This document shows positions 1 to 59,971 of a DNA stretch of 59,971 nt, piece after piece. Position 1 is the stretch's first letter. Each line of letters opens with the position of its first letter. This DNA comes from Streptantibioticus silvisoli. Lineage in GTDB: Bacteria > Actinomycetota > Actinomycetes > Streptomycetales > Streptomycetaceae. Location: the NCBI RefSeq assembly GCF_027947535.2, contig NZ_JAAGKO020000055.1, positions 1-59,971 on the forward strand, written 5' to 3'. A program made the translations under genes and the position numbers. The notes below the pieces were generated by a model. It was given only the letters and a program-made list of their open reading frames with translations. It did no database searches and was not told the origin of the DNA.

Positions 1-912
1 GCGGGGCGGGCCCGGGGGCGGCCCGCGGTGGGCGCCCGCCGGGCCGCCACCGCCGTGCTCACCAGCCCCAAGGTCGTCACCCGTGACGCCTCCGACGACC
101 GCGGCGTCAAGGACGGCAAGGGCGCGGCCGGCGACGACGTCCAGGGCGAGACCTACGGCCGGATGGCGATCTCGCTGACCGTGCTGGCCTTCGCCCTGCA
201 CTTCGCCGCAGTGCTCTTCCGCGGCCTGTCCGTGCAGCGGGCGCCGTGGGGCAACATGTACGAGTTCTCCTGCACCCTCGGCCTGGTCGCCGTCGGCGCC
301 TACCTGGTGCTGCTGGCGCTGCGCAAGAACGTGCGGTGGATCGGCCTGTTCCTGGTCACCGCGGTGCTGCTCGACCTCGGGCTCGCGGTGTCGGTGCTCT
401 ACACCTCCTCCGACCAGCTGGTCCCGGCGCTGCACTCGTACTGGCTGTGGATCCACGTCAGCTGCGCCATCATCTGCGGCGCGGTCTTCCACCTCGGCGC
501 GCTCGCCACGATCCTCTACCTCTTCCGCGACCGCTACGAGCTCGCGCTGGCCGCCGGCAAGGCCGACGGCCGGTTCGCCTCGGTGTGGGAGCGGCTGCCG
601 GCCGCCGCGACGCTGGACAAGTTCGCCTACCGGATCAACGCCGCGGTCTTCCCGCTGTGGACGTTCACCATCATGGCCGGTTCGATCTGGGCCGAGTCGG
701 CGTGGGGCCGCTACTGGGGCTGGGACCCCACCGAGACCTGGTCGTTCATCACCTGGGTCGCCTACGCCTGCTACCTGCACGCCCGCGCCACCGCCGGCTG
801 GAAGGGCCGCAAGGCCGCCTACCTGGCGCTGATCGGCTTCGCCTGCTTCCTGTTCAACTACTACGGCGTCAACGTCTTCATCGTCGGCAAGCACTCCTAC
901 GCCGGAGTCTGA
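1..912 (+). CDS. ccsB: c-type cytochrome biogenesis protein CcsB (ResC), 5'-truncated by window edge
   Basis: Integral membrane component of the system II cytochrome c maturation machinery, which delivers and attaches heme to apocytochromes on the outer face of the membrane. The frame is open to base 1, and the first GTG at 28 lies in a hydrophilic linker, so the N-terminal membrane segment is outside the window. Several hydrophobic helices are visible, followed by the diagnostic tryptophan-rich heme-handling (WWD) motif GRYWGWDPTETWSFITW near codons 235-250 and a C-terminal helix ending NYYGVNVFIVGKHSYAGV. The resA/resB partners would lie upstream. A strong hairpin follows at 972-1005. The family assignment is secure; the start cannot be seen. 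Confidence 0.93.
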   Translation, partial: AGRARGRPAVGARRAATAVLTSPKVVTRDASDDRGVKDGKGAAGDDVQGETYGRMAISLTVLAFALHFAAVLFRGLSVQRAPWGNMYEFSCTLGLVAVGAYLVLLALRKNVRWIGLFLVTAVLLDLGLAVSVLYTSSDQLVPALHSYWLWIHVSCAIICGAVFHLGALATILYLFRDRYELALAAGKADGRFASVWERLPAAATLDKFAYRINAAVFPLWTFTIMAGSIWAESAWGRYWGWDPTETWSFITWVAYACYLHARATAGWKGRKAAYLALIGFACFLFNYYGVNVFIVGKHSYAGV

Positions 913-971
913 CCGGCCACGCGGCCCCGCCGACAGGCCGCTGCCACGCCGACGGCCGACACGCCGATACG

Positions 972-1005
972 ACGGTGCCCCCGGTGCGATCACCGGGGGC
1001 ACCGT
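972..1005. terminator. bidirectional rho-independent-type hairpin
   Basis: Perfect inverted repeat with 15-bp arms (972-986 and 991-1005) and a 4-base loop CGAT, built around CGGTGCCCCCGGTG. It lies between the convergent ccsB (+) and phosphoesterase (-) genes, so it probably ends transcription from both sides. There is no T tract, which is normal in streptomycetes. Confidence 0.75.
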
Positions 1006-1057
1006 GCTGTCCGGGGGACCGGGGCGCCGGGGGCGCCTGGGGCACCGGGGGCACCGG

Positions 1058-2488
1058 TCAGCGGCGCTTGCGGGTGCCCCGCTCCTGGTGGGGGACCGTC
1101 TGGCTGGAGCCGGGCAGCGTCGGCTTGGGGAGGTTGGCCACCTGCCACTGCGCCTGGGCCAGTTGCGCGGCGGTGTCGTCCGGCAGGCGCGGGGCCCGCG
1201 CGGCGGCGGAGTGGAAACCGAAGGCGGAGGTCAGGTCGCCGAAGGTGCGCCGCCGCCACTGGCTGATGTTGGGTTCCTGGACGCCGGTGAACTTCTCCAG
1301 GAACCGCAGCACCGAGGTGTGGTCGAACTGCTCGCCGGCCACGTAGCCGCCGACCGTCCACGGCGAGACGATGACGCACGGCACCCGGAAACCGCCGCCG
1401 ACCGGCAGGCCGCCGATGAACTCGTCCGCGGTGCCGGCCTTCGGGGTGGGCGGCACGACGTGGTCGAACAGGCCGTCGTTCTCGTCGTAGTTGAGGATGA
1501 AGGCGGTCTTGGCCCACACCTTGGGGTTGGCGGCGATCGCCTCGATCTTGGACGCGACGAAGTCCGCACCGGCCGCCGGCAGGTAGTCGGGGTGCTCGGA
1601 CTGCGTGGAGGTGCAGATGATCCACGAGACCGCGGGCAGTCGGTCGTTGCGGGCGTCCTCCTCGAAGGTGCCGGCCGGGGAGACCGCCATGCCCCGGTCG
1701 TAGAGCGGATCGCCGGGCTTGGCGTTCTGGAAGACGGTGAAGTTGTCCAGCATGTTGCAGCCGTAGTTGTCGGCCTCCTGGTACACCTTCCAGCTGATCC
1801 CGGCCGCCTGGAGCCGCTCGGCGTAGGTGGTCCAGCCGTAGCCGCCGGGCGGCGCCACGTTGCTGATGATCGGACCGCCGTGCTGCCCGCCGGGGTCGCA
1901 GGTGCCGGTCATCCAGTACATCCGGTTCGGCCAGGTCGGACCCATCATCGAACAGAAATAGTTGTCACAGATGGTGAAGTTCTCCGCCAGTGCGAACTGG
2001 AACGGGATGTCGTCACGGGTGTAATAGCCCATCACGTACGGCCCGTTGGCACCGTCGGCCGCCCGGTGCGCGGGCAGCCAGTTGTCCATCGCGCCGCCGT
2101 TCCACGCCGAGTGCTGCACCGACCAGGCGTGCGAGGTCGACGGGATGGCCTGGGCGCTGGTGGTGCGGGTGTCGAGGTGGAACGGCAGCGTGTAGCCGTC
2201 CGGGTTCTGCGGGTCCGGCTGGTAGAAGACGGACCGGCCGTCCGCCAGCCGCCGCGCCTGCGGGTCGCTGAAGCCGCGCACCCCGCCGAGCGTGCCGAAG
2301 TAGTGGTCGAACGAACGGTTCTCCTGCATGAGCATGACGACGTGTTCGACGTCGTCGAGCGAACCGTGCCGGGCCGGGCCGGCCGCGACCGCCTGCTGGA
2401 CGGCCGGCGGCAGCAGCGACAGCGCCGCCGCGCCGCCGACCGCGCCGGCCGCCGAACCGATGAGTCTGCGCCGGGTCATCTCGGGCAT
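1058..2488 (-). CDS. Tat-exported alkaline phosphatase-superfamily phosphoesterase (phospholipase C / AcpA type)
   Basis: Secreted phosphoesterase of the phospholipase C/acid phosphatase AcpA family, expected to hydrolyse phospholipids or other phosphate esters outside the cell. The ATG at 2488 is chosen because GGGAGGGG lies about 6-7 bases upstream and because it places a twin-arginine signal directly at the N terminus (MPEMTRRRLIG followed by an Ala/Leu-rich core). The mature protein starts with the family signature HVVMLMQENRSFDHYFGTL, whose Glu-Asn carries the metal and nucleophile region. Later blocks include YCSMMGPTWPNRMYWMTGT-like sequence and NYDENDGLFDHV, containing further metal ligands. 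It is 476 residues long. The true substrate cannot be read from sequence. Confidence 0.9.
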   Translation of the reverse strand: MPEMTRRRLIGSAAGAVGGAAALSLLPPAVQQAVAAGPARHGSLDDVEHVVMLMQENRSFDHYFGTLGGVRGFSDPQARRLADGRSVFYQPDPQNPDGYTLPFHLDTRTTSAQAIPSTSHAWSVQHSAWNGGAMDNWLPAHRAADGANGPYVMGYYTRDDIPFQFALAENFTICDNYFCSMMGPTWPNRMYWMTGTCDPGGQHGGPIISNVAPPGGYGWTTYAERLQAAGISWKVYQEADNYGCNMLDNFTVFQNAKPGDPLYDRGMAVSPAGTFEEDARNDRLPAVSWIICTSTQSEHPDYLPAAGADFVASKIEAIAANPKVWAKTAFILNYDENDGLFDHVVPPTPKAGTADEFIGGLPVGGGFRVPCVIVSPWTVGGYVAGEQFDHTSVLRFLEKFTGVQEPNISQWRRRTFGDLTSAFGFHSAAARAPRLPDDTAAQLAQAQWQVANLPKPTLPGSSQTVPHQERGTRKRR

Positions 2489-2828
2489 GACAGGTCCCCT
2501 CCCAGGAGACGGCAGTACCGAATGCGAACACCCCGAAGGGGCCGCTGACGACTGTGCGCGCGGCCCGGGAGAGCGCGGAGGAGGACCCACGTGAATACTG
2601 CGTCAATTGCCGCGCAACAACAGGAATTCGGCTGTTGATCACGCGAAAGGGGTACACCGGGACGACCCGTAGTACCGGTGGGCCATGCGCGGACCTGACC
2701 GACCGGTGGCCCACCCGCGGACGGACCGACTTACCCGCGGAGCTGAGCGGCCGTCACCTTCCCAAGGGGCTGGCGGGGGCGGCGGAGGCGGCGGGGTCCG
2801 CGGGTGGTGCCGGGCGCCGGACGGGCCG
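2489..2828. other. intergenic region between MerR gene and phosphoesterase gene
   Basis: About 340 bases with no credible gene. It must hold the promoter of the minus-strand phosphoesterase gene. The only structure I note is a short inverted repeat CAACAG-N8-CTGTTG at 2618-2637, which could be an operator. I see no clear PhoP direct repeats. Confidence 0.4.
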
Positions 2829-3671
2829 TCAGGGCAGCAGCGGCAGCGGTCCGACCACGTCGCTGACCGGGGTGTCGGGCGAGGCGTCGCGCGGGTCGGC
2901 GAAGAAGACCTGGCGCGGCGGGCCCGCCGGCGTCTCGCCCTGTTCCGCCGCCCAGCGCGCCAGCGTGCCGAAGGCCCGCTCGCCGTGCACCGCCCCCAGC
3001 TCGGCCGCCGTCAGCCGCACGTACGCCTCGCGGTGCGCCGGGTCCTCGCGCAGCTCCAGGCCGGGAAACCGGGCGGCGATCTCCGCGGCCCGGTCGGCCG
3101 GCACCGCACGGCAGTACTCCACCGGCCCGTCGCTGTCCTGGCTGACCTCACCGTGGTAGACGAGGAACGGCGCCCCCTCGATGCCGGGCAGCCCCGGCAC
3201 CGACCCGTCGCCCAGCAGCTCCGCCTGCCGCGACGACCAGCCGGCCAGTTCGCCGGCGGTCAGGTGCCGCTTGGCCGACAGCAGCACGCGGTCCGGCATC
3301 GTGCGGACCGACACGTCCATCATGGCGATCTCCTTTCCGGAGAGTTCGTCGAGCAGGAGCGCGGTCAGCTCGCGCCGCGTCGCGACGTCGGCCTCGACCT
3401 CCCGCCAGTACGCGGCCACCGCGGCCAGCGCCGCCGCCCGCCCGGCGTCGGCCGCCCGCCGGACGCGGGCCAGCGGCATGCCGATCCGGCGCAGCGCCGC
3501 GATCAGCCGCGCCCGCTCCAACTGGTCGGCGCGGTAGTACCGGTAGCCGGTGAACGGATCGGTGCGGGCCGGGACCAGCAGCCCCGACTCCGCGTAGATC
3601 CGCAGCGCCTTCGCCGACAGCCGCGAGGCCGCCGCGAACGCGCCCGGCGACATCTCCCGCGGTTCCCGCAC
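2829..3671 (-). CDS. MerR-family transcriptional regulator with GyrI-like ligand-binding domain
   Basis: One-component activator. Residues about 7-75 form the MerR winged helix (FAAASRLSAKALRIYAESGL, then the typical TGYRYYRADQLERARLIAALR wing). They are followed by a dimerisation helix and a C-terminal effector-binding domain of the GyrI/AraC-effector type (from about residue 120, beginning ISVRTMPDRVLLSAKRHL-like sequence). The GTG at 3671 is chosen because GGGAGGAG sits 4-5 bases upstream; an ATG at 3653 is an alternative. The gene is divergent from the UbiD-type decarboxylase with 136 bases between starts. The ligand and targets are unknown. Proteins of this build often sense drugs or small hydrophobic molecules. 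Confidence 0.85.
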   Translation of the reverse strand: MREPREMSPGAFAAASRLSAKALRIYAESGLLVPARTDPFTGYRYYRADQLERARLIAALRRIGMPLARVRRAADAGRAAALAAVAAYWREVEADVATRRELTALLLDELSGKEIAMMDVSVRTMPDRVLLSAKRHLTAGELAGWSSRQAELLGDGSVPGLPGIEGAPFLVYHGEVSQDSDGPVEYCRAVPADRAAEIAARFPGLELREDPAHREAYVRLTAAELGAVHGERAFGTLARWAAEQGETPAGPPRQVFFADPRDASPDTPVSDVVGPLPLLP

Positions 3672-3807
3672 GACGTCACTCCTCCCGCGACCGGGGCTTT
3701 CCCGGCCGCTCCACGATGCTCGGCCCGGCCCCAGGGGCGAGGTCAACCGGCGCGGCCGCCCGCCCCCGGCGCCCGGACCGGGGGACCGGTACCGGATACT
3801 GGACGGT

Positions 3808-5259
3808 ATGGCTTACGACGATCTTCGCTCGTTCCTGAGGGCGCTGGAACGCGACGGCGACCTCAAGCGCATCAAGGCCGAGGTCGACCCGTACCTGGAG
3901 GTCGGCGAGATCACCGACCGCGTCAACAAGGCGGGCGGCCCGGCGCTGCTGTTCGAGAACGTGCGCGGCTCGGCCATGCCGCTGGCCATGAACGTCTTCG
4001 GCACCGACCGCCGCATGCTCAAGGCGCTCGGCCTCACCTCCTACGACGACATCAGCGACAAGATCGCCGGCCTGCTCAAGCCGGAGCTGCCGCACGGCTT
4101 CACCGGTGTGCGCGAGGCGTTCGGCAAGCTCGCCGGGATGACCCACGTGCCGCCGAAGAAGGTCAAGGACGCCCCTGTCCAGGAGGTCGTGCTGCGCGGT
4201 GACGACGTCGACCTCGACGCGCTGCCCGCCCTGTTCACCTGGCCCGGCGACGGCGGCTCGTTCTTCAACCTGGGCCTGACCCACACCCGGGACCCCGACA
4301 ACGGCGTGCGCAACCTGGGCCTCTACCGGCTCCAGCGGCACGACCGCAACACCATCGGCATGCACTGGCAGATCCACAAGGACAGCGCCGCCCACTACCG
4401 GGCCGCCCTCCAGCGCGGCGAACGCCTGCCGGTCGCCATCGCCTTCGGCTGCCCGCCCGCCGTCAGCTACGCCGCGACCGCGCCGCTGCCCGGCGACATC
4501 GACGAGTACCTGTTCGCCGGCTTCGTGCAGGGCAAGCGGGTGGAGATGGTCGACTGCGTCACCGTGCCGCTCCAGGTGCCGGCCGCCGCCGAGGTCGTGC
4601 TGGAGGGCTGGCTGGAGCCCGGCAGGACCCTGCCGGAGGGCCCGTTCGGCGACCACACCGGCTTCTACACTCCGCAGGAACCGTTCCCGGCGCTCACCAT
4701 CGACTGCGTGACCACCCGGCGGCGCCCGCTGCTCCAGTCCATCGTCGTCGGCCGCCCGCCCTCCGAGGACGGCCCGCTGGGCAAGGCTACCGAACGCTTC
4801 TTCCTGCCGCTGCTGAAGATCATCGTGCCGGACATCGTGGACTACGACCTGCCGGAGGCCGGCGGCTTCCACAACTGCGCGATCGTCTCGATCGACAAGA
4901 AGTACCCCAAGCACGCCCAGAAGGTGATGCACGCCGTCTGGGGCGCCCACATGATGTCGCTGACCAAGCTGATCATCGTGGTGGACGCCGACTGCGACGT
5001 GCACGACTACCACGAGGTCGCCTGGCGCGCGTTCGGCAACACCGACTACGCCCGCGACCTCACCGTCGTCGAAGGCCCCGTCGACCACCTCGACCACGCC
5101 TCCTACCAGCAGTTCTGGGGCGGCAAGGCGGGCATCGACGCCACCCGCAAGCTGCCCGAGGAGGGCTACACCCGCGACGGCGGCTGGCCGCAGATGATCG
5201 TCTCCGACCCGCAGACCGCCGACCGGGTCACCCGGCGCTGGAAGGAGTACGGCCTGTGA
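3808..5259 (+). CDS. menaquinone biosynthesis decarboxylase, UbiD family (futalosine pathway)
   Basis: Prenylated-FMN-dependent decarboxylase that removes the carboxyl group from the prenylated 6-naphthoate intermediate in futalosine-route menaquinone synthesis. The 483-residue length matches the family, with typical UbiD blocks: the N-terminal MAYDDLRSFLRALERDGDL, a cofactor-binding stretch LYRLQRHDRNTIGMHWQIH, and a late block EDGPLGKATERFFLPLLK. It starts the first menaquinone block and overlaps the next gene by 4 bases (GTGA), indicating translational coupling with the prenyltransferase. The cofactor would be made by the UbiX-type protein at 7235. The close match to the Streptomyces menaquinone subfamily rather than ubiquinone UbiD rests on context and recalled family sequences. 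Confidence 0.94.
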   Translation: MAYDDLRSFLRALERDGDLKRIKAEVDPYLEVGEITDRVNKAGGPALLFENVRGSAMPLAMNVFGTDRRMLKALGLTSYDDISDKIAGLLKPELPHGFTGVREAFGKLAGMTHVPPKKVKDAPVQEVVLRGDDVDLDALPALFTWPGDGGSFFNLGLTHTRDPDNGVRNLGLYRLQRHDRNTIGMHWQIHKDSAAHYRAALQRGERLPVAIAFGCPPAVSYAATAPLPGDIDEYLFAGFVQGKRVEMVDCVTVPLQVPAAAEVVLEGWLEPGRTLPEGPFGDHTGFYTPQEPFPALTIDCVTTRRRPLLQSIVVGRPPSEDGPLGKATERFFLPLLKIIVPDIVDYDLPEAGGFHNCAIVSIDKKYPKHAQKVMHAVWGAHMMSLTKLIIVVDADCDVHDYHEVAWRAFGNTDYARDLTVVEGPVDHLDHASYQQFWGGKAGIDATRKLPEEGYTRDGGWPQMIVSDPQTADRVTRRWKEYGL

Positions 5260-6167
5260 GCGCCGCCGCCGACTTCCTGCGGCCGGAACCCGCGCCCGGC
5301 CGGATCCGGGCCTTCCTGCGCCTGGTGATGATCGAGCACTCGGTCTTCGCCCTGCCGTTCGCCTACATCGCCGCCCTCACCGCGATGCGGAACCAGACCT
5401 CCTCCGTGCACTGGATGCAGCTGCTGCTGGTGACCATCGCCATGGTCGGCCTGCGCACCTTCGCCATGGCGGCCAACCGGATCATCGACCGCGAGATCGA
5501 CGCCCGCAACCCCCGCACCGCCGGCCGCGAACTGGTCACCGGCACCGTCTCGGTCCGCTCCGCGTGGACCGGCGCGCTGCTCGCCCTCGTCGTCTTCCTC
5601 GGCGCCGCGGCCCTGCTCAACCCGCTCTGCCTGGCGCTCGCCCCGGTCGCCGTCGTGCCGATGGTCGTCTATCCCTACGGCAAGCGGTTCACCGACTACC
5701 CGCACGCCATCCTCGGCCTGGCGCAGGCCATGGGCCCGATCGGCGCGTGGCTCGCCGTCACCGGCACCTGGTCGTGGGACGCGGTGATCCTCGGCCTGGC
5801 CGTCGGCGTCTGGATCGGCGGCTTCGACCTGATCTTCGCCTGCCAGGACGTCGCCGCCGACCGCGCCCACGGCGTCCGCTCGGTCCCGGCCCGCTTCGGC
5901 ATCACCGGCGCGCTGTACGGCGCCCGCGCCTGCCACGCGGTGACCGCCGTACTGCTGGCCTGGTACGGCGTCGCCACCGGCGCCGGTGCCCTGTGGTGGG
6001 TCGGCCTGGCCGTGGTGGCCGTCGCGTTCGTCTACGAGCACTCCATCGTCAAGCCCGGCGACCTGTCCCGGCTCAACCGGGCGTTCTTCACCGTCAACGG
6101 CGTCATCGGCATCAGCCTCTTCGCGTTCGCCCTGCTGGACCTGCTGACGCGGGGCCTGCACGGGTAG
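5256..6167 (+). CDS. mqnP: menaquinone biosynthesis prenyltransferase MqnP (UbiA family)
   Basis: Membrane prenyltransferase that attaches the polyprenyl tail to the naphthoate ring. It has 303 residues with about eight hydrophobic helices. The UbiA Asp-rich motif is NRIIDREIDARN (N74, D78, D82), and a second Asp motif follows around residues 195-205 (CQDVAADRAHGVRSVPARFG); both bind Mg-diphosphate. The GTG start overlaps the decarboxylase stop. Its prenyl donor probably comes from the long-chain synthase at 50293. Downstream (6168-6418) there is no gene, only repeats. Confidence 0.93.
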   Translation: MSAAADFLRPEPAPGRIRAFLRLVMIEHSVFALPFAYIAALTAMRNQTSSVHWMQLLLVTIAMVGLRTFAMAANRIIDREIDARNPRTAGRELVTGTVSVRSAWTGALLALVVFLGAAALLNPLCLALAPVAVVPMVVYPYGKRFTDYPHAILGLAQAMGPIGAWLAVTGTWSWDAVILGLAVGVWIGGFDLIFACQDVAADRAHGVRSVPARFGITGALYGARACHAVTAVLLAWYGVATGAGALWWVGLAVVAVAFVYEHSIVKPGDLSRLNRAFFTVNGVIGISLFAFALLDLLTRGLHG

Positions 6168-6279
6168 GGGCCGCTGGGCAGCGGGGAGCGGGCCCGGGCG
6201 GTCGGGGGTGGTCAGGCGGTCGGGTCGGCTCAGGCGGTCGGGTGCACGCCATCCGCTCGGCTCGGCTCAGGCGGTCGGA

Positions 6280-6333
6280 CTCACGCGGTCCGCCCGGCTC
6301 ACGCGGTCCGCCCGGCTCACGCGGTCCGCCCGG
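6280..6333. repeat. 18-bp tandem repeat, three perfect copies, in a repeat-rich gap
   Basis: Three head-to-tail copies of CTCACGCGGTCCGCCCGG (6280-6297, 6298-6315, 6316-6333). Degenerate relatives (GGCTCAGGCGGTCGG and similar) fill most of 6205-6430. The tract separates mqnP from the convergent rhomboid gene and reaches into the last codons of the latter. I see no coding sense or spacer structure. Confidence 0.85.
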
Positions 6334-6418
6334 CTCGGGCGGTCGGGCTCACGCCATCCGCACAGCTCACGCGGTCCGCACGAGGCAAGCGGTTCGTCCG
6401 CTCACGCCGTCCGCCCGC

Positions 6419-7093
6419 TCACGCAGTCCGCTCGTCGACGCCGTCGCCGGTGCGGCGGCGCATAACGAAGGCGGCCAGCACGCCGCCGGCCAGGCCGAAC
6501 AGGTGGCCCTGCCAGGAGATGCCCTCGGTGCCGGGGACCACGCCCCACAGGATGGAGCCGTAGATGACGGCCACCAGCACGCCCAGGCCGATGTCCAGCG
6601 GGCGGCGGTCCACGAAACCGCGCACCAGCAGGTAGCTGAACAGGCCGAATATCAGCCCGGAGGCGCCGGCGGTGTTGGTGTGGGCCGGGGCTATGCACCA
6701 CACACCGAGCCCGCTCACCACGATGATCAGCAGCGCCACGCCGAGGAATCGCACGACGCCGGCCAGCGCGGCGAAGAACCCGAGCACCAGCAGCGGCAGC
6801 GTGTTGGCGGCGAGGTGCGCGAAGCCGAAGTGGACGAAGGCGGCCGGCACCACGTCCAGCAGCTGGCCCGGCTCGCGCGGCACGATGCCGAGGCTGTCCA
6901 GCGAACCGTGGGTGAGCACGTCCACCGCCTCCAGCACCCACAGCAGCGCCACCCAGCCGGCCATCAGCAGTCCGGCGGCCAGCGCGCGACCCGTCGTGTC
7001 GTCCTGCCCGGCCCGCCGCGCCCACTCGGTCCACCGGTCGGCCCGGCCGGACATGCCGGCGGAGTTCGCACCGTACGACGATGTGATCCGCAC
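6419..7093 (-). CDS. rhomboid-family intramembrane serine protease
   Basis: Polytopic membrane protease that cleaves single-pass membrane substrates within the bilayer. It has 224 residues and about six membrane helices. The catalytic dyad is visible as S145 in GASGLIFG and H197 in WQGHLFGLAGG. The preceding HFGFAHLAANTLPL block (about residues 88-101) is the usual oxyanion-site helix. An ATG at residue 14 is an alternative start. It is divergent from the UbiX-type gene and convergent with mqnP. Nothing in the neighbourhood identifies a substrate. Confidence 0.9.
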   Translation of the reverse strand: MRITSSYGANSAGMSGRADRWTEWARRAGQDDTTGRALAAGLLMAGWVALLWVLEAVDVLTHGSLDSLGIVPREPGQLLDVVPAAFVHFGFAHLAANTLPLLVLGFFAALAGVVRFLGVALLIIVVSGLGVWCIAPAHTNTAGASGLIFGLFSYLLVRGFVDRRPLDIGLGVLVAVIYGSILWGVVPGTEGISWQGHLFGLAGGVLAAFVMRRRTGDGVDERTA

Positions 7094-7234
7094 CGCGGTC
7101 GCCCCCTTCCCACCGAACGCCCCGCGACCTGGGGCTTCCGCCTGCCCTCACCGTAGTCAACGCGTGCGACGGTCGTACGGGTTCCGCAAAGACGTTCGCA
7201 CGAAGGAGTGAAGTCGTCCCGCTAGGCTCGGCCC

Positions 7235-8167
7235 GTGGACTCCTCACCGTCCGGCGCCGCCGGTGCCGCCCCCCGCCGCCCCTGGATCGTCGGGGTCTCC
7301 GGTGCCTCCGGGACGCCCTACGCGGCGGCGGTGATCCGGGCGCTGCTGGCCGCCGGTGAGCCCGTCGACCTGGTCGTCAGCCGGGCCGCCCGGCTGACGT
7401 TGCTGGACGAGACCGGTCACCCGTTCCGCGACGCGCACTGGCGCGAGGACCTGCGCCGCTGGCTGGCTCGGGGCGCGAACGGCGACCCCGAGGCGTTCGG
7501 CCCCGCCGGTAAGGCGGACGCCTCCGCCGAGGCCAACCTCCCCGCCGGTGCCAACCTCCCCGCCGGTGCCAACCTCCCCGCCGAGGCCAACCTCCCCGCC
7601 GGTGCCAACCTCCCCGCCGAGGCCAACCTCTCCGCCGGAGCCGGCACCCGCACCGAAGACGCCGCCCCCGCCAGGGCCACCCCCTCCGCCGAGGTCGCCA
7701 CCCCCTCCGCCGAGGCCGCCGCCGCCAGGGCCACCCCCTCCACCGAGGGCGATCTGCGTTACTGGCCCGCCGGGGATCTCGCTGCCGGGCCCTCCTCCGG
7801 GTCGTATCCGGCGCGCGGCATGATCATCGTTCCGGCGAGTACGGCGAGCGTGGCCGGGGTCGCGCTGGGACTGTCGAAGGACCTGCTCCAGCGGGCCGCG
7901 TCGGTCACCCTGAAGGAGCGGCGGCCGCTGGTCGTCGTGGTGCGCGAGACGCCGTTGAGCGGGCAGGTGCTCCGGCAGCTGGTCGCCCTCGACGCGGCCG
8001 GCGCGGTCGTCCTGCCCGCCTCCCCGGCGTTCTACGCGGGCGCGGTGAGCGCGCAGGAACTCGTCGACTTCGTGGCCGGCCGGGTGCTGGACGCGGCGGG
8101 GGTCCCGCACCGGCTGTACCGCAGGTGGGAGGGGACGCTCGGCGGCGGCCGGGACGGTCTGCGGTGA
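7235..8167 (+). CDS. UbiX-family flavin prenyltransferase with long low-complexity insertion
   Basis: Makes prenylated FMN for the UbiD-type decarboxylase. The N terminus carries the UbiX flavin-binding signature GVSGASGTPYAAAVIRALL, and the C-terminal half (from RYWPAGDLAAGPSSGSYPARGM to the VVVVRETPLSGQVLRQL and PASPAFYAGA blocks) is complete. Between them, at about residues 80-170, a linker that is short in relatives is expanded to roughly 90 residues of Ala/Pro/Glu-rich sequence. This includes six hexapeptide repeats NLPA(G/E)A at residues 101-136. Total length is 310 against about 200 for the family. All catalytic blocks remain, so function is probably kept, with the insertion as a surface loop. 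Start GTG. Confidence 0.92.
   Translation: MDSSPSGAAGAAPRRPWIVGVSGASGTPYAAAVIRALLAAGEPVDLVVSRAARLTLLDETGHPFRDAHWREDLRRWLARGANGDPEAFGPAGKADASAEANLPAGANLPAGANLPAEANLPAGANLPAEANLSAGAGTRTEDAAPARATPSAEVATPSAEAAAARATPSTEGDLRYWPAGDLAAGPSSGSYPARGMIIVPASTASVAGVALGLSKDLLQRAASVTLKERRPLVVVVRETPLSGQVLRQLVALDAAGAVVLPASPAFYAGAVSAQELVDFVAGRVLDAAGVPHRLYRRWEGTLGGGRDGLR
7535..7642 (+). repeat. 18-bp in-frame tandem repeat inside the UbiX-family gene, six copies
   Basis: Six units of AACCTCCCCGCC(GGT/GAG)GCC, each encoding NLPAGA or NLPAEA; the last copy is slightly diverged (AACCTCTCCGCCGGAGCC). The period is a multiple of three, so slipped-strand changes would keep the frame. Further degenerate PSAEVATPSAEAAAARATPS sequence follows to about 7745. 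Confidence 0.95.
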
Positions 8168-8284
8168 GCCGGACGGCCGCCGGCCGCGCCGAAGAACCGT
8201 TCCGGATGGTGGTACATCTCCCCGCGTGCCTTAGATTCGTCGCGTAGAACCCGGATCGCTGAAGGATTGGAAGGCGCCAGAGCA

Positions 8285-8746
8285 ATGGACGCGGTGGACA
8301 GACAGCTCATCCAGGCGCTGCGGGAGAACGGCAGGGCGTCCTACGCCGAACTGGGCCGCCTCGTCGGGCTCTCCGGCCCGAGCGTGACCGACCGGATCAA
8401 CCGGCTGGAGCAGGCCGGCGTCATCACCGGCTACCGGGCGACGGTCGCGCCGGCCGCGCTCGGCCTCGGCGTCACCGCGCTGATCGGCATCCAGCTCAGC
8501 GACGCCGCCGACCACGAGGACGTGGGCCGCCGGATGCACGACCTGGAGGAGATCGAGGACTGCTGGTTCATCGCCGGCGACGACTCCTACATGCTCAGGG
8601 TGCGGGTCGCCGACGTCGACGGCCTGGAGCACACCATCCGGCGGCTGTCCGGACTGCGCGGCGTGGCCCGTACCCGGACCACGGTGGTGCTCTCCACCAA
8701 GTGGGAGAACCGGGTCGGGGAACTGCCCGACGGTGCCCGGGCGTAG
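8285..8746 (+). CDS. Lrp/AsnC-family transcriptional regulator
   Basis: Small DNA-binding regulator of 153 residues. An N-terminal winged helix-turn-helix (MDAVDRQLIQALREN, then YAELGRLVGLSGPSVTDRINRLEQAGVITGY) is followed by a C-terminal RAM ligand/oligomerisation domain (about residues 65-140). The ATG at 8285 is preferred because GGAAGG lies 10 bases upstream and homologues begin at this point. It sits between the UbiX-type gene and mqnE, both on the same strand, so it may respond to an amino acid or pathway metabolite and act on this block. That role is inferred from position only. Confidence 0.9.
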   Translation: MDAVDRQLIQALRENGRASYAELGRLVGLSGPSVTDRINRLEQAGVITGYRATVAPAALGLGVTALIGIQLSDAADHEDVGRRMHDLEEIEDCWFIAGDDSYMLRVRVADVDGLEHTIRRLSGLRGVARTRTTVVLSTKWENRVGELPDGARA

Positions 8747-8856
8747 TCTCTGATCAGGCCGTTCGGCCACCGGGCGGCCGCGCGGACGACTGCGGGCCGG
8801 CCCGCGGGACGGACCGGCCGGCAACAGGACGACGAGGCCGAGGAGGCTGAACCGGC

Positions 8857-10020
8857 ATGGACGGTGGGCTCAAGCGCGAGCTGGAGGAGAAGGTCCGCTC
8901 GGGCGAGCGGCTGTCCCGCGAGGACGGTGTCGCCCTCTACGCCTGCGACGACCTCGCCTGGCTCGGCGGCCTGGCGCACGAGGTGCGGACCCGCAAGAAC
9001 GGTGACGTCGTCCACTTCAACGTCAACCGCCACCTGAACATGACCAACGTGTGCACCGCGTCGTGCGCGTACTGCTCGTTCCAGCGCAAGCCGGGCGAGA
9101 AGGACGCGTACACCATGCGCATCGAGGAGGCGGTCCGGCTGGCGAAGGCCATGGAGGCCGACAGCCTCACCGAGCTGCACATCGTCAACGGTCTGCACCC
9201 GACGCTGCCGTGGCGGTACTACCCGCGCAGCCTGCGGGCGCTGAAGGAGGCGCTGCCGAACGTCTCGCTGAAGGCGTTCACCGCCACCGAGATTCATCAC
9301 TTCGAGCAGATTTCCGGGTTGACCGCCTCGGAGATCCTGGACGAGCTGATCGACGCCGGCCTGGAGTCGCTGACCGGCGGCGGCGCGGAGATCTTCGACT
9401 GGGAGGTGCGCCAGCACATCGTGGACCACCGCACCCACTGGGAGGACTGGTCCCGCATCCACCGGCTGGCGCACGAGAAGGGGCTCAAGACCCCCTGCAC
9501 CATGCTCTACGGCCACATCGAGGAGCCCCGCCACCGCGTCGACCACGTGCTGCGGCTGCGGGAGTTGCAGGACGAGACCAACGGCTTCCAGGTCTTCATC
9601 CCGCTGCGCTACCAGCACGACTTCGTCGACATGAAGGACGGCAAGGTCCGCAACCGCCTCCAGGCCCGCACCACCATGGCCTCCGGCGCCGAGGCCCTGA
9701 AGACCTTCGCCGTCTCCCGGCTGCTGTTCGACAACGTGCCGCACGTCAAGGTCTTCTGGGTCATGCACGGCCTGGCCACCGCCCAGCTGGCGCTCAACCA
9801 CGGCGCCGACGACATGGACGGCTCGGTCGTGGAGTACAAGATCACCCACGACGCCGACGACTTCGGCACCCCCAACAAGCTCACCCGCGACGACATCCTC
9901 GACCTCATCCGGGACGCCGGCTTCCGCCCGGTGGAGCGCAACACCCGCTACGAGACCGTCCGCGAGTACCCGGGCCCGGACGGTGAACGCCGCGAGTCGC
10001 CGCAGGCCATGCGGGTGTGA
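8857..10020 (+). CDS. mqnE: aminofutalosine synthase MqnE (radical SAM)
   Basis: Radical SAM enzyme that joins 3-[(1-carboxyvinyl)oxy]benzoate (from MqnA) to the adenosyl radical of SAM, giving aminofutalosine. It has 387 residues with the 4Fe-4S motif C66-x3-C70-x2-C73 (CTASCAYC), preceded by the NVNRHLNMTNV block typical of the MqnE/MqnC/CofH group. GAGGAGG-like ribosome binding sequence lies upstream of the ATG. The acetyltransferase gene begins 4 bases after its stop, so the two are co-transcribed. Confidence 0.96.
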   Translation: MDGGLKRELEEKVRSGERLSREDGVALYACDDLAWLGGLAHEVRTRKNGDVVHFNVNRHLNMTNVCTASCAYCSFQRKPGEKDAYTMRIEEAVRLAKAMEADSLTELHIVNGLHPTLPWRYYPRSLRALKEALPNVSLKAFTATEIHHFEQISGLTASEILDELIDAGLESLTGGGAEIFDWEVRQHIVDHRTHWEDWSRIHRLAHEKGLKTPCTMLYGHIEEPRHRVDHVLRLRELQDETNGFQVFIPLRYQHDFVDMKDGKVRNRLQARTTMASGAEALKTFAVSRLLFDNVPHVKVFWVMHGLATAQLALNHGADDMDGSVVEYKITHDADDFGTPNKLTRDDILDLIRDAGFRPVERNTRYETVREYPGPDGERRESPQAMRV

Positions 10021-10024
10021 ACCG

Positions 10025-10552
10025 GTGAGCCTGACCTTCGTCACCGACCCGGAGTTCACCCCCGCCCTGCGTGACGGCGTCGCCCGGCTGTGGAACGACG
10101 TCAACAACGCGGGCGGCGCGGTGGGCTTCGTACCGCCGACCACCGTGCGGGACGTGATGCCGCACGTCGAGCGGTACGCGGCCGAACTGTCCGCCGGCAC
10201 CCTGCGACTGGTCGCCGGCCTCACCCCGGACGGCACCCCGGCCGCGGTCGCGTTCCTGGCGTACAACGAGCTGCGGCTGTCGCGGCACTGGGCCTGGCTC
10301 CAGACGGTCATGGTCTCTCCGGCCCACCAGGGCAGCGGTCACGGCGCGGCGCTGCTGCGCACCGCCGAGGCGCTGGCCCGCAAGGAGGGGCTGCGCGCGA
10401 TACGGCTGTCGTGCCGCGACGGGCTGGGCCTGGAGCGGTTCTACGGCGCGCTGGGCTACCGGGAGATCGGCCGCGTCCCCGGGGCGCTGCGGGTCGGGGT
10501 GGCCGACGAGGACGACCGCGACAGCGTCGAGTTCTGGCTGGCGCTGGACTGA
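10025..10552 (+). CDS. GNAT-family N-acetyltransferase
   Basis: Acetyl-CoA-dependent acetyltransferase of 175 residues. The central GNAT core is present: a strand ending WLQTVMVSPAHQGSGHGAALL, with the acetyl-CoA pyrophosphate loop near residues 98-105 (Q-G-S-G-H-G), followed by a helix and the LERFYGALGYREIGR motif typical of the C-terminal half. The GTG at 10025, 4 bases after mqnE, is the natural start. The substrate is unknown. Close coupling to mqnE recurs in streptomycetes as far as I recall, but it does not prove a menaquinone role. Confidence 0.85.
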   Translation: MSLTFVTDPEFTPALRDGVARLWNDVNNAGGAVGFVPPTTVRDVMPHVERYAAELSAGTLRLVAGLTPDGTPAAVAFLAYNELRLSRHWAWLQTVMVSPAHQGSGHGAALLRTAEALARKEGLRAIRLSCRDGLGLERFYGALGYREIGRVPGALRVGVADEDDRDSVEFWLALD

Positions 10553-10570
10553 CCACCGCGTACCACCCGC

Positions 10571-10596
10571 GGCACCCCCCGGCGCCGGGGGGTGCC
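10571..10596. terminator. GC-rich hairpin after the mqnE-acetyltransferase pair
   Basis: Perfect 26-base palindrome (arms GGCACCCCCCGGC and GCCGGGGGGTGCC) just after the acetyltransferase stop. It probably forms an 11-bp stem with a 4-base loop. Confidence 0.65.
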
Positions 10597-10650
10597 CGGG
10601 GCGTGCTTCACTGGACGGAACGCCGTTTTAGACGAAAGAAGTGAACCGCT

Positions 10651-10959
10651 GTGCGCTGGAAGCCGAGTCCGATGCTCCGCTACACCTGGCTGCGCGCGGG
10701 CCTTTTCGTGGTCTGCTTCGCGGTGATCTGGGGCCTGGTCGACCTGCGGGTGCTGCCGGCCGGCCTGGGCAGCTCCAACCTGCTGTGGGTGCTGCTGCTG
10801 TCGCTGGTGATCACCGCGCCGCTCAGCTACGTGCTGCTGCGCGGGGTGCGCGACGACGCGTCGGCGCAGATCTCGCAGCGGATCGACCGCAGCCGGGCGG
10901 CCTTCGCGGCGAAGAAGGCCGACGAGGACGAGGCCGACGACGCGGCTCGCACCGGTTGA
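10651..10959 (+). CDS. DUF4229 family small membrane protein
   Basis: Protein of 102 residues with two predicted membrane helices (about residues 10-30 and 42-62) and a charged C-terminal tail rich in Glu, Asp and Ala (residues 70-102). This matches the actinobacterial DUF4229 family, whose function is unknown. The GTG start has AGAAAGAAGTGAACC-like purine-rich sequence upstream. It stands alone between the acetyltransferase hairpin and two strong hairpins. Confidence 0.82.
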   Translation: MRWKPSPMLRYTWLRAGLFVVCFAVIWGLVDLRVLPAGLGSSNLLWVLLLSLVITAPLSYVLLRGVRDDASAQISQRIDRSRAAFAAKKADEDEADDAARTG

Positions 10960-10965
10960 CGCCGC

Positions 10966-11023
10966 CCGGCCCCCCCGCGGGGGGCCGGAAAGGCAGGAGC
11001 CCCGCGCGTCGCGCGGGGCTCCT
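10966..11023. terminator. paired hairpins between DUF4229 gene and cold-shock gene
   Basis: Two consecutive perfect stems: 10966-10988 (10-bp arms CCGGCCCCCC/GGGGGGCCGG, 3-base loop) and 10995-11023 (13-bp arms AGGAGCCCCGCGC/GCGCGGGGCTCCT, loop GTC). The second is followed by TTGGGTA. They serve the convergent DUF4229 (+) and cold-shock (-) genes. Confidence 0.85.
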
Positions 11024-11071
11024 TGGGTACTGCGCTCAGTACTGCGCTGGACGTGCCAGAGCGAAAGGACG

Positions 11072-11275
11072 TCAGCCGGTGGTGACGTTCTCCGCCTGCG
11101 GGCCCTTCGGGCCCTGGGTCACGTCGAACGTCACCTGCTGGTTCTCCTCGAGGGAGCGGAAGCCGGCGGCGTTGATCGCGGAGTAATGGACGAAGACGTC
11201 GGGGCCTCCGCCGTCCTGGGCGATGAAGCCGAAGCCCTTTTCAGCGTTGAACCACTTCACGGTTCCGGTAGCCAT
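11072..11275 (-). CDS. CspA-family cold-shock protein
   Basis: Single OB-fold RNA/DNA chaperone of 67 residues. RNP1 (KGFGFI) and RNP2 (VFVHYSAI) are intact, and the start [18 protein letters not shown] is canonical. A strong AAGGAGG lies 5 bases before the ATG at 11275; the frame continues upstream but without a credible start. The 280-base gap to the divergent mqnA is AT-richer than its surroundings and probably holds a structured 5' leader, as is usual for csp genes. Confidence 0.96.
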
Positions 11276-11548
11276 AAAGCCCTCCTTGGGCCACGGGTCG
11301 CCCTGCTCCAGAACCTGCAAAGAAGTCTGAAATTACGAAAGCCCGCGGCGTCACATGCTCCGCAGGCTCTGTACTGCAAGGGAAACCAAACTGCAACTTG
11401 CGTGGAGCGTAGCACGGTCGAGTGGATCGTGGAAGGGTCCAAAAAACGTCGTGTCGTCGCAGCTCAGAGCAGTGCGGACGGGTGGAACGGGACCGTCGTG
11501 GCGACCCGCCGGGGCCCTGCGGAACGGCGGCGCGCAGCGCGGGTCTAG

Positions 11549-12448
<900 letters not shown>

Positions 12449-12454
12449 CGCGGG

Positions 12455-12540
12455 GTGCGGTACGGCCGGTCGACGGACGGTGCGGCCGGTCAACGTGGCG
12501 GTGCGGCCGGTCAACGGGCGGTGCGGCCGGTCCACGGGCT
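12455..12540. repeat. imperfect 20-25 bp tandem repeat after mqnA
   Basis: Four units related to GTGCGGCCGGTCAACGGGCG (12455-12479, 12480-12500, 12501-12520, 12521-12540), non-coding, between the mqnA stop and the shared terminator. Confidence 0.8.
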
Positions 12541-12577
12541 GATGGGCAACGGGTGCTGTCCTCCGCCGCGAACGCCG

Positions 12578-12608
12578 AGAGCCCGGCCGGTGGCGTCGGC
12601 CGGGCTCT
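12578..12608. terminator. bidirectional hairpin between mqnA and the EccC-like gene
   Basis: Stem of 12 bp (AGAGCCCGGCCG/CGGCCGGGCTCT) with a 7-base loop, placed between two convergent genes. Confidence 0.75.
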
Positions 12609-12628
12609 TCAGCGGTGTGCGGGACGCC

Positions 12629-15600
12629 TCAGAGTGCCGTCAGCGGGACCTGGACGGTGCGTACCTCGCCGTCGCCGAGGTGCAGCAGGCCGCGGCCGGG
12701 CTGGACGGCGTTGCCGATCGCGGCGCGCTGGAGGCGGACGCCGATCAGGTCGGCGTCGGACATGTTCTGCGGGGACAGCAGCAGACCGCTGCGGGCCTTC
12801 TTCATCTCCACCTGCCAGCCGGAGAAGCCGCCGCACATGTCGTCGGCGTCACCGGCGATGACGACGCCGATCTGCTTGCCGTAGGACCGGCGCACCACCG
12901 AGGTCAGCACGTCGCCGGCGTCGCACTGCCGCAGGATCTCCGCGTCGTCCACCAGGACGACCGCGGGCCCCTCGACCCGGTCCAGCGCCTCGCGCATCTC
13001 GTCCTCGGAGATCTCCTCACCGGTGAAGTAGCCGACGACGCCCGGGGCGTTCTTCAGCCGCCGCAGCGGTGACTGGCGGCGCGGCGCGGCCAGTACGACC
13101 TGGGTGCCGACCGACAGCAGGGAGCGGGTCACGGTCAGCAGTGCGGTGCTGCGGCCGGAGCGCGGCGGGCCGGCGATGATGAACGCCGGCGCGGCGGACG
13201 CCAGGTCGGGGCCCATGGCCAGCAGCTGGTCGCCGCCGACCGCGGCCATCGCCCACAGCGCGGTGCCGACCGCCGCGTCGGAGGTGTCGCGCAGCGCCCA
13301 CGCCTCCTCGAAGGTGATGCGGGCCGGCAGCACGTCCACCCGGAACGGGCGGCGGGCGCGCGGCACGTCGGCCCAGCGGCTGTTGGCCCACTCGCCGATG
13401 GTGGCCAGCGCCGCGGACTGCGCCTGGCCGCTGGGGTCCTCCGACAGCAGCGCCACGTGCGTCTCGACGCCGCCCTGGGCGCGGAAGCCGCGGCCCGGCG
13501 GGACCTTGGCCGGCACCTTGCGCGGGTTCAGTCCGATCATCGACAGGTCGGACTGGTCGGACAGCTGGAAGGCCATCTTGTTCTCGGTCAGCGAGGAGAT
13601 GCGGCCCAGCAGTACCGTGCGGTCACCGGTGAGCACGACGTGGATGCCGACCGAGGCGCCCTCGCGCATCAGCTGGTAGACGGCGTCGGTCAGCGCGCCG
13701 GCGTTCAGCTCGCCGAGCGAGGGCATGAAGCCCTCCCAGCGGTCCAGGAACAGCACGATGTGCGGCAGCCGCTCACCCTCCGGCACCCCGAGCCGCTGCT
13801 CGTTGATGTCGGTGAAGCCGTGCTCGCCCAGCTTCGACATCCGGCGCTGCACCTCGGCGGAGAGGTTCTCGATCAGCCGGATCGCCCGGTCGCCCTCGTT
13901 GGCGCGGACCACCGCGCCGCAGTGCGGCAGCGCGGTCAGCGCCAGCAGGGCGCCGTTGCCGCAGTCCAGGCCGTACATGTGCAGGTCGGCCGGGGAGTTG
14001 GCGCGGCCCAGCGAACCGGCGATGGTGCGCAGCGCCTGCGAGCGGCCGCTGCGCGGGGCGCCGGCGATCATCAGGTGGCCGAAGGTCGGCAGTTCGATCG
14101 CCGTGGTCCGGCGGGCCTGCTGCCCCGGCAGGTCGTCGACCGCGTAGGGCGCGGGCAGCAGGCCGTCCGGCGACAGGCGGCGCGGCGGTTCCAGGTCGTC
14201 CAGCGTCATCGACTCGGTCAGCGCCGGCAGCCACGGGCTGTGCTGCGGGGGGATCGCCAGCTGCTGGTTGGCCTCGATGATGGAGTCGACCAGCACCGCG
14301 AGGTCGGTCAGCAGGTCGTCGTCGTTGGTCCGGGCGCCGGCCGGGCGTTCCGGGGCGGGCCGGCCCAGGTCCTCCCAGCCGACGGTGGCGGTGAACGGCA
14401 CCGGCGCCTTGGTGGCGACCTGCCCGGGGCGGCGGCCGCCGACCCGGCCGGACTGGAACGGCAGCAGCGAGGTGGCGCCGAGCCGGACGTAGGCGCGGCC
14501 CGGGGTGGACTTGGCGATGTGCCCGGCGTCGGGGGCGTCGATGACGTCGCCGGACTCGGCGGCGTCGGTGACCCGCAGCGCGATGCGCAGGTTGGTGTTG
14601 GCGCGGATCTCCGGGGAGACCACGCCGGAGGGCCGCTGGGTGGCCAGGATCAGGTGGATGCCCAGCGAACGGCCCCGCTGCGCGACGTTGACCAGGCCGG
14701 AGACGAAGTCGGGCAGTTCACGGGCCATCGAGGCGAACTCGTCGATGACGATGAGCAGCCGGGGCATCGGCGCGAGGGACGGGTTCGTCCGCATCGCGAC
14801 GATGTAGTCCTCCAGGTCCTTGGTGCCCGCCGCCGCCAGGATGTGTTCGCGGCGGCGCAGTTCGGCGCCGAGCGACTCCAGGGCCCGTTCGACCAGGTGC
14901 GTGTCGAGGTCGGTGACCATGCCGACGGTGTGCGGCAGCCGGTTGCAGTCCTTGAACGCCGAGCCGCCCTTGTAGTCGACCAGTACGAACGTCATCGCGT
15001 CCGGCCGGTTGGCGACCGCCAGCGAGGCGACGATGGTCTGGAGCAGTTCCGACTTGCCGGAGCCGGTGGTGCCGGCCACCAGGCCGTGCGGGCCGTCGCG
15101 GACCAGGTCGATGGCGAAGGCGCCGTCGAACGAGGCGCCGACGACCGCGCTGGTGGACCGGCCGCCGGCCGCCCAGCGGCCCACGATGCCCTGTGCGGTG
15201 GGCGGTTCCAGGTCGATGACGTCCAGCAGCCGGCAGGCGTCCGGCAGCGCGGCGCCGTCGTCGCCGCTGATGTCGCGGATCGGCGCGATGGCCCGCGCGA
15301 CGCGTTCGCACCACTGCGGGGTGACCCGGTCCGGGCGTACCCCGGTGACCGGTTCCTGGCCGGCCATGGAGACCTGGAGCAGCCCGTAGTAGTCCTCCTC
15401 GACCAGCGCCAGGCACTCCTCCGGCAGCAGCCGCCGGTCGGCGTCGAGGCAGATGAGGTGGATGCCGACCTTGGGGCCGTCGCGCAGGATCTGGGTCAGG
15501 CCGGGCAGCGCGCGCAGCCGGCGCGAGCCGTCCAGCACGACCAGGGTGGTGGGCCCGCCCCACCGCTGGTTGGCGGCGAGCCCCGCCTCCCGGGCGGCGT

Positions 15601-17029
15601 CCTGGCGGGCGGTGACCTGGGCCAGCAGTTCGCTGATCCGGCGGGCCACGCTGTCGGCGTCGGTGCCGATGAGCGCCAGCGCGGACTGCCCGTCGCGGGC
15701 CCTGGCGTGCGGCAGCCAGCGCACCCAGCTCCAGCTGTCGCGGCCGCTGGGGTCGGTCAGCACGCAGACCTGGAGGTCGGCGGGGGAGTGCAGCACGGCG
15801 GCCTGCGCGACCAGCCAGCGGCCGACGGAACGCGGCAGTTCACCGCGGCCGGCGATGCCCAGCACGCCGTGCACCGGTATCGGCACGGCGACCGGCACGT
15901 CGGGCAGGTCGCGCGGCGCGGTGCGCTTGTGCTCCTCCTGCATGGGGTCGGAGACCTCGACCTCGGAGCGCTGGTGGCCGGTGCCCACCCGCAGCAGCGC
16001 GTAGTCGCCGTCGGCCCGCCGCCGCTCCCACAACCGGCCGCTGGGGCCGGTGGCGATGACCAGCACCTCCGCCGGGTCGGGGGCGCCCTCGCGGCGGGAG
16101 CCGGTCTCGGCGGCGGCGGCCTTGCGGGCCTGCCGCTCGATCGAGTCCTTCTGCTTCTCGTAGTCGGCCAGCGACTGGCGGAACGACTTCTTGCCGTGCT
16201 TGCGGTCGTTGAAGTAGTTGGCGACCATCGTCATGGGGCTGAGCACCGCCATGAACAGGAACGACGACTCGTGCATCATCGTCGCCATCGCCACCGAGCC
16301 GACCAGCGGGACGCCGGCCATCACCCACGGCAGCGGGCGGGCCTCGCCCTGCTTGGGCTTCGACGGCAGGGTGAACTGGGTGGGCCGCGGCGGCGGTGTG
16401 ATGCGCGGCGGCCGGTTGTAGTCCAGGCCGGTGCCGTCCTCGGACGGCTTGAGGGCGGCGTCGGGGAAGACCGGGTGCTGGAGTTCCAGCAGCGACTGGC
16501 CGGCCGCGATGACGCTGCGCCGCCGCCAGGGCGACCGGGCCACCAGCGGCTTGCCGTCCATGGTCATGGTGCCGCCGGCGCCGGGCTTGGCGGTGACGGT
16601 GCCGTCGAGGGCGACCTCCACCTCGACCGCGGACTGCGCCAGCGTCGGGTCGGCCAGCCGGATCCACGCCTCCGGACCGCTGCCGATGACGGCGACGCCG
16701 GGGCCGAGGCGGTAGACGCCGCCGGCGTCCGGTCCGCCGACCACCCGGACCTCGACGGTGCCCTGCGCCTCGGGCGGCGGGCAGCCGCCGGGCGCGGCGA
16801 GCGAGACCAGCGAGCCGTCGCGCAGCGGCGAGGCGTCCAGGCTCACCTCGGGGTCGATCCGGAAACCGTTGACGTGCAGTCCCGGTGGTCCCGCCGGGTC
16901 GCCGGCGCGGCCGAGGCGGCGCGCTATCTCGGCGGCCAGCGACCCGACCGGCGCCGCCGGATCGGCGTCCACCAGCATGTCGGTCCGGTCATCGACGGCC
17001 GGGTCGATGACGGAGAGCTGGAGTTCCAC
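12629..17029 (-). CDS. FHA-containing FtsK/SpoIIIE-type ATPase, EccC/EssC-like type VII secretion motor
   Basis: Large membrane-bound motor of 1466 residues. In order: an N-terminal ubiquitin-like/FHA region (FHA at about residues 95-190, including VAVIGSGPEAWIRLADP), two membrane helices at about 230-275, then three FtsK-type ATPase modules. Module 1 has a canonical Walker A (GTTGSGKS, near residue 658) and Walker B (LLIVIDEFASM). Modules 2 and 3 have GAPRSGRS and GPPRSGRS near residues 993 and 1290, with Arg instead of the Walker Lys, so they probably bind substrate or regulate rather than hydrolyse. It is divergent from the WXG100 gene at 17420, its likely client. No EccB, EccD, EccE or mycosin gene is nearby. 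Confidence 0.92.
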   Translation of the reverse strand: MELQLSVIDPAVDDRTDMLVDADPAAPVGSLAAEIARRLGRAGDPAGPPGLHVNGFRIDPEVSLDASPLRDGSLVSLAAPGGCPPPEAQGTVEVRVVGGPDAGGVYRLGPGVAVIGSGPEAWIRLADPTLAQSAVEVEVALDGTVTAKPGAGGTMTMDGKPLVARSPWRRRSVIAAGQSLLELQHPVFPDAALKPSEDGTGLDYNRPPRITPPPRPTQFTLPSKPKQGEARPLPWVMAGVPLVGSVAMATMMHESSFLFMAVLSPMTMVANYFNDRKHGKKSFRQSLADYEKQKDSIERQARKAAAAETGSRREGAPDPAEVLVIATGPSGRLWERRRADGDYALLRVGTGHQRSEVEVSDPMQEEHKRTAPRDLPDVPVAVPIPVHGVLGIAGRGELPRSVGRWLVAQAAVLHSPADLQVCVLTDPSGRDSWSWVRWLPHARARDGQSALALIGTDADSVARRISELLAQVTARQDAAREAGLAANQRWGGPTTLVVLDGSRRLRALPGLTQILRDGPKVGIHLICLDADRRLLPEECLALVEEDYYGLLQVSMAGQEPVTGVRPDRVTPQWCERVARAIAPIRDISGDDGAALPDACRLLDVIDLEPPTAQGIVGRWAAGGRSTSAVVGASFDGAFAIDLVRDGPHGLVAGTTGSGKSELLQTIVASLAVANRPDAMTFVLVDYKGGSAFKDCNRLPHTVGMVTDLDTHLVERALESLGAELRRREHILAAAGTKDLEDYIVAMRTNPSLAPMPRLLIVIDEFASMARELPDFVSGLVNVAQRGRSLGIHLILATQRPSGVVSPEIRANTNLRIALRVTDAAESGDVIDAPDAGHIAKSTPGRAYVRLGATSLLPFQSGRVGGRRPGQVATKAPVPFTATVGWEDLGRPAPERPAGARTNDDDLLTDLAVLVDSIIEANQQLAIPPQHSPWLPALTESMTLDDLEPPRRLSPDGLLPAPYAVDDLPGQQARRTTAIELPTFGHLMIAGAPRSGRSQALRTIAGSLGRANSPADLHMYGLDCGNGALLALTALPHCGAVVRANEGDRAIRLIENLSAEVQRRMSKLGEHGFTDINEQRLGVPEGERLPHIVLFLDRWEGFMPSLGELNAGALTDAVYQLMREGASVGIHVVLTGDRTVLLGRISSLTENKMAFQLSDQSDLSMIGLNPRKVPAKVPPGRGFRAQGGVETHVALLSEDPSGQAQSAALATIGEWANSRWADVPRARRPFRVDVLPARITFEEAWALRDTSDAAVGTALWAMAAVGGDQLLAMGPDLASAAPAFIIAGPPRSGRSTALLTVTRSLLSVGTQVVLAAPRRQSPLRRLKNAPGVVGYFTGEEISEDEMREALDRVEGPAVVLVDDAEILRQCDAGDVLTSVVRRSYGKQIGVVIAGDADDMCGGFSGWQVEMKKARSGLLLSPQNMSDADLIGVRLQRAAIGNAVQPGRGLLHLGDGEVRTVQVPLTAL

Positions 17030-17419
17030 GGCCTGTCCCCCTGGCGCTGGATGTCGTCACGCGCGACCGCACACCCCCCGCGGCCCCCCGCACAGCGATC
17101 GGTCATGTCCACGATCGCTTTTCCCTCGGCACCATGATGCCTCAGCCGCCGGACCAGGGCCCAGGCGGAGGGGGGTCTTCCGGCGTGTGGAACCGGTGAA
17201 GACCACCCGGCCGGCGTTTGGTTGACGTGCGGCCGGCCGCGTTACGGTTTTCCCGGCCGGTTTATCGCGTTGACGCGCGGCCGCTTTTGCCTGACGGTGA
17301 TCCTGACGGTGAATCGGAACCAGGGGTGCGGCTGGCGCGTCATCGCCTTTAAACTGTGCGATCGCAGGACAGGAGCCACGGGGGACGGCCCTGAGGCGAG
17401 CTTCGAAAGGTGGGCCGAA
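17030..17419. other. divergent promoter region between EccC-like and WXG100 genes
   Basis: 390 bases without a gene. The right half is AT-richer than its surroundings, with TTTAAACT around 17348-17355 as a candidate -10 element for the WXG100 gene. I could not match a convincing -35 element. Confidence 0.4.
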
Positions 17420-17716
17420 ATGGGCTCTAACGTCAACGTTACGTACCAGGACATGCGCGACGCGGCGTCCAAGCTGCGTGCCGGTCAGCACGACATCCAG
17501 GGCAAGCTGAGCGACCTTCAGAAGTACGTGAACCAGCTGGTCAACGGCGGTTATGTGACCGACCGCTCCTCGAAGCAGTTCGACCAGTCGTACTCGGAGT
17601 TCAACAGCGGCGCCAACAAGACCGTCGAGGGCATCGACGGTATGGCGAAGTTCCTGGAGCAGGCCGCGCAGACCTTCCAGCAGGCCGACGAGCAGCTGGC
17701 CAAGGGCATCGGCTGA
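17420..17716 (+). CDS. WXG100-family (EsxA/B-like) type VII secretion protein
   Basis: Small helical-hairpin protein of 98 residues. Two amphipathic helices (about residues 8-40 and 50-95) are separated by a turn reading NGGYVTDRSS, so the classic W-x-G turn is replaced by GGY, as in many Streptomyces members. The ATG at 17420 is chosen because GAAAGG lies upstream and homologues begin MGSNVNVTYQDMRDAASKL; the upstream open frame is not credible. The second helix ends with a Tyr- and Phe-containing pattern (FDQSYSEFNSG). It is divergent from the EccC-like ATPase, so it is likely secreted by it or part of its regulation. No Esx partner gene is adjacent, which suggests a homodimer. Confidence 0.93.
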   Translation: MGSNVNVTYQDMRDAASKLRAGQHDIQGKLSDLQKYVNQLVNGGYVTDRSSKQFDQSYSEFNSGANKTVEGIDGMAKFLEQAAQTFQQADEQLAKGIG

Positions 17717-17755
17717 TCCGGGAATCCTCCCGGGTGCCACCGCGCGCCATCCCGC

Positions 17756-17789
17756 AAGCGCCGCCGCGATCTTCACCGCGGCGGCGCTT
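17756..17789. terminator. bidirectional hairpin between WXG100 and kinase genes
   Basis: Perfect 13-bp stem (AAGCGCCGCCGCG/CGCGGCGGCGCTT) with an 8-base loop ATCTTCAC. The genes on either side converge here. A direct repeat of CGGATGATCACC(G/A)CTTC follows at 17799-17831. Confidence 0.85.
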
Positions 17790-17938
17790 CGCCGTATTCG
17801 GATGATCACCGCTTCGGATGATCACCACTTCATGTGATCGCCGCGATATCCCGCGGTGAACGGCGGCCGGCCGGTGAAGCTTTGGTGCGGAATTCCGGCC
17901 GGCCGCCGACCGCGTCGGCGGTGATATTCGACGCCGCG

Positions 17939-19492
17939 TCAGTTCTTCACGGTGGGGCAGGCCGGCGGCGCGGCCGCGTACAGGTAACCGCCGTTCTTGC
18001 CCGGCAGCACCGAGGCGACGACGAAGCAGACGCCGGGCTGTTCGGAGGCGCTGTCGGTGAAGGTCGAGGAGGTGGCCGACATCGGCTTCTGCTGGATCGT
18101 CACCTCCTTGCCGTCCTTCTCCGACACCACCGCGATCGTCGCGCTGCCCGGCTGCTGCGGCGGGGTCCAGCCGACCTGGACGCCGGAGGTGTTCTTGACC
18201 GCCTTCGCCCCGTGCGGCAGCAGGCCCGGCAGCTGGCTCTTGGATACCTGCTTGAAGCCGGCCGGCAACGTGACGGACGCCGCGGGCTTCGGCTTGTCGT
18301 GGCGCATGAACAGCGTCATCGCGGTCGCGCCGCCGGCGAACACCACCAGGGCCGCGCCGCCGGCTATCAGCATCCTGCGGTGCCGGCGCTTGGCGTCCAC
18401 CTCCGCCTCGCGGCCCAGCCGTTCGGCCTCCGCCTGCTCCTCCGGCGTGACGTCGTCGGCCGGGTCCCAGCCCGGCAGCATCGGCTCCGGCGCCGGCTCC
18501 GGGTCCAGCGCCGGAACGCGCCCGGCGTACGCGGGCGGCAGCACCAGCCGCAGTTCGCGGTGCACCTCGGTCAGCGGCGGCCGGCCCTCGGGGTTGACCG
18601 ACATCATGCGGCGGATCACGTCGAACAGGCCCGGCGGCACGTCGTGCCGGTCGGGGTGCGGCAGTTCGCCGCGCAGCACCTCGCTGTACAGCGCCGACCA
18701 GCTGGTCGAGCCCGCGTCCGCGTAGGCCGGCAGCCCGTTGAGCAGCGCGTAGAGCGTGGCGCCGAGCCCGTAGACGTCGGCGGACGGGCCGGGGTTCTCC
18801 CAGCCGAACATCTCGCGGGCGGCGTACATCGGGTCGAAGACCGCGCCGACCTGCGGTGCGGAGCGCTGGACGACGCGGGCCACGCCGTGGTCGGTCAGCA
18901 GCGCGTCGCCGGACTCGTCGAACAGCACGTTGGACGGCCGTACGTCGAGGTGCAGCACGCCGCGCCGGTGCGCGGAGGCCAGCGACAGCGCCAGCCGGAC
19001 GCCGATGACGACGACCTCGTCGACCGGGAAGCGCCCGGAGTTCGACAGCTTGTTCTGCGCGTTGCCGCCCCGGCAGAACTGCGTGACCAGGAACGGGTGG
19101 TGGTCGGTGGTGAAACCGGCGTCCTCCACCAGCGCCGAGCACGGGTGCCGGGACGCGGCCCCCGCCGACAGCAGTTCGGCGTGCGCGGCCAGCCGGGCGT
19201 TCTCGTCGGGCACCGTCAGGTGCAGCATCTTCAGCGCCACCTCGGCGCCGGTCTCCTCGTCACGGCACAGCACCACCGTGCTGTGCCGCCCCGATCCGAT
19301 CCGGCGCAGCATGCGGTACCCGTCGGGCAGCCGGCCGGGCAGCGGTTCCGCCTCGTGGCCCGGTCCGCCGTACGTGCCGTTGCCGGTCTCGGCCTGCTCC
19401 ACCCAGGATCCGATGTCCGGCTGCCGCAGGTTCTTCTCGGTGCTGACGGTCCCGTCCCCGGCCGCTTCGCCCCGACCCCGTGTGCGGTCCAC
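17939..19492 (-). CDS. membrane-anchored Ser/Thr protein kinase (PknB-like, non-RD)
   Basis: Hanks-type kinase of 517 residues. An N-terminal segment is followed by a kinase domain (about residues 59-320), a single membrane helix (about 374-396) and an extracytoplasmic tail of about 120 residues with no PASTA repeats. Catalytic residues are present: Gly-loop GSGRHSTV, Lys88 (ALKML), Asp183 and Asn188 in HLDVRPSN, and Asp201 in TDHG. HRD reads HLD and DFG reads DHG, so it is a non-RD, slightly divergent kinase. The GTG at 19492 follows GGGGAGGGGCCA. It converges with the WXG100 gene and sits one gene from the FHA-bearing ATPase, whose FHA could read its phosphorylation; that link is inference. 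Confidence 0.88.
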   Translation of the reverse strand: MDRTRGRGEAAGDGTVSTEKNLRQPDIGSWVEQAETGNGTYGGPGHEAEPLPGRLPDGYRMLRRIGSGRHSTVVLCRDEETGAEVALKMLHLTVPDENARLAAHAELLSAGAASRHPCSALVEDAGFTTDHHPFLVTQFCRGGNAQNKLSNSGRFPVDEVVVIGVRLALSLASAHRRGVLHLDVRPSNVLFDESGDALLTDHGVARVVQRSAPQVGAVFDPMYAAREMFGWENPGPSADVYGLGATLYALLNGLPAYADAGSTSWSALYSEVLRGELPHPDRHDVPPGLFDVIRRMMSVNPEGRPPLTEVHRELRLVLPPAYAGRVPALDPEPAPEPMLPGWDPADDVTPEEQAEAERLGREAEVDAKRRHRRMLIAGGAALVVFAGGATAMTLFMRHDKPKPAASVTLPAGFKQVSKSQLPGLLPHGAKAVKNTSGVQVGWTPPQQPGSATIAVVSEKDGKEVTIQQKPMSATSSTFTDSASEQPGVCFVVASVLPGKNGGYLYAAAPPACPTVKN

Positions 19493-19662
19493 TGGCCCCT
19501 CCCCCACCTGCGTTCTCCCTTGACGTCCCAACGTACCGCCTCATGACCGTGACATGCCGAGTACAAGATGGCGACGGTGTGAGGGCACCGCGACAATCCG
19601 GGCAAGGACGTGGCGGGTAGGCTGAACCGGTCCGACGACCAACCCCCGGAAGGGACGCAGCG

Positions 19663-20862
19663 GTGACCGAGCAAGCCCGCCTCCAGACCGTGCTGGACCG
19701 TGCCGCCGCCGGGGGCCGGGTCACCCCGCAAGAGGCGCTCGACCTGTACCGTTCGGCGCCGCTGCACGCGCTGGGCGTGGCGGCCGACGCGATCCGCCGC
19801 CGCCGGTACGCCGGTACCGAGCACATCGCGACGTACATCATCGAGCGCAACATCAACTACACCAACGTGTGCGTCACGGCGTGCAAGTTCTGCGCCTTCT
19901 ACGCCGCGCCGAAGGACACCGCCAAGGGCTGGACCCGCGACCTCGAGGACATCCTGCGCCGCTGCGCGGAGACCGTCGAGCTGGGCGGCACCCAGATCAT
20001 GTTCCAGGGCGGCCACCACCCCGACTACGGCGTGGAGTACTACGAGAAGCACTTCTCCGCGATCAAGGAGGCGTTCCCGCAGCTGGTCATCCACTCGCTC
20101 GGCGCCTCCGAGGTCGAGCACATGGCCCGCATCTCCAAGGTGAGCGTCGAGGAGGCCATCAGCCGCATCCACGCCGCCGGCCTCGACTCGTTCGCCGGCG
20201 CCGGCGCGGAACTGCTGCCCGCCCGGCCCCGCAAGGCCATCGCGCCGCTGAAGGAGTCCGGCGAGCGCTGGCTGGAGATCATGGAGACCGCGCACCGGCT
20301 GGGTGTGGAGTCGACCTCCACCATGCTGATGGGCACCGGTGAGACCAACGCCGAGCGCATCGAGCACCTGCGGATGATCCGCGACACCCAGGACCGCTCC
20401 GGCGGCTTCCGGGCGTTCATCCCGTACACCTACCAGCCGGAGAACAACCACCTCAAGGGCCGGACCCACGCCACGTCGCTGGAGTACCTGCGGATGATCG
20501 CGATCGCCCGCATCTTCCTCGACAACGTCGCCCACATCCAGGGCTCCTGGCTGACCACCGGCAAGGAGATCGGCCAGCTGTCGCTGCACTACGGCGCCGA
20601 CGACCTCGGCTCGATCATGCTGGAGGAGAACGTCGTGTCCTCCGCCGGCGCCAAGCACCGCTCCAACCGCATGGAGATCATCAACCTCATCCGTACCGCC
20701 GGCCGGGTCCCGGCGCAGCGTGCCACCACCTACGAACACCTCGTCGTGCACGACGACCCGGCCGCGGACCCGGTCGACGACCACGTGGTCTCGCACCTGT
20801 CGTCCACCGCGATCGAGGGTGGCACCGCGCACCCCGAGCTGAAGCTGCTGAGCGCCAACTGA
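19663..20862 (+). CDS. mqnC: cyclic dehypoxanthinyl futalosine synthase MqnC (radical SAM)
   Basis: Radical SAM cyclase converting dehypoxanthine futalosine into cyclic dehypoxanthine futalosine. It has 399 residues; the cluster motif is C70-x3-C74-x2-C77 (CVTACKFC) after the family block ERNINYTNV. The C-terminal GAELLPARPRK and FIPYTYQPENN segments are typical of MqnC and separate it from MqnE. GGAAGGGACG precedes the GTG start. The next gene begins 8 bases after the stop. Confidence 0.96.
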   Translation: MTEQARLQTVLDRAAAGGRVTPQEALDLYRSAPLHALGVAADAIRRRRYAGTEHIATYIIERNINYTNVCVTACKFCAFYAAPKDTAKGWTRDLEDILRRCAETVELGGTQIMFQGGHHPDYGVEYYEKHFSAIKEAFPQLVIHSLGASEVEHMARISKVSVEEAISRIHAAGLDSFAGAGAELLPARPRKAIAPLKESGERWLEIMETAHRLGVESTSTMLMGTGETNAERIEHLRMIRDTQDRSGGFRAFIPYTYQPENNHLKGRTHATSLEYLRMIAIARIFLDNVAHIQGSWLTTGKEIGQLSLHYGADDLGSIMLEENVVSSAGAKHRSNRMEIINLIRTAGRVPAQRATTYEHLVVHDDPAADPVDDHVVSHLSSTAIEGGTAHPELKLLSAN

Positions 20863-20869
20863 CGCGCGG

Positions 20870-21289
20870 ATGCTGACGATTCACACCGGCACGTCCGGCG
20901 CGGCCGCGGTCGTGGTCAGCGGCGCCCTGGTCGAGGCGACCGGCACACCGGCGGAGCTGACGCGGCGGTTCCCCACCGCCCGGGTGCGGCAGTGGCCCGG
21001 CGAGCTGGGCGCCGGCCGCGTGCACGACGGCCCGCTGCCCGACGCCCCCAGCCCCCGCGAACGCGTGCACGCCCTGCTGCGGCTCGGGGTGACCGCGGTG
21101 ACGCCGGGCACGCTGGCCGACCCGCTGCTGCGGTCCGCCGCCGCCCGCGTCGGCCTGACCACCGCGCCCGCCGGCACCCGCACCGCGGTGCCTGCCGCCG
21201 GCGGTCGCGCGGACCTCGCCGTCTTCGACGCGGACGGCGTCTGCCTGGCCACCGTGCTGGCCGGCCGGCTGGTGTACCGCAGGGCCTGA
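20870..21289 (+). CDS. imidazolonepropionase-like composite-domain protein
   Basis: Protein of 139 residues that looks like the isolated small composite beta-domain of amidohydrolases (imidazolonepropionase / aminofutalosine deaminase family) without the metal-binding barrel: [25 protein letters not shown] at the N terminus and [25 protein letters not shown] at the C terminus. It has no His/Asp metal cluster, so it is unlikely to be a hydrolase alone. It lies between mqnC and menG on the same strand and is probably co-expressed. It may be a relic or accessory of aminofutalosine deamination; that is speculative. Confidence 0.7.
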
Positions 21290-21320
21290 ACCGCCGTGGC
21301 CGCCTGCAAGAATGGACCCC

Positions 21321-22013
21321 GTGACCCGAGCATCCCTGGACAAGCAGCCGCATGAAGTCGCCGCGATGTTCGACGGTGTCGCCAAGCGCTACGACGTGAC
21401 CAACGACGTGCTCTCCCTCGGACGCACCCGGGCCTGGCGCCGGGCGGTGGCCCGCGCGGTGGACGCCCGGCCGGGGGAGCGGGTGCTGGACCTGGCGGCC
21501 GGCACCGCGACCTCCTCGCTGCCGTTCGCCGAGGCCGGCGCGCTCGTCGTGCCGTGCGACTTCTCCCTCGGCATGCTGCGCGAGGGCAAGAAGCGCCACC
21601 CCGCGCTGCCGCTGACCGCCGGCGACGCCACCCGGCTGCCGTTCCGCGACGACGCCTTCGACGCGGTCACCATCTCCTTCGGCCTGCGCAACGTGACGGA
21701 CACCGCCGCCGCGCTCGCCGAGATGCGCCGGGTGACCCGGCCCGGTGGCCGGATCGTGGTCTGCGAGTTCAGCCACCCGGTGTGGCGGCCGTTCCGCACC
21801 GTCTACACCGAGTACCTGATGCGCGCGCTGCCGCCGGTGGCCACCGCGGTCAGCTCCAACCCCGACGCGTACGTCTACCTCGCCGAGTCCATCCGCGCCT
21901 GGCCCGACCAGCGGGGGCTGGCGGAGCTGATGCGGCGGGCCGGCTGGCAGCGGCCCGCGTGGCGCGACCTGACCGGCGGGGTCGTCGCGCTGCACCGCGC
22001 GGTCAAGCCGTGA
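21321..22013 (+). CDS. menG: demethylmenaquinone methyltransferase MenG (UbiE family)
   Basis: SAM-dependent C-methyltransferase that completes the menaquinone ring. It has 230 residues with the Rossmann SAM site [12 protein letters not shown] at about residues 55-66 and UbiE motifs [15 protein letters not shown] and [13 protein letters not shown]. The GTG at 21321 (reading [17 protein letters not shown]) matches the usual Streptomyces start; an ATG at 21312 in the same frame is possible, and neither has a strong ribosome binding site. Confidence 0.95.
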
Positions 22014-22089
22014 CGACCGCCCGCCGGACCCGACCCGCCGCCCTGTGGACGGCCGCCCGCGCGCGGCCCGAACGACTGGAGACCCGACC

Positions 22090-23379
22090 GTGACCGAGAC
22101 GACCGCCGCCTCCGAGCACAGCGCCGACGTGATCGTCGTCGGAGCCGGACCGGCCGGCTCCGCGACCGCGTACCACCTGGCCCGGTCGGGTCTGGACGTG
22201 CTGCTGCTGGAGAAGACCGCGTTCCCGCGCGAGAAGGTGTGCGGCGACGGCCTGACCCCGCGCGCCGTCAAGGAGCTCGTCGGCATGGGGATCGACATCT
22301 CCGAGGAGGCCGGCTGGCTGCGCAACAAGGGCCTGCGCATCATCGGCGGCGGCCTGCGCCTGGAGATGGACTGGCCGGAGCTGGCGACGTTCCCCGACTA
22401 CGGCCTGGTGCGCAAGCGCGACGACTTCGACGAGCAGCTGGCCCGCAACGCGGAGAAGGCCGGCGCCCGGATGTACGAGCGGTGCAACGTCGGCGCCCCG
22501 GTCATAGACCCGCGCACCGGCCGGATCACCGGGGTGACCGCCAAGCTCGGCGAGGACAAGACCCCGGTCACCTTCCACGCCCCGCTGGTGGTCGCCGCCG
22601 ACGGCAACTCCACCCGGCTGTCCATCGGCATGGGCCTGCACCGCCGCGAGGACCGGCCGATGGGCGTCGCGGTGCGCACCTACTTCACCTCGCCCCGGCA
22701 CGACGACGACTACCTGGAGTCCTGGCTGGAGCTGTGGGACCGGCGCGGCGGCCAGGACCGGCTGCTGCCCGGCTACGGCTGGATCTTCGGCATGGGCGAC
22801 GGCACCTCCAACGTCGGCCTGGGGGTGCTCAACACCTCCGCCGACTTCAAGGAGATCGACTGGCGCGAGATCCTCAAGGCCTGGTGCGCCTCGATGCCGG
22901 AGGACTGGGGCTACACCCCGGACAACATGACCGGCCCGATCCGCGGCGCCGCGCTGCCGATGGCCTTCAACCGCAAGCCGCACTACACCCGCGGCCTGCT
23001 GCTGGTCGGCGACGCCGCCGGCATGGTCAACCCGTTCAACGGCGAGGGCATCGCCTACGCCATGGAGTCCGGCCGGATCGCCGCCGACGTCATCGTCCAG
23101 GCGGTGGCCCGCGCCAATCCGGCGCAGCGCGAGCTCGCCCTGCGCCGCTACCCCAAGGTGCTGTCCGACACCTACGGCGGCTACTACACGCTGGGCCGCG
23201 CGTTCGTCCGGCTGATCGGCAACCCCACGGTCATGAAGCTCGCCGCCCAGCGCGGGCTGACGCACCCGCTGCTGATGCGCTTCACCCTGAAGCTGCTCGC
23301 CAACCTCACCGACCCCACCGGTGGCGACGCGATGGACCGGGTCATCAACGCGTTGACGAAGGTCGCCCCGCGCTCCTGA
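22090..23379 (+). CDS. geranylgeranyl reductase-family FAD oxidoreductase (MenJ-like)
   Basis: Flavoenzyme of 429 residues. The FAD site VIVVGAGPAGSATAYHLARSG is near the N terminus, followed by KVCGDGLTPRAVKEL (typical of geranylgeranyl reductases) and a late FAD block LLLVGDAAGMVNPFNGEGI. By analogy with mycobacterial MenJ, which saturates isoprene units of the menaquinone tail, and because streptomycetes make partly hydrogenated MK-9, a tail-reducing role next to menG is likely. The GTG at 22090 has GGAG 8 bases upstream. A hairpin follows at 23401. Confidence 0.9.
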   Translation: MTETTAASEHSADVIVVGAGPAGSATAYHLARSGLDVLLLEKTAFPREKVCGDGLTPRAVKELVGMGIDISEEAGWLRNKGLRIIGGGLRLEMDWPELATFPDYGLVRKRDDFDEQLARNAEKAGARMYERCNVGAPVIDPRTGRITGVTAKLGEDKTPVTFHAPLVVAADGNSTRLSIGMGLHRREDRPMGVAVRTYFTSPRHDDDYLESWLELWDRRGGQDRLLPGYGWIFGMGDGTSNVGLGVLNTSADFKEIDWREILKAWCASMPEDWGYTPDNMTGPIRGAALPMAFNRKPHYTRGLLLVGDAAGMVNPFNGEGIAYAMESGRIAADVIVQAVARANPAQRELALRRYPKVLSDTYGGYYTLGRAFVRLIGNPTVMKLAAQRGLTHPLLMRFTLKLLANLTDPTGGDAMDRVINALTKVAPRS

Positions 23380-23400
23380 CGGACGCGGGCCATCCGGGAG

Positions 23401-23429
23401 GTCCGGGCCGGCATTGCCGCGGCCCGGAC
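23401..23429 (+). terminator. hairpin after the menaquinone gene block
   Basis: 9-bp perfect stem GTCCGGGCC/GGCCCGGAC with an 11-base loop, 21 bases after the reductase stop. Confidence 0.6.
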
Positions 23430-23621
23430 ACAGCCGGTGAACCCCTTCGGACCTGCGGTGACGCTGTTGCACCGATGCCGTGGGGATTGTCGTGGGCACG
23501 ATCGGGGTGTGCCACAGCCGCGTAACAGGGGGTTATGAAGACGGTTGGGAGCGGGCAAGGTCGGAGAGCAGAAGGGTGCAGGCGAAGACTCCGGCCCCCA
23601 CGACCTACGGAGGAATCCGCG

Positions 23622-24344
23622 ATGGCAAGCAAGTCCACCCGCATGGTGATCCCGGCAGCCGTCCTGGCGGCGGCGGCCCTGGCCCTCACCGGATGCTCGT
23701 CGAACCCGTCGAACAACGCCGCAGGCTCCGGCGACACCTCGGCCGCCTCGGCGCCGTCGGCCACCACCGGCGGTGACAGCACCACCGACTCCGGCGCCGC
23801 ACCGTCCTCGGCCGGCGGCGGATCGACCGCGGCCGGCAACGCCGCCACCACCGGGAGCGGCACCAGCACCGGCGCCGGCACGGGTACCGGCACCAGCGGT
23901 GCGAAGACGCAGGCCGGCCCCGCGGCGGCCGGCAAGCCCTGCACCAGCTCCCAGCTGACCGTCGCGCAGAAGGACGGCAGCGTCGGCGCCGGCCAGTTCT
24001 ACGCGAAGATCGTCTTCACCAACACCGCCGCGACCTCGTGCACCCTCGACGGCTACCCGGGCCTGTCCTACGTCAAGGCGGCCGGCGTGCAGTCCGGCAA
24101 CCCGGCCCAGCGCACCGGCCAGAGCCACCACACCGTCACGCTGTCCCCGCACGGCACCGCCAGCGCCGTCATGCACGACAGCAACGGCATGGGCGGCTAC
24201 AGCGCCAGCCAGTGCGACCTGACCTCGGTCCAGGGCCTGCGGGTCTACCCGCCGAACCAGAAGGCGGCGCTGTTCATCCCGGTGCGCACCCAGCACTGCG
24301 CCGGCACCAGCATCCACCCGCTGACCATAGGGCCCGTCGCCTGA
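23622..24344 (+). CDS. DUF4232 domain lipoprotein
   Basis: Exported lipoprotein of 240 residues. The signal peptide ends in the lipobox LTGC, so the lipidated Cys is at about residue 26. A flexible Ser/Thr/Gly/Ala linker covers about residues 27-105, and the C-terminal DUF4232 domain begins at GKPCTSSQLTV, with four spaced Cys that could form two disulfides. GGAGGAA lies 9 bases before the ATG at 23622. The DUF4232 family is widespread in actinobacterial envelopes and has no known function. It is a monocistronic gene with a hairpin at 24360. Confidence 0.9.
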   Translation: MASKSTRMVIPAAVLAAAALALTGCSSNPSNNAAGSGDTSAASAPSATTGGDSTTDSGAAPSSAGGGSTAAGNAATTGSGTSTGAGTGTGTSGAKTQAGPAAAGKPCTSSQLTVAQKDGSVGAGQFYAKIVFTNTAATSCTLDGYPGLSYVKAAGVQSGNPAQRTGQSHHTVTLSPHGTASAVMHDSNGMGGYSASQCDLTSVQGLRVYPPNQKAALFIPVRTQHCAGTSIHPLTIGPVA

Positions 24345-24359
24345 CCCGGACGGACCTGT

Positions 24360-24386
24360 CCCGGGGGCGCCGTGACCGCCCCCGGG
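24360..24386 (+). terminator. hairpin after DUF4232 lipoprotein
   Basis: 10-bp stem CCCGGGGGCG/CGCCCCCGGG with a 7-base loop, 15 bases after the stop codon. Confidence 0.7.
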
Positions 24387-24435
24387 CAGCGGTCGTACGA
24401 TCCGGTCATATGACCTCGGGGGAAGGACGTACGAC

Positions 24436-25236
24436 ATGACGACTCCGGCGTACCAGCAGCTGCCCGACGTGGCACGCGGACGGCTGGACAACTCGCGGGC
24501 CGGCCGGCCCTGCTTCACCTCGGACCTGTCGGTGAACGAGTTCGTCCTGGTCAGCCAGGCCGGCTTCGAACCGCTCGGCCTGGTGATGGGCTCCAGCGTC
24601 TACCACGTCGGCGTGCAGCAGGCCGGCTGGAAGACCAGTCAGGAACTGGGAGTGCTCTCCCAGGCGATGTACAACGTGCGCGAGCTGGCGATGAGCCGCA
24701 TGGAGGCCGAGGCCGCCCAGCTCGGCGCGGACGGTGTCATCGGCGTGACGCTCAAGCCGATGAACTACCAGTTCTTCTCCGACGTGCTTGAGTACGTCAG
24801 CGTCGGCACCGCGGTGCGCGCCACCGACAACCAGTCCTACCGCTGCCCGGACGGCCGCCCGTTCACCACACCGATGTCCGGCCAGGACTTCTGGACGCTG
24901 TGGGAGCACGGCTGGCTGCCGCGCCGCATGGTGCTCGGCAACTGCGTCTACCACGTCGCCCACCAGACGCTGCGCCAGACGCTCGCCCAGGTCGGCCAGA
25001 ACGCCGAGATGCCGCAGTTCACCCAGGCGCTCTACGACGCCCGGGAACTGGCGATGGCCCGGATGCAGTACGAGGGCCAGCAGCTCGGCGCCGACGGCAT
25101 CGTCGGCACCAACGTCAGCGACCACCGCTTCTGGGGCGAGCACGCCGTCGAATTCTTCGCGCTGGGCACCGCCGTCAACCGCGTGCGCCCGGACGCCAAC
25201 CCGGTCCGCCCGAGCATGACGATGCCGCTGCGCTGA
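24436..25236 (+). CDS. tandem YbjQ/DUF74-like (heavy-metal-binding-domain) protein
   Basis: Protein of 266 residues built from two homologous halves. Each half has an FxxLGxVxGxxVYHV-type strand (GLVMGSSVYHVG near residue 50; RRMVLGNCVYHVA near 165), then ARELAMxRMxxEAxxLGADGVIGV-type helix-strand units (about 78-105 and 200-225), and ends in a strand with FxxxGTAV. This is the YbjQ (DUF74) fold duplicated; single-domain relatives form pentamers. The function is unknown and the metal-binding name is historical. Start ATG; GGGGAAGGACG lies upstream. Confidence 0.85.
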   Translation: MTTPAYQQLPDVARGRLDNSRAGRPCFTSDLSVNEFVLVSQAGFEPLGLVMGSSVYHVGVQQAGWKTSQELGVLSQAMYNVRELAMSRMEAEAAQLGADGVIGVTLKPMNYQFFSDVLEYVSVGTAVRATDNQSYRCPDGRPFTTPMSGQDFWTLWEHGWLPRRMVLGNCVYHVAHQTLRQTLAQVGQNAEMPQFTQALYDARELAMARMQYEGQQLGADGIVGTNVSDHRFWGEHAVEFFALGTAVNRVRPDANPVRPSMTMPLR

Positions 25237-25814
25237 CCGCCGGGACGCCGGGTCGCCGGGCGCGGCCGGGTGCGGTCGGCGGTGCGAGCGCCTCCGGCGT
25301 GGTCTGCGGCGCCGTCCGGCGTGGTCCGCGGTGCGGAACGCCTCCGGCGGCACCCCGTCAGCGGAGGGACCACTTCGCTCCCCGGTCCCGCCCCGGCGTC
25401 ACCCGTGCGATGACCACGCTGCCGTGCACGCGGCGCGCGACAAGTGCGCGGTGCCGTACCGGTCGTCGACGTGCCGGAAGAAAGTCGTCCGCCTTTCCCG
25501 CGTCCGTGCGGAACGTCCGGCGTGAATGGGCGTGAATGCCGACCCCGCGCGCGGGACGCCGTGAACCGGAGCGGCCGCCCGGCCGCCCCTCCCTGGGGAC
25601 GGCCGGACGGCCGGACAACCGGACGGCTTTGGCGACCGGTTCGGTGCGGGCGTCGACCGGAGCGGTGCGGTCACCGTCGCGCCGGGCGGTCCGTCGCGCC
25701 GGGTAAGCGGAAACCCGGTGGGCGCCCACCGCCTGTTCGACCCCCGCGGTGCGGTCACTGTCGCGCCGGGCGGTCCGTCGCGCCGGGAACGCCGGAACCC
25801 GGCGGGTGCCGGAT
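25237..25814. other. gene-free stretch with a 42-bp direct repeat
   Basis: 578 bases between convergent genes with no credible coding sequence. It contains a 42-bp direct repeat (25662-25703 and 25746-25787, one mismatch) whose copies start 84 bases apart, and several GC-rich near-repeats of GGCGTGGTCNGCGG at 25295-25335. I see no clean terminator. Confidence 0.6.
25662..25787. repeat. 42-bp direct repeat pair
   Basis: Copies at 25662-25703 and 25746-25787 begin GCGGTGCGGTCAC and end GGTCCGTCGCGCCGGG, differing only at one C/T. The 42 bases between copies are unrelated. No terminal inverted repeats or target duplications are visible. Confidence 0.9.
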
Positions 25815-26645
25815 TCAGGCCACCCGTACCGCGCCCGTGGGCTCGTCGTAGCTCAGCGGGTGCTCCACGACGCCGCTGGACGGGTTCTGCGCGCCGATGA
25901 AGTTGCCGCCGCCGATGTAGATGGCGACGTGGTACGCGCTGCCGGCGCCGCCCCAGTACAGGATGTCGCCGGGCTGGAGGTCGCTGAGGGAGACCTGGGT
26001 GCCGGCGGTGGACTGGTCCTCGGAGACCCGGGGCAGGTCGACGCCGATGGTCCGGTACGCGGCCTGCACCAGGCCCGAACAGTCGTACGCGTCGGGGCCG
26101 GTGGCGCCCATGACGTAGGACTTGCCGACCTGCGCCTGCACGAAGGAGACCACGGCGGCGACGCTGCCGCTCACCGCGGACGAGGCACTGGAGGCGGTCG
26201 AGTGCGTCGAAGTGGCGTCGGCGGCCAGCGACATGGGCCGGGCGGCGGCCTTCTCCGCGGCGGCCTTCTTGGCACGGGCCTTGGCGCGAGCGGCGGCTGC
26301 GGCCTTCTTCCGGTCGGCCTGCTTGTGGTGCAGGGCGGACTTCAACGCGGCCTCGGTGGCCTGCGCCTGGGACGCCTGGAGCTGGTAGTCGACGGCCACC
26401 TGGGCGGTGGCGTCGGCGGCCCGCAGCTGGGACAGGCTGAGGGTCTGGGTGATCTCGTTCAGCGGGTTCACGTTGGACGGAGTGGCGGAGGCCGGTGCGG
26501 CGGCACCGGAGCTGAGTATGGCCGCGCCGACGACGCCGGTGGCAACTCCCGCCCGTTTCACCCAATGTGACTCGGTATGTCGGGCGTGCCGCCGTCTGCC
26601 TGCGGGGGTATCGGAGAGCGGGATCCGGTTCTGCGTTGGGGACAT
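25815..26645 (-). CDS. NlpC/P60-family peptidoglycan endopeptidase (C40)
   Basis: Secreted wall hydrolase that cleaves stem peptides. It has 276 residues from the ATG at 26645 (starts at 26654 and 26702 are possible). A long N-region is followed by a hydrophobic signal segment at about residues 31-55, an Ala/Lys-rich coiled-coil at about 70-138, a Ser/Thr linker, and a C-terminal NlpC/P60 domain with catalytic Cys189 (YDCSGLVQAAY) and His239 (YHVAIYIGGG); the third polar residue lies around 248-254. It is divergent from nuoA across a regulatory region of about 600 bases. A Rex-like palindrome lies about 145 bases upstream of its start. Confidence 0.93.
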   Translation of the reverse strand: MSPTQNRIPLSDTPAGRRRHARHTESHWVKRAGVATGVVGAAILSSGAAAPASATPSNVNPLNEITQTLSLSQLRAADATAQVAVDYQLQASQAQATEAALKSALHHKQADRKKAAAAARAKARAKKAAAEKAAARPMSLAADATSTHSTASSASSAVSGSVAAVVSFVQAQVGKSYVMGATGPDAYDCSGLVQAAYRTIGVDLPRVSEDQSTAGTQVSLSDLQPGDILYWGGAGSAYHVAIYIGGGNFIGAQNPSSGVVEHPLSYDEPTGAVRVA

Positions 26646-26789
26646 GGCAGACATGGCTATCAGGAATTCTGCGATCCGTACAAGAAAAGTAATGTGCGCC
26701 ACACTTGTCGGCTCCTCAGTCCTATGTCCGCATGTGGATCTTGCGCCCGGCGGTCAAATCGCCCATATCGGCGGCGAGTCGGGGTTTGC

Positions 26790-26807
26790 TTGTGCGCGCG
26801 TTCACAA
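26790..26807. promoter_or_regulatory. Rex-operator-like palindrome, distal copy
   Basis: TTGTGCGCGCGTTCACAA, compared with the Rex operator consensus TTGTGAANNNNTTCACAA: the right half is perfect and the left half differs at two positions. It lies about 145 bases upstream of the NlpC/P60 start and 446 bases upstream of nuoA, so its target is uncertain. Confidence 0.5.
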
Positions 26808-27079
26808 GCGTGGCCGGAAGTCGGTTGTCCGTGGTCCGCACGGGGTGGTCCGGCCGTCACCGGACCGTTATCGAAAGAGACCCCGCATGGTGCTTGATCG
26901 CGCCATACCACAAAGATCATGTCCGCCACCAATTTTGTGTTCCGCGGATTGGTTGATAAAGAAGCGACCCCTTCGACCTGCGGCTTCCGGGCGCGATGTG
27001 GCTGCACGTGATCACACATGTGCGCTACGTGTGAACTTTTCGCCTCATCCGACTTCATGATCCATCGTCGGGTGGTGGA

Positions 27080-27095
27080 GATCACAAAGGTGATC
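27080..27095. promoter_or_regulatory. GATCAC-N4-GTGATC inverted repeat, possible operator
   Basis: Perfect 6-bp inverted repeat GATCACAAAGGTGATC. Related half-sites lie at 27008-27015 (GTGATCAC) and 27112-27117 (GATCAC). This is just upstream of the candidate nuoA -10 element. The cognate regulator is unknown to me. Confidence 0.45.
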
Positions 27096-27152
27096 GTGTA
27101 CGCGTGTCGCAGATCACAGAGATGGAGGCATAGGATGCTGCCCGGTCCGGGC

Positions 27153-27170
27153 TTGTGAAGTGCCTCACAT
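27153..27170. promoter_or_regulatory. Rex (redox repressor) operator upstream of nuoA
   Basis: TTGTGAAGTGCCTCACAT matches the actinobacterial Rex consensus TTGTGAANNNNTTCACAA in all 7 positions of the left half and 5 of 7 in the right. It starts 101 bases before the nuoA GTG and just downstream of TAGGAT (27131-27136), a candidate -10 element, so bound Rex would block initiation or early elongation. Rex senses the NADH/NAD+ ratio, and nuo is an established type of Rex target in Streptomyces. Confidence 0.7.
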
Positions 27171-27253
27171 AGCCGTGATCTTGCTGAGGTCCGCCTGTGA
27201 GTCCGGAGCCGGTCCGACATGTCAGTCAACGCCGACTGGAAGGAGCGGGAACG

Positions 27254-27613
27254 GTGAACGCCTACGCGCCCATCCTGGTGCTCGGGGGTCTCGGAGCGGG
27301 CTTCGCGATCTTCTCCGTGATCACGGCTTCGCTCACCGGGCCGAAGCGCTACAACCGCGCCAAGCTCGAAGCCTACGAGTGCGGAATCGAGCCGACACCG
27401 CAGCCGGCCGGCGGTGGTCGCTTCCCCATCAAGTACTACCTGACGGCGATGCTCTTCATCGTCTTCGACATCGAGATCGTCTTCCTCTACCCCTGGGCGG
27501 TCAGCTTCGACGCCCTCGGGCTGTTCGGGCTCGTCGAGATGCTGCTCTTCGTCCTCACCGTCTTCGTCGCCTACGCCTACGTCTGGCGGCGCGGGGGCCT
27601 GGAATGGGACTGA
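27254..27613 (+). CDS. nuoA: NADH-quinone oxidoreductase subunit A
   Basis: Membrane-arm subunit near the quinone channel, 119 residues, three membrane helices. The conserved loop YECGIEP (with the quinone-site-proximal Cys) and the acidic helix FIVFDIEIVFLYPWAV are intact. The GTG at 27254 has GGAAGGAG ahead of it. First gene of the 14-gene operon; 53 bases separate it from nuoB, the largest gap in the operon. Confidence 0.96.
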   Translation: MNAYAPILVLGGLGAGFAIFSVITASLTGPKRYNRAKLEAYECGIEPTPQPAGGGRFPIKYYLTAMLFIVFDIEIVFLYPWAVSFDALGLFGLVEMLLFVLTVFVAYAYVWRRGGLEWD

Positions 27614-27666
27614 GCGTCCGAGCGACAATGGGCATGAATCCGGGCATTTGAGACAGGGGCTACGAA

Positions 27667-28221
27667 ATGGGTATCGAGGAGAAGCTGCCCAGCGGCTTTC
27701 TGCTCACGACGGTGGAGCAGGCAGCGGGCTGGGTGCGCAAGGCGTCGGTGTTCCCGGCGACCTTCGGCCTGGCCTGCTGCGCCATCGAGATGATGACCAC
27801 CGGCGCCGGCCGCTACGACATGGCGCGCTTCGGCATGGAGGTCTTCCGGGGCTCGCCGCGGCAGGCCGACCTGATGATCGTCGCCGGACGGGTCAGCCAG
27901 AAGATGGCACCGGTGCTGCGCCAGGTCTACGACCAGATGCCGAACCCGAAGTGGGTCATCTCGATGGGCGTCTGCGCCTCCTCGGGCGGCATGTTCAACA
28001 ACTACGCGATCGTGCAGGGCGTTGACCACATCGTCCCGGTCGACATCTACCTGCCCGGCTGCCCGCCGCGCCCCGAGATGCTGCTCGACGCGATCTTGAA
28101 GCTGCACAGCAAGATCCAGGGCGAGAAGCTCGGCGTCAACCGCGAACAGGCCGCCCGCGAGGCGGAGGAAGCCGCGCTCAAGGCGGTCCCCACCATCGAG
28201 ATGAAGGGGCTGCTGCGGTGA
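27667..28221 (+). CDS. nuoB: NADH-quinone oxidoreductase subunit B
   Basis: Carries the terminal 4Fe-4S cluster N2 that reduces the quinone. It has 184 residues; all ligands are visible: the tandem C37-C38 (LACCAIEM), C103 (MGVCASSGG) and C132 (LPGCPPRPE). The ATG is preceded by GACAGGGGCTACGAA. The C-terminal tail of about 30 residues is Glu/Ala-rich. The stop overlaps the nuoC start by 4 bases. Confidence 0.97.
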
Positions 28222-28967
28222 CCACTCCCGAGGACAGCGGGGAAGGCGGCGTCAACCCGGACCGCGACGCGGCCTCCGACAACCTCCCCGGCCAGCGCGA
28301 CGCGGGCGGCGAGGTCATCGGCACCCGCACCGGCATGTTCGGCGCCGACCACGGCGGCGACACCTCCGGGTACGGCGGCCTGGTCCGTACCGTCCGGCTG
28401 CCGGGACCGGCCAACCGGCCCTACGGCGGCTGGTTCGACGAGGTCGCCGACGAGTTGGAGGGCGCCCTGGAGGAACAGGGCCTGCTGCCGGAGAACGCGA
28501 TCGAGAAGACCGTCGTCGACCGCGGCGAGATCACCTTCCACATCGCCCGCGAACACCTGGTACGGGTCGCCCGCACGCTGCGCGACGACCCGGCGCTGCG
28601 GTTCGAGCTGTGCACCGGCGTCAGCGGCGTGCACTACACCGGTGACAAGGGCCGCGAGCTGCACGCCGTCTACCACCTGCGGTCGCTCACCCACGGCCGG
28701 CTGATCCGGCTGGAGGTCTCCGCGCCGGACGCCGACCCGCACATCCCCTCGCTCGTCCCGGTCTACCCGACCAACGACTGGCACGAGCGCGAGACGTACG
28801 ACTTCTTCGGCCTCGTCTTCGACGGCCATCCCGGGCTGACCCGGATCATGATGCCGGACGACTGGCAGGGCCACCCGCAGCGCAAGGACTACCCGCTCGG
28901 CGGCATCCCCGTCGAGTACAAGGGCGCCCAGATCCCGGCACCCGACCAGCGGAGGTCGTACTCATGA
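28218..28967 (+). CDS. nuoC: NADH-quinone oxidoreductase subunit C
   Basis: Peripheral-arm 30-kDa subunit, 249 residues. The family signature around residues 190-225 ([20 protein letters not shown], then RIMMPDDW and RKDYPLGG) is complete. The N terminus has an Asp/Gly-rich extension of about 50 residues, as in other streptomycetes. GTG start inside the nuoB stop; ATGA overlap with nuoD. NuoC and NuoD are separate here, not fused as in E. coli. Confidence 0.96.
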
Positions 28968-30295
28968 GCTACGCGTCCCCCCAGGCCGCCGAAGAGCGCG
29001 ACACCACCGAGGGGCGGGTCTTCACCGTCACCGGCGGTGACTGGGACGAACTCGCCGAGACCGCCGGCAAGGCCGACGACGAGCGCATCGTCGTCAACAT
29101 GGGTCCCCAGCACCCGTCCACCCACGGAGTGCTGCGGCTCATCCTGGAGATCGACGGCGAGACGGTCACCGAGGCCCGCTGCGGCATCGGCTACCTGCAC
29201 ACCGGCATCGAGAAGAACATGGAATTCCGCACGTGGACCCAGGGGACCACGTTCGTGACCCGCATGGACTACCTCACGCCGCTGTTCAACGAGACCGCCT
29301 ACTGCCTCGCGGTGGAGAAACTCCTCGGCATCACCGACCAGATCCCGGAACGGGCCGACGTCATCCGCGTGCTGATGATGGAGCTGAACCGGATCTCCTC
29401 GCACCTGGTGGCCATCGCCACCGGCGGCATGGAACTCGGCGCCACCACGATCATGATCTACGGCTTCCGGGACCGCGAACTGATCCTGGACGTCTTCGAG
29501 GCCATCACCGGCCTGCGGATGAACCACGCCTACATCAGGCCCGGCGGCCTCGCCCAGGACCTGCCGCCCGGCGCGGTCGACCAGATCCGCGAGCTGGTGC
29601 GGACCTTCCACAAGAACCTGCCGGAGTACGACAAGCTCGCCACCGGCAACCCGGTGTTCAAGGGCCGCATGTGCGACGTCGGCTACCTCGACCTCACCGG
29701 CTGCATGGCCCTCGGCGCCACCGGCCCGATCCTGCGCGCCGCCGGCCTGCCGCACGACCTGCGCAAGTCCGACCCCTACTGCGGATACGACACCTACGAC
29801 TTCGACGTCCCCACCGCCGACACCTGCGACTCCTACGGGCGGTTCCTGGTGCGGCTGGAGGAGATGCGGCAGTCGCTGCGCATCGTCGAGCAGTGCCTGG
29901 ACCGGCTGGAGCCCGGCCCGGTCATGGTCGCCGACAAGAAGATCGCCTGGCCCGCGCAGCTCGCCCACGGCCCGGACGGCATGGGCAACTCGCTGGACCA
30001 CATCAAGAAGATCATGGGCACCTCGATGGAGGCCCTCATCCACCACTTCAAGCTGGTCACCGAGGGCTTCCGCGTCCCGCCCGGCCAGGCCTACTCCGCC
30101 GTGGAGTCCGCCAAGGGCGAGCTGGGCGTCCACGTGGTCAGCGACGGCGGCACCCGGCCGCAGCGGGTGCACTTCCGCGACCCGTCCTTCACCAACCTCC
30201 AGACCATGGCGGCGATGTGCGAGGGCGGCCAGATCGCCGACGTCATCGTCGCGGTGGCCTCCATCGACCCCGTGATGGGAGGCGTCGACCGGTGA
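28964..30295 (+). CDS. nuoD: NADH-quinone oxidoreductase subunit D
   Basis: 49-kDa peripheral-arm subunit forming the quinone-binding pocket with NuoB; 443 residues. Diagnostic blocks: [14 protein letters not shown] with the quinone-site His (about residue 48), [24 protein letters not shown], and the C-terminal DPVMGGVDR. Four-base overlaps on both sides show translational coupling. Confidence 0.97.
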
Positions 30296-31140
30296 CCCAC
30301 ACCCCCGACACCGCGGTCGGCATCGGCATGCCCGCCATGCCGGCCCCCGACTACCCGGCCGACGTACGGGCCCGGCTCGACGCCGACGCCGCCGAGCTCG
30401 TCGCCCGCTACCCCGACTCCCGGTCCGCCCTGCTGCCGCTGCTGCACCTGGTGCAGGCCGAGGAGGGCCACGTCACGGCGACCGGCATGCGGTTCTGCGC
30501 CCAGACCCTGGGCCTGACCGGCGCCGAGGTCTCCGCCGTCGCGACGTTCTACACCATGTACCGCCGCAAGCCCTCCGGCGACTACCAGGTCGGCGTCTGC
30601 ACCAACACGCTGTGCGCGGTGCTGGGCGGCGACGCCATCCTCGACGCCCTGCACGAACACCTCGGCGTCGGCGACGACGGCACCACCGAGGACGGCAAGG
30701 TCACGGTGGAGCACATCGAGTGCAACGCGGCCTGCGACTTCGCGCCCGTGGTGATGGTCAACTGGGAGTTCTTCGACAACCAGACCCCCGAATCGGCGAA
30801 ACGGCTGGTGGACGACCTGCGGGCCGGCCGCCCCGTCGAGCCGACCCGCGGCGCCCCGCTGTGCACGTACCGGGAGACGGCCAGAATCCTCGCCGGGTTC
30901 CCCGACCCGCGCCCCGGAGCCGTCGAGGCGTCCGGCGGGGCCGGCCCCGCGTCGCTGATCGGCCTGCGGCTGGCCAAGGGCGAGGCCGGCGCCGGCCGCG
31001 TCGTCGCCCCGCGCACCGCGGACCACCCGGCCGGCGAACGGCCGCCGGAACACCTCAGCGCGCACGACGCACCGCAGAAGACCTCGGCCTCCGACCCGGA
31101 ACACCCGGCCGGACCGGTCTCCGAGGAGGGGGAGGGATGA
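30292..31140 (+). CDS. nuoE: NADH-quinone oxidoreductase subunit E
   Basis: 24-kDa thioredoxin-fold subunit with the 2Fe-2S cluster N1a. Ligands are visible as C-x4-C (CTNTLC) and C-x3-C (CNAAC) at about residues 103-108 and 144-148. At 282 residues it is longer than the roughly 160-240 usual elsewhere because of a low-complexity, probably disordered C-terminal extension from about residue 205. GTG start overlapping the nuoD stop; ATGA overlap with nuoF. Confidence 0.96.
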
Positions 31141-32531
31141 GCGTGGTGACCGAATCCACCGAACCGGCCGAACCGGACGGCCCCTCGGGCCCCGGCGGCC
31201 CGCAGACCAGCCCGGAGAAGCTGCTCTCCCCGGTGCTGTCCGCCTTCTGGGACGAACCGGAGTCGTGGACCCTGGAGACCTACCAGCGGCACGACGGCTA
31301 CCAGGGCATGCGCACCGCACTGGCCATGCCGCCCGACGACGTCATCGCGCTGGTCAAGGACTCCGGCCTGCGCGGCCGCGGCGGCGCCGGCTTCCCCACC
31401 GGCATGAAGTGGCAGTTCATCCCGCAGGGCGACGGCAAACCGCACTACCTCGTGGTCAACGCCGACGAGTCCGAACCCGGGACGTGCAAGGACATCCCGC
31501 TGCTGTTCGCCAACCCGCACTCCCTCATCGAGGGCATGATCATCGCCTGCCACGCGATCCGCTCCAGCCACGCCTTCATCTACCTGCGCGGCGAGGTCGT
31601 CCCGGTGCTGCGGCGGCTGCACCACGCGGTCGCCGAGGCCTACGCGGCCGGCTACCTCGGCAAGGACATCGCCGGCAGCGGCTTCGACCTCGACATCACC
31701 GTGCACGCCGGGGCCGGCGCGTACATCTGCGGTGAGGAGACCGCGCTGCTCGACTCGCTGGAGGGCCGCCGCGGCCAGCCCCGGCTGCGCCCGCCGTTCC
31801 CCGCGGTCGCCGGCCTGTACGCCTGCCCGACGGTGGTCAACAACGTCGAGTCGATCGCCTCGGTGCCGGCCATCCTGCACCGCGGCAAGGACTGGTTCCG
31901 CTCGATGGGCAGCGAGAAGTCGCCCGGCTTCACCCTCTACTCGCTGTCCGGCCACGTCACCAACCCCGGCCAGTACGAGGCGCCGCTCGGCGTCACCCTG
32001 CGCCAGCTGCTCGACGTCAGCGGCGGCATGCGCACCGGGCACCGGCTGAAGTTCTGGACCCCGGGCGGCTCGTCCACCCCGATGTTCACCGAGGAGCACC
32101 TCGACGTCCCCCTCGACTACGAGGGCGTCGGCGCGGCCGGCTCCATGCTCGGCACCAAGGCGCTCCAGTGCTTCGACGAGACCACCTGCGTGGTGCGCGC
32201 CGTCACCCGCTGGACCGAGTTCTACGCCCACGAGTCGTGCGGCAAGTGCACCCCGTGCCGGGAGGGCACCTACTGGCTGGTCCAGCTGCTGCGCGGCATC
32301 GAGGCCGGCAAGGGCACCGCCGAGGACATCACGAAGCTGGAGGACATCGCCGACACCATCAACGGCAAGTCGTTCTGCGCGCTCGGCGACGGCGCCGCCA
32401 GCCCCATCTTCTCCTCGCTGAAGTACTTCCGCGACGAGTACGAGGCCCACGTCACCGGCGGGGGCTGCCCCTTCGACCCCGCCCTGTCCACCGTGTGGGC
32501 CGACCAGTCCCCCCAGGAGGTGAACGCGTGA
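31137..32531 (+). CDS. nuoF: NADH-quinone oxidoreductase subunit F
   Basis: 51-kDa subunit binding NADH, FMN and 4Fe-4S cluster N3, 464 residues. The NADH/FMN glycine-rich loop is [16 protein letters not shown] near residue 80, the FMN segment is [12 protein letters not shown], and the N3 ligands are C-x2-C-x2-C in [15 protein letters not shown] plus the Cys of SFCALGDGA. The ATG overlaps the nuoE stop and a GTGA overlap follows into nuoG. Confidence 0.97.
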
Positions 32532-35017
32532 CCGTCACGACTTCGACCCCCTCAGGGAACGGGGAGGCGGCGGTGCCGCCGGAAGACCTCGTCACCGTCA
32601 CCATCGACGGTGTCGAACTGTCGGTGCCCAAGGGCACCCTGGTCATCCGGGCCGCCGAGATGATCGGGGTGGAGATCCCCCGGTTCTGCGACCACCCGCT
32701 GCTCGACCCGGTCGGCGCCTGCCGCCAGTGCATCGTCGAGGTCGAGGGCCAGCGCAAGCCGATGGCCTCGTGCACCATCACCTGCACCGACGGCATGGTC
32801 GTCGCCACCCACCTCACCTCACCGGTCGCCGAGAAGGCGCAGCGCGGGGTGATGGAACTGCTGCTGATCAACCACCCGCTGGACTGCCCGGTCTGCGACA
32901 AGGGCGGCGAGTGCCCGCTGCAGAACCAGGCGATGAGCACCGGCCAGGCCGACACCCGCTTCGAGGGCGTCAAACGCACCTACGCCAAGCCGGTGCCGAT
33001 CTCCACCCAGGTGCTGCTGGACCGGGAACGCTGCGTGCTGTGCGCCCGCTGTACCCGCTTCTCCAGCCAGATCGCCGGCGACCCGATGATCGAACTGCTG
33101 GAACGCGGCGCGCTGGAACAGGTCGGCACCGGCGAAGGCGAACCGTTCCAGTCCTACTTCTCCGGCAACACCATCCAGATCTGCCCGGTCGGCGCGCTGA
33201 CCTCGGCCGCCTACCGGTTCCGCTCCCGGCCGTTCGACCTGGTCTCCAGCCCCAGCGTCTGCGAGCACTGCGCCGGCGGCTGCGCGACCCGCACCGACCA
33301 CCGGCGCGGCAAGGTCATGCGCCGGCTGGCCGCCGAGGACCCACAGGTCAACGAGGAGTGGCTGTGCGACAAGGGCCGCTTCGCCTTCCGGCACACCCAG
33401 AGCGCCGACCGGTTCACCCACCCGCTGGTGCGCGACGCCGAAACCGGTGAACTGCGCGCCGCCAGTTGGCCGGAGGCGCTGGACGTCGCCGCCCGGGGCC
33501 TGGCCGCCGCCCGCGGCCGCGCCGGTGTGCTGACCGGCGGCCGGCTCACCGTCGAGGACGCCTACGCCTACGCCAAGTTCGCCCGGGTCGCCCTCGACAC
33601 CAACGACGTCGACTTCCGCGCCCGCCTCCACAGCGCCGAGGAGGCCGACTTCCTGGCCGCCGCGGTGGCCGGCCGCGGCGTCGACCTGGACGGCACCGGC
33701 CTGACCCACACCGCGCTGGAGCAGGCGCCGGCCGTGCTGCTGGCCGGCCTGGAGACGGAGGAGGAGGCCCCCGGCGTCTTCCTGCGGCTGCGCAAGGGGC
33801 ACCGCAAGCACGGCCTGAAGCTGTGGTCGGTCACCAGCCACGCCACCCCGGGCCTGACCAAGGCCGGCGGTGTCCTGCTGCCGGCCGCCCCCGGCACCGA
33901 ACCGGAGTGGCTGGACGCGCTCGCCGCCCGCGAGGGACTCGACGAGGCCGGCGACCGGGCCGCCGAGGCGTTGCGGGCGCCCGGCGCGGTGATCCTGGTC
34001 GGTGAACGGCTCGCCGGGGTGCCCGGCGGGCTGACCGCCGCCCTGCGGTTCGCCGCCGCCACCGGCGCCCGGCTCGGCTGGATCCCGCGCCGGGCCGGCG
34101 ACCGCGGCGCGGTCGAGGCCGGCGCGCTGCCCGGCCTGCTGCCCGGCGGCCGCCCGCTGACCGACCCGGCGGCCCGCGACGAGGTCGCCGACGTCTGGCG
34201 GGTCGCCACGCTGCCCTCCGGTTTCGGCCGCGACACCGGCCAGATGCTGGCCGCCGCGGCCGACGGCTCGCTCGCCGCCCTGGTGGTGGCCGGCGTCGAC
34301 CCCGCCGACCTGCCCGACCCGGTCCGCACCCGCGAGGCGCTGGAACGGGTCACCTTCCTGGTCAGCCTGGAGCAGCGGCCCACCGAGGTCACCGGGTACG
34401 CCGACGTGGTGCTGCCGGTCGCCGCGGTCACCGAGAAGGCCGGCACCTTCCTCAACTGGGAGGGCCGCGCCCGGCTGTTCGAGGCCGCGCTCAAACCGGA
34501 CCAGATGACCGCCCGCCACCTGCGCTCCGACGCGCGGGTGCTGGACATGGTCGCCGACGCGATGGACCTGCACCTCGGTCTGCCCGACGTGCGCTCCGCC
34601 CGCGCCGAACTGAACCGGCTGGGCACCTGGAGCGGGCAGCGCCCCGGCGCCCCGGCCGAGACCGGCGGTCACCTGCCGGCCCCACGCCCCGGCGAGGCGG
34701 TGCTGGCCGCCCACCGCATGCTGCTGGACGAGGGCAGCCTCCAGCGGGGCGACGCCGCGCTGGACGGCACCCGCCACCCGGCACCCGTCCGGCTGTCGCC
34801 CGCCACCGCGGCCGAGGTCGGCGTCAAGGACGGCGACCCGGTGGCCGTCACCGGCCCGGCCGGCACGCTCACCCTGCCTCTGGAGGTCACCGACATGCCC
34901 GACCGGGTGGTGTGGCTCCCGCTCAACTCCACCGCCGGCGGCGCTTACCGGGGACTCGGTGCGGTCCCCGGGCAAGCCGTCACGATCGGCGCCGCACCCG
35001 CGGAGGTGACCCAGTGA
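32528..35017 (+). CDS. nuoG: NADH-quinone oxidoreductase subunit G
   Basis: 75-kDa iron-sulfur subunit, 829 residues. The N-terminal 2Fe-2S (N1b) ligands are around [12 protein letters not shown]; the His/Cys set for N5 is in [15 protein letters not shown]; the N4 ligands are in RCVLCARC plus the ICPVGALTS Cys. The extra N7 ligands (CEHCAGGC and the Cys of WLCDKGRF) are also present, as in E. coli and Thermus. The C-terminal half is a molybdopterin-oxidoreductase-like domain, shorter and more divergent. GTG start. Confidence 0.96.
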
Positions 35018-36384
35018 TCACCACAGCCGCCGAGAACCTCTCGCTCTTCGGACGCGACCCGTGGTGGCTGATCGTCGTCAAGGCCGTGTTCTGCTTCGCG
35101 TTCGCGATGCTGACCGTGCTGTTCTCCATCGTGTGGGAACGCAAGGTCGTCGCCTGGATGCAGCTGCGCATCGGCCCGAACCGGCACGGCCCCTGGGGCA
35201 TGCTCCAGTCGCTCGCCGACGGCGTCAAGCTGATGCTGAAGGAGGACGTGGTCGTCAAGGGCGCCGACAAGGTCGTCTACATCCTGGCGCCGATCGTCGC
35301 CGCCATCCCGGCGTTCATGGCCTTCGCGGTCATCCCGTTCGGCCCGGCCGACAACGAGATCTCCGTCTTCGGCACCCGCACCCCCATGCAGCTGACCGAC
35401 CTGCCGGTGGGCGTGCTGTTCATCCTGGCCACCGCCTCGGTCGGCATCTACGGCATCGTGCTGGCCGGCTGGTCGTCGGGCTCCACGTACCCGCTGCTCG
35501 GCGGCCTGCGCTCCACCGCGCAGATGATCAGCTACGAGATCGCGATGGGCCTGTCGTTCGCCGCGGTCTTCCTCTACTCGCACTCCATGTCCACCTCGCA
35601 GATCGTCGCGAGCCAGCAGGACAAGTGGTACGTGCTGCTGCTGCCGGTCAGCTTCATCGTCTACGTGGTGGCGATGGTCGGCGAGACCAACCGGGCGCCG
35701 TTCGACCTGCCCGAGGCGGAGGGTGAACTCGTCGGCGGCTTCAACACCGAGTACTCCTCCATCAAGTTCGCGATGTTCATGCTGGCCGAGTACGTCAACA
35801 TGGTCACCGTCTCCGCCGTCGCCACCACGCTCTTCCTGGGCGGCTGGCGCGCCCCCTGGCCGATCACCACGTTCTGGGACGGCGCCAACCACGGCTGGTG
35901 GCCGCTGCTGTGGTTCACCGTGAAGATCCAGCTGTCGCTGTTCTTCTTCATCTGGCTGCGCGGCACGCTGCCGCGCATGCGCTACGACCAGTTCATGAAG
36001 CTGGGCTGGAAGGTCCTCATCCCGGTCTCCATGGTCTGGCTGATGCTGGTCGCCGCCGTCCGCGCGCTGCGCAACGACAACTACGACTTCGGCCGCATCG
36101 CCCTGTACGTCGGCGGCGCCGTCCTGGTGGTGCTGCTGCTGTCGCTGGTGGTCGACGTCTTCCGCGACCGCGGCCGCAAACGCGCCGACGCGGAGGCCGA
36201 CGCCGAGGCCGACCGCAAGCCGTTCGACCCGATGGCCGGCGGCTACCCCGTGCCACCGCTGCCGGGGCAGACGCTGCCACCGGTGCCGCGCCGCAGGCCG
36301 CGCGGGGAACGGCAGTTGGTGCCGGTGAACGGCGAGAACGGGACCGGGACCACGAACGGTGAGGAGACCGGCGATGACCACTGA
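35014..36384 (+). CDS. nuoH: NADH-quinone oxidoreductase subunit H
   Basis: Membrane subunit at the joint between arms, forming the quinone entry chamber; 456 residues with eight or nine helices. Conserved loops: [23 protein letters not shown], the acidic [20 protein letters not shown], and [16 protein letters not shown]-terminal charged, Pro-rich extension of about 70 residues after the last helix is typical of streptomycetes. GTG start overlapping nuoG; its 3' end overlaps nuoI by 11 bases. Confidence 0.96.
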
Positions 36385-37102
36385 CTCGCCCCGGGATCGC
36401 GACCGGGAGAAGAAAGGCACCGGCGGTGACGGCCGCGACAGCCGGGCCGGCCGGGACAAGGACCCGCGCACCTCGTTCGAGAACCCGGTCGCCGGGTTCG
36501 GCGTGACGTTCTCGGCGATGTTCAAAAAGCGGCTGACCGAGCAGTACCCGGAGTACAAGAAGCCGACCGCACCCCGCTTCCACGGCCGCCACCAGCTCAA
36601 CCGGCACCCGGACGGGCTGGAGAAGTGCATCGGCTGCGAACTGTGCGCCTGGGCCTGCCCGGCCGACGCCATCTACGTCGAGGGCGCCGACAACACCGAC
36701 GAGGAGCGCTACTCGCCCGGTGAGCGCTACGGCCGCGTCTACCAGATCAACTACGCGCGCTGCATCCTGTGCGGCCTGTGCATCGAGGCGTGCCCCACCC
36801 GGGCACTGACGATGACCAACGACTACGAACTCGCCGACAGCACCCGCGCGTCGCTCATCTACACCAAGGACGAGCTGCTGGCCGGCCTGACCGAGGAGAT
36901 GGTCGACTCACCGCACGCCATCTTCCCCGGCGCCGACGAGAGCCACTACTACCAGGGCCTGATCACCGGGGCCGCCCCCGGCACGGTCCGCCAGGTCGCC
37001 GTCGGCAAGGGCGAGAAGCGCGCCGACGCGGTGACCGAGGACGAGGTGGCCGCGGCCGGGCAGCCGGACACCACCGCTCACCCGGGAGGGGCCACCCGAT
37101 GA
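36374..37102 (+). CDS. nuoI: NADH-quinone oxidoreductase subunit I
   Basis: Ferredoxin-like subunit with two 4Fe-4S clusters (N6a, N6b): [12 protein letters not shown] and [12 protein letters not shown], each C-x2-C-x2-C-x3-C. 242 residues, extended at both ends; the N-terminal Arg/Asp/Lys-rich segment (residues 1-45) and C-terminal tail are not part of the core. The ATG at 36374 overlaps the end of nuoH. Confidence 0.96.
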
Positions 37103-37932
37103 CGACATCCACCGGCGAGGCCGTGCAGTTCTGGGTCCTCGCGATCGTGGCGGTACTCGGCGCGCTGGGCACCGTCACCATGCGCAAGGCGGTGCACAGC
37201 GCGCTGTGCCTGGCCGGCACGATGATCGTGCTGGCCGTCTTCTACCTGGCGCAGGGCGCCTACTTCCTGGGCATCGTGCAGATCGTCGTCTACACCGGCG
37301 CGGTCATGATGCTCTTCCTGTTCGTCGTCATGCTGGTCGGCATCACCGCCGCCGACTCGCTGAAGGAGACGATCCGCGGCCAGCGGGTCGCCACCGTGGT
37401 GACCGGCGTGGGCTTCGGCGTGCTGCTGATCGCCGGCCTGGCCAACGCCCACCTGTCGGCCTTCACCGGCCTGGGCGCCGCCAACTCCGGCGGCAACGTC
37501 GAGGGCTTGGCGGCGCTGATCTTCACCAAGTACGTGTGGGCGTTCGAGATCACCGGTGCCCTGCTGATCACCGCCGCGATCGGCGCGATGGTGCTCACCC
37601 ACCGCGAGCGCACCGAACGCGCCGCCACCCAGCGGGAGATGGCCGAACAGCGGGTCCGCTCCGGCGTCCAGCTCCCGCCGCTGCCCGCGCCCGGCGTCTA
37701 CGCCCGGCACAACGCGGTCGACATCCCCGGCCTGCTGCCCGACGGCACCCCCTCCGAACTGACCGTCAACGCCACGCTGCGCTCCCGCGGTCAGGTGCGC
37801 GACCTCAGCGGCGAGCCGCTGACCCGGGTGCGCGAGCTGGAGGACGGCGCCGACGACTACCTGGACCAGGACCGGCCGGTGCGCCGGGACACCTCCGCAG
37901 CCAACGGGTCTTCCGAGGGAGCCGCCCAGTGA
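37099..37932 (+). CDS. nuoJ: NADH-quinone oxidoreductase subunit J
   Basis: Membrane-arm subunit with five helices; its third helix contains the conserved [18 protein letters not shown] segment implicated in coupling quinone reduction to proton pumping. 277 residues, of which about the last 95 are a hydrophilic extension not found in E. coli. Overlaps nuoI and nuoK by 4 bases each. Confidence 0.95.
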
Positions 37933-38228
37933 ACCCGGTCTACTACCTGTACCTCGCGGCGCTGTTGTTCACCATCGGCGCCGCCGGCGTGCTGGTCCGC
38001 AAGAACGCGATCATCGTCTTCATGTGCGTGGAGCTGATGCTCAACGCCTGCAACCTGGCCTTCGTCACCTTCTCCCGGCTGCACGGCAACCTCGACGGCC
38101 AGATCATCGCGTTCTTCACGATGGTCGTCGCGGCCGCCGAGGTGGTGGTGGGGCTGGCGATCATCGTGACGTTCTTCCGCTCCCGCCACTCGGCCTCGGT
38201 CGATGACGCCGATCTGATGAAGCTGTAG
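37929..38228 (+). CDS. nuoK: NADH-quinone oxidoreductase subunit K
   Basis: Three-helix membrane subunit, 99 residues, with the two buried Glu typical of the proton path (in [14 protein letters not shown] and in the [11 protein letters not shown] helix). GTG start in the nuoJ stop. Fifteen bases separate it from nuoL, including GACAGGAG. Confidence 0.96.
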
Positions 38229-38243
38229 ACAGGAGCAGTTGAC

Positions 38244-40139
38244 GTGGATCACCTCATCGGAGCCCTGGTCGGGGCACCCCTGCTCGGCGCGGCCGTCCTG
38301 TTGCTGGGCGGCCGCCGGCTGGACCGGATCGGCCACTGGGTCGGCACGCTGCTGGCGGCCGTCTCCTTCGCGCTCGGCGTCGCGCTCTTCGCCGACATGC
38401 TCAGCAAGGACACCGGCCGGCGGACCTTCACCTCGCACCTGTTCACCTGGGTGCCGGTCGACTCCTTCCGGGCCGACGTCGGCTTCCAGCTGGACCAGTT
38501 GTCGATGACCTTCGTGCTGCTGATCACCGGTGTGGGCACGCTGATCCACATCTACTCGATCGGCTACATGGCCCATGACGAGCGCCGCCGCCGGTTCTTC
38601 GGTTACCTCAACCTCTTCCTCGCCGCCATGCTCCTGCTGGTGCTGGCGAACAACTACCTGCTGCTGTACGTCGGCTGGGAGGGCGTGGGTCTGGCGTCCT
38701 ACCTGCTGATCGGCTTCTGGCAGCACAAGCCGTCGGCGGCGACCGCGGCGAAGAAGGCGTTCATCGTCAACCGCGTCGGTGACGTCGGGCTGTCGATCGC
38801 CATCATGCTGCTGTTCACCACCTTCAACAGCTTCAGCTTCAGCCCGGTGTTCGGCGCGGTGCGGGACGCCTCCGGCGGCCGGCTGACCGCGATCGGGCTG
38901 CTGCTGCTACTGGCGGCCTGCGGCAAGTCGGCGCAGGTGCCGCTCCAGTCCTGGCTGGGCGACGCCATGGAGGGCCCGACCCCGGTCTCGGCCCTCATCC
39001 ACGCGGCGACCATGGTCACCGCCGGCGTCTACCTGGTGACCCGCTCCGGTGCGATCTTCAACGCCTCGGCCACCGCGCAGCTCGCGGTGTGCGTGGTCGG
39101 CGCGGTCACGCTGATCTTCGGTGCGATCGTCGGTTGCGCCAAGGACGACATCAAGAAGGCGCTGGCCGGCTCGACCATGTCGCAGATCGGCTACATGATG
39201 CTGGCCGCCGGCCTCGGCCCGGTCGGCTACGTCTTCGCGATCATGCACCTGGTCACGCACGGCTTCTTCAAGGCCGGACTCTTCCTCGGCGCGGGTTCCG
39301 TGATGCACGGGATGAACGACGAGGTCGACATGCGGAAGTTCGGCGGGCTGCGCGGCTACATGCCGGTCACCTTCATCACCTTCGGCCTGGGCTACCTGGC
39401 GATCATCGGGTTCCCGGGCCTGTCCGGCTTCTGGACCAAGGACAAGATCATCGAGGCGGCGTTCGCCAAGGGCGGCGGCGAGGGCTGGGTGCTCGGCGTG
39501 GTCGCGCTGATCGGCGCCGGCGTCACCGCGTTCTACATGACACGGGTCATGCTGATGACGTTCTTCGGCGAGAAGCGCTGGCAGCCGGACGCACAGGGCC
39601 ACCAGCCGCACCCGCACGAGTCGCCCAAGTCGATGACCGTCCCGATGATCATCCTGGCGTTCGGCTCGGTCTTCGCCGGCGGGCTGTTCAGCCTCAACTC
39701 CTCGTTCCTGCACTGGCTGGAGCCGGTCACCGGTTACAGCGAGGGCCACTCGCCGCTGACCGCCTGGCAGGTGTCGGTGGCCACCTTCGTCGTCCTGGTC
39801 GTCGGCGCCGGCCTGGCCTGGCAGCAGTACGGCAGGAAGCCGGTGCCGGCCGTGGCGCCACGCGGTTCGGTGCTGACCCGGGCCGCCCGCCGCGACCTGC
39901 TCCAGGACGACTTCAACCACGTGGTGCTGGTCCGCGGCGGCGAACACCTCACCCGCACCCTGGTCCACCTCGACCACTCCCTGGTGGACGGCGCGGTCAA
40001 CGGCACGGCGGCCGGCGTCGGCGGGGTCTCGGCCCGGCTGCGCAAGGTGCAGAACGGCTTCGTGCGCTCCTACGCGGTCTCCATGCTCGGCGGTGCGGCG
40101 GTGCTGGTCGCCGCGACCCTGCTGATGAGGGGTATCTGA
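38244..40139 (+). CDS. nuoL: NADH-quinone oxidoreductase subunit L
   Basis: Distal antiporter-like proton pump subunit, 631 residues, about 16 helices with a C-terminal lateral helix region. Core motifs: [18 protein letters not shown] containing the key Glu, the Lys-bearing [13 protein letters not shown], and [20 protein letters not shown]. The GTG start has a good ribosome binding site. The stop is one base from the nuoM ATG. Confidence 0.96.
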
Positions 40140-40140
40140 C

Positions 40141-41769
40141 ATGTCCGGTTTCACGTTCCCCCTCCTCACCGTCACCGCGGCGGTGCCGGCGATCGGCGCC
40201 ATCGCCACCGCCGCGGTCCCGGCCGCCCGGCGCACCGCCGCCAAATGGCTGGCGCTGGCGTTCTCGGTGGCCACCCTGGCGCTCGCCGCCGTGGTCACCG
40301 GCCGCTTCTCGCCCGGCGGCGCCCGCTACCAGCTGACCGAGTCGCACGCCTGGATCCGCGACTTCGGGGTCCGCTACGAACTCGGCGTCGACGGCATCGC
40401 GGTGGTGCTCATCCTGCTCACCGCGGTGCTGGTGCCGTTCGTCATGCTGGCCGGCTGGCACGACGCCGACCCGCTCGAAGGGCCGGTGCCCAACCGCCGC
40501 TGGCGGCCCACCAACGGGTTCTTCGCGCTGATCCTGGCGGTCGAGGCGATGGTGGTGATCTCCTTCGAGGCCACCGACGTCTTCCTGTTCTACATCTTCT
40601 TCGAGGCGATGCTCGTCCCGATGTACTTCCTCATCGGCGGCTTCGGCGACCGGGCCGGCGCCACGGGTGACGACGCGGAGGAGCAGGACGCCCGGCAACG
40701 CACCTACGCGGCGGTGAAGTTCCTGCTGTACAACCTGGTCGGCGGCCTGATCATGCTGGCCGCGGTCATCGGCCTGTACGCGGTCACCGCCCGCCAGCTG
40801 GGCACCGGCACCTTCTCGCTGCCGGAGATCCTGCGGGCCCGCGCGGACGGCCGGCTGCACTTCTCCACCTCCTCGGAGCGGTGGATCTTCCTCGGCTTCT
40901 TCTTCGCGTTCGCCGTCAAGGCGCCGCTGTGGCCGCTGCACACCTGGCTGCCCAACGCGATGACCGAGGCCACCGCGCCGGTCGCCGTGCTGATCACCGC
41001 GGTCGTCGACAAGGTCGGCACCTTCGCGATGCTGCGCTACTGCCTCCAGCTGTTCCCCGAGGCGTCGAAGTGGGCCACGCCGGTGATCGCCGTGCTGGCG
41101 GTGATCGGCATCCTGTACGGCGCGCTGCTCGCGGTCGGCCAGCGCGACATCAAGCGGCTGATCGCCTACGCCTCCATCTCGCACTTCGGCTTCATCATCC
41201 TGGGCATCTTCGCGATGACCTCCCAGGCCCAGTCCGGCGCCACGCTCTACATGGTCAACCACGGCATCTCCACCGCCGCGCTGCTGCTGGTGGCCGGCTT
41301 CCTCATCACCCGCCGCGGCTCGCGGCGCATCGCGGACTTCGGCGGCGTGCAGAAGGTCGCCCCGGTGCTGGCCGGCACGTTCCTGATCGGCGGCCTGGCC
41401 ACGCTGTCGCTGCCGGGGCTGGCGCCGTTCGTCAGCGAGTTCCTGGTGCTGGTCGGCACCTTCACCCGCTACCCGGTGCTGGGCATCCTGGCCACCGTCG
41501 GCATCGTGCTGGCCGCGCTGTACGTGCTGGTGCTCTACCAGCGCACCATGACCGGCCCGGTCAAGGCCGGCATCGAGGGCATGAAGGACCTCAAGGTCCG
41601 TGAACTCCTCGTCGTCGCCCCGCTGATCGCGCTGCTGCTCTTCCTCGGGGTCTATCCCAAGCCGCTCACCGACGTGATCAACCCGGCCGTCAAGGACACC
41701 CTGTCCGACGTCCACCGCACCGACCCCGCGCCGCAGATCAACGCCGTCGCGAAGGAGACCGCCAAGTGA
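40141..41769 (+). CDS. nuoM: NADH-quinone oxidoreductase subunit M
   Basis: Central antiporter-like pump subunit, 542 residues, about 14 helices. Motifs: the Glu of FYIFFEAMLVPMYFLIGG, WPLHTWLPNAMTEATAPVAV, and the ASISHFGFIILGIF helix with its channel Lys region DIKRLIAYA. GTGA overlap into nuoN. Confidence 0.96.
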   Translation: MSGFTFPLLTVTAAVPAIGAIATAAVPAARRTAAKWLALAFSVATLALAAVVTGRFSPGGARYQLTESHAWIRDFGVRYELGVDGIAVVLILLTAVLVPFVMLAGWHDADPLEGPVPNRRWRPTNGFFALILAVEAMVVISFEATDVFLFYIFFEAMLVPMYFLIGGFGDRAGATGDDAEEQDARQRTYAAVKFLLYNLVGGLIMLAAVIGLYAVTARQLGTGTFSLPEILRARADGRLHFSTSSERWIFLGFFFAFAVKAPLWPLHTWLPNAMTEATAPVAVLITAVVDKVGTFAMLRYCLQLFPEASKWATPVIAVLAVIGILYGALLAVGQRDIKRLIAYASISHFGFIILGIFAMTSQAQSGATLYMVNHGISTAALLLVAGFLITRRGSRRIADFGGVQKVAPVLAGTFLIGGLATLSLPGLAPFVSEFLVLVGTFTRYPVLGILATVGIVLAALYVLVLYQRTMTGPVKAGIEGMKDLKVRELLVVAPLIALLLFLGVYPKPLTDVINPAVKDTLSDVHRTDPAPQINAVAKETAK

Positions 41770-43439
41770 GCGCCACGGCAGTTGTCCACAGCCTGTTGAC
41801 AAGCGCGGCGGCCACGCCGGCGGCCGACCGCATCCCGACCCCGCACATCGAGTACGCCCAGCTGTCCCCGGTGCTGATCGTGCTCGGCACCGCGACCGTC
41901 GGTGTGCTGGCCGAGGCGTTCCTGCCGCGCCGGTCCCGCTACTGGGCCCAACTGGGCATCACCGTCGTCGGGCTGGCCGCCGCGTTCGCCGCGATCATCG
42001 CGCTGGCGGCCGACGGCTACGCCACCACCCGCGCGCACATCGCGGCGATGGGCGCGGTCGCGGTGGACGGGCCCGCGCTGTTCCTCCAGGGCACCATCGT
42101 GCTGATCGCGCTGGTCGCGGCGTTCACCTTCGCCGAACGCCGCCTGGACCCGGTCGCGCACGGCAACCGGGTCGACTCGTTCGCCGCGCAGGGCTCGGCG
42201 GTGCCCGGCAGCCCGCAGGAGATGAAGGCGGTCCGGGCCGGCTTCACCACCACCGAGGTCTTCCCGCTGCTGCTGTTCGCGGTCGGCGGCATGATGATCT
42301 TCCCGGCGGCCAACGACCTGCTGACGCTCTTCGTGTCGCTGGAGGTCTTCTCCCTCCCGCTGTACCTGCTGTGCGCGCTGGCCCGCCGCCGCCGGCTGAT
42401 GTCGCAGGAGGCGGCGGTGAAGTACTTCCTGCTCGGCGCCTTCTCCTCCGCCTTCCTGCTGTTCGGCATCGCCCTGCTCTACGGCTACGCCGGCACCGTC
42501 GCGTACACCGGCACCGCCACCGCGCCCGGCATCGCCCAGGTCATCGACGGCTCCGCCAACCTCACCCCGGCGCTGGCCAACTCCACCGGCAACGACGCGC
42601 TGCTGCTGATCGGCGGTGCCATGGTGATCATGGGCCTGCTGTTCAAGGTCGGCGCGGTGCCGTTCCACCAGTGGACCCCCGACGTCTACCAGGGCGCACC
42701 GACCCCGGTCACCGGCTTCATGGCCGCCGCCACCAAGGTCGCCGCGTTCGGCGCGCTGCTGCGGCTGCTGTACGTGGTGCTGCCCGGGATGCGCTGGGAC
42801 TGGCGGCCGGTGATGTGGGGCGTGGCGATCGTCACCATGGTCATCGGCGCGATCGTCGCCGTCACCCAGACCGACGTCAAACGGCTGCTGGCGTACTCCT
42901 CGATCGCGCACGCCGGCTTCCTGCTGGCCGGCGTCATCGCCGTCTCGCCCAGCGGTGTCTCCTCGGTGCTGTTCTACCTGGTCGCCTACTCCTTCGTGAC
43001 GCTCGGCGGCTTCGCCGTGGTCACCCTGGTGCGCGACGCGGGCGGCGAGGCGACCCACCTGTCGAAGTGGGCCGGCCTGGGCCGCCGTTCACCCCTGGTG
43101 GCCGCGGTCTTCGCGGTCTTCCTGCTGTCCTTCGCCGGCATCCCGCTGACCGCCGGATTCGCCGGTAAGTTCGCTGTCTTCCAGGCCGCGGCCCAGGCCG
43201 GCGCGGTCCCGCTGGTCGTCATCGGCGTCATCGCCTCGGCCATCGCGGCGTTCTTCTACATCCGCGTCATCGTCATGATGTTCTTCTCCGAACCCCAGCC
43301 CGACGGCCCCACCGTCGCGATCCCGTCGCCCCTCACCTCCAGCGCGATCGCCATCGGCGTCGTCGTCACGCTGGTGCTGGGTGTCGCCCCGCAGTACTTC
43401 CTGGACCTGGCGGGCAAGGCGGGCGTCTTCGTGCGCTGA
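41766..43439 (+). CDS. nuoN: NADH-quinone oxidoreductase subunit N
   Basis: Last antiporter-like pump subunit, 557 residues, about 14 helices. Visible motifs: FVSLEVFSLPLYLLCAL with the conserved Glu, VKYFLLGAFSSAFLL with the Lys, PFHQWTPDVYQGAPTPVTGF and DVKRLLAYSSIAHAGF. Ends the nuo operon; hairpins follow at 43442-43454 and 43455-43479. Confidence 0.96.
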   Translation: MSATAVVHSLLTSAAATPAADRIPTPHIEYAQLSPVLIVLGTATVGVLAEAFLPRRSRYWAQLGITVVGLAAAFAAIIALAADGYATTRAHIAAMGAVAVDGPALFLQGTIVLIALVAAFTFAERRLDPVAHGNRVDSFAAQGSAVPGSPQEMKAVRAGFTTTEVFPLLLFAVGGMMIFPAANDLLTLFVSLEVFSLPLYLLCALARRRRLMSQEAAVKYFLLGAFSSAFLLFGIALLYGYAGTVAYTGTATAPGIAQVIDGSANLTPALANSTGNDALLLIGGAMVIMGLLFKVGAVPFHQWTPDVYQGAPTPVTGFMAAATKVAAFGALLRLLYVVLPGMRWDWRPVMWGVAIVTMVIGAIVAVTQTDVKRLLAYSSIAHAGFLLAGVIAVSPSGVSSVLFYLVAYSFVTLGGFAVVTLVRDAGGEATHLSKWAGLGRRSPLVAAVFAVFLLSFAGIPLTAGFAGKFAVFQAAAQAGAVPLVVIGVIASAIAAFFYIRVIVMMFFSEPQPDGPTVAIPSPLTSSAIAIGVVVTLVLGVAPQYFLDLAGKAGVFVR

Positions 43440-43454
43440 GGACGCCTTCGGCGT

Positions 43455-43479
43455 GCCGGCCGCGCCTTCACCGGCCGGC
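43455..43479 (+). terminator. hairpin ending the nuo operon
   Basis: 8-bp stem GCCGGCCG/CGGCCGGC with a 9-base loop, directly after a small ACGCC-TTC-GGCGT hairpin (43442-43454). It lies between nuoN and a convergent methyltransferase gene. Confidence 0.6.
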
Positions 43480-43518
43480 GTACGCCCCGCGGGACCTCAG
43501 CCCGGCGCCCCCGGCCCC

Positions 43519-44163
43519 TCAACGCCTGCGCAGCTTCACCGTGTTGTCGCGGCGGTGGCCCGGTGTGCCGTCCGGTGCGGTCTGGAGGCGGTCGTGCTCC
43601 TCGGCGCGCAGGATCTGCCAGGCGTCCTCGGGCAGCCGCAGGGCGTCGAGCACCTCGGCGGGGGTGGGCAGTTCGATGGCGGGGTGGTCGTGGTGGCCCT
43701 CCTCGGCCGGCTGCCAGTGCGGGGGACCGGAGTGGCCGGTGACCAGCAGGACCCCGCCGGGCGCCAGGGCGGCGGCCGCGGTGCGCAGGATGTCCTCGCG
43801 CGGCATGGCGAGGTAGGAGTGCAGGAACTGCGCCGACACCAGGTCGAACTCGCCGGCCGGGAAGGACCGCGCCAGGTCGTGCCGCTGCCAGTCGACGCGG
43901 TCGGCGACCCCGGCGTCCGCCGCGTGCCGCGCCGCGCGTTCCAGCGCCACCGCGGAGATGTCGACCCCGGTCACCCGCCAGCCGTGCGCCGCGAGCCAGA
44001 TCGCGTCGTCGCCCTCCCCGCAGCCGAGGTCCAGCGCCCGCCCCGGCGGCAGCCCCTCGGCCTCGCGGACCAGCTCAGCGTTCGGGGCGCCGCTCCAGAT
44101 CCGCTCGCTCTCCCGGTACCGCGCGTCCCAGAACGCCGCGCCGTCGGTGATCTCCTCGCTCAA
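43519..44163 (-). CDS. class I SAM-dependent methyltransferase
   Basis: Protein of 214 residues with the SAM-binding glycine motif ALDLGCGEGDDAIWLAAHG at about residues 44-62, the acidic loop VTGVDIS, and FDLVSAQFLHSY for motif IV. It resembles the TehB/thiopurine-type small methyltransferases that handle diverse or toxic substrates. The start is TTG at 44163, preceded by AGGGAG at 6 bases; no ATG or GTG in frame fits better. It is divergent from the XRE-cupin regulator, 96 bases apart, so the regulator may control it. The substrate is unknown. Confidence 0.88.
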   Translation of the reverse strand: MSEEITDGAAFWDARYRESERIWSGAPNAELVREAEGLPPGRALDLGCGEGDDAIWLAAHGWRVTGVDISAVALERAARHAADAGVADRVDWQRHDLARSFPAGEFDLVSAQFLHSYLAMPREDILRTAAAALAPGGVLLVTGHSGPPHWQPAEEGHHDHPAIELPTPAEVLDALRLPEDAWQILRAEEHDRLQTAPDGTPGHRRDNTVKLRRR

Positions 44164-44223
44164 CGTGTGCTCCCTGCGTCGTCGTCCGCTGCTGACGCCG
44201 ATGCTCGTCCGGGCCCGGTCCGT

Positions 44224-44254
44224 TTGACAAAACTTCTTGCCGGAGCGGCAAATG
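44224..44254 (+). promoter_or_regulatory. promoter and palindrome in front of the XRE-cupin regulator
   Basis: TTGACA (44224-44229) is a consensus -35. The -10 position, 17-19 bases on, falls in GGCAAATG, which would start transcription at or near the ATG at 44260, implying a leaderless mRNA; no ribosome binding site is visible. The palindrome TTGCCG-GAG-CGGCAA (44237-44251) lies between the two elements and would suit autorepression. Confidence 0.5.
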
Positions 44255-44259
44255 GAACC

Positions 44260-44985
44260 ATGGACGCAGCCCCCGAGCCCCGCCGCCGCTCGTCGCCCGC
44301 CGACCACGCCCCACCCGGCGCGAACCCCGCCGACCGCACCGACCATCGCACCGGTGACCGGGCTGACCATCGCACCGGTGACGGGACCGCCGACCCCTCC
44401 GACGACCTCACCGGTGTGCTGACCGCCGTCGGGCCGCGGTTGCGGGCGTTGCGCAAGGCGCGCGGTGTGACGCTGGCGCAGCTCGGGGAGTCGACCGGGA
44501 TCAGCGTGAGCACCCTGTCGCGGCTGGAGGCGGGGCAGCGCAAGCCGACGCTGGAGCTGTTGCTGCCGCTGGCCCGCGCGCACCGCGTCGCCCTCGACGA
44601 ACTCGTCGGCGCCCCGGCCACCGGCGACCCGCGGGTGCACGCCAAGCCCTTCACCCGGTACGGCCAGACGTTCGTCCCGCTGACCCGGCGGCTGGACGGG
44701 CTGGCCGCCTACAAGCAGATCCTCCCCGGCAACGCGTCCGGCGCCACCCCCGACCTCGAACAGCGCGTCCACGAGGGCTACGACTGGATCTACGTGCTGG
44801 CCGGCCGGCTGCGGCTGCTGCTGGGCGACCACGACCTGATCCTCACCCCGGGCCAGGCCGCCGAGTTCGACACCCGCACCCCGCACGTCTACGTCGCGGC
44901 CGGCCCCGAACCCGTCGAGCTGCTCACCCTCTTCGGCCCGCAGGGCGAACGCATCCACGTACGGGCGAAGCCGAAGGACCGCTGA
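44260..44985 (+). CDS. XRE-family transcriptional regulator with C-terminal cupin domain
   Basis: Regulator of 241 residues. A low-complexity Asp/Arg/Thr-rich leader of about 50 residues precedes an XRE helix-turn-helix (LRALRKARGVTLAQLGEST, then VSTLSRLEAGQRKPTLELLL, about residues 60-110) and a cupin sensor domain (about 150-230, with YDWIYVLAGRLRLLLGDH and ILTPGQAAEFDTRTPHVY). Such proteins usually repress a neighbouring enzyme and sense a small ligand in the cupin. The divergent methyltransferase is the likely target. The ATG at 44260 is chosen; the long frame upstream is not coding. Confidence 0.9.
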   Translation: MDAAPEPRRRSSPADHAPPGANPADRTDHRTGDRADHRTGDGTADPSDDLTGVLTAVGPRLRALRKARGVTLAQLGESTGISVSTLSRLEAGQRKPTLELLLPLARAHRVALDELVGAPATGDPRVHAKPFTRYGQTFVPLTRRLDGLAAYKQILPGNASGATPDLEQRVHEGYDWIYVLAGRLRLLLGDHDLILTPGQAAEFDTRTPHVYVAAGPEPVELLTLFGPQGERIHVRAKPKDR

Positions 44986-44996
44986 CCCACCACACC

Positions 44997-45122
44997 GTGC
45001 GCCGCGACCGCTCCAGCCCCAGCCCCCGCATCCGGTGAGCCGCGACCGCTCCAGCCCCCGCACCCGGTGCGCCGCGGCCGCCCCAGCCCCCGCATCCGGT
45101 GAGCCGCGACCGCCCCCGTCCG
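44997..45122. repeat. 32-bp tandem repeat, nearly four copies
   Basis: Units beginning GTGAGCCGCGACCGC or GTGCGCCGCGACCGC and ending CCCCCGCATCCG at 44997-45034 (with a 6-base CCCCAG duplication), 45035-45066, 45067-45098 and a shortened copy 45099-45122. Non-coding, between convergent genes. No spacer diversity, so not CRISPR. Confidence 0.85.
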
Positions 45123-45136
45123 GTGAGGCGTCCCCG

Positions 45137-45874
45137 TCACCCCGGCAGCAGCGCGTCCGCGAACGCCCTTACCGCTGACGGGTGTTGGCTGAACCACAGG
45201 CCCAGCTGGTGCGGGGCGTCCTGGACGGTGTGGTGGGTCAGGCGGGAGCGGGTGGTGAGGGCGGCGGTGACCTGTTCGGTGACGGCGGGCGGGATGACGT
45301 CGTCCCGCGCGGGCAGCGCGAGCAGCGCCCGGCCGGTGAAGGCGCGGTAGGCGTCCAGCGCGGTGGAGTCCCGCCAGGTGTCGGGGGTGCGGATGATGCC
45401 GGTGAACCCGGCGCCGAAGCGCACCGGCCAGGCCGCGCGGGCGTAGACCGCGGGGGCGCACAGGGCGAGCGCGGTGACCCGGTCGCCGTAGTGCGTGACG
45501 AGGTCGGCCACCGTCTGGCCGCTCATGCTCCAGCCGAGGAGCGTCAACGGCGCGTCGGCGGGCACGAGCCGGCCGATGACGCCGCACGCCTGCCGGAACC
45601 GGCGCTCCAGCGACAGCTCCGCCAGCTCGCCGGTGCTGTCGCCGTGCCCGGAGAAGTCGAACGCCACCACCCGCACGCCCCGGCCCGCCAGCTCCCGCGC
45701 CAGCGGCAGCAACCGCTCCGTGCGGCCCGTCCCGGCGCCGTGCAGGAGTACCGCGACCGGGCCCGCCACCTCGTCCCCGGCCGGCCGGGCGGTCGCGCAC
45801 GCCAGCCGTTCACCGTCGACGTCGACAACCTGCCGCCCGGTGTCGACGACGTACCGGTGCAATTCCTCCGGCAC
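45137..45874 (-). CDS. alpha/beta-hydrolase fold protein
   Basis: Serine hydrolase of 245 residues. The oxyanion region is VLLHGAGTG, the nucleophile elbow GWSMSG places Ser116, a late acidic residue lies in ARDDVIP, and the catalytic His is in DAPHQLG. The sequence AFDFSGHGDSTGEL is typical of lysophospholipase-like esterases. The start is one base after the aldolase stop, so it is the last gene of the KDG operon. Its role there, for example opening a sugar lactone, is only a guess. Confidence 0.85.
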   Translation of the reverse strand: MPEELHRYVVDTGRQVVDVDGERLACATARPAGDEVAGPVAVLLHGAGTGRTERLLPLARELAGRGVRVVAFDFSGHGDSTGELAELSLERRFRQACGVIGRLVPADAPLTLLGWSMSGQTVADLVTHYGDRVTALALCAPAVYARAAWPVRFGAGFTGIIRTPDTWRDSTALDAYRAFTGRALLALPARDDVIPPAVTEQVTAALTTRSRLTHHTVQDAPHQLGLWFSQHPSAVRAFADALLPG

Positions 45875-45875
45875 C

Positions 45876-46502
45876 TCAGCCCGCCAGCAGTTTCGCCACC
45901 GCGGGCAGCGCCGCCGGGTCGGCCAGCGCGGAGCCGAGGGCGACCACGTCGGCGCCGGCGGCCAGGAAGGCGGCCGCGTTGCCGGGGTCGATGCCGCCGG
46001 TGGCGACGTAGCGCAGCTGCGGGAACGGGCCGCGCATGGCGCCGAACCAGCCGGTGCCCAGCACGGTGGCCGGGAACGCCTTGACCCAGGTCAGGCCGAG
46101 GCCGGCGGCCAGCTGGAGTTCGGTGCCGGTGGCGACGCCCGGCAGGTGCGGCATCCCGGCGGCGTGGCTGGCGGCGACGACCTCGGCGGAAAGCCCCGGC
46201 GCGACGGTGAAGGCGGCTCCGGCCGCGTGGGCGGTGGCGGCCAGCCCGGGGTCGGTCACCGTGCCGGCGCCGACCGGGCGGCCGTCGGCGCGGCCGGCCT
46301 CGACGGTGGCGCGCAGCGCGGCCACCGCGGTGTCGGACTGGATCGTCACCTCGACGATCTTGATGCCCAACGACCAAGCGGTACGGGCGAGTTCAACGGT
46401 GCGGTCGACGTCGTAGCCGCGCAGGATCGCCATCAGGGGCACGTCGGCGAAGGCGTCGGCGAACCAGGTGTTGCCGGTGAGCGGGCCGGTCACGGTTTCC
46501 AT
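45876..46502 (-). CDS. eda: KDPG/KDGal aldolase (2-dehydro-3-deoxyphosphogluconate aldolase)
   Basis: Class I aldolase cleaving 2-keto-3-deoxy-6-phosphogluconate to pyruvate and glyceraldehyde 3-phosphate. 208 residues. The general-base Glu51 is in IVEVTIQSD and the Schiff-base Lys141 in TWVKAFPA; the phosphate-site TGGI motif is near residue 163. The start ATG lies within the last codons of the IclR gene (13-base overlap). Together with the KDG kinase it forms a two-step route from 2-keto-3-deoxygluconate to central metabolism. Confidence 0.92.
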   Translation of the reverse strand: METVTGPLTGNTWFADAFADVPLMAILRGYDVDRTVELARTAWSLGIKIVEVTIQSDTAVAALRATVEAGRADGRPVGAGTVTDPGLAATAHAAGAAFTVAPGLSAEVVAASHAAGMPHLPGVATGTELQLAAGLGLTWVKAFPATVLGTGWFGAMRGPFPQLRYVATGGIDPGNAAAFLAAGADVVALGSALADPAALPAVAKLLAG

Positions 46503-47233
46503 CCGAGCTCCTTGGAGATCGCGCTCGCCGCCTCGCCGAGGGCGGGCAGGAGCTGGTGCAGTTCGGGCAGCCCGGCACGGGCCTTGAGCGCGGTGACCGA
46601 GACCGCGGCGGTGACCTCGCCGGAGGCGTCGCGGATCGGCATGGCGACGCAGTTGACGTAGTCCTCGAACTCGCCGTCGTCGACCGCCCAGCCGCGGGCG
46701 CGGACGTCGGCCAGCTGGGCGAGGTAGGCGTCGCGGTCGGTGAGGGTGGTGCCGGTGTGCGGTTCGAACCGGCAGCCGCGCAGCAGCCGTTCGGTGGTCG
46801 CGGGGGAGCGGAAGGCCAGGATCGCCTTGGCGACGCCCGCCGCGTGCAGGGCCACCGGCAGGCCGACCTGCGAGTACAGCCGCACCGAGCGCGGCGGCTC
46901 CAGCTTGTCCGCGTAGATGACGCGGTCGCCTTCGAGCACGGCCAGGTGCACGGTGTGGGTGGACCGTTCGCACAGCCGGGCCAGGTGCGGCCGGGCGACG
47001 TGGCTGAGGTCGAACTGCTCCAGCGCCAGCTGGGCCAGCCCCGCCAGCCGGTAGCCGACGCCGTACCGGCCGTCCGCGTGCCGCCGGGTCAGCGCGCTCT
47101 CGGTGAGCGTCTCCAGCAGGCGCAGCGCCGTGGAGCGGTGCACGTCGAGGTGGCGGGCCACGTCGGCCGGATTGCGCGGCTCCTGGCTGACGAACTCCAG
47201 GATCTCGATGGCCCGGGCCACGGTCTGCGACAC
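46490..47233 (-). CDS. IclR-family transcriptional regulator of the KDG operon
   Basis: Repressor-type regulator of 247 residues. An N-terminal winged helix (AIEILEFVSQEPRNPADVARHLDVHRSTALRLLETL is the core, residues 8-43) is followed by a GAF-like effector domain from about residue 75, including YSQVGLPVALHAAGVAKAIL. GTG start with a weak ribosome binding site, 9 bases after the kinase stop. It lies between the kinase and aldolase genes and probably binds the palindromes at 48293-48317, repressing until a keto-deoxy sugar acid appears. Confidence 0.92.
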   Translation of the reverse strand: MSQTVARAIEILEFVSQEPRNPADVARHLDVHRSTALRLLETLTESALTRRHADGRYGVGYRLAGLAQLALEQFDLSHVARPHLARLCERSTHTVHLAVLEGDRVIYADKLEPPRSVRLYSQVGLPVALHAAGVAKAILAFRSPATTERLLRGCRFEPHTGTTLTDRDAYLAQLADVRARGWAVDDGEFEDYVNCVAMPIRDASGEVTAAVSVTALKARAGLPELHQLLPALGEAASAISKELGWKP

Positions 47234-47242
47234 GGCGGCCCC

Positions 47243-48241
47243 CTACCGGTCCGCGGTGGGAACGAAGTCGGCCGTGCCGGCCAGCGAGCGGGCCGCCAGC
47301 CGGTGTCCGAGGCGGAGCCGCCCGGCGGACCCCTCGCCGTCGAGCAGCCCGGCCAGGTAGCCGGCGGCGAACGCGTCCCCGGCGCCGACCGCCTCGACGA
47401 CCTCGATCGGGTGCGCGGCGGCGAACACCGCGCCGCCGGGCAGCGCGTCGTGGAAGTCGGTGGCGCCGACCGCGCCGTCCTTGACCACCAGGTGGGCCGG
47501 CTCCGGCAGCAGGGCCCGGACGTCCTCGGCGGTGGCCGTGCCCCACAGCGTCTGCGCCTCGTCCCGGCCGACGAACACCACGTCGGCGCGGCGGGCCAGC
47601 TCCAGCAGCACGGGCGCGGCGGTCCCGGCGGACCACAGTCCGGGGCGGTGGTTGACGTCGAACGACACCAGCGGCCCGGCGCCGGTCCCGGCCTCGCCGG
47701 TCCCACGGTCCGCTGTCGCCGGCCCCGTCCCGCTCGTCGCCCCCGCGGCAGCCCCGGCAGCCCCGGCAGGGCTCCGGCCTGCGAACCGGTCCAGCACCTC
47801 CCGCACCAGCGCGCGGCAGGAGTCGGACAGGGCGGCGGTGATGCCGCTGAGGTGGATCACCCGGGTGCCGTCCGGTGCGACGCCGGCCAGGTCGGCGGGG
47901 GACAGGCGGGAGGCGGCGGAGCCGGCGCGGTAGTAGTGCACGGCGGTGCCGTCCGGGCCGGGGTCCTTGAAGTAGACGCCGGTCGGCGCGCCGGGGTCGA
48001 GGGTCACCCGGGAGGTGTCGACGCCGTGCCGTTCCAGGGCGGCGAGCACCCGGCGGCCGAGCGGGTCGTCGCCGAGCCGGCTGACCCACGCGGTGCTGTG
48101 GCCCAGTTCCCGCAGGTAGAGCGCGACGGTGGACTCCGCGCCGCCGGCCTCGACCCGGAACAGCTCCGCCGTTTCCAGCGGTTCGGGCCGCACGGGGGTC
48201 ACCAGTGCCATCGTCTCGCCGATCGCGACGACCTCGGCCAC
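47243..48241 (-). CDS. 2-keto-3-deoxygluconate kinase-like PfkB-family sugar kinase
   Basis: Phosphorylates a sugar acid, most likely 2-keto-3-deoxygluconate, to feed the adjacent aldolase. 332 residues. The N-terminal VAEVVAIGETMALVTP and VEAGGAESTVALYLRELG blocks and the C-terminal catalytic GAGDAF motif (Asp near residue 287) are intact. A Gly/Ala/Thr-rich loop of about 35 residues (about 180-215) is inserted before SFDVNHRPGLW. The GTG at 48241 follows GGAGG. First gene of the four-gene minus-strand operon. Confidence 0.9.
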   Translation of the reverse strand: MAEVVAIGETMALVTPVRPEPLETAELFRVEAGGAESTVALYLRELGHSTAWVSRLGDDPLGRRVLAALERHGVDTSRVTLDPGAPTGVYFKDPGPDGTAVHYYRAGSAASRLSPADLAGVAPDGTRVIHLSGITAALSDSCRALVREVLDRFAGRSPAGAAGAAAGATSGTGPATADRGTGEAGTGAGPLVSFDVNHRPGLWSAGTAAPVLLELARRADVVFVGRDEAQTLWGTATAEDVRALLPEPAHLVVKDGAVGATDFHDALPGGAVFAAAHPIEVVEAVGAGDAFAAGYLAGLLDGEGSAGRLRLGHRLAARSLAGTADFVPTADR

Positions 48242-48292
48242 CTGTCCTCCTCCGGTTGGCGGGCGGTTGCGGGTCATGCTCTCACACCCTCC

Positions 48293-48317
48293 GCAACGCT
48301 GTTGCACCATGTGCAAC
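48293..48317. promoter_or_regulatory. overlapping palindromes, probable IclR operator
   Basis: Three alternating half-sites: GCAAC (48293-48297), GTTGC (48301-48305, extending to GTTGCAC) and GTGCAAC (48311-48317). They form a palindrome GCAAC-N3-GTTGC overlapping the perfect palindrome GTTGCACCATGTGCAAC. The site lies 52-76 bases upstream of the kinase start, in the expected promoter, and also between the kinase and the divergent oxidoreductase gene. Confidence 0.65.
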
Positions 48318-48448
48318 GCGCGACGGAACCGGGCGGAATGCGGGCGGCGTCGCGCCCGTAACGGACAGATGACTGCAACTTCCGCCAACGACAGCCAATC
48401 GGGTCAAAACGGTTGCCCGGGCGGGGCGGCCCACCGTAACGTCCCTGC

Positions 48449-50017
48449 ATGAAGCCTGTGGTGGTGATCGGCGCCGGCCCCTACGGGCTGTCGACCGCCG
48501 CGCATCTGACCGGACTCGGTGTGCCGGTGCGCGTCTTCGGCGTGCCGATGGCGGGGTGGAGCGAGGCCATGCCGGCCGGCACCATCCTGTGCTCGCCGCC
48601 CGCCGACTCCTCCATCGCCGCCCCCGAACCCGGCCACACCCTCCAGGACTTCAACGACGCGATGGGCGAACGGCGGCTGCTCGGCCCCCGCGACCTGGTG
48701 ACGTTGGACACGTTTGTCCGTTACGGCCGCTGGTACGCCGACCGCCTGGTGCCCGCCGTCGAAGGCGTCCGTGTCGCCGATGTCACCCCGCTCGCCGACC
48801 GCCGTGACGTGGCCGGATTCCGCCTGCGGCTGGAGAGCGGCGAGGAGTTCACCGCGCCGGCCGTCGTGGTCGCCACCGGCCTGACCGGCGCCGCCCACCT
48901 GCCGCACGAGCTGCGCGGACTCGCCCCGGCCGGCCCCTCGCCCGGCGGACCCGTCTCGCACTCCTCGCAGCACACCGTCTTCCACCGGTTCGCCGGCCGG
49001 CACGTCGCCGTCGTCGGCGCCGGGCAGTCCGCCCTGGAGAGCGCCGCGCTGCTCACCGACGCCGGCGCCACCGTCACGCTGCTCGCCCGCCGGCCGGGCT
49101 CCGCCGGCTTCGGCCCGCCCCCGCCGCACCGCGGCCCGCCCCGGCCGGGACCCGCCCTCCTGCACCGGCTGCCCGCCGCGCTCCGCCGCGCCCTGGACCG
49201 CCCGCCGCCCGGCCCGCGCGGCGCCTGGTGGCTGCGGGACCGCTTCACCGGCGCGGTCACCGTCCTCGACGGCCACCGGGTCGCCGCCGCGGGCCGGACG
49301 ACGGGCGACCACGCCGCCGCGGAAGGCGTCCGCACCGAGGGCGTGCGCACCGAGGGCGTCCGCACCGAGGGCGTCCGCACCGAGGGCGTGCGCACCGAGG
49401 GCGTCCGCACCGAGGGCGTGCGCACCGAGGGCGTGCGCGCCGGAGACCTCCCCGCCGGAGACGCCCGCACCGAGGGCGCCCGCACCGGTGACCTCCCCGC
49501 CGGAGACGTCCGCACCGGCGGCGCGGCCGTCGGCACCCCCGTCGGCAGCGTCGCCATCGGCACCCCCGTCGACAGCTCCGCGGTCGTCAGCGCCGTCTCC
49601 GGTGCCGTGCCGGGTGCCGTGCCAGGTGCCGTCTCCGGTGCCGTCCCCGGTGCCGTCTCCGGCGGCGCGGTGGCCCGGGGCGGCGGCCTCGCCACCGGCT
49701 CCCGCGTCCTGCTGCTGACCGGCGGGCCGGCCGGGCCCGGGGAGCTGGTCGCCGACCACGTGCTGGCCGCCACCGGTTACCGCTTCGACCTCGACGCGCT
49801 GGACTTCCTGGCCGTCGCGCTGCGCGCCCGGCTGACCAGGGACGGCGGCGCTCCCCGGCTGGACCAGTGGTTCCGCAGCTCGCTGCCGGGGCTGTTCTTC
49901 GCCGGTCCGGTGGCCGCCAGCGCGTTCGGCGGCGCGCTGCGCACCGTGCGCGGCACCGGGTTCGCCGCCCCGCGGGTGGCCCGCGCGATCGCCGCCGCGG
50001 TGGGTCCCGGGCGCTGA
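48449..50017 (+). CDS. FAD/NAD(P)-binding oxidoreductase (flavin monooxygenase-like) with repeat insertion
   Basis: Flavoprotein of 522 residues. It has an N-terminal FAD site VVVIGAGPYGLSTAAHL, a second dinucleotide site HVAVVGAGQSALESAALL near residue 190, the VVVATGLTG linker between them, and a C-terminal FATGY-like VLAATGYRFDLDAL plus LPGLFFAGPVAASAFGGAL block. Between about residues 290 and 425 an unusual insertion contains seven GVRTE pentapeptides and then GAVP/GAVS repeats. The flanking fold is complete, so the insertion is probably an exposed loop. Start ATG. Divergent from the KDG operon; the substrate is unknown. Confidence 0.87.
   Translation: MKPVVVIGAGPYGLSTAAHLTGLGVPVRVFGVPMAGWSEAMPAGTILCSPPADSSIAAPEPGHTLQDFNDAMGERRLLGPRDLVTLDTFVRYGRWYADRLVPAVEGVRVADVTPLADRRDVAGFRLRLESGEEFTAPAVVVATGLTGAAHLPHELRGLAPAGPSPGGPVSHSSQHTVFHRFAGRHVAVVGAGQSALESAALLTDAGATVTLLARRPGSAGFGPPPPHRGPPRPGPALLHRLPAALRRALDRPPPGPRGAWWLRDRFTGAVTVLDGHRVAAAGRTTGDHAAAEGVRTEGVRTEGVRTEGVRTEGVRTEGVRTEGVRTEGVRAGDLPAGDARTEGARTGDLPAGDVRTGGAAVGTPVGSVAIGTPVDSSAVVSAVSGAVPGAVPGAVSGAVPGAVSGGAVARGGGLATGSRVLLLTGGPAGPGELVADHVLAATGYRFDLDALDFLAVALRARLTRDGGAPRLDQWFRSSLPGLFFAGPVAASAFGGALRTVRGTGFAAPRVARAIAAAVGPGR
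49325..49429 (+). repeat. 15-bp in-frame tandem repeat inside the FAD oxidoreductase gene, seven copies
   Basis: Seven units of GGCGT(C/G)CGCACCGAG, each encoding GVRTE, with a degenerate eighth (49430-49444). The G/C variants alternate irregularly, which suggests repeated unit duplication. A second repetitive tract (GTGCCG/GTCTCC-type GAVP/GAVS codons) runs at about 49596-49660. Confidence 0.95.
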
Positions 50018-50292
50018 CCGGCGGGGTCCCCGGCGAAATCCGGGCGCCGACCGGCGGATCCCCGGTGGGTTCCGGGGCGCTGACCGGCGAGCTTCCCGGC
50101 GGGCTCGCCGGAGGGGGCCGCGGCGGGTGACCGGGCCGGGCCCGGAGTGCGTCGTGGCGGGTGAACGGGCCGGCCCCGGAGTGCGTATCGGTGCAGGCAC
50201 AGCGAACCGGCCATCTGTGAACGAGCACGGACCGGATACGCTCTAACAGTGGCACTGAGGCCACGACCGAATCAGCGACAGGAGTTCCCCTC
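50018..50292. repeat. degenerate GC-rich repeats upstream of the polyprenyl synthase
   Basis: 275 bases with several copies of GCGCTGACCGGCG/GGCGCCGACCGGCGG-like units (50010-50100) and two copies of CGGAGTGCGT(C/A) within GGCGGGTGA(C/A)CGGGCCGG context (50120-50185). The last 90 bases are AT-richer and must carry the promoter of the downstream gene. Confidence 0.5.
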
Positions 50293-51297
50293 GTGACCGT
50301 CGTCGGGCCCTTCGGGCTGAGTGTGCGCGACCAGGTCCTTGACACCGACATCCGCTCCGGTCTGGCGGACGTCGAGGAGGGCCTGCTGGAGGCCACCAAG
50401 AGCGACGTCCCGTTCATCAACGGCGCGTCCCAGCACCTGGTCCGCGCCGGCGGCAAGCGCTTCAGGCCCCTGCTGACCCTGGTGGCGGCCCAGTTCGGCG
50501 ACCCGCACGCCCCCGGCGTCGTACCGTCCGCCGTCGTCGTGGAACTCACCCACCTCGCCACCCTCTACCACGACGACGTCATGGACGAGGCCGACGTACG
50601 GCGCGGGGTGGCCAGCGCGAACGCCCGGTGGGACAACTCGGTCGCCGTCCTGACCGGCGACTTCCTGTTCGCCCGCGCCTCCCGGGTGGTCGCCGACCTC
50701 GGCCCCGAGGCGGTACGCATCCAGGCCGAGGCGTTCGAACGGCTGGTCACCGGCCAGATCCTGGAGACGGTCGGGCCCGCCGCCGACCGCGACCCGATCG
50801 ACCACTACTTCGACGTCATCTCCGGCAAGACCGGCGCCCTCTTCGGCGTCTCCGGACGCTTCGGCGCCCTGCTGGCCGGCGCGGACGAGGCGGTCGTCGA
50901 CATCCTCACCCAGTACGGCGAGCGCATCGGCACCGCCTTCCAGCTCGCCGACGACGTCCTCGACATCGCCAGCGACAGCCAGGAGTCCGGCAAGACCCCC
51001 GGTACCGACCTGCGCGAGGGCATCCCCACCCTGCCGGTGCTGCACCTGAGGTCGGGCCGGTTCGACTCGCCCGAGGACCAGCGGCTGCGCGACCTGCTCG
51101 ACGGCGACCTGACCGACGACGCCAAGCACGCCGAGGCCCTCGGCCTGCTGCGCGCCCACCCCGCGCTGGAGCAGGCCCGCCGCGACACCGTCCGGTACGC
51201 GGACACCGCCCGCGAACTGCTCGGCCCGCTGCGCGACTGCCCGGCGAAGATGGCGCTGGAGGCCCTCTGCGACGCGGTCGTCCACCGCGCCGGCTGA
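50293..51297 (+). CDS. long-chain trans-polyprenyl diphosphate synthase (menaquinone side chain)
   Basis: Condenses isopentenyl diphosphate onto an allylic primer to give the long polyprenyl diphosphate used by MqnP. 334 residues. The first Asp-rich motif is DDVMD (D94, D95, D98) followed by RR, the second is DDVLD (D220, D221, D224), and the GGKRFRP primer-binding block is at about residue 53. The residues before the first motif (ELTHLATLYH) are small, as expected for long-chain enzymes. GTG start with AGGAG upstream. Its place near the mqn and nuo genes supports a quinone-tail role. Confidence 0.93.
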   Translation: MTVVGPFGLSVRDQVLDTDIRSGLADVEEGLLEATKSDVPFINGASQHLVRAGGKRFRPLLTLVAAQFGDPHAPGVVPSAVVVELTHLATLYHDDVMDEADVRRGVASANARWDNSVAVLTGDFLFARASRVVADLGPEAVRIQAEAFERLVTGQILETVGPAADRDPIDHYFDVISGKTGALFGVSGRFGALLAGADEAVVDILTQYGERIGTAFQLADDVLDIASDSQESGKTPGTDLREGIPTLPVLHLRSGRFDSPEDQRLRDLLDGDLTDDAKHAEALGLLRAHPALEQARRDTVRYADTARELLGPLRDCPAKMALEALCDAVVHRAG

Positions 51298-51425
51298 CGG
51301 CCCCGCCCCGGCGTCGTCACGGGACGCAGGTCCGGCGTCGCACGGGAGTCCCGGCGGCATACGGGATCGCCGGTGTCGTGCGTGACGGTCCCGGCGGCAG
51401 CCGTCCGGTGTCGTACGTGACGTGA

Positions 51426-51458
51426 ACGGCCCGCCCCCTGTCACAGGAGGCGGGCCGT
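51426..51458. terminator. bidirectional hairpin after the polyprenyl synthase
   Basis: 10-bp outer stem ACGGCCCGCC/GGCGGGCCGT with an inner CCTG-TCA-CAGG hairpin, between the convergent synthase and anti-sigma genes. Confidence 0.75.
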
Positions 51459-51527
51459 CCCCGTTACCGGGCCTGCCCGGGTTACCGGAGCGGCCGGAGC
51501 AGCCGGAGCCCGGCGCGCGTCAGCGGC

Positions 51528-52217
51528 TCACTCCTTGACGCTCACCAGCGTGCGGCCGTCCAGTGTGCGGACGTCGAAGTGGTCGATCTGGCCGCGGGAG
51601 AAGCCGGTGCCGCCCCAGACGGTCAGCGGCTTCGGCATGCCCGGCATCCCGTACCCCGCGTCGGGCACCGCCCAGGTCGTCGCGGTCTGCGAGGCGCCGG
51701 TGGAGGAGACCGCGACGAGCTTGCAGCTCAGCGGCCCGTGGACGCCGGACAGGGTGAGGCCCAGGTCGGTGCCCCAGCTCTCGTCGGTCATGGTGACCTT
51801 CGCCCGCACCCCGGCCGGCGCGGTGCCGGACGCGGTGGCGGACACCGCCGTGGAACCGTTCGACGAGGAGGTGGCCAGCGCGGTGACCACGGGACCGGCG
51901 ATGATCAGCGCGACCGCGGCGGCCACCAGGTAGAGCCGGCGGTGCCGCGTCGTACGGCGGGTGTCGCGTACGTCGGCCAGCAGCCGGTCCAGCAGTTGGG
52001 GCTCCGGCGGCGCCAGCAGCGCGTCGGCCCGCTGCCCGGGCGGCAGGTCGGCGGCGAACTCCGCCAGCGCGGCCTCGACGTCCATCAGCGATTCGAGTTC
52101 GGCGCCGCACGGATCGCAGACCGCCAGGTGCTCCTCGAAGGCGGTGGCGTCGTCGTCGTTCAGAGCGCCCAGCACGTAGGCGCCGACGTCAAGGTGTCGC
52201 TCGCACGGCGGCGTCAC
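51528..52217 (-). CDS. zinc-finger anti-sigma factor, membrane-anchored (RskA-like)
   Basis: Partner of the ECF sigma factor. 229 residues: an N-terminal ZAS domain with H30-x3-C34-x2-C37 (HLAVCDPC), a membrane helix at about 95-115, and an extracytoplasmic domain of about 110 residues resembling the RskA sensor region, ending RTLDGRTLVSVKE. GTG start overlapping the sigma stop by 4 bases, ensuring matched synthesis. It would hold the sigma factor at the membrane until a signal triggers release. Confidence 0.92.
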   Translation of the reverse strand: MTPPCERHLDVGAYVLGALNDDDATAFEEHLAVCDPCGAELESLMDVEAALAEFAADLPPGQRADALLAPPEPQLLDRLLADVRDTRRTTRHRRLYLVAAAVALIIAGPVVTALATSSSNGSTAVSATASGTAPAGVRAKVTMTDESWGTDLGLTLSGVHGPLSCKLVAVSSTGASQTATTWAVPDAGYGMPGMPKPLTVWGGTGFSRGQIDHFDVRTLDGRTLVSVKE

Positions 52218-52840
52218 GACGTCACCCCCCGCTCCTCCAGCGCGATCTTCAGCGACCGCAGCGCGTAGAACGCCCGGGACCGGACCGTCCCGGCCGGGAT
52301 GCCCAGCTCCTCCGCCGCCTCGTTGACCGTGCGGCCCCCGAAGTAGGTGGCGACCAGCACCTCGCGGTGCGCGTCGGTCAAGTCTGTCATGGCGTCGGAG
52401 ATGGTCATCAGCCGCAGCGTACGGTCCATCTCGTCCGCCGCGGGCATCGATTCCAGCGGGGTGGCGTCCACCTCCTTGGGGCGGGCGCTGCGGTTGCGGT
52501 GCCCGTCGATCACGATGCGGCGGGCCACGGTCACCAGCCAGGGGCGCAGCGAACCGGTGGAGCGGTTGAGCTGCTCGGTGTTGCGCCAGGCGCGCACCAG
52601 CGTCTCCTGCACCACGTCCTCCGCCCGGTGCCGGTCCCCGGCGACCAGCCGCAGCACGTAGCCGAACAGCGGTCCGGCGTGTTCGTGGTACAGCGCGCGC
52701 ATCAGCTCCTCGTCCGGCTGCGCGGCGCGGCCGCCGGGCCCGTCGGGCCGGTCCGGCCGGTCGGCCCCGGGGGACCGGGCGGGGCCGCGGGCCCGGCCCT
52801 GAAGGGTCTGGTCGTCGGTCACCCCCGAATACTTGCGCAT
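52214..52840 (-). CDS. ECF RNA polymerase sigma factor
   Basis: Group IV sigma factor of 208 residues. Region 2 (about 45-110) includes LYHEHAGPLFGYVLRLVAGD and AEDVVQETLVRAWRN; region 4 (about 145-200) includes LTDAHREVLVATYFGGRTVNEAAEELGIPAGTVRSRAFYAL. The N terminus has an Arg/Pro/Gly-rich extension of about 40 residues. The ATG at 52840 is chosen because GAAGG lies just upstream; a GTG at 52822 is an alternative. Co-expressed with its anti-sigma factor; the LolA-like gene is divergent. Confidence 0.93.
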   Translation of the reverse strand: MRKYSGVTDDQTLQGRARGPARSPGADRPDRPDGPGGRAAQPDEELMRALYHEHAGPLFGYVLRLVAGDRHRAEDVVQETLVRAWRNTEQLNRSTGSLRPWLVTVARRIVIDGHRNRSARPKEVDATPLESMPAADEMDRTLRLMTISDAMTDLTDAHREVLVATYFGGRTVNEAAEELGIPAGTVRSRAFYALRSLKIALEERGVTS

Positions 52841-52949
52841 TAAACCTTCAGGGTCGAGGCGGTCGTCCGAAATCAGCGCGATCCTCCCCACCCCTCCGCG
52901 AGATCGAGCCACGGGCCGCCGCCGCGGGCACTCCCCGGGCCCACGCCGG

Positions 52950-53092
52950 CGACACCCCAAGCCCGCGACACCCCGGGCCGGCGACACCCCGGGCCAGCAA
53001 CACCCCACGCCGGTGACACTCCACGCCGGTGACACTCCACGCCCGCGACACCCCACGCGGCAACACCCCACGCCCGCGACACCCCGGGCCGG
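52950..53092. repeat. 16-bp tandem repeat, nine copies
   Basis: Nine contiguous units of the form CGACACCCC(G/A)(G/C)GCC(G/C)G, with variants CAACACCCCACGCCGG and TGACACTCCACGCCGG; one unit is 15 bases. The unit length is not a multiple of three and the array is non-coding. No spacers separate the units. Confidence 0.9.
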
Positions 53093-53249
53093 ACCCGCCC
53101 CGCGCCGGCCCCCCGTCGACCCGCCCGAGGCCCGACCCCGGGCGCGCGCCGCAAGGCCCGGCCCCGCCCCCGCCCCGCGCCGGAAGCACCCCTGAGACGC
53201 CCCCGAGACGCCCCCGGGGTCGTGTCATACCAGGGACGTACCTCCGATT

Positions 53250-53276
53250 GGAACCACGGGTTGACGCGGGAACGTC
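53250..53276 (+). promoter_or_regulatory. candidate ECF-sigma promoter for the LolA-like gene
   Basis: GGAAC (53250-53254), 18 bases, then CGTC (53273-53276) fits the usual ECF promoter pattern. The same stretch contains a palindrome TTGACG-N6-CGTCAA (53261-53278), so a second regulator could bind here. It lies about 90 bases before the ATG at 53369. Confidence 0.4.
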
Positions 53277-53368
53277 AAGAGTTTGATGGGATCGGGTAAG
53301 CGGCATCCAGCAGGGCCCGGGTGACAAAGAGGACCGGGTCGCAACGGCCGCCGACGACGGAGGTAGTC

Positions 53369-54622
53369 ATGCCAGGGATCCAACCGCCGCGTCCGGAGGA
53401 CGACTTCGGAGGCTACGCGGCGTTCGACGGCGAGGACGAACGGCGCCGCCGCAACCGCAAGGTGGCCCGGTACGCCGTGCCGGTCGCGATCGCCGGACTC
53501 GCCGCCGCGACCATCGGCCTCGGCACCGCTCTCGCCACCACGGGTGGCGGCCCCTCGCTGCCCAAGCTCACCCCCGCGCAGCTGATCGCGAAGATGGCCT
53601 CGGCCAGGGCCGAGACGGTCTCCGGCTCGGTGCGCGTGAACGCCGACCTGGGCCTGCCCGCGGGCCTGCTCGGCTCCGGCGCGGCCGGCACGCTGGGCGG
53701 CGGCTCCGGCCCCGCGTCCCACCTGACCGAGCTGCTTTCCGGCACCCACACGCTGCGCGTCGCCGCCGACGGTCCCACCCGCGAGCGGCTGTCGCTCGGT
53801 GACGCCGGTTCCCAGTACAGCGTCGTGCGCGACGGCTCCCAGCTGTGGACCTACGACAGCGCCGACCACTCCGTCCAGCACACCACCGGCCTGTCCACCA
53901 CCGGGCACGGCGCCCCCGCCACGGTGCCGGCCACCCCGGCCGACGCCGCGAGCCAGGTGCTGAAGGCGCTCGTCCCGACCACGGCCGTCACGGTCGACGG
54001 CAGCGCGGAGGTGGCCGGTCAGGCCGCCTACGAGCTGGTGCTCACGCCCAAGCAGTCCGGTAGCACGGTCGGTTCGGTCCGGGTCGCGGTGGACGCGGCG
54101 AACGGCGTGCCGCTCAGCTTCACCGTGCTGCCCGCGGGCGGTGGCGGCCCGATCGTCGACATCGCCTGGACCCAGGTCGACTTCGCCCGCCCGGCCGCGA
54201 GCGAGTTCGACTTCACCGTCCCCAAGGGCGCCCACGTCACGCAGGCCAAGCCCGGCGCCGACCACGCCCGCACCGGCCAGGTGATACCCGGTATGCCGGG
54301 TGCCTTCGCCGGCGGCAAGGGATCGGCGGCCCACGGCAAGCAGGCCGGCACGGTCATCGGCAAGGGCTGGACGTCGGTCGCGGAACTGCGCGTCCCGGCG
54401 GCCGCGTTGAACGGCAAGGCGCCGAAGAACGGCAAGAGCACCGGCGGTCAGAGCCCGAACGCGCTGCTCGGCACGCTGGGCAAGCCGGTCAAGGGCGCCT
54501 TCGGCTCCGGCACGGTCATCAGCACCCGCCTGGTCAACGTCCTGGTCACCGACAACGGCGGTGTCTACGCCGGTGCGGTCACCCCGTCCGCCCTGGTGAA
54601 GGCGGCCGACGCGGCGAAGTGA
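53369..54622 (+). CDS. LolA/RseB-like (DUF2092-type) exported membrane-anchored protein
   Basis: Protein of 417 residues. A charged cytoplasmic start (about residues 1-35, EDERRRRNRKVARY) precedes one membrane helix (about 36-58), then an extracytoplasmic LolA/RseB-like lipoprotein-carrier domain (about 65-290), recognisable by the LIAKMASARAETVSGSVRVNADLGLP opening and SVRVAVDAANGVPLSFTVLP. The C-terminal third is Gly/Lys-rich and unassigned. The ATG at 53369 follows GGAGG. It is divergent from the sigma/anti-sigma pair, so it could be a target or a modulator of that stress response. Confidence 0.85.
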   Translation: MPGIQPPRPEDDFGGYAAFDGEDERRRRNRKVARYAVPVAIAGLAAATIGLGTALATTGGGPSLPKLTPAQLIAKMASARAETVSGSVRVNADLGLPAGLLGSGAAGTLGGGSGPASHLTELLSGTHTLRVAADGPTRERLSLGDAGSQYSVVRDGSQLWTYDSADHSVQHTTGLSTTGHGAPATVPATPADAASQVLKALVPTTAVTVDGSAEVAGQAAYELVLTPKQSGSTVGSVRVAVDAANGVPLSFTVLPAGGGGPIVDIAWTQVDFARPAASEFDFTVPKGAHVTQAKPGADHARTGQVIPGMPGAFAGGKGSAAHGKQAGTVIGKGWTSVAELRVPAAALNGKAPKNGKSTGGQSPNALLGTLGKPVKGAFGSGTVISTRLVNVLVTDNGGVYAGAVTPSALVKAADAAK

Positions 54623-54942
54623 GGGCCGCTGTCGCGGTGACGTCCGCGATCGCGGTGACGGCCGTGGCGTAGGTGCTGCTGGTCACCCGTGCGGGCTGCT
54701 CCGCGGTGGACGTTTGACGTTCGGCGGGGTGGTGTCCGCGGTCGGGGTGCGGCGGGTCGCCCGTGCGGGCGACCGGCCGCCACCGGCCGGCGCGGCGGGG
54801 TGACGCCGAGGCCGGCCGTGCGGTGGGGCGACGTCCCCGAGCCGCGCGGCCGGCCGGTGCCGCCGGGAGCGGACGCGGCGAACCGGCGCCGCCCACGGCC
54901 GAGTTCCCCCGCCCTCGCGCGGCGGGGGAACTCACCCCCCAC
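54623..54942. other. gene-free region ending in a strong terminator
   Basis: 320 bases between convergent genes. It opens with the near-repeat GTCGCGGTGACG/ATCGCGGTGACG and contains CGGCCG-rich sequence, but no coding region. It ends with the hairpin at 54901-54933. Confidence 0.5.
54901..54933. terminator. bidirectional rho-independent-type hairpin
   Basis: Perfect 13-bp stem GAGTTCCCCCGCC/GGCGGGGGAACTC with a 7-base loop, placed between the LolA-like gene (+) and the toxin-locus ATPase gene (-). Confidence 0.85.
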
Positions 54943-56751
54943 TCACCCCCACAGACGCGGCAGGTCCAGCGCGAGCGTCACGGTGCCGTGCTCGCCGGCG
55001 ACGACCAGTTTCCGCCCGCCGCTGAAGGCCAGCGCCCGGCAGCGTGACAGCAGCGGCACCGCCCGTACGCGGCCGGTCGGTAGGTGCCACACGTGCAGCC
55101 GCAGGTCGCTCCAGGCCACTGCCAGCACCGGACCGTCGTCGTCTGCGGCGGCACACAGTGCGGTCACCACGGAACGCCGGCGCTCCACCGGCTCCGCCAT
55201 CGGCGCCGACGGTGCCGCCCACAACCGGACCGTGCCGTCCAGTGCCCCGCTGACCACCAGGGTGTGCCGCCCGTCGCGATCGCGTGCACCCGACACGGCA
55301 GTGACCGGCGCCTCGTGAAGGGTCGTCGACAGCGGCTCGTGCCCCCCGCCCGAGGTCTCCCAGACGTGGACCTCACCCCGGGCATCGCCCACGATGAGGA
55401 CACCGCCATCAGCGCGTTGGCCCAGGGCGGTCGGCCGTGCGCGATCGCCGGCGACCCCTGCGGACCCGTGCCACGCCGCGATCCGTGCCATCGTGTCCGC
55501 GGTCGCATCGGTCTTGTCGCCGGCCGCGACAAGTGTTCCGTCACCGGTGAGCAGCAGCGCTGCCGGCCCGGCGCACGCCACGAGGCCGTCGGCGGTCGTG
55601 GCCACCGGCGTCGCGAGGTAACCGGCCCGCTCGCCGGCCGACAGGTCCAGGATGCTGACGCCGGCCGCCGGCTCCGCGGCGAACGCCCGTCCCGGAGCAT
55701 CGGGCAGCGGGGCCAGAGCTGTCGCCAGCAGATCGCGCCGGACCCGCACCGCCCGCTGCGGCAGGTCCGCGACCAGCGGCGCCAGCCGGTCGGCCAGGCC
55801 GGTGTCCACGCCGAGGGCGGCCTCGTGCAGCAGAGCCGCACGAGAGCCCGGGGCAAGCGTCGCGTCGGTGAGTTGGGGTGCCGCCACCTGCCATGCCGCG
55901 CGCACCCCGGCCGGCACCGGGACGCGTTCGTCGGCCAGCCACGCGGTCACGGCCACCGCCGGGCCGTGCACCAGGAACCAGGGATCGGCGAGCAACCGCC
56001 GCACTGCTTCACCGCCGCCCGGGACACGCGGGGCGACATCCAGCACCTGCGCCCACACGGCCTGCGACACCTGGGCCCAGGCCGTCGGACGGGCCGGCCC
56101 GGCGACGATCCTCGCGAGCAGCGCCTCCGCCCCGGCCACCGCGTCGTCACGTGTCGAGTCGATGCCCTCTTCTCCCGCGCCGGTACCGCCGTCGGCGCCG
56201 TACGCGACGCTGCCGAGGTCCAGGTGTTCGGTGTTGGGCAGACCGGTCAGCAGGGTGCTCTCGCCGACCTCCACCACGGCCCGGACAAAGGGCAGTTCCA
56301 GCAGCGGTGTCAGCAACTCCGCAGCCAGCGTGCGAGGGAGAGCCGCCGGGCGGTCGGCCGGACCGCGCCCGGCAAGGTGCAGGTCGGGGATGACCAGCAG
56401 CAAAGGCCGTTCGTCGGCGCTCAGTTGATCAAGCAGGCGGTCCGGGGACAGCGGGCCGTAGCCGAGTTGCCTGGCCAGCTCCCAGGCGAAGGTGTCAGTG
56501 AACAGCCCGGCCGCCGGGACCAGCGCGTGCACGGTCGTCGCCCGGTGCGAGGCGGACCCGGTGGCCAGCCAGGCCAGCAGACGGCTCTTGCCCGTGCCGC
56601 GCCCGCCGCCCACCAGCACCACCCGGGACCGCCCGCCGCTGCTCCCACTCGCGGCCCACGCCGCCAGGGCGGGCCCGTGCCGTTCGGTGACGCCCTCCGG
56701 CGCGGGCCACCGCGTCAGGTCGGGCGCCCCGGCCGCCGCCGGTCCGTTCAT
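54943..56751 (-). CDS. P-loop ATPase with C-terminal WD40-like repeats (toxin-locus accessory)
   Basis: Protein of 602 residues, not matched to a named family. The N terminus has a Walker A motif GGGRGTGKS (Lys55) and a Walker B-like LLLVIPDLH (Asp123), so a STAND/AAA-type NTPase is likely. The middle (about 200-370) is Ala/Leu-rich and helical. The C-terminal part (about 380-600) shows WD40-like blades ending HVWET, VRLWA and LHVWHL, roughly four to six. Its ATG overlaps the stop of the SUKH-4/deaminase gene (ATGA), so the two are translated together. I infer a sensor or remodelling ATPase working with that partner. Confidence 0.8.
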   Translation of the reverse strand: MNGPAAAGAPDLTRWPAPEGVTERHGPALAAWAASGSSGGRSRVVLVGGGRGTGKSRLLAWLATGSASHRATTVHALVPAAGLFTDTFAWELARQLGYGPLSPDRLLDQLSADERPLLLVIPDLHLAGRGPADRPAALPRTLAAELLTPLLELPFVRAVVEVGESTLLTGLPNTEHLDLGSVAYGADGGTGAGEEGIDSTRDDAVAGAEALLARIVAGPARPTAWAQVSQAVWAQVLDVAPRVPGGGEAVRRLLADPWFLVHGPAVAVTAWLADERVPVPAGVRAAWQVAAPQLTDATLAPGSRAALLHEAALGVDTGLADRLAPLVADLPQRAVRVRRDLLATALAPLPDAPGRAFAAEPAAGVSILDLSAGERAGYLATPVATTADGLVACAGPAALLLTGDGTLVAAGDKTDATADTMARIAAWHGSAGVAGDRARPTALGQRADGGVLIVGDARGEVHVWETSGGGHEPLSTTLHEAPVTAVSGARDRDGRHTLVVSGALDGTVRLWAAPSAPMAEPVERRRSVVTALCAAADDDGPVLAVAWSDLRLHVWHLPTGRVRAVPLLSRCRALAFSGGRKLVVAGEHGTVTLALDLPRLWG

Positions 56752-57527
56752 CCGGCCGCCGCCTGCTCCATCCGCCGCAGACCGTCGGCCCGCGATTCCG
56801 CCGTCTCGCCGTAGGGGTACACGTGCGTCATCTCCGCGTGCGGAAGAACCTCCGCCAGCCACATCGAGCAGTAGTGCCCCGGCATGAAGCACGGTTCCAG
56901 GTCGGTGTGGACGCGCAGAACACGCTCCGGCGGGACGCCGGCCGCCCGCAGTGCCTGCCACAGCCGCTCTTCGGGATGCTCGGCAATCCCCCCGGAACGG
57001 GTGAGGATCTGCTTGTCGCCCCGGGCGTCCACGATCTCGAACGCCGCGTAGCACTCGACGCTCGCGGTGTCCCTGAGGTCGTCGAGCACCCGCGGCCACC
57101 AGCGCTCGCGGTCCGCGAACGCCGCCGGGTCGACGGCCCGCAACCGCTCCGACAGGGCGTCGAACGCCTGGGACGCCCACCGGGGCCGGTCAGTGGTGAG
57201 AAGGGACCGCAGCGCGGCGTGCAACTCCCGCAGGCACGAGGCGAACGCCGCCGCCGAGGTGTTCACGAAGCGCTCCGGCTCCTCGTAGTCCAGTAGCACC
57301 GCGAGTACCGGACCACCGGGTTGCGCGCACAGCTCGAAACCGCCGTCCGTCCCGAACCGGGTCCACGTCCCGCTGCCGGGGCCCGCGACCTTGCGCCCGT
57401 TCACCGCCGCGTATCCCGCCAGCGTTGCCGGATCCGCGTCCTCGGTGGAGAAGTACGGCCCCACCCGCCGCGGCACACCGATACCTCCGACCAGCCGCTC
57501 GTTCTCTGCGTCGTTGTGTTCACTCAC
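56748..57527 (-). CDS. SUKH-4-type domain fused to a deaminase-fold domain
   Basis: Protein of 259 residues. The N-terminal part (about 15-110) resembles SUKH-4 immunity domains (VPRRVGPYFSTED, then VLAVLLDYEEPERFVNTSAAAFASCLREL). The C-terminal part (about 155-245) has the zinc-deaminase pattern: H184-P-E186 (AEHPEERLW), then P212-C213-x6-C220 (EPCFMPGHYC), and WLAEVLP...YPYG. The latter resembles the end of the toxin at 58212 (ERAPCADGANCSAWL...VEYG). The GTG at 57527 is chosen because GGGAG lies about 10 bases upstream. There is no signal or WXG domain, so it acts in the cytosol. Whether it is an enzyme, a decoy or an immunity fusion is open. Confidence 0.75.
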   Translation of the reverse strand: MSEHNDAENERLVGGIGVPRRVGPYFSTEDADPATLAGYAAVNGRKVAGPGSGTWTRFGTDGGFELCAQPGGPVLAVLLDYEEPERFVNTSAAAFASCLRELHAALRSLLTTDRPRWASQAFDALSERLRAVDPAAFADRERWWPRVLDDLRDTASVECYAAFEIVDARGDKQILTRSGGIAEHPEERLWQALRAAGVPPERVLRVHTDLEPCFMPGHYCSMWLAEVLPHAEMTHVYPYGETAESRADGLRRMEQAAAG

Positions 57528-57584
57528 CGGGCGATGCTCCCTTTGGCTGTCGCGTGGGACGGGTCTTTCCACTACGTGGGCGGG

Positions 57585-58172
57585 TCAGTACTCGCCGCCG
57601 ACGATGTAGTCGAGGATTCCGTGCCAATGGCAGTCCGGATTCTCCATCGCGACCGGGTCGACCGATCGCATCTCGGCCTCCAGGCGGTCCCGCACGTCCT
57701 CGACGAACGGTAGGTCGTCGGTGAGGTCCTCCGGGTTCTCCACAGGCGTGTAGTTCGGGCGCTCGCGCTGGAGCAGATAAAGAAAATGCACGAATTGTCG
57801 CAGGCTGCTGCTGAGAACGTAGATCTCCGAGTCCTGCGGCAGGCAGTGAACGGCGCCGGTGTGCGGGTCGAGCGCGAGATCGTCGTAGGGAATCATGCCG
57901 AGGACGATCCAGTCACCGGCGCCCGGTGGGACGGTGTCGTGGCCGGCCGCCAGGTTCGTTTCCCCGTCCCGGAGGAATACCAAGTCGTCCCGCAGGCTCT
58001 CCTCCAGGTCGAACCAGGGGTTCTCCCACACGGGGATGCCGAGTTCGCGCAGTACCGATCTGGCGTCGGCGTCCCTCACGACGTCGTCGAGGTCGTCACC
58101 TTGGTGGGTGACGAGTTCGACGGTGTCGAAGACGGTCTCCAACTGCTCGCGGGTGAGGGATGAGGGACTCAT
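57585..58172 (-). CDS. SUKH-4 family immunity protein
   Basis: Acidic cytosolic protein of 195 residues with SUKH (SMI1/KNR4-like) features: LGIPVWENPWFDLEESL at about 43-60, GDWIVLGMIPYDDLALDPHTGAVHCLP at about 85-112 and SSSLRQFVHFLYLLQRE at about 124-140. Such proteins bind and neutralise toxin domains of polymorphic toxins, often nucleases or deaminases. It starts 39 bases after the toxin stop, the classic toxin-immunity order. The ATG at 58172 has a weak ribosome binding site. Confidence 0.85.
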   Translation of the reverse strand: MSPSSLTREQLETVFDTVELVTHQGDDLDDVVRDADARSVLRELGIPVWENPWFDLEESLRDDLVFLRDGETNLAAGHDTVPPGAGDWIVLGMIPYDDLALDPHTGAVHCLPQDSEIYVLSSSLRQFVHFLYLLQRERPNYTPVENPEDLTDDLPFVEDVRDRLEAEMRSVDPVAMENPDCHWHGILDYIVGGEY

Positions 58173-58211
58173 CGCTGCCGTTCTGGTCGTGGTCGGTGGG
58201 CCGCCATGGTC

Positions 58212-59834
58212 TCACCGGCTCGCCTTCAGCGCGTTGAGATAGTCCTCCATGGCCTTGTTCCCGGCGCTCTTCGACGCGTCGGTCGTCCCGTATTCGACGC
58301 TGTGCGTGACGCTTATGGTCGGCGGGAATCTCTCCCCCAGCCACGCGCTGCAATTGGCACCGTCTGCGCACGGTGCGCGTTCCGTATAGACCTCGTGGAC
58401 CCGGCCTTCGTCGCCCTGCCGCAGGAAGGGTATTCCCACCATCCGCTCCGAGTGCCGGTATCCGTTGCTGCGGCCCACCAGGATGAAATCGCCCTTTCCG
58501 CCGGTGCCCGCCATTCTGGCCGCGGCGTAGTTGTTGCTCTTGAACGTGGTCCCGTTCCTGCCCTTGACGTAGCCCCCGTAACTCTTGTCCCCGTGCCGGG
58601 CGAGCTGGGTGGCACGCGCGAGGTCGGTGCTACCGAGCGGAACCTGGCTCGACGAGGCCTGAGGACGGGGAGTGACCCTGCCCTCGTCGTCGTTCTTGAG
58701 CGCGGCTTTTCTCTCGCCCCTCTTCGGTCGTCCGATCGAGGAGTCCTGAAGTCCCAGCCGGGCCTTGTCGTCCTCTGTCAGCGGGCTCTTCGAGCGGTCC
58801 GCGTTGAGGCGGGTGACGGTACCGTCGTCGGCGACGTGGTAGACCGGCGTCTCCGAGGGGCGGCCCCTGGCGAGGGCGACCGCGGCGGGAACGGCGACGG
58901 CGGCCGGGACGGCGTCGACCGTGGCCGGGGTGTCCGTCTCGGGGTGCGGCGTATGGCCGGCCAGGTCTTCGTCGGCCTTCTTGAGCGTGGCCTCCGCCTT
59001 CTTGAGGTCCTTCTCCAGATCACCGAGGACCGTGTGGAGGACGCCCGGGAGCTTGGCGAAGACGTCTTCGGCGATGGATCTGAGCGCGGCGAGCAGGATT
59101 TCGACGACGTGCCAGCGGCCGCCGGACTCGTGCGTCTCGACTTCGCGGGAGGCGGTCTTGCGCCGGGCGGCCATGCTGACCGTCTCGGTGCGGCCGCGGT
59201 ACTTCGCTGCGGTACCGGCGATGTTGCCCAGGGCGGCGTAGTCGGCCTGGAGCGACGTGGCCTCGAAGACGACGTTCGCGCCGCCCAGCAGCATCTTCGT
59301 GGCCGACCGGCCGATCTGGCGTGAGAGTTCGTCGGCCGCTTGGTTGATCAGGTAGCCGATGAGCTTGTTCTCCAACTCCTGGAGGGCGAACTTCACCGCT
59401 TCCTTGGTGAGCGCGACCTCGGCCGGGAGTTCGCCTTCGGCCAGCCCCAGGGTGAACACCGCCTCGCCCTGCGTGGCGATGAGCTCGACGCCGAGGGCCA
59501 CCACCGCGCCGCTGACTACGATCTTCTGCGCGAGTACGGCGTCCGCCGAGATGTCGAGCGCGTCGGCGAAGGCGTCGAGGACGGGCTTGAGGCCGCTGAT
59601 CTCCGAGTGGTAGTGGTCCCAGTTGTCCGCCAGCGTCCGTACGAACGAGGACTGATTGCCGGTTCTGAGGCTCTGGACCGCTGTGTGGCTCATCCGCGAG
59701 ATGTCGTTGATCTCGGTGACGAACTCCCTGACATCGCTTGCCCAGCCGTGGAGTTGGTCCTCGTCGACCGCCGGCCACGGAAGGCCGACGAAGTTGAGGG
59801 CGTCGACCGCCGTGTTCGGTAACTCGTACGACAT
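58212..59834 (-). CDS. polymorphic toxin: WXG100-like N terminus with C-terminal deaminase domain
   Basis: Protein of 540 residues. The N-terminal helical region (about 1-100, with GLPWPAVDEDQLHGWASDV and LADNWDHYHSEIS) looks like the WXG100-like export domain of actinobacterial toxins. It is followed by a long helical stalk with hydrophobic stretches (about 100-290) and a Pro/Ala-rich linker. The C-terminal domain (about 425-540) has H461-S-E463 (YRHSERMVG) and P488-C489-x5-C495 (APCADGANC), the zinc-deaminase pattern. There is no signal peptide, so export through a type VII system is inferred. The ATG at 59834 follows GGGGGAGAGC. The immunity gene is directly downstream. Confidence 0.85.
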   Translation of the reverse strand: MSYELPNTAVDALNFVGLPWPAVDEDQLHGWASDVREFVTEINDISRMSHTAVQSLRTGNQSSFVRTLADNWDHYHSEISGLKPVLDAFADALDISADAVLAQKIVVSGAVVALGVELIATQGEAVFTLGLAEGELPAEVALTKEAVKFALQELENKLIGYLINQAADELSRQIGRSATKMLLGGANVVFEATSLQADYAALGNIAGTAAKYRGRTETVSMAARRKTASREVETHESGGRWHVVEILLAALRSIAEDVFAKLPGVLHTVLGDLEKDLKKAEATLKKADEDLAGHTPHPETDTPATVDAVPAAVAVPAAVALARGRPSETPVYHVADDGTVTRLNADRSKSPLTEDDKARLGLQDSSIGRPKRGERKAALKNDDEGRVTPRPQASSSQVPLGSTDLARATQLARHGDKSYGGYVKGRNGTTFKSNNYAAARMAGTGGKGDFILVGRSNGYRHSERMVGIPFLRQGDEGRVHEVYTERAPCADGANCSAWLGERFPPTISVTHSVEYGTTDASKSAGNKAMEDYLNALKASR

Positions 59835-59971
59835 GCTCTCCCCCGTTGCCACGCACCGGGAGCAGGCGGTGCGTCTTCCGCACGGTAACCAGCACGTCAT
59901 GAGCGCGACAACCGACTTCACAGAGCCCGCCCAAGGGGAAGCCCACCGCCCCCGCCCCCGTCCTACGGCCC

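Follow-up and report, generated by a model that had tools for sequence, protein, structure and literature searches.

A tandem-repeat tract, probably a lineage-specific minisatellite, forms a predicted disordered loop inside an FAD oxidoreductase of Streptantibioticus silvisoli

How does a tract of pentapeptide repeats come to lie inside the domain of an FAD oxidoreductase, and what kind of sequence is it? The stretch of DNA that we analysed (the window, 59,971 nucleotides) carries on its plus strand a gene at 48449..50017 that encodes a 522-aa FAD/NAD(P)-binding oxidoreductase of the Pyr_redox_2/3 type. The gene was identified from its open reading frame, from Pfam (PF07992, E 6.3e-17, plus PF13738) and with a simple codon-model gene caller, which chose the same frame and placed the start at 48458, the ORF start being 48449. 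Its third-position GC is 0.94 and is coding-type along the entire gene. Alignments and AlphaFold pLDDT delimited a low-complexity insertion at residues 286-413 (49304..49687, plus strand), within which seven 15-bp units at 49325..49429 (105 bp, plus strand) each encode GVRTE. A preliminary description of this DNA had called the seven units exact. They are exact as peptide but not all identical as DNA: units 1-7 vary at a single site, base 6, which reads C,G,C,C,G,C,G and gives a silent alternation of GTC and GTG.

The seven units are followed on the plus strand by six degraded 15-bp units (49430..49519; TRF and sequence), which can be read as two 45-bp blocks. These units, 8-13, encode GVRAG, DLPAG, DARTE, GARTG, DLPAG and DVRTG and depart from GVRTE by many amino-acid changes. 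TRF then detected, on the same strand, a 27-bp array of 2.4 copies (GTPVGSVAI/GTPVDSSAV) at 49516..49581 and a 12-bp array of 5.9 copies (AVSG/AVPG) at 49592..49662. The sub-arrays of 15, 27 and 12 bp are all multiples of three, are in frame and lie almost end to end, and TRF also found a 45-bp period nested over the 15-bp units. The best TRF score in the GVRTE region was 224, with 87% matches, whereas 20 dinucleotide shuffles of the window yielded no array scoring at least 100 and a highest score of 68. This argues that the GVRTE array did not arise by chance. When a 30-bp pattern of two units was compared with the genome of the organism, allowing up to three mismatches, seven overlapping matches were obtained, all within the GVRTE array. 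Separate 33-bp and 34-bp arrays occupy 50007..50186: they start in the last bases of the oxidoreductase gene, whose stop codon is at 50015-50017, and extend into the following gap.

The protein has two Rossmann dinucleotide motifs, GAGPYG at residues 8-13 and GAGQSA at 190-195, which place it among the Pyr_redox_2/3 flavoproteins, and the insertion lies where it had been claimed to lie, between the second motif and the C-terminal ATGY/FAD block. All of the 50 structural matches listed had a Z score of at least 19.6. The fold resembles that of YpdA/Bdr (7a7b) across both dinucleotide domains (VIA-align Z 24.7, rmsd 4.3, 313 residues) and, over the same two domains, that of a bacterial flavin monooxygenase (4a9w; VIA-align Z 23.5, rmsd 4.0, 312 residues). 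These two chains differ from the window protein in being 323-330 residues long without such an insertion, at 19-25% identity. Monooxygenase likeness was also seen with PvdA (3s61, Z 22.2) and PF13434 (37.2 bits). The protein scored 46.3 bits against the YpdA family model TIGR04018, for which the cut-off is 339.9, and it has no CxxC motif of the thioredoxin reductases, its single cysteine being Cys48. The nine Pfam matches at E 0.001 did not include the pentapeptide-repeat family PF00805. That family shares only its five-residue period with the GVRTE tract, which is predicted to be disordered rather than to form a repeat fold. The pentapeptide-repeat motif is A(D/N)LXX, and GVRTE does not fit it.

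AlphaFold was run on 46 sequences. In the model of the window protein (mean pLDDT 70.7) the dinucleotide domains are well predicted, and residues 288-413 have pLDDT below 50, a sign of disorder. This region is flanked by strands 276-283 and 419-425. In the insert-free homologue L038 (mean pLDDT 74.9), a two-residue link connects strands 287-295 and 298-305. The two-residue turn in L038, compared with the disordered excursion in the window protein, suggests that the insertion opens a tight beta-turn.

Two sets of homologues were compared with the window protein. The first comprised the best 80 of 161 relative-encoding loci found in a scan of genome contigs, and the insertion is absent from all 80 of these homologues, every one of them from Streptomyces. 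Between the N- and C-terminal matched pieces, 76 of the 80 are shorter than the window protein by 128-136 residues, mostly by exactly 131, in keeping with the length of ~130 residues first proposed. The second set comprised 29 loci from whole genomes, of which two were set aside; the insertion is absent from all 27 evaluable loci. It is also absent from L009, the closest sequence in the tree. The preliminary description had named beforehand one finding that would overturn it, namely the same insertion in all homologues. This is excluded, as none of those examined carries it, and the reading of a frame-keeping tandem array that gives an FAD oxidoreductase a loop specific to its lineage holds for the homologues examined. 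From shared neighbours we take the gene to be the positional orthologue of these homologues. Within flanks of 6 kb, some of them shorter, a homologue of the polyprenyl diphosphate synthase gene that neighbours it in the window is present on the same strand in 59 of the 80 loci, and homologues of NuoM and NuoN, whose genes are both present in the window, lie near 10 and 28 of the 80, respectively.

Four Streptomyces loci around S. turgidiscabies (L100, L106, L109 and L114) lack 89-120 residues relative to the window protein and have inserts of their own at the same turn, of about 39, 11, 42 and 39 residues, respectively. These inserts are Ala/Gly-rich, follow the residues ARIV and have no sequence relation to the insertion in the window protein. 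L100, L106 and L109 cluster together in the tree, from which L114 was left out. Separate inserts at one position suggest that the beta-turn tolerates insertion. A tandem origin of these inserts was considered, and their 9-bp repeats were weak (scores 35-39) and were not counted as evidence.

The GVRTE array belongs to a wider load of minisatellites that are filtered by frame, a point that goes beyond the preliminary description. TRF was run with identical settings throughout, and arrays scoring at least 100 were counted as strong. In 38 stretches (730,675 bp) of this draft 8.7-Mb genome of 130 contigs we found 89 strong arrays, or 12.2 per 100 kb of the 731 kb sampled, eight of them in the window itself. 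The 19 relatives gave 71 strong arrays in 1.6 Mb, or 4.4 per 100 kb (range 0 to 12.1). Sampling of the relatives fell mostly inside contigs, whereas the sample of this genome includes contig starts and small contigs, from which part of the pooled 12.2 derives: the density was 9.2 per 100 kb in internal stretches (37 arrays in 400 kb), 12.2 at the starts of large contigs (22 in 180 kb) and 24.3 in small contigs (22 in 91 kb), with 9.2-13.3 in the other stretches. Against the pooled relatives, the moderate excess in the sampled genome is fairly put at about twofold. The density does not surpass that of G012, at 12.1 per 100 kb, which rules out an array density unique to this genome. Densities also shifted with the sample: G012 gave 4 arrays when 60 kb were sampled and 17 with 140 kb, and G009 fell from 10.0 to 6.7 per 100 kb. 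The G012 value and this sampling dependence put the genome at the high end of the range. Loss of NucS mismatch repair was ruled out as the cause of the excess, the gene having been found in all 21 genomes searched, including this one, and the NucS search revealed no repair cause. A weaker NucS_C match was seen besides the main NucS gene at G000:C53:39871-40149.

Several of these arrays deserve mention in their own right. The array-rich small contigs are C3, C5, C7, C9, C11, C14, C17 and C20 of G000 (L120-L127), and their richness perhaps reflects assembly breaks at repeats, or chromosome-arm sequence. In contig C5, a 16-bp array (L121:15485-15662; 10.9 copies, 99% matches) reaches the contig end and perhaps marks the point where the assembly stopped. 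In the window, a 16-bp array of 9.2 copies lies at 52940-53085, in a divergent gap, upstream of a minus-strand gene of the sigma-70 family (ECF-type; 52214-52891), and convergent gene gaps hold a 32-bp array at 44997-45135 and 50/68-bp arrays at 6197-6428. A gene on the minus strand of L137 (392-4813) fuses nitroreductase and DBI_PRT phosphoribosyltransferase domains and has five coding arrays in an Ala/Pro/Glu-rich stretch N-terminal of them. A minisatellite family shared between loci was also considered and rejected: 280 arrays from 20 genomes (score at least 80) were no closer to the 15-bp unit than random segments of the same length. Searching with the repeat itself brought up GVRTE-like 15-bp arrays in G018, G022, G011, G053 and G028, with frames that are unclear or other; one-frame readings of VRTEP, VRTDG or GVRAE occur at L248:1700-1874 (G018), L250:1798-1930 (G011) and L253:1381-1516 (G028). 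A sixth GVRTE-like locus, in G034, had no array at score 80. We treat the likeness of the five arrays as convergent.

The arrays differ in unit length according to their position. The codon-model gene caller assigned 28 arrays to genes (23 genes) and 58 to intergenic DNA, with 3 mixed. At a score of at least 100, all 28 coding arrays of this genome had a period divisible by three, compared with 22 of 58 intergenic arrays, the latter near the expected one third; among internal stretches alone, the intergenic share was above one third (15 of 29). Lowering the score to 80 gave 47 of 47 coding and 38 of 92 intergenic arrays, and at a score of 60 the rule softened, with 98 of 104 coding arrays and six exceptions. 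Relatives with gene calls (1.2 Mb) showed the same bias, with 20 of 20 coding arrays (19 of 20 by smallest period) compared with 6 of 20 intergenic ones. The bias is partly a matter of ascertainment, since a frame-breaking array disrupts the ORF as well and may then be counted as intergenic. Coding DNA of this genome contained 4.7 arrays per 100 kb, whereas intergenic arrays, of which 53 of 58 could be placed, reached 75 per 100 kb in convergent, 44 in tandem and 21 in divergent gaps. In 16 of the 23 array genes, with coordinates read by eye, the arrays lie in tails, in linkers or in proteins without a Pfam match above cut-off; in the other 7 they lie inside or near a domain (WD40, chaplin, EccD, SpoIIE/HATPase, NicO, UbiX and the oxidoreductase), some of these families being repetitive anyway.

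The UbiX-family gene is a second enzyme case in the window. This flavin prenyltransferase gene (7235..8167, plus strand), near MqnP-, UbiD- and MqnE-type menaquinone genes, belongs to the UbiX family at 138.8 bits against the curated TIGR00421 cut-off of 108.9, despite an in-frame insertion of its own. TRF found 18-bp and 54-bp arrays inside it at 7524..7746 (plus strand), which encode EANLPA/GANLPA and then an Ala/Pro/Ser/Glu tract. All 38 relatives that have both orthologue halves lack 62-88 residues of the insert, and seven of them were aligned. Two conserved flavin enzymes ~40 kb apart therefore have repeat-built inserts within their domains, which offers an opening to gauge the tolerance of an enzyme core for disordered insertions.

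Taken together, these results make it quite likely that the GVRTE tract arose as a lineage-specific minisatellite, through repeated rounds of local tandem duplication, and is a tolerated loop in an otherwise intact flavoprotein. Local tandem duplication would be common in this genome and blind to reading frame, and selection inside genes would retain those arrays whose unit is a multiple of three and gives a flexible loop away from cofactor sites. Such frame-blind birth followed by selection would account for the bias towards units divisible by three, the scarcity of arrays in coding DNA and their preference for convergent gaps; the frame statistics part the origin of arrays, largely frame-blind, from their survival, which inside genes is in frame. 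The tract may have expanded within a surface beta-turn, away from the cofactors, that tolerates a floppy loop. The nested 45-bp order, the silent markers shared between blocks and the three adjacent arrays of different unit point to successive local duplications, which we infer to have occurred by replication slippage or unequal exchange. The loop is probably a nearly neutral, length-unstable appendage with no conserved sequence function, and its length may vary between isolates, as the preliminary description proposed. The locus is a clean case of the birth of a disordered loop, in which the two-residue turn of a relative corresponds to a 130-residue repeat tract, with shorter, separate inserts elsewhere.

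Is the enzyme itself intact? The gene may instead be losing function, with the insertion a symptom of relaxed constraint. In the alignment of the 80 homologues, residues 215-254 (49091..49210, plus strand) form a segment with 16 missing columns that are held by at least 75 of the 80 Streptomyces homologues, among them G, A, W, S and L fixed in all 80; the L038 model has a low-confidence helix (232-249) at this place. With this lost segment included, the window protein is altered at 33 of 144 near-invariant columns, compared with 8-23 in its nearest relatives, L002-L009, and in Tajima-type counts it evolved faster than L002, L003, L005, L007 and L008 (p <=0.05). However, its sister L009 is equally fast without any insertion (43 vs 43 and 38 vs 41), more distant homologues (L014-L016) have 32-36 altered columns, and the frame is intact through 522 codons, with the dinucleotide and ATG motifs and the coding-type third-position GC all kept. 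Clear pseudogene decay is not supported, given the equally fast sister, and we regard loss of function as doubtful. The repeat could also be mis-joined or miscounted, this being a draft of 130 contigs and copy number in short tandem repeats being error-prone in assemblies, but the 105-bp block of seven units is anchored by its silent C/G markers and its degraded neighbours, the frame is kept, and comparable arrays occur on many sampled contigs, so that an assembly error is very unlikely. That the tract belongs to an antisense gene is hardly credible: minus-strand ORFs are open across the locus (for example 48404-50200 and 48721-49773), but at 72% G+C such frames are commonly open on the antisense strand, and both the homologues and the coding score belong to the plus frame.

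If the loop itself were under selection, it would act as a charged, flexible tether in which R and E alternate, along with G and V; it would bind a partner or tune the enzyme, with its length as an adjustable setting. Seven units that are exact as GVRTE and vary only silently would fit such a role and could be an outcome of selection on the peptide, and the inserts at the same turn in four other loci, as well as the insert of the second flavin enzyme in the window, would fit it too. A recent 45-bp duplication accounts for the uniform block, however, and units 8-13 depart from the peptide; the inserts of the other loci are unrelated in sequence and Ala/Gly-rich, and the loop sequence is found in none of the aligned homologues, with nothing conserved that points to binding. 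We therefore consider a selected tether improbable and favour the tolerated minisatellite. A broader proposal, that active frame-blind duplication keeps making length-variable disordered loops in the folded cores of conserved enzymes, is speculative and, on present evidence, unlikely. If true, such loops would be a standing reservoir of enzyme appendages that evolve fast, with some turning functional, and a bacterial counterpart of the repeats of Borg elements.

How do these arrays compare with known systems? Passages of a survey of prokaryotic satellites report 38 satellites in Streptomyces coelicolor (4.20 per Mb), with units of 10-200 bp, many of them in genes as amino-acid repeats with units divisible by three (PMC6749651). 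The arrays described here share the tandem form and the in-gene unit lengths with those satellites, whereas the densities are not comparable, the survey requiring at least four regular copies and our TRF threshold being laxer (PMC6749651). The same passages describe no array inside an oxidoreductase domain (PMC6749651). Among the matches listed in a search of titles in the open-licence PMC literature, none named a tandem-repeat loop in a Streptomycetaceae oxidoreductase or UbiX.

The nearest published pattern that we found is that of the aaTRs of Borgs, as set out in passages of PMC9879509. In-ORF unit lengths of Borg aaTRs are all divisible by three, compared with 14-38% of intergenic ones; the aaTRs create new disordered regions missing from homologues, and each array is nearly unique in sequence (PMC9879509). 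The present arrays are alike in their in-frame units (15, 27 and 12 bp here; 28 of 28 coding arrays), in the near-uniqueness of each array's sequence, in an intergenic share of 22 of 58, or 38%, against the Borg range as given there, and in a loop that is predicted to be disordered and is missing from the 80 Streptomyces homologues. They differ in their units, Borg repeats being generally perfect and A-enriched (PMC9879509) and those here imperfect and G+C-rich, with 87% matches and degraded units. The carrier also differs, being a contig of an 8.7-Mb bacterial genome with NuoM/NuoN and menaquinone genes and with Streptomyces homologues. Among the proteins with Borg aaTRs, extracellular and membrane proteins are over-represented, and the repeats are often terminal or between domains (PMC9879509), whereas the array here is inside the folded domain of an oxidoreductase. 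The kind of array is already known, and what is unusual is its location inside a folded enzyme domain.
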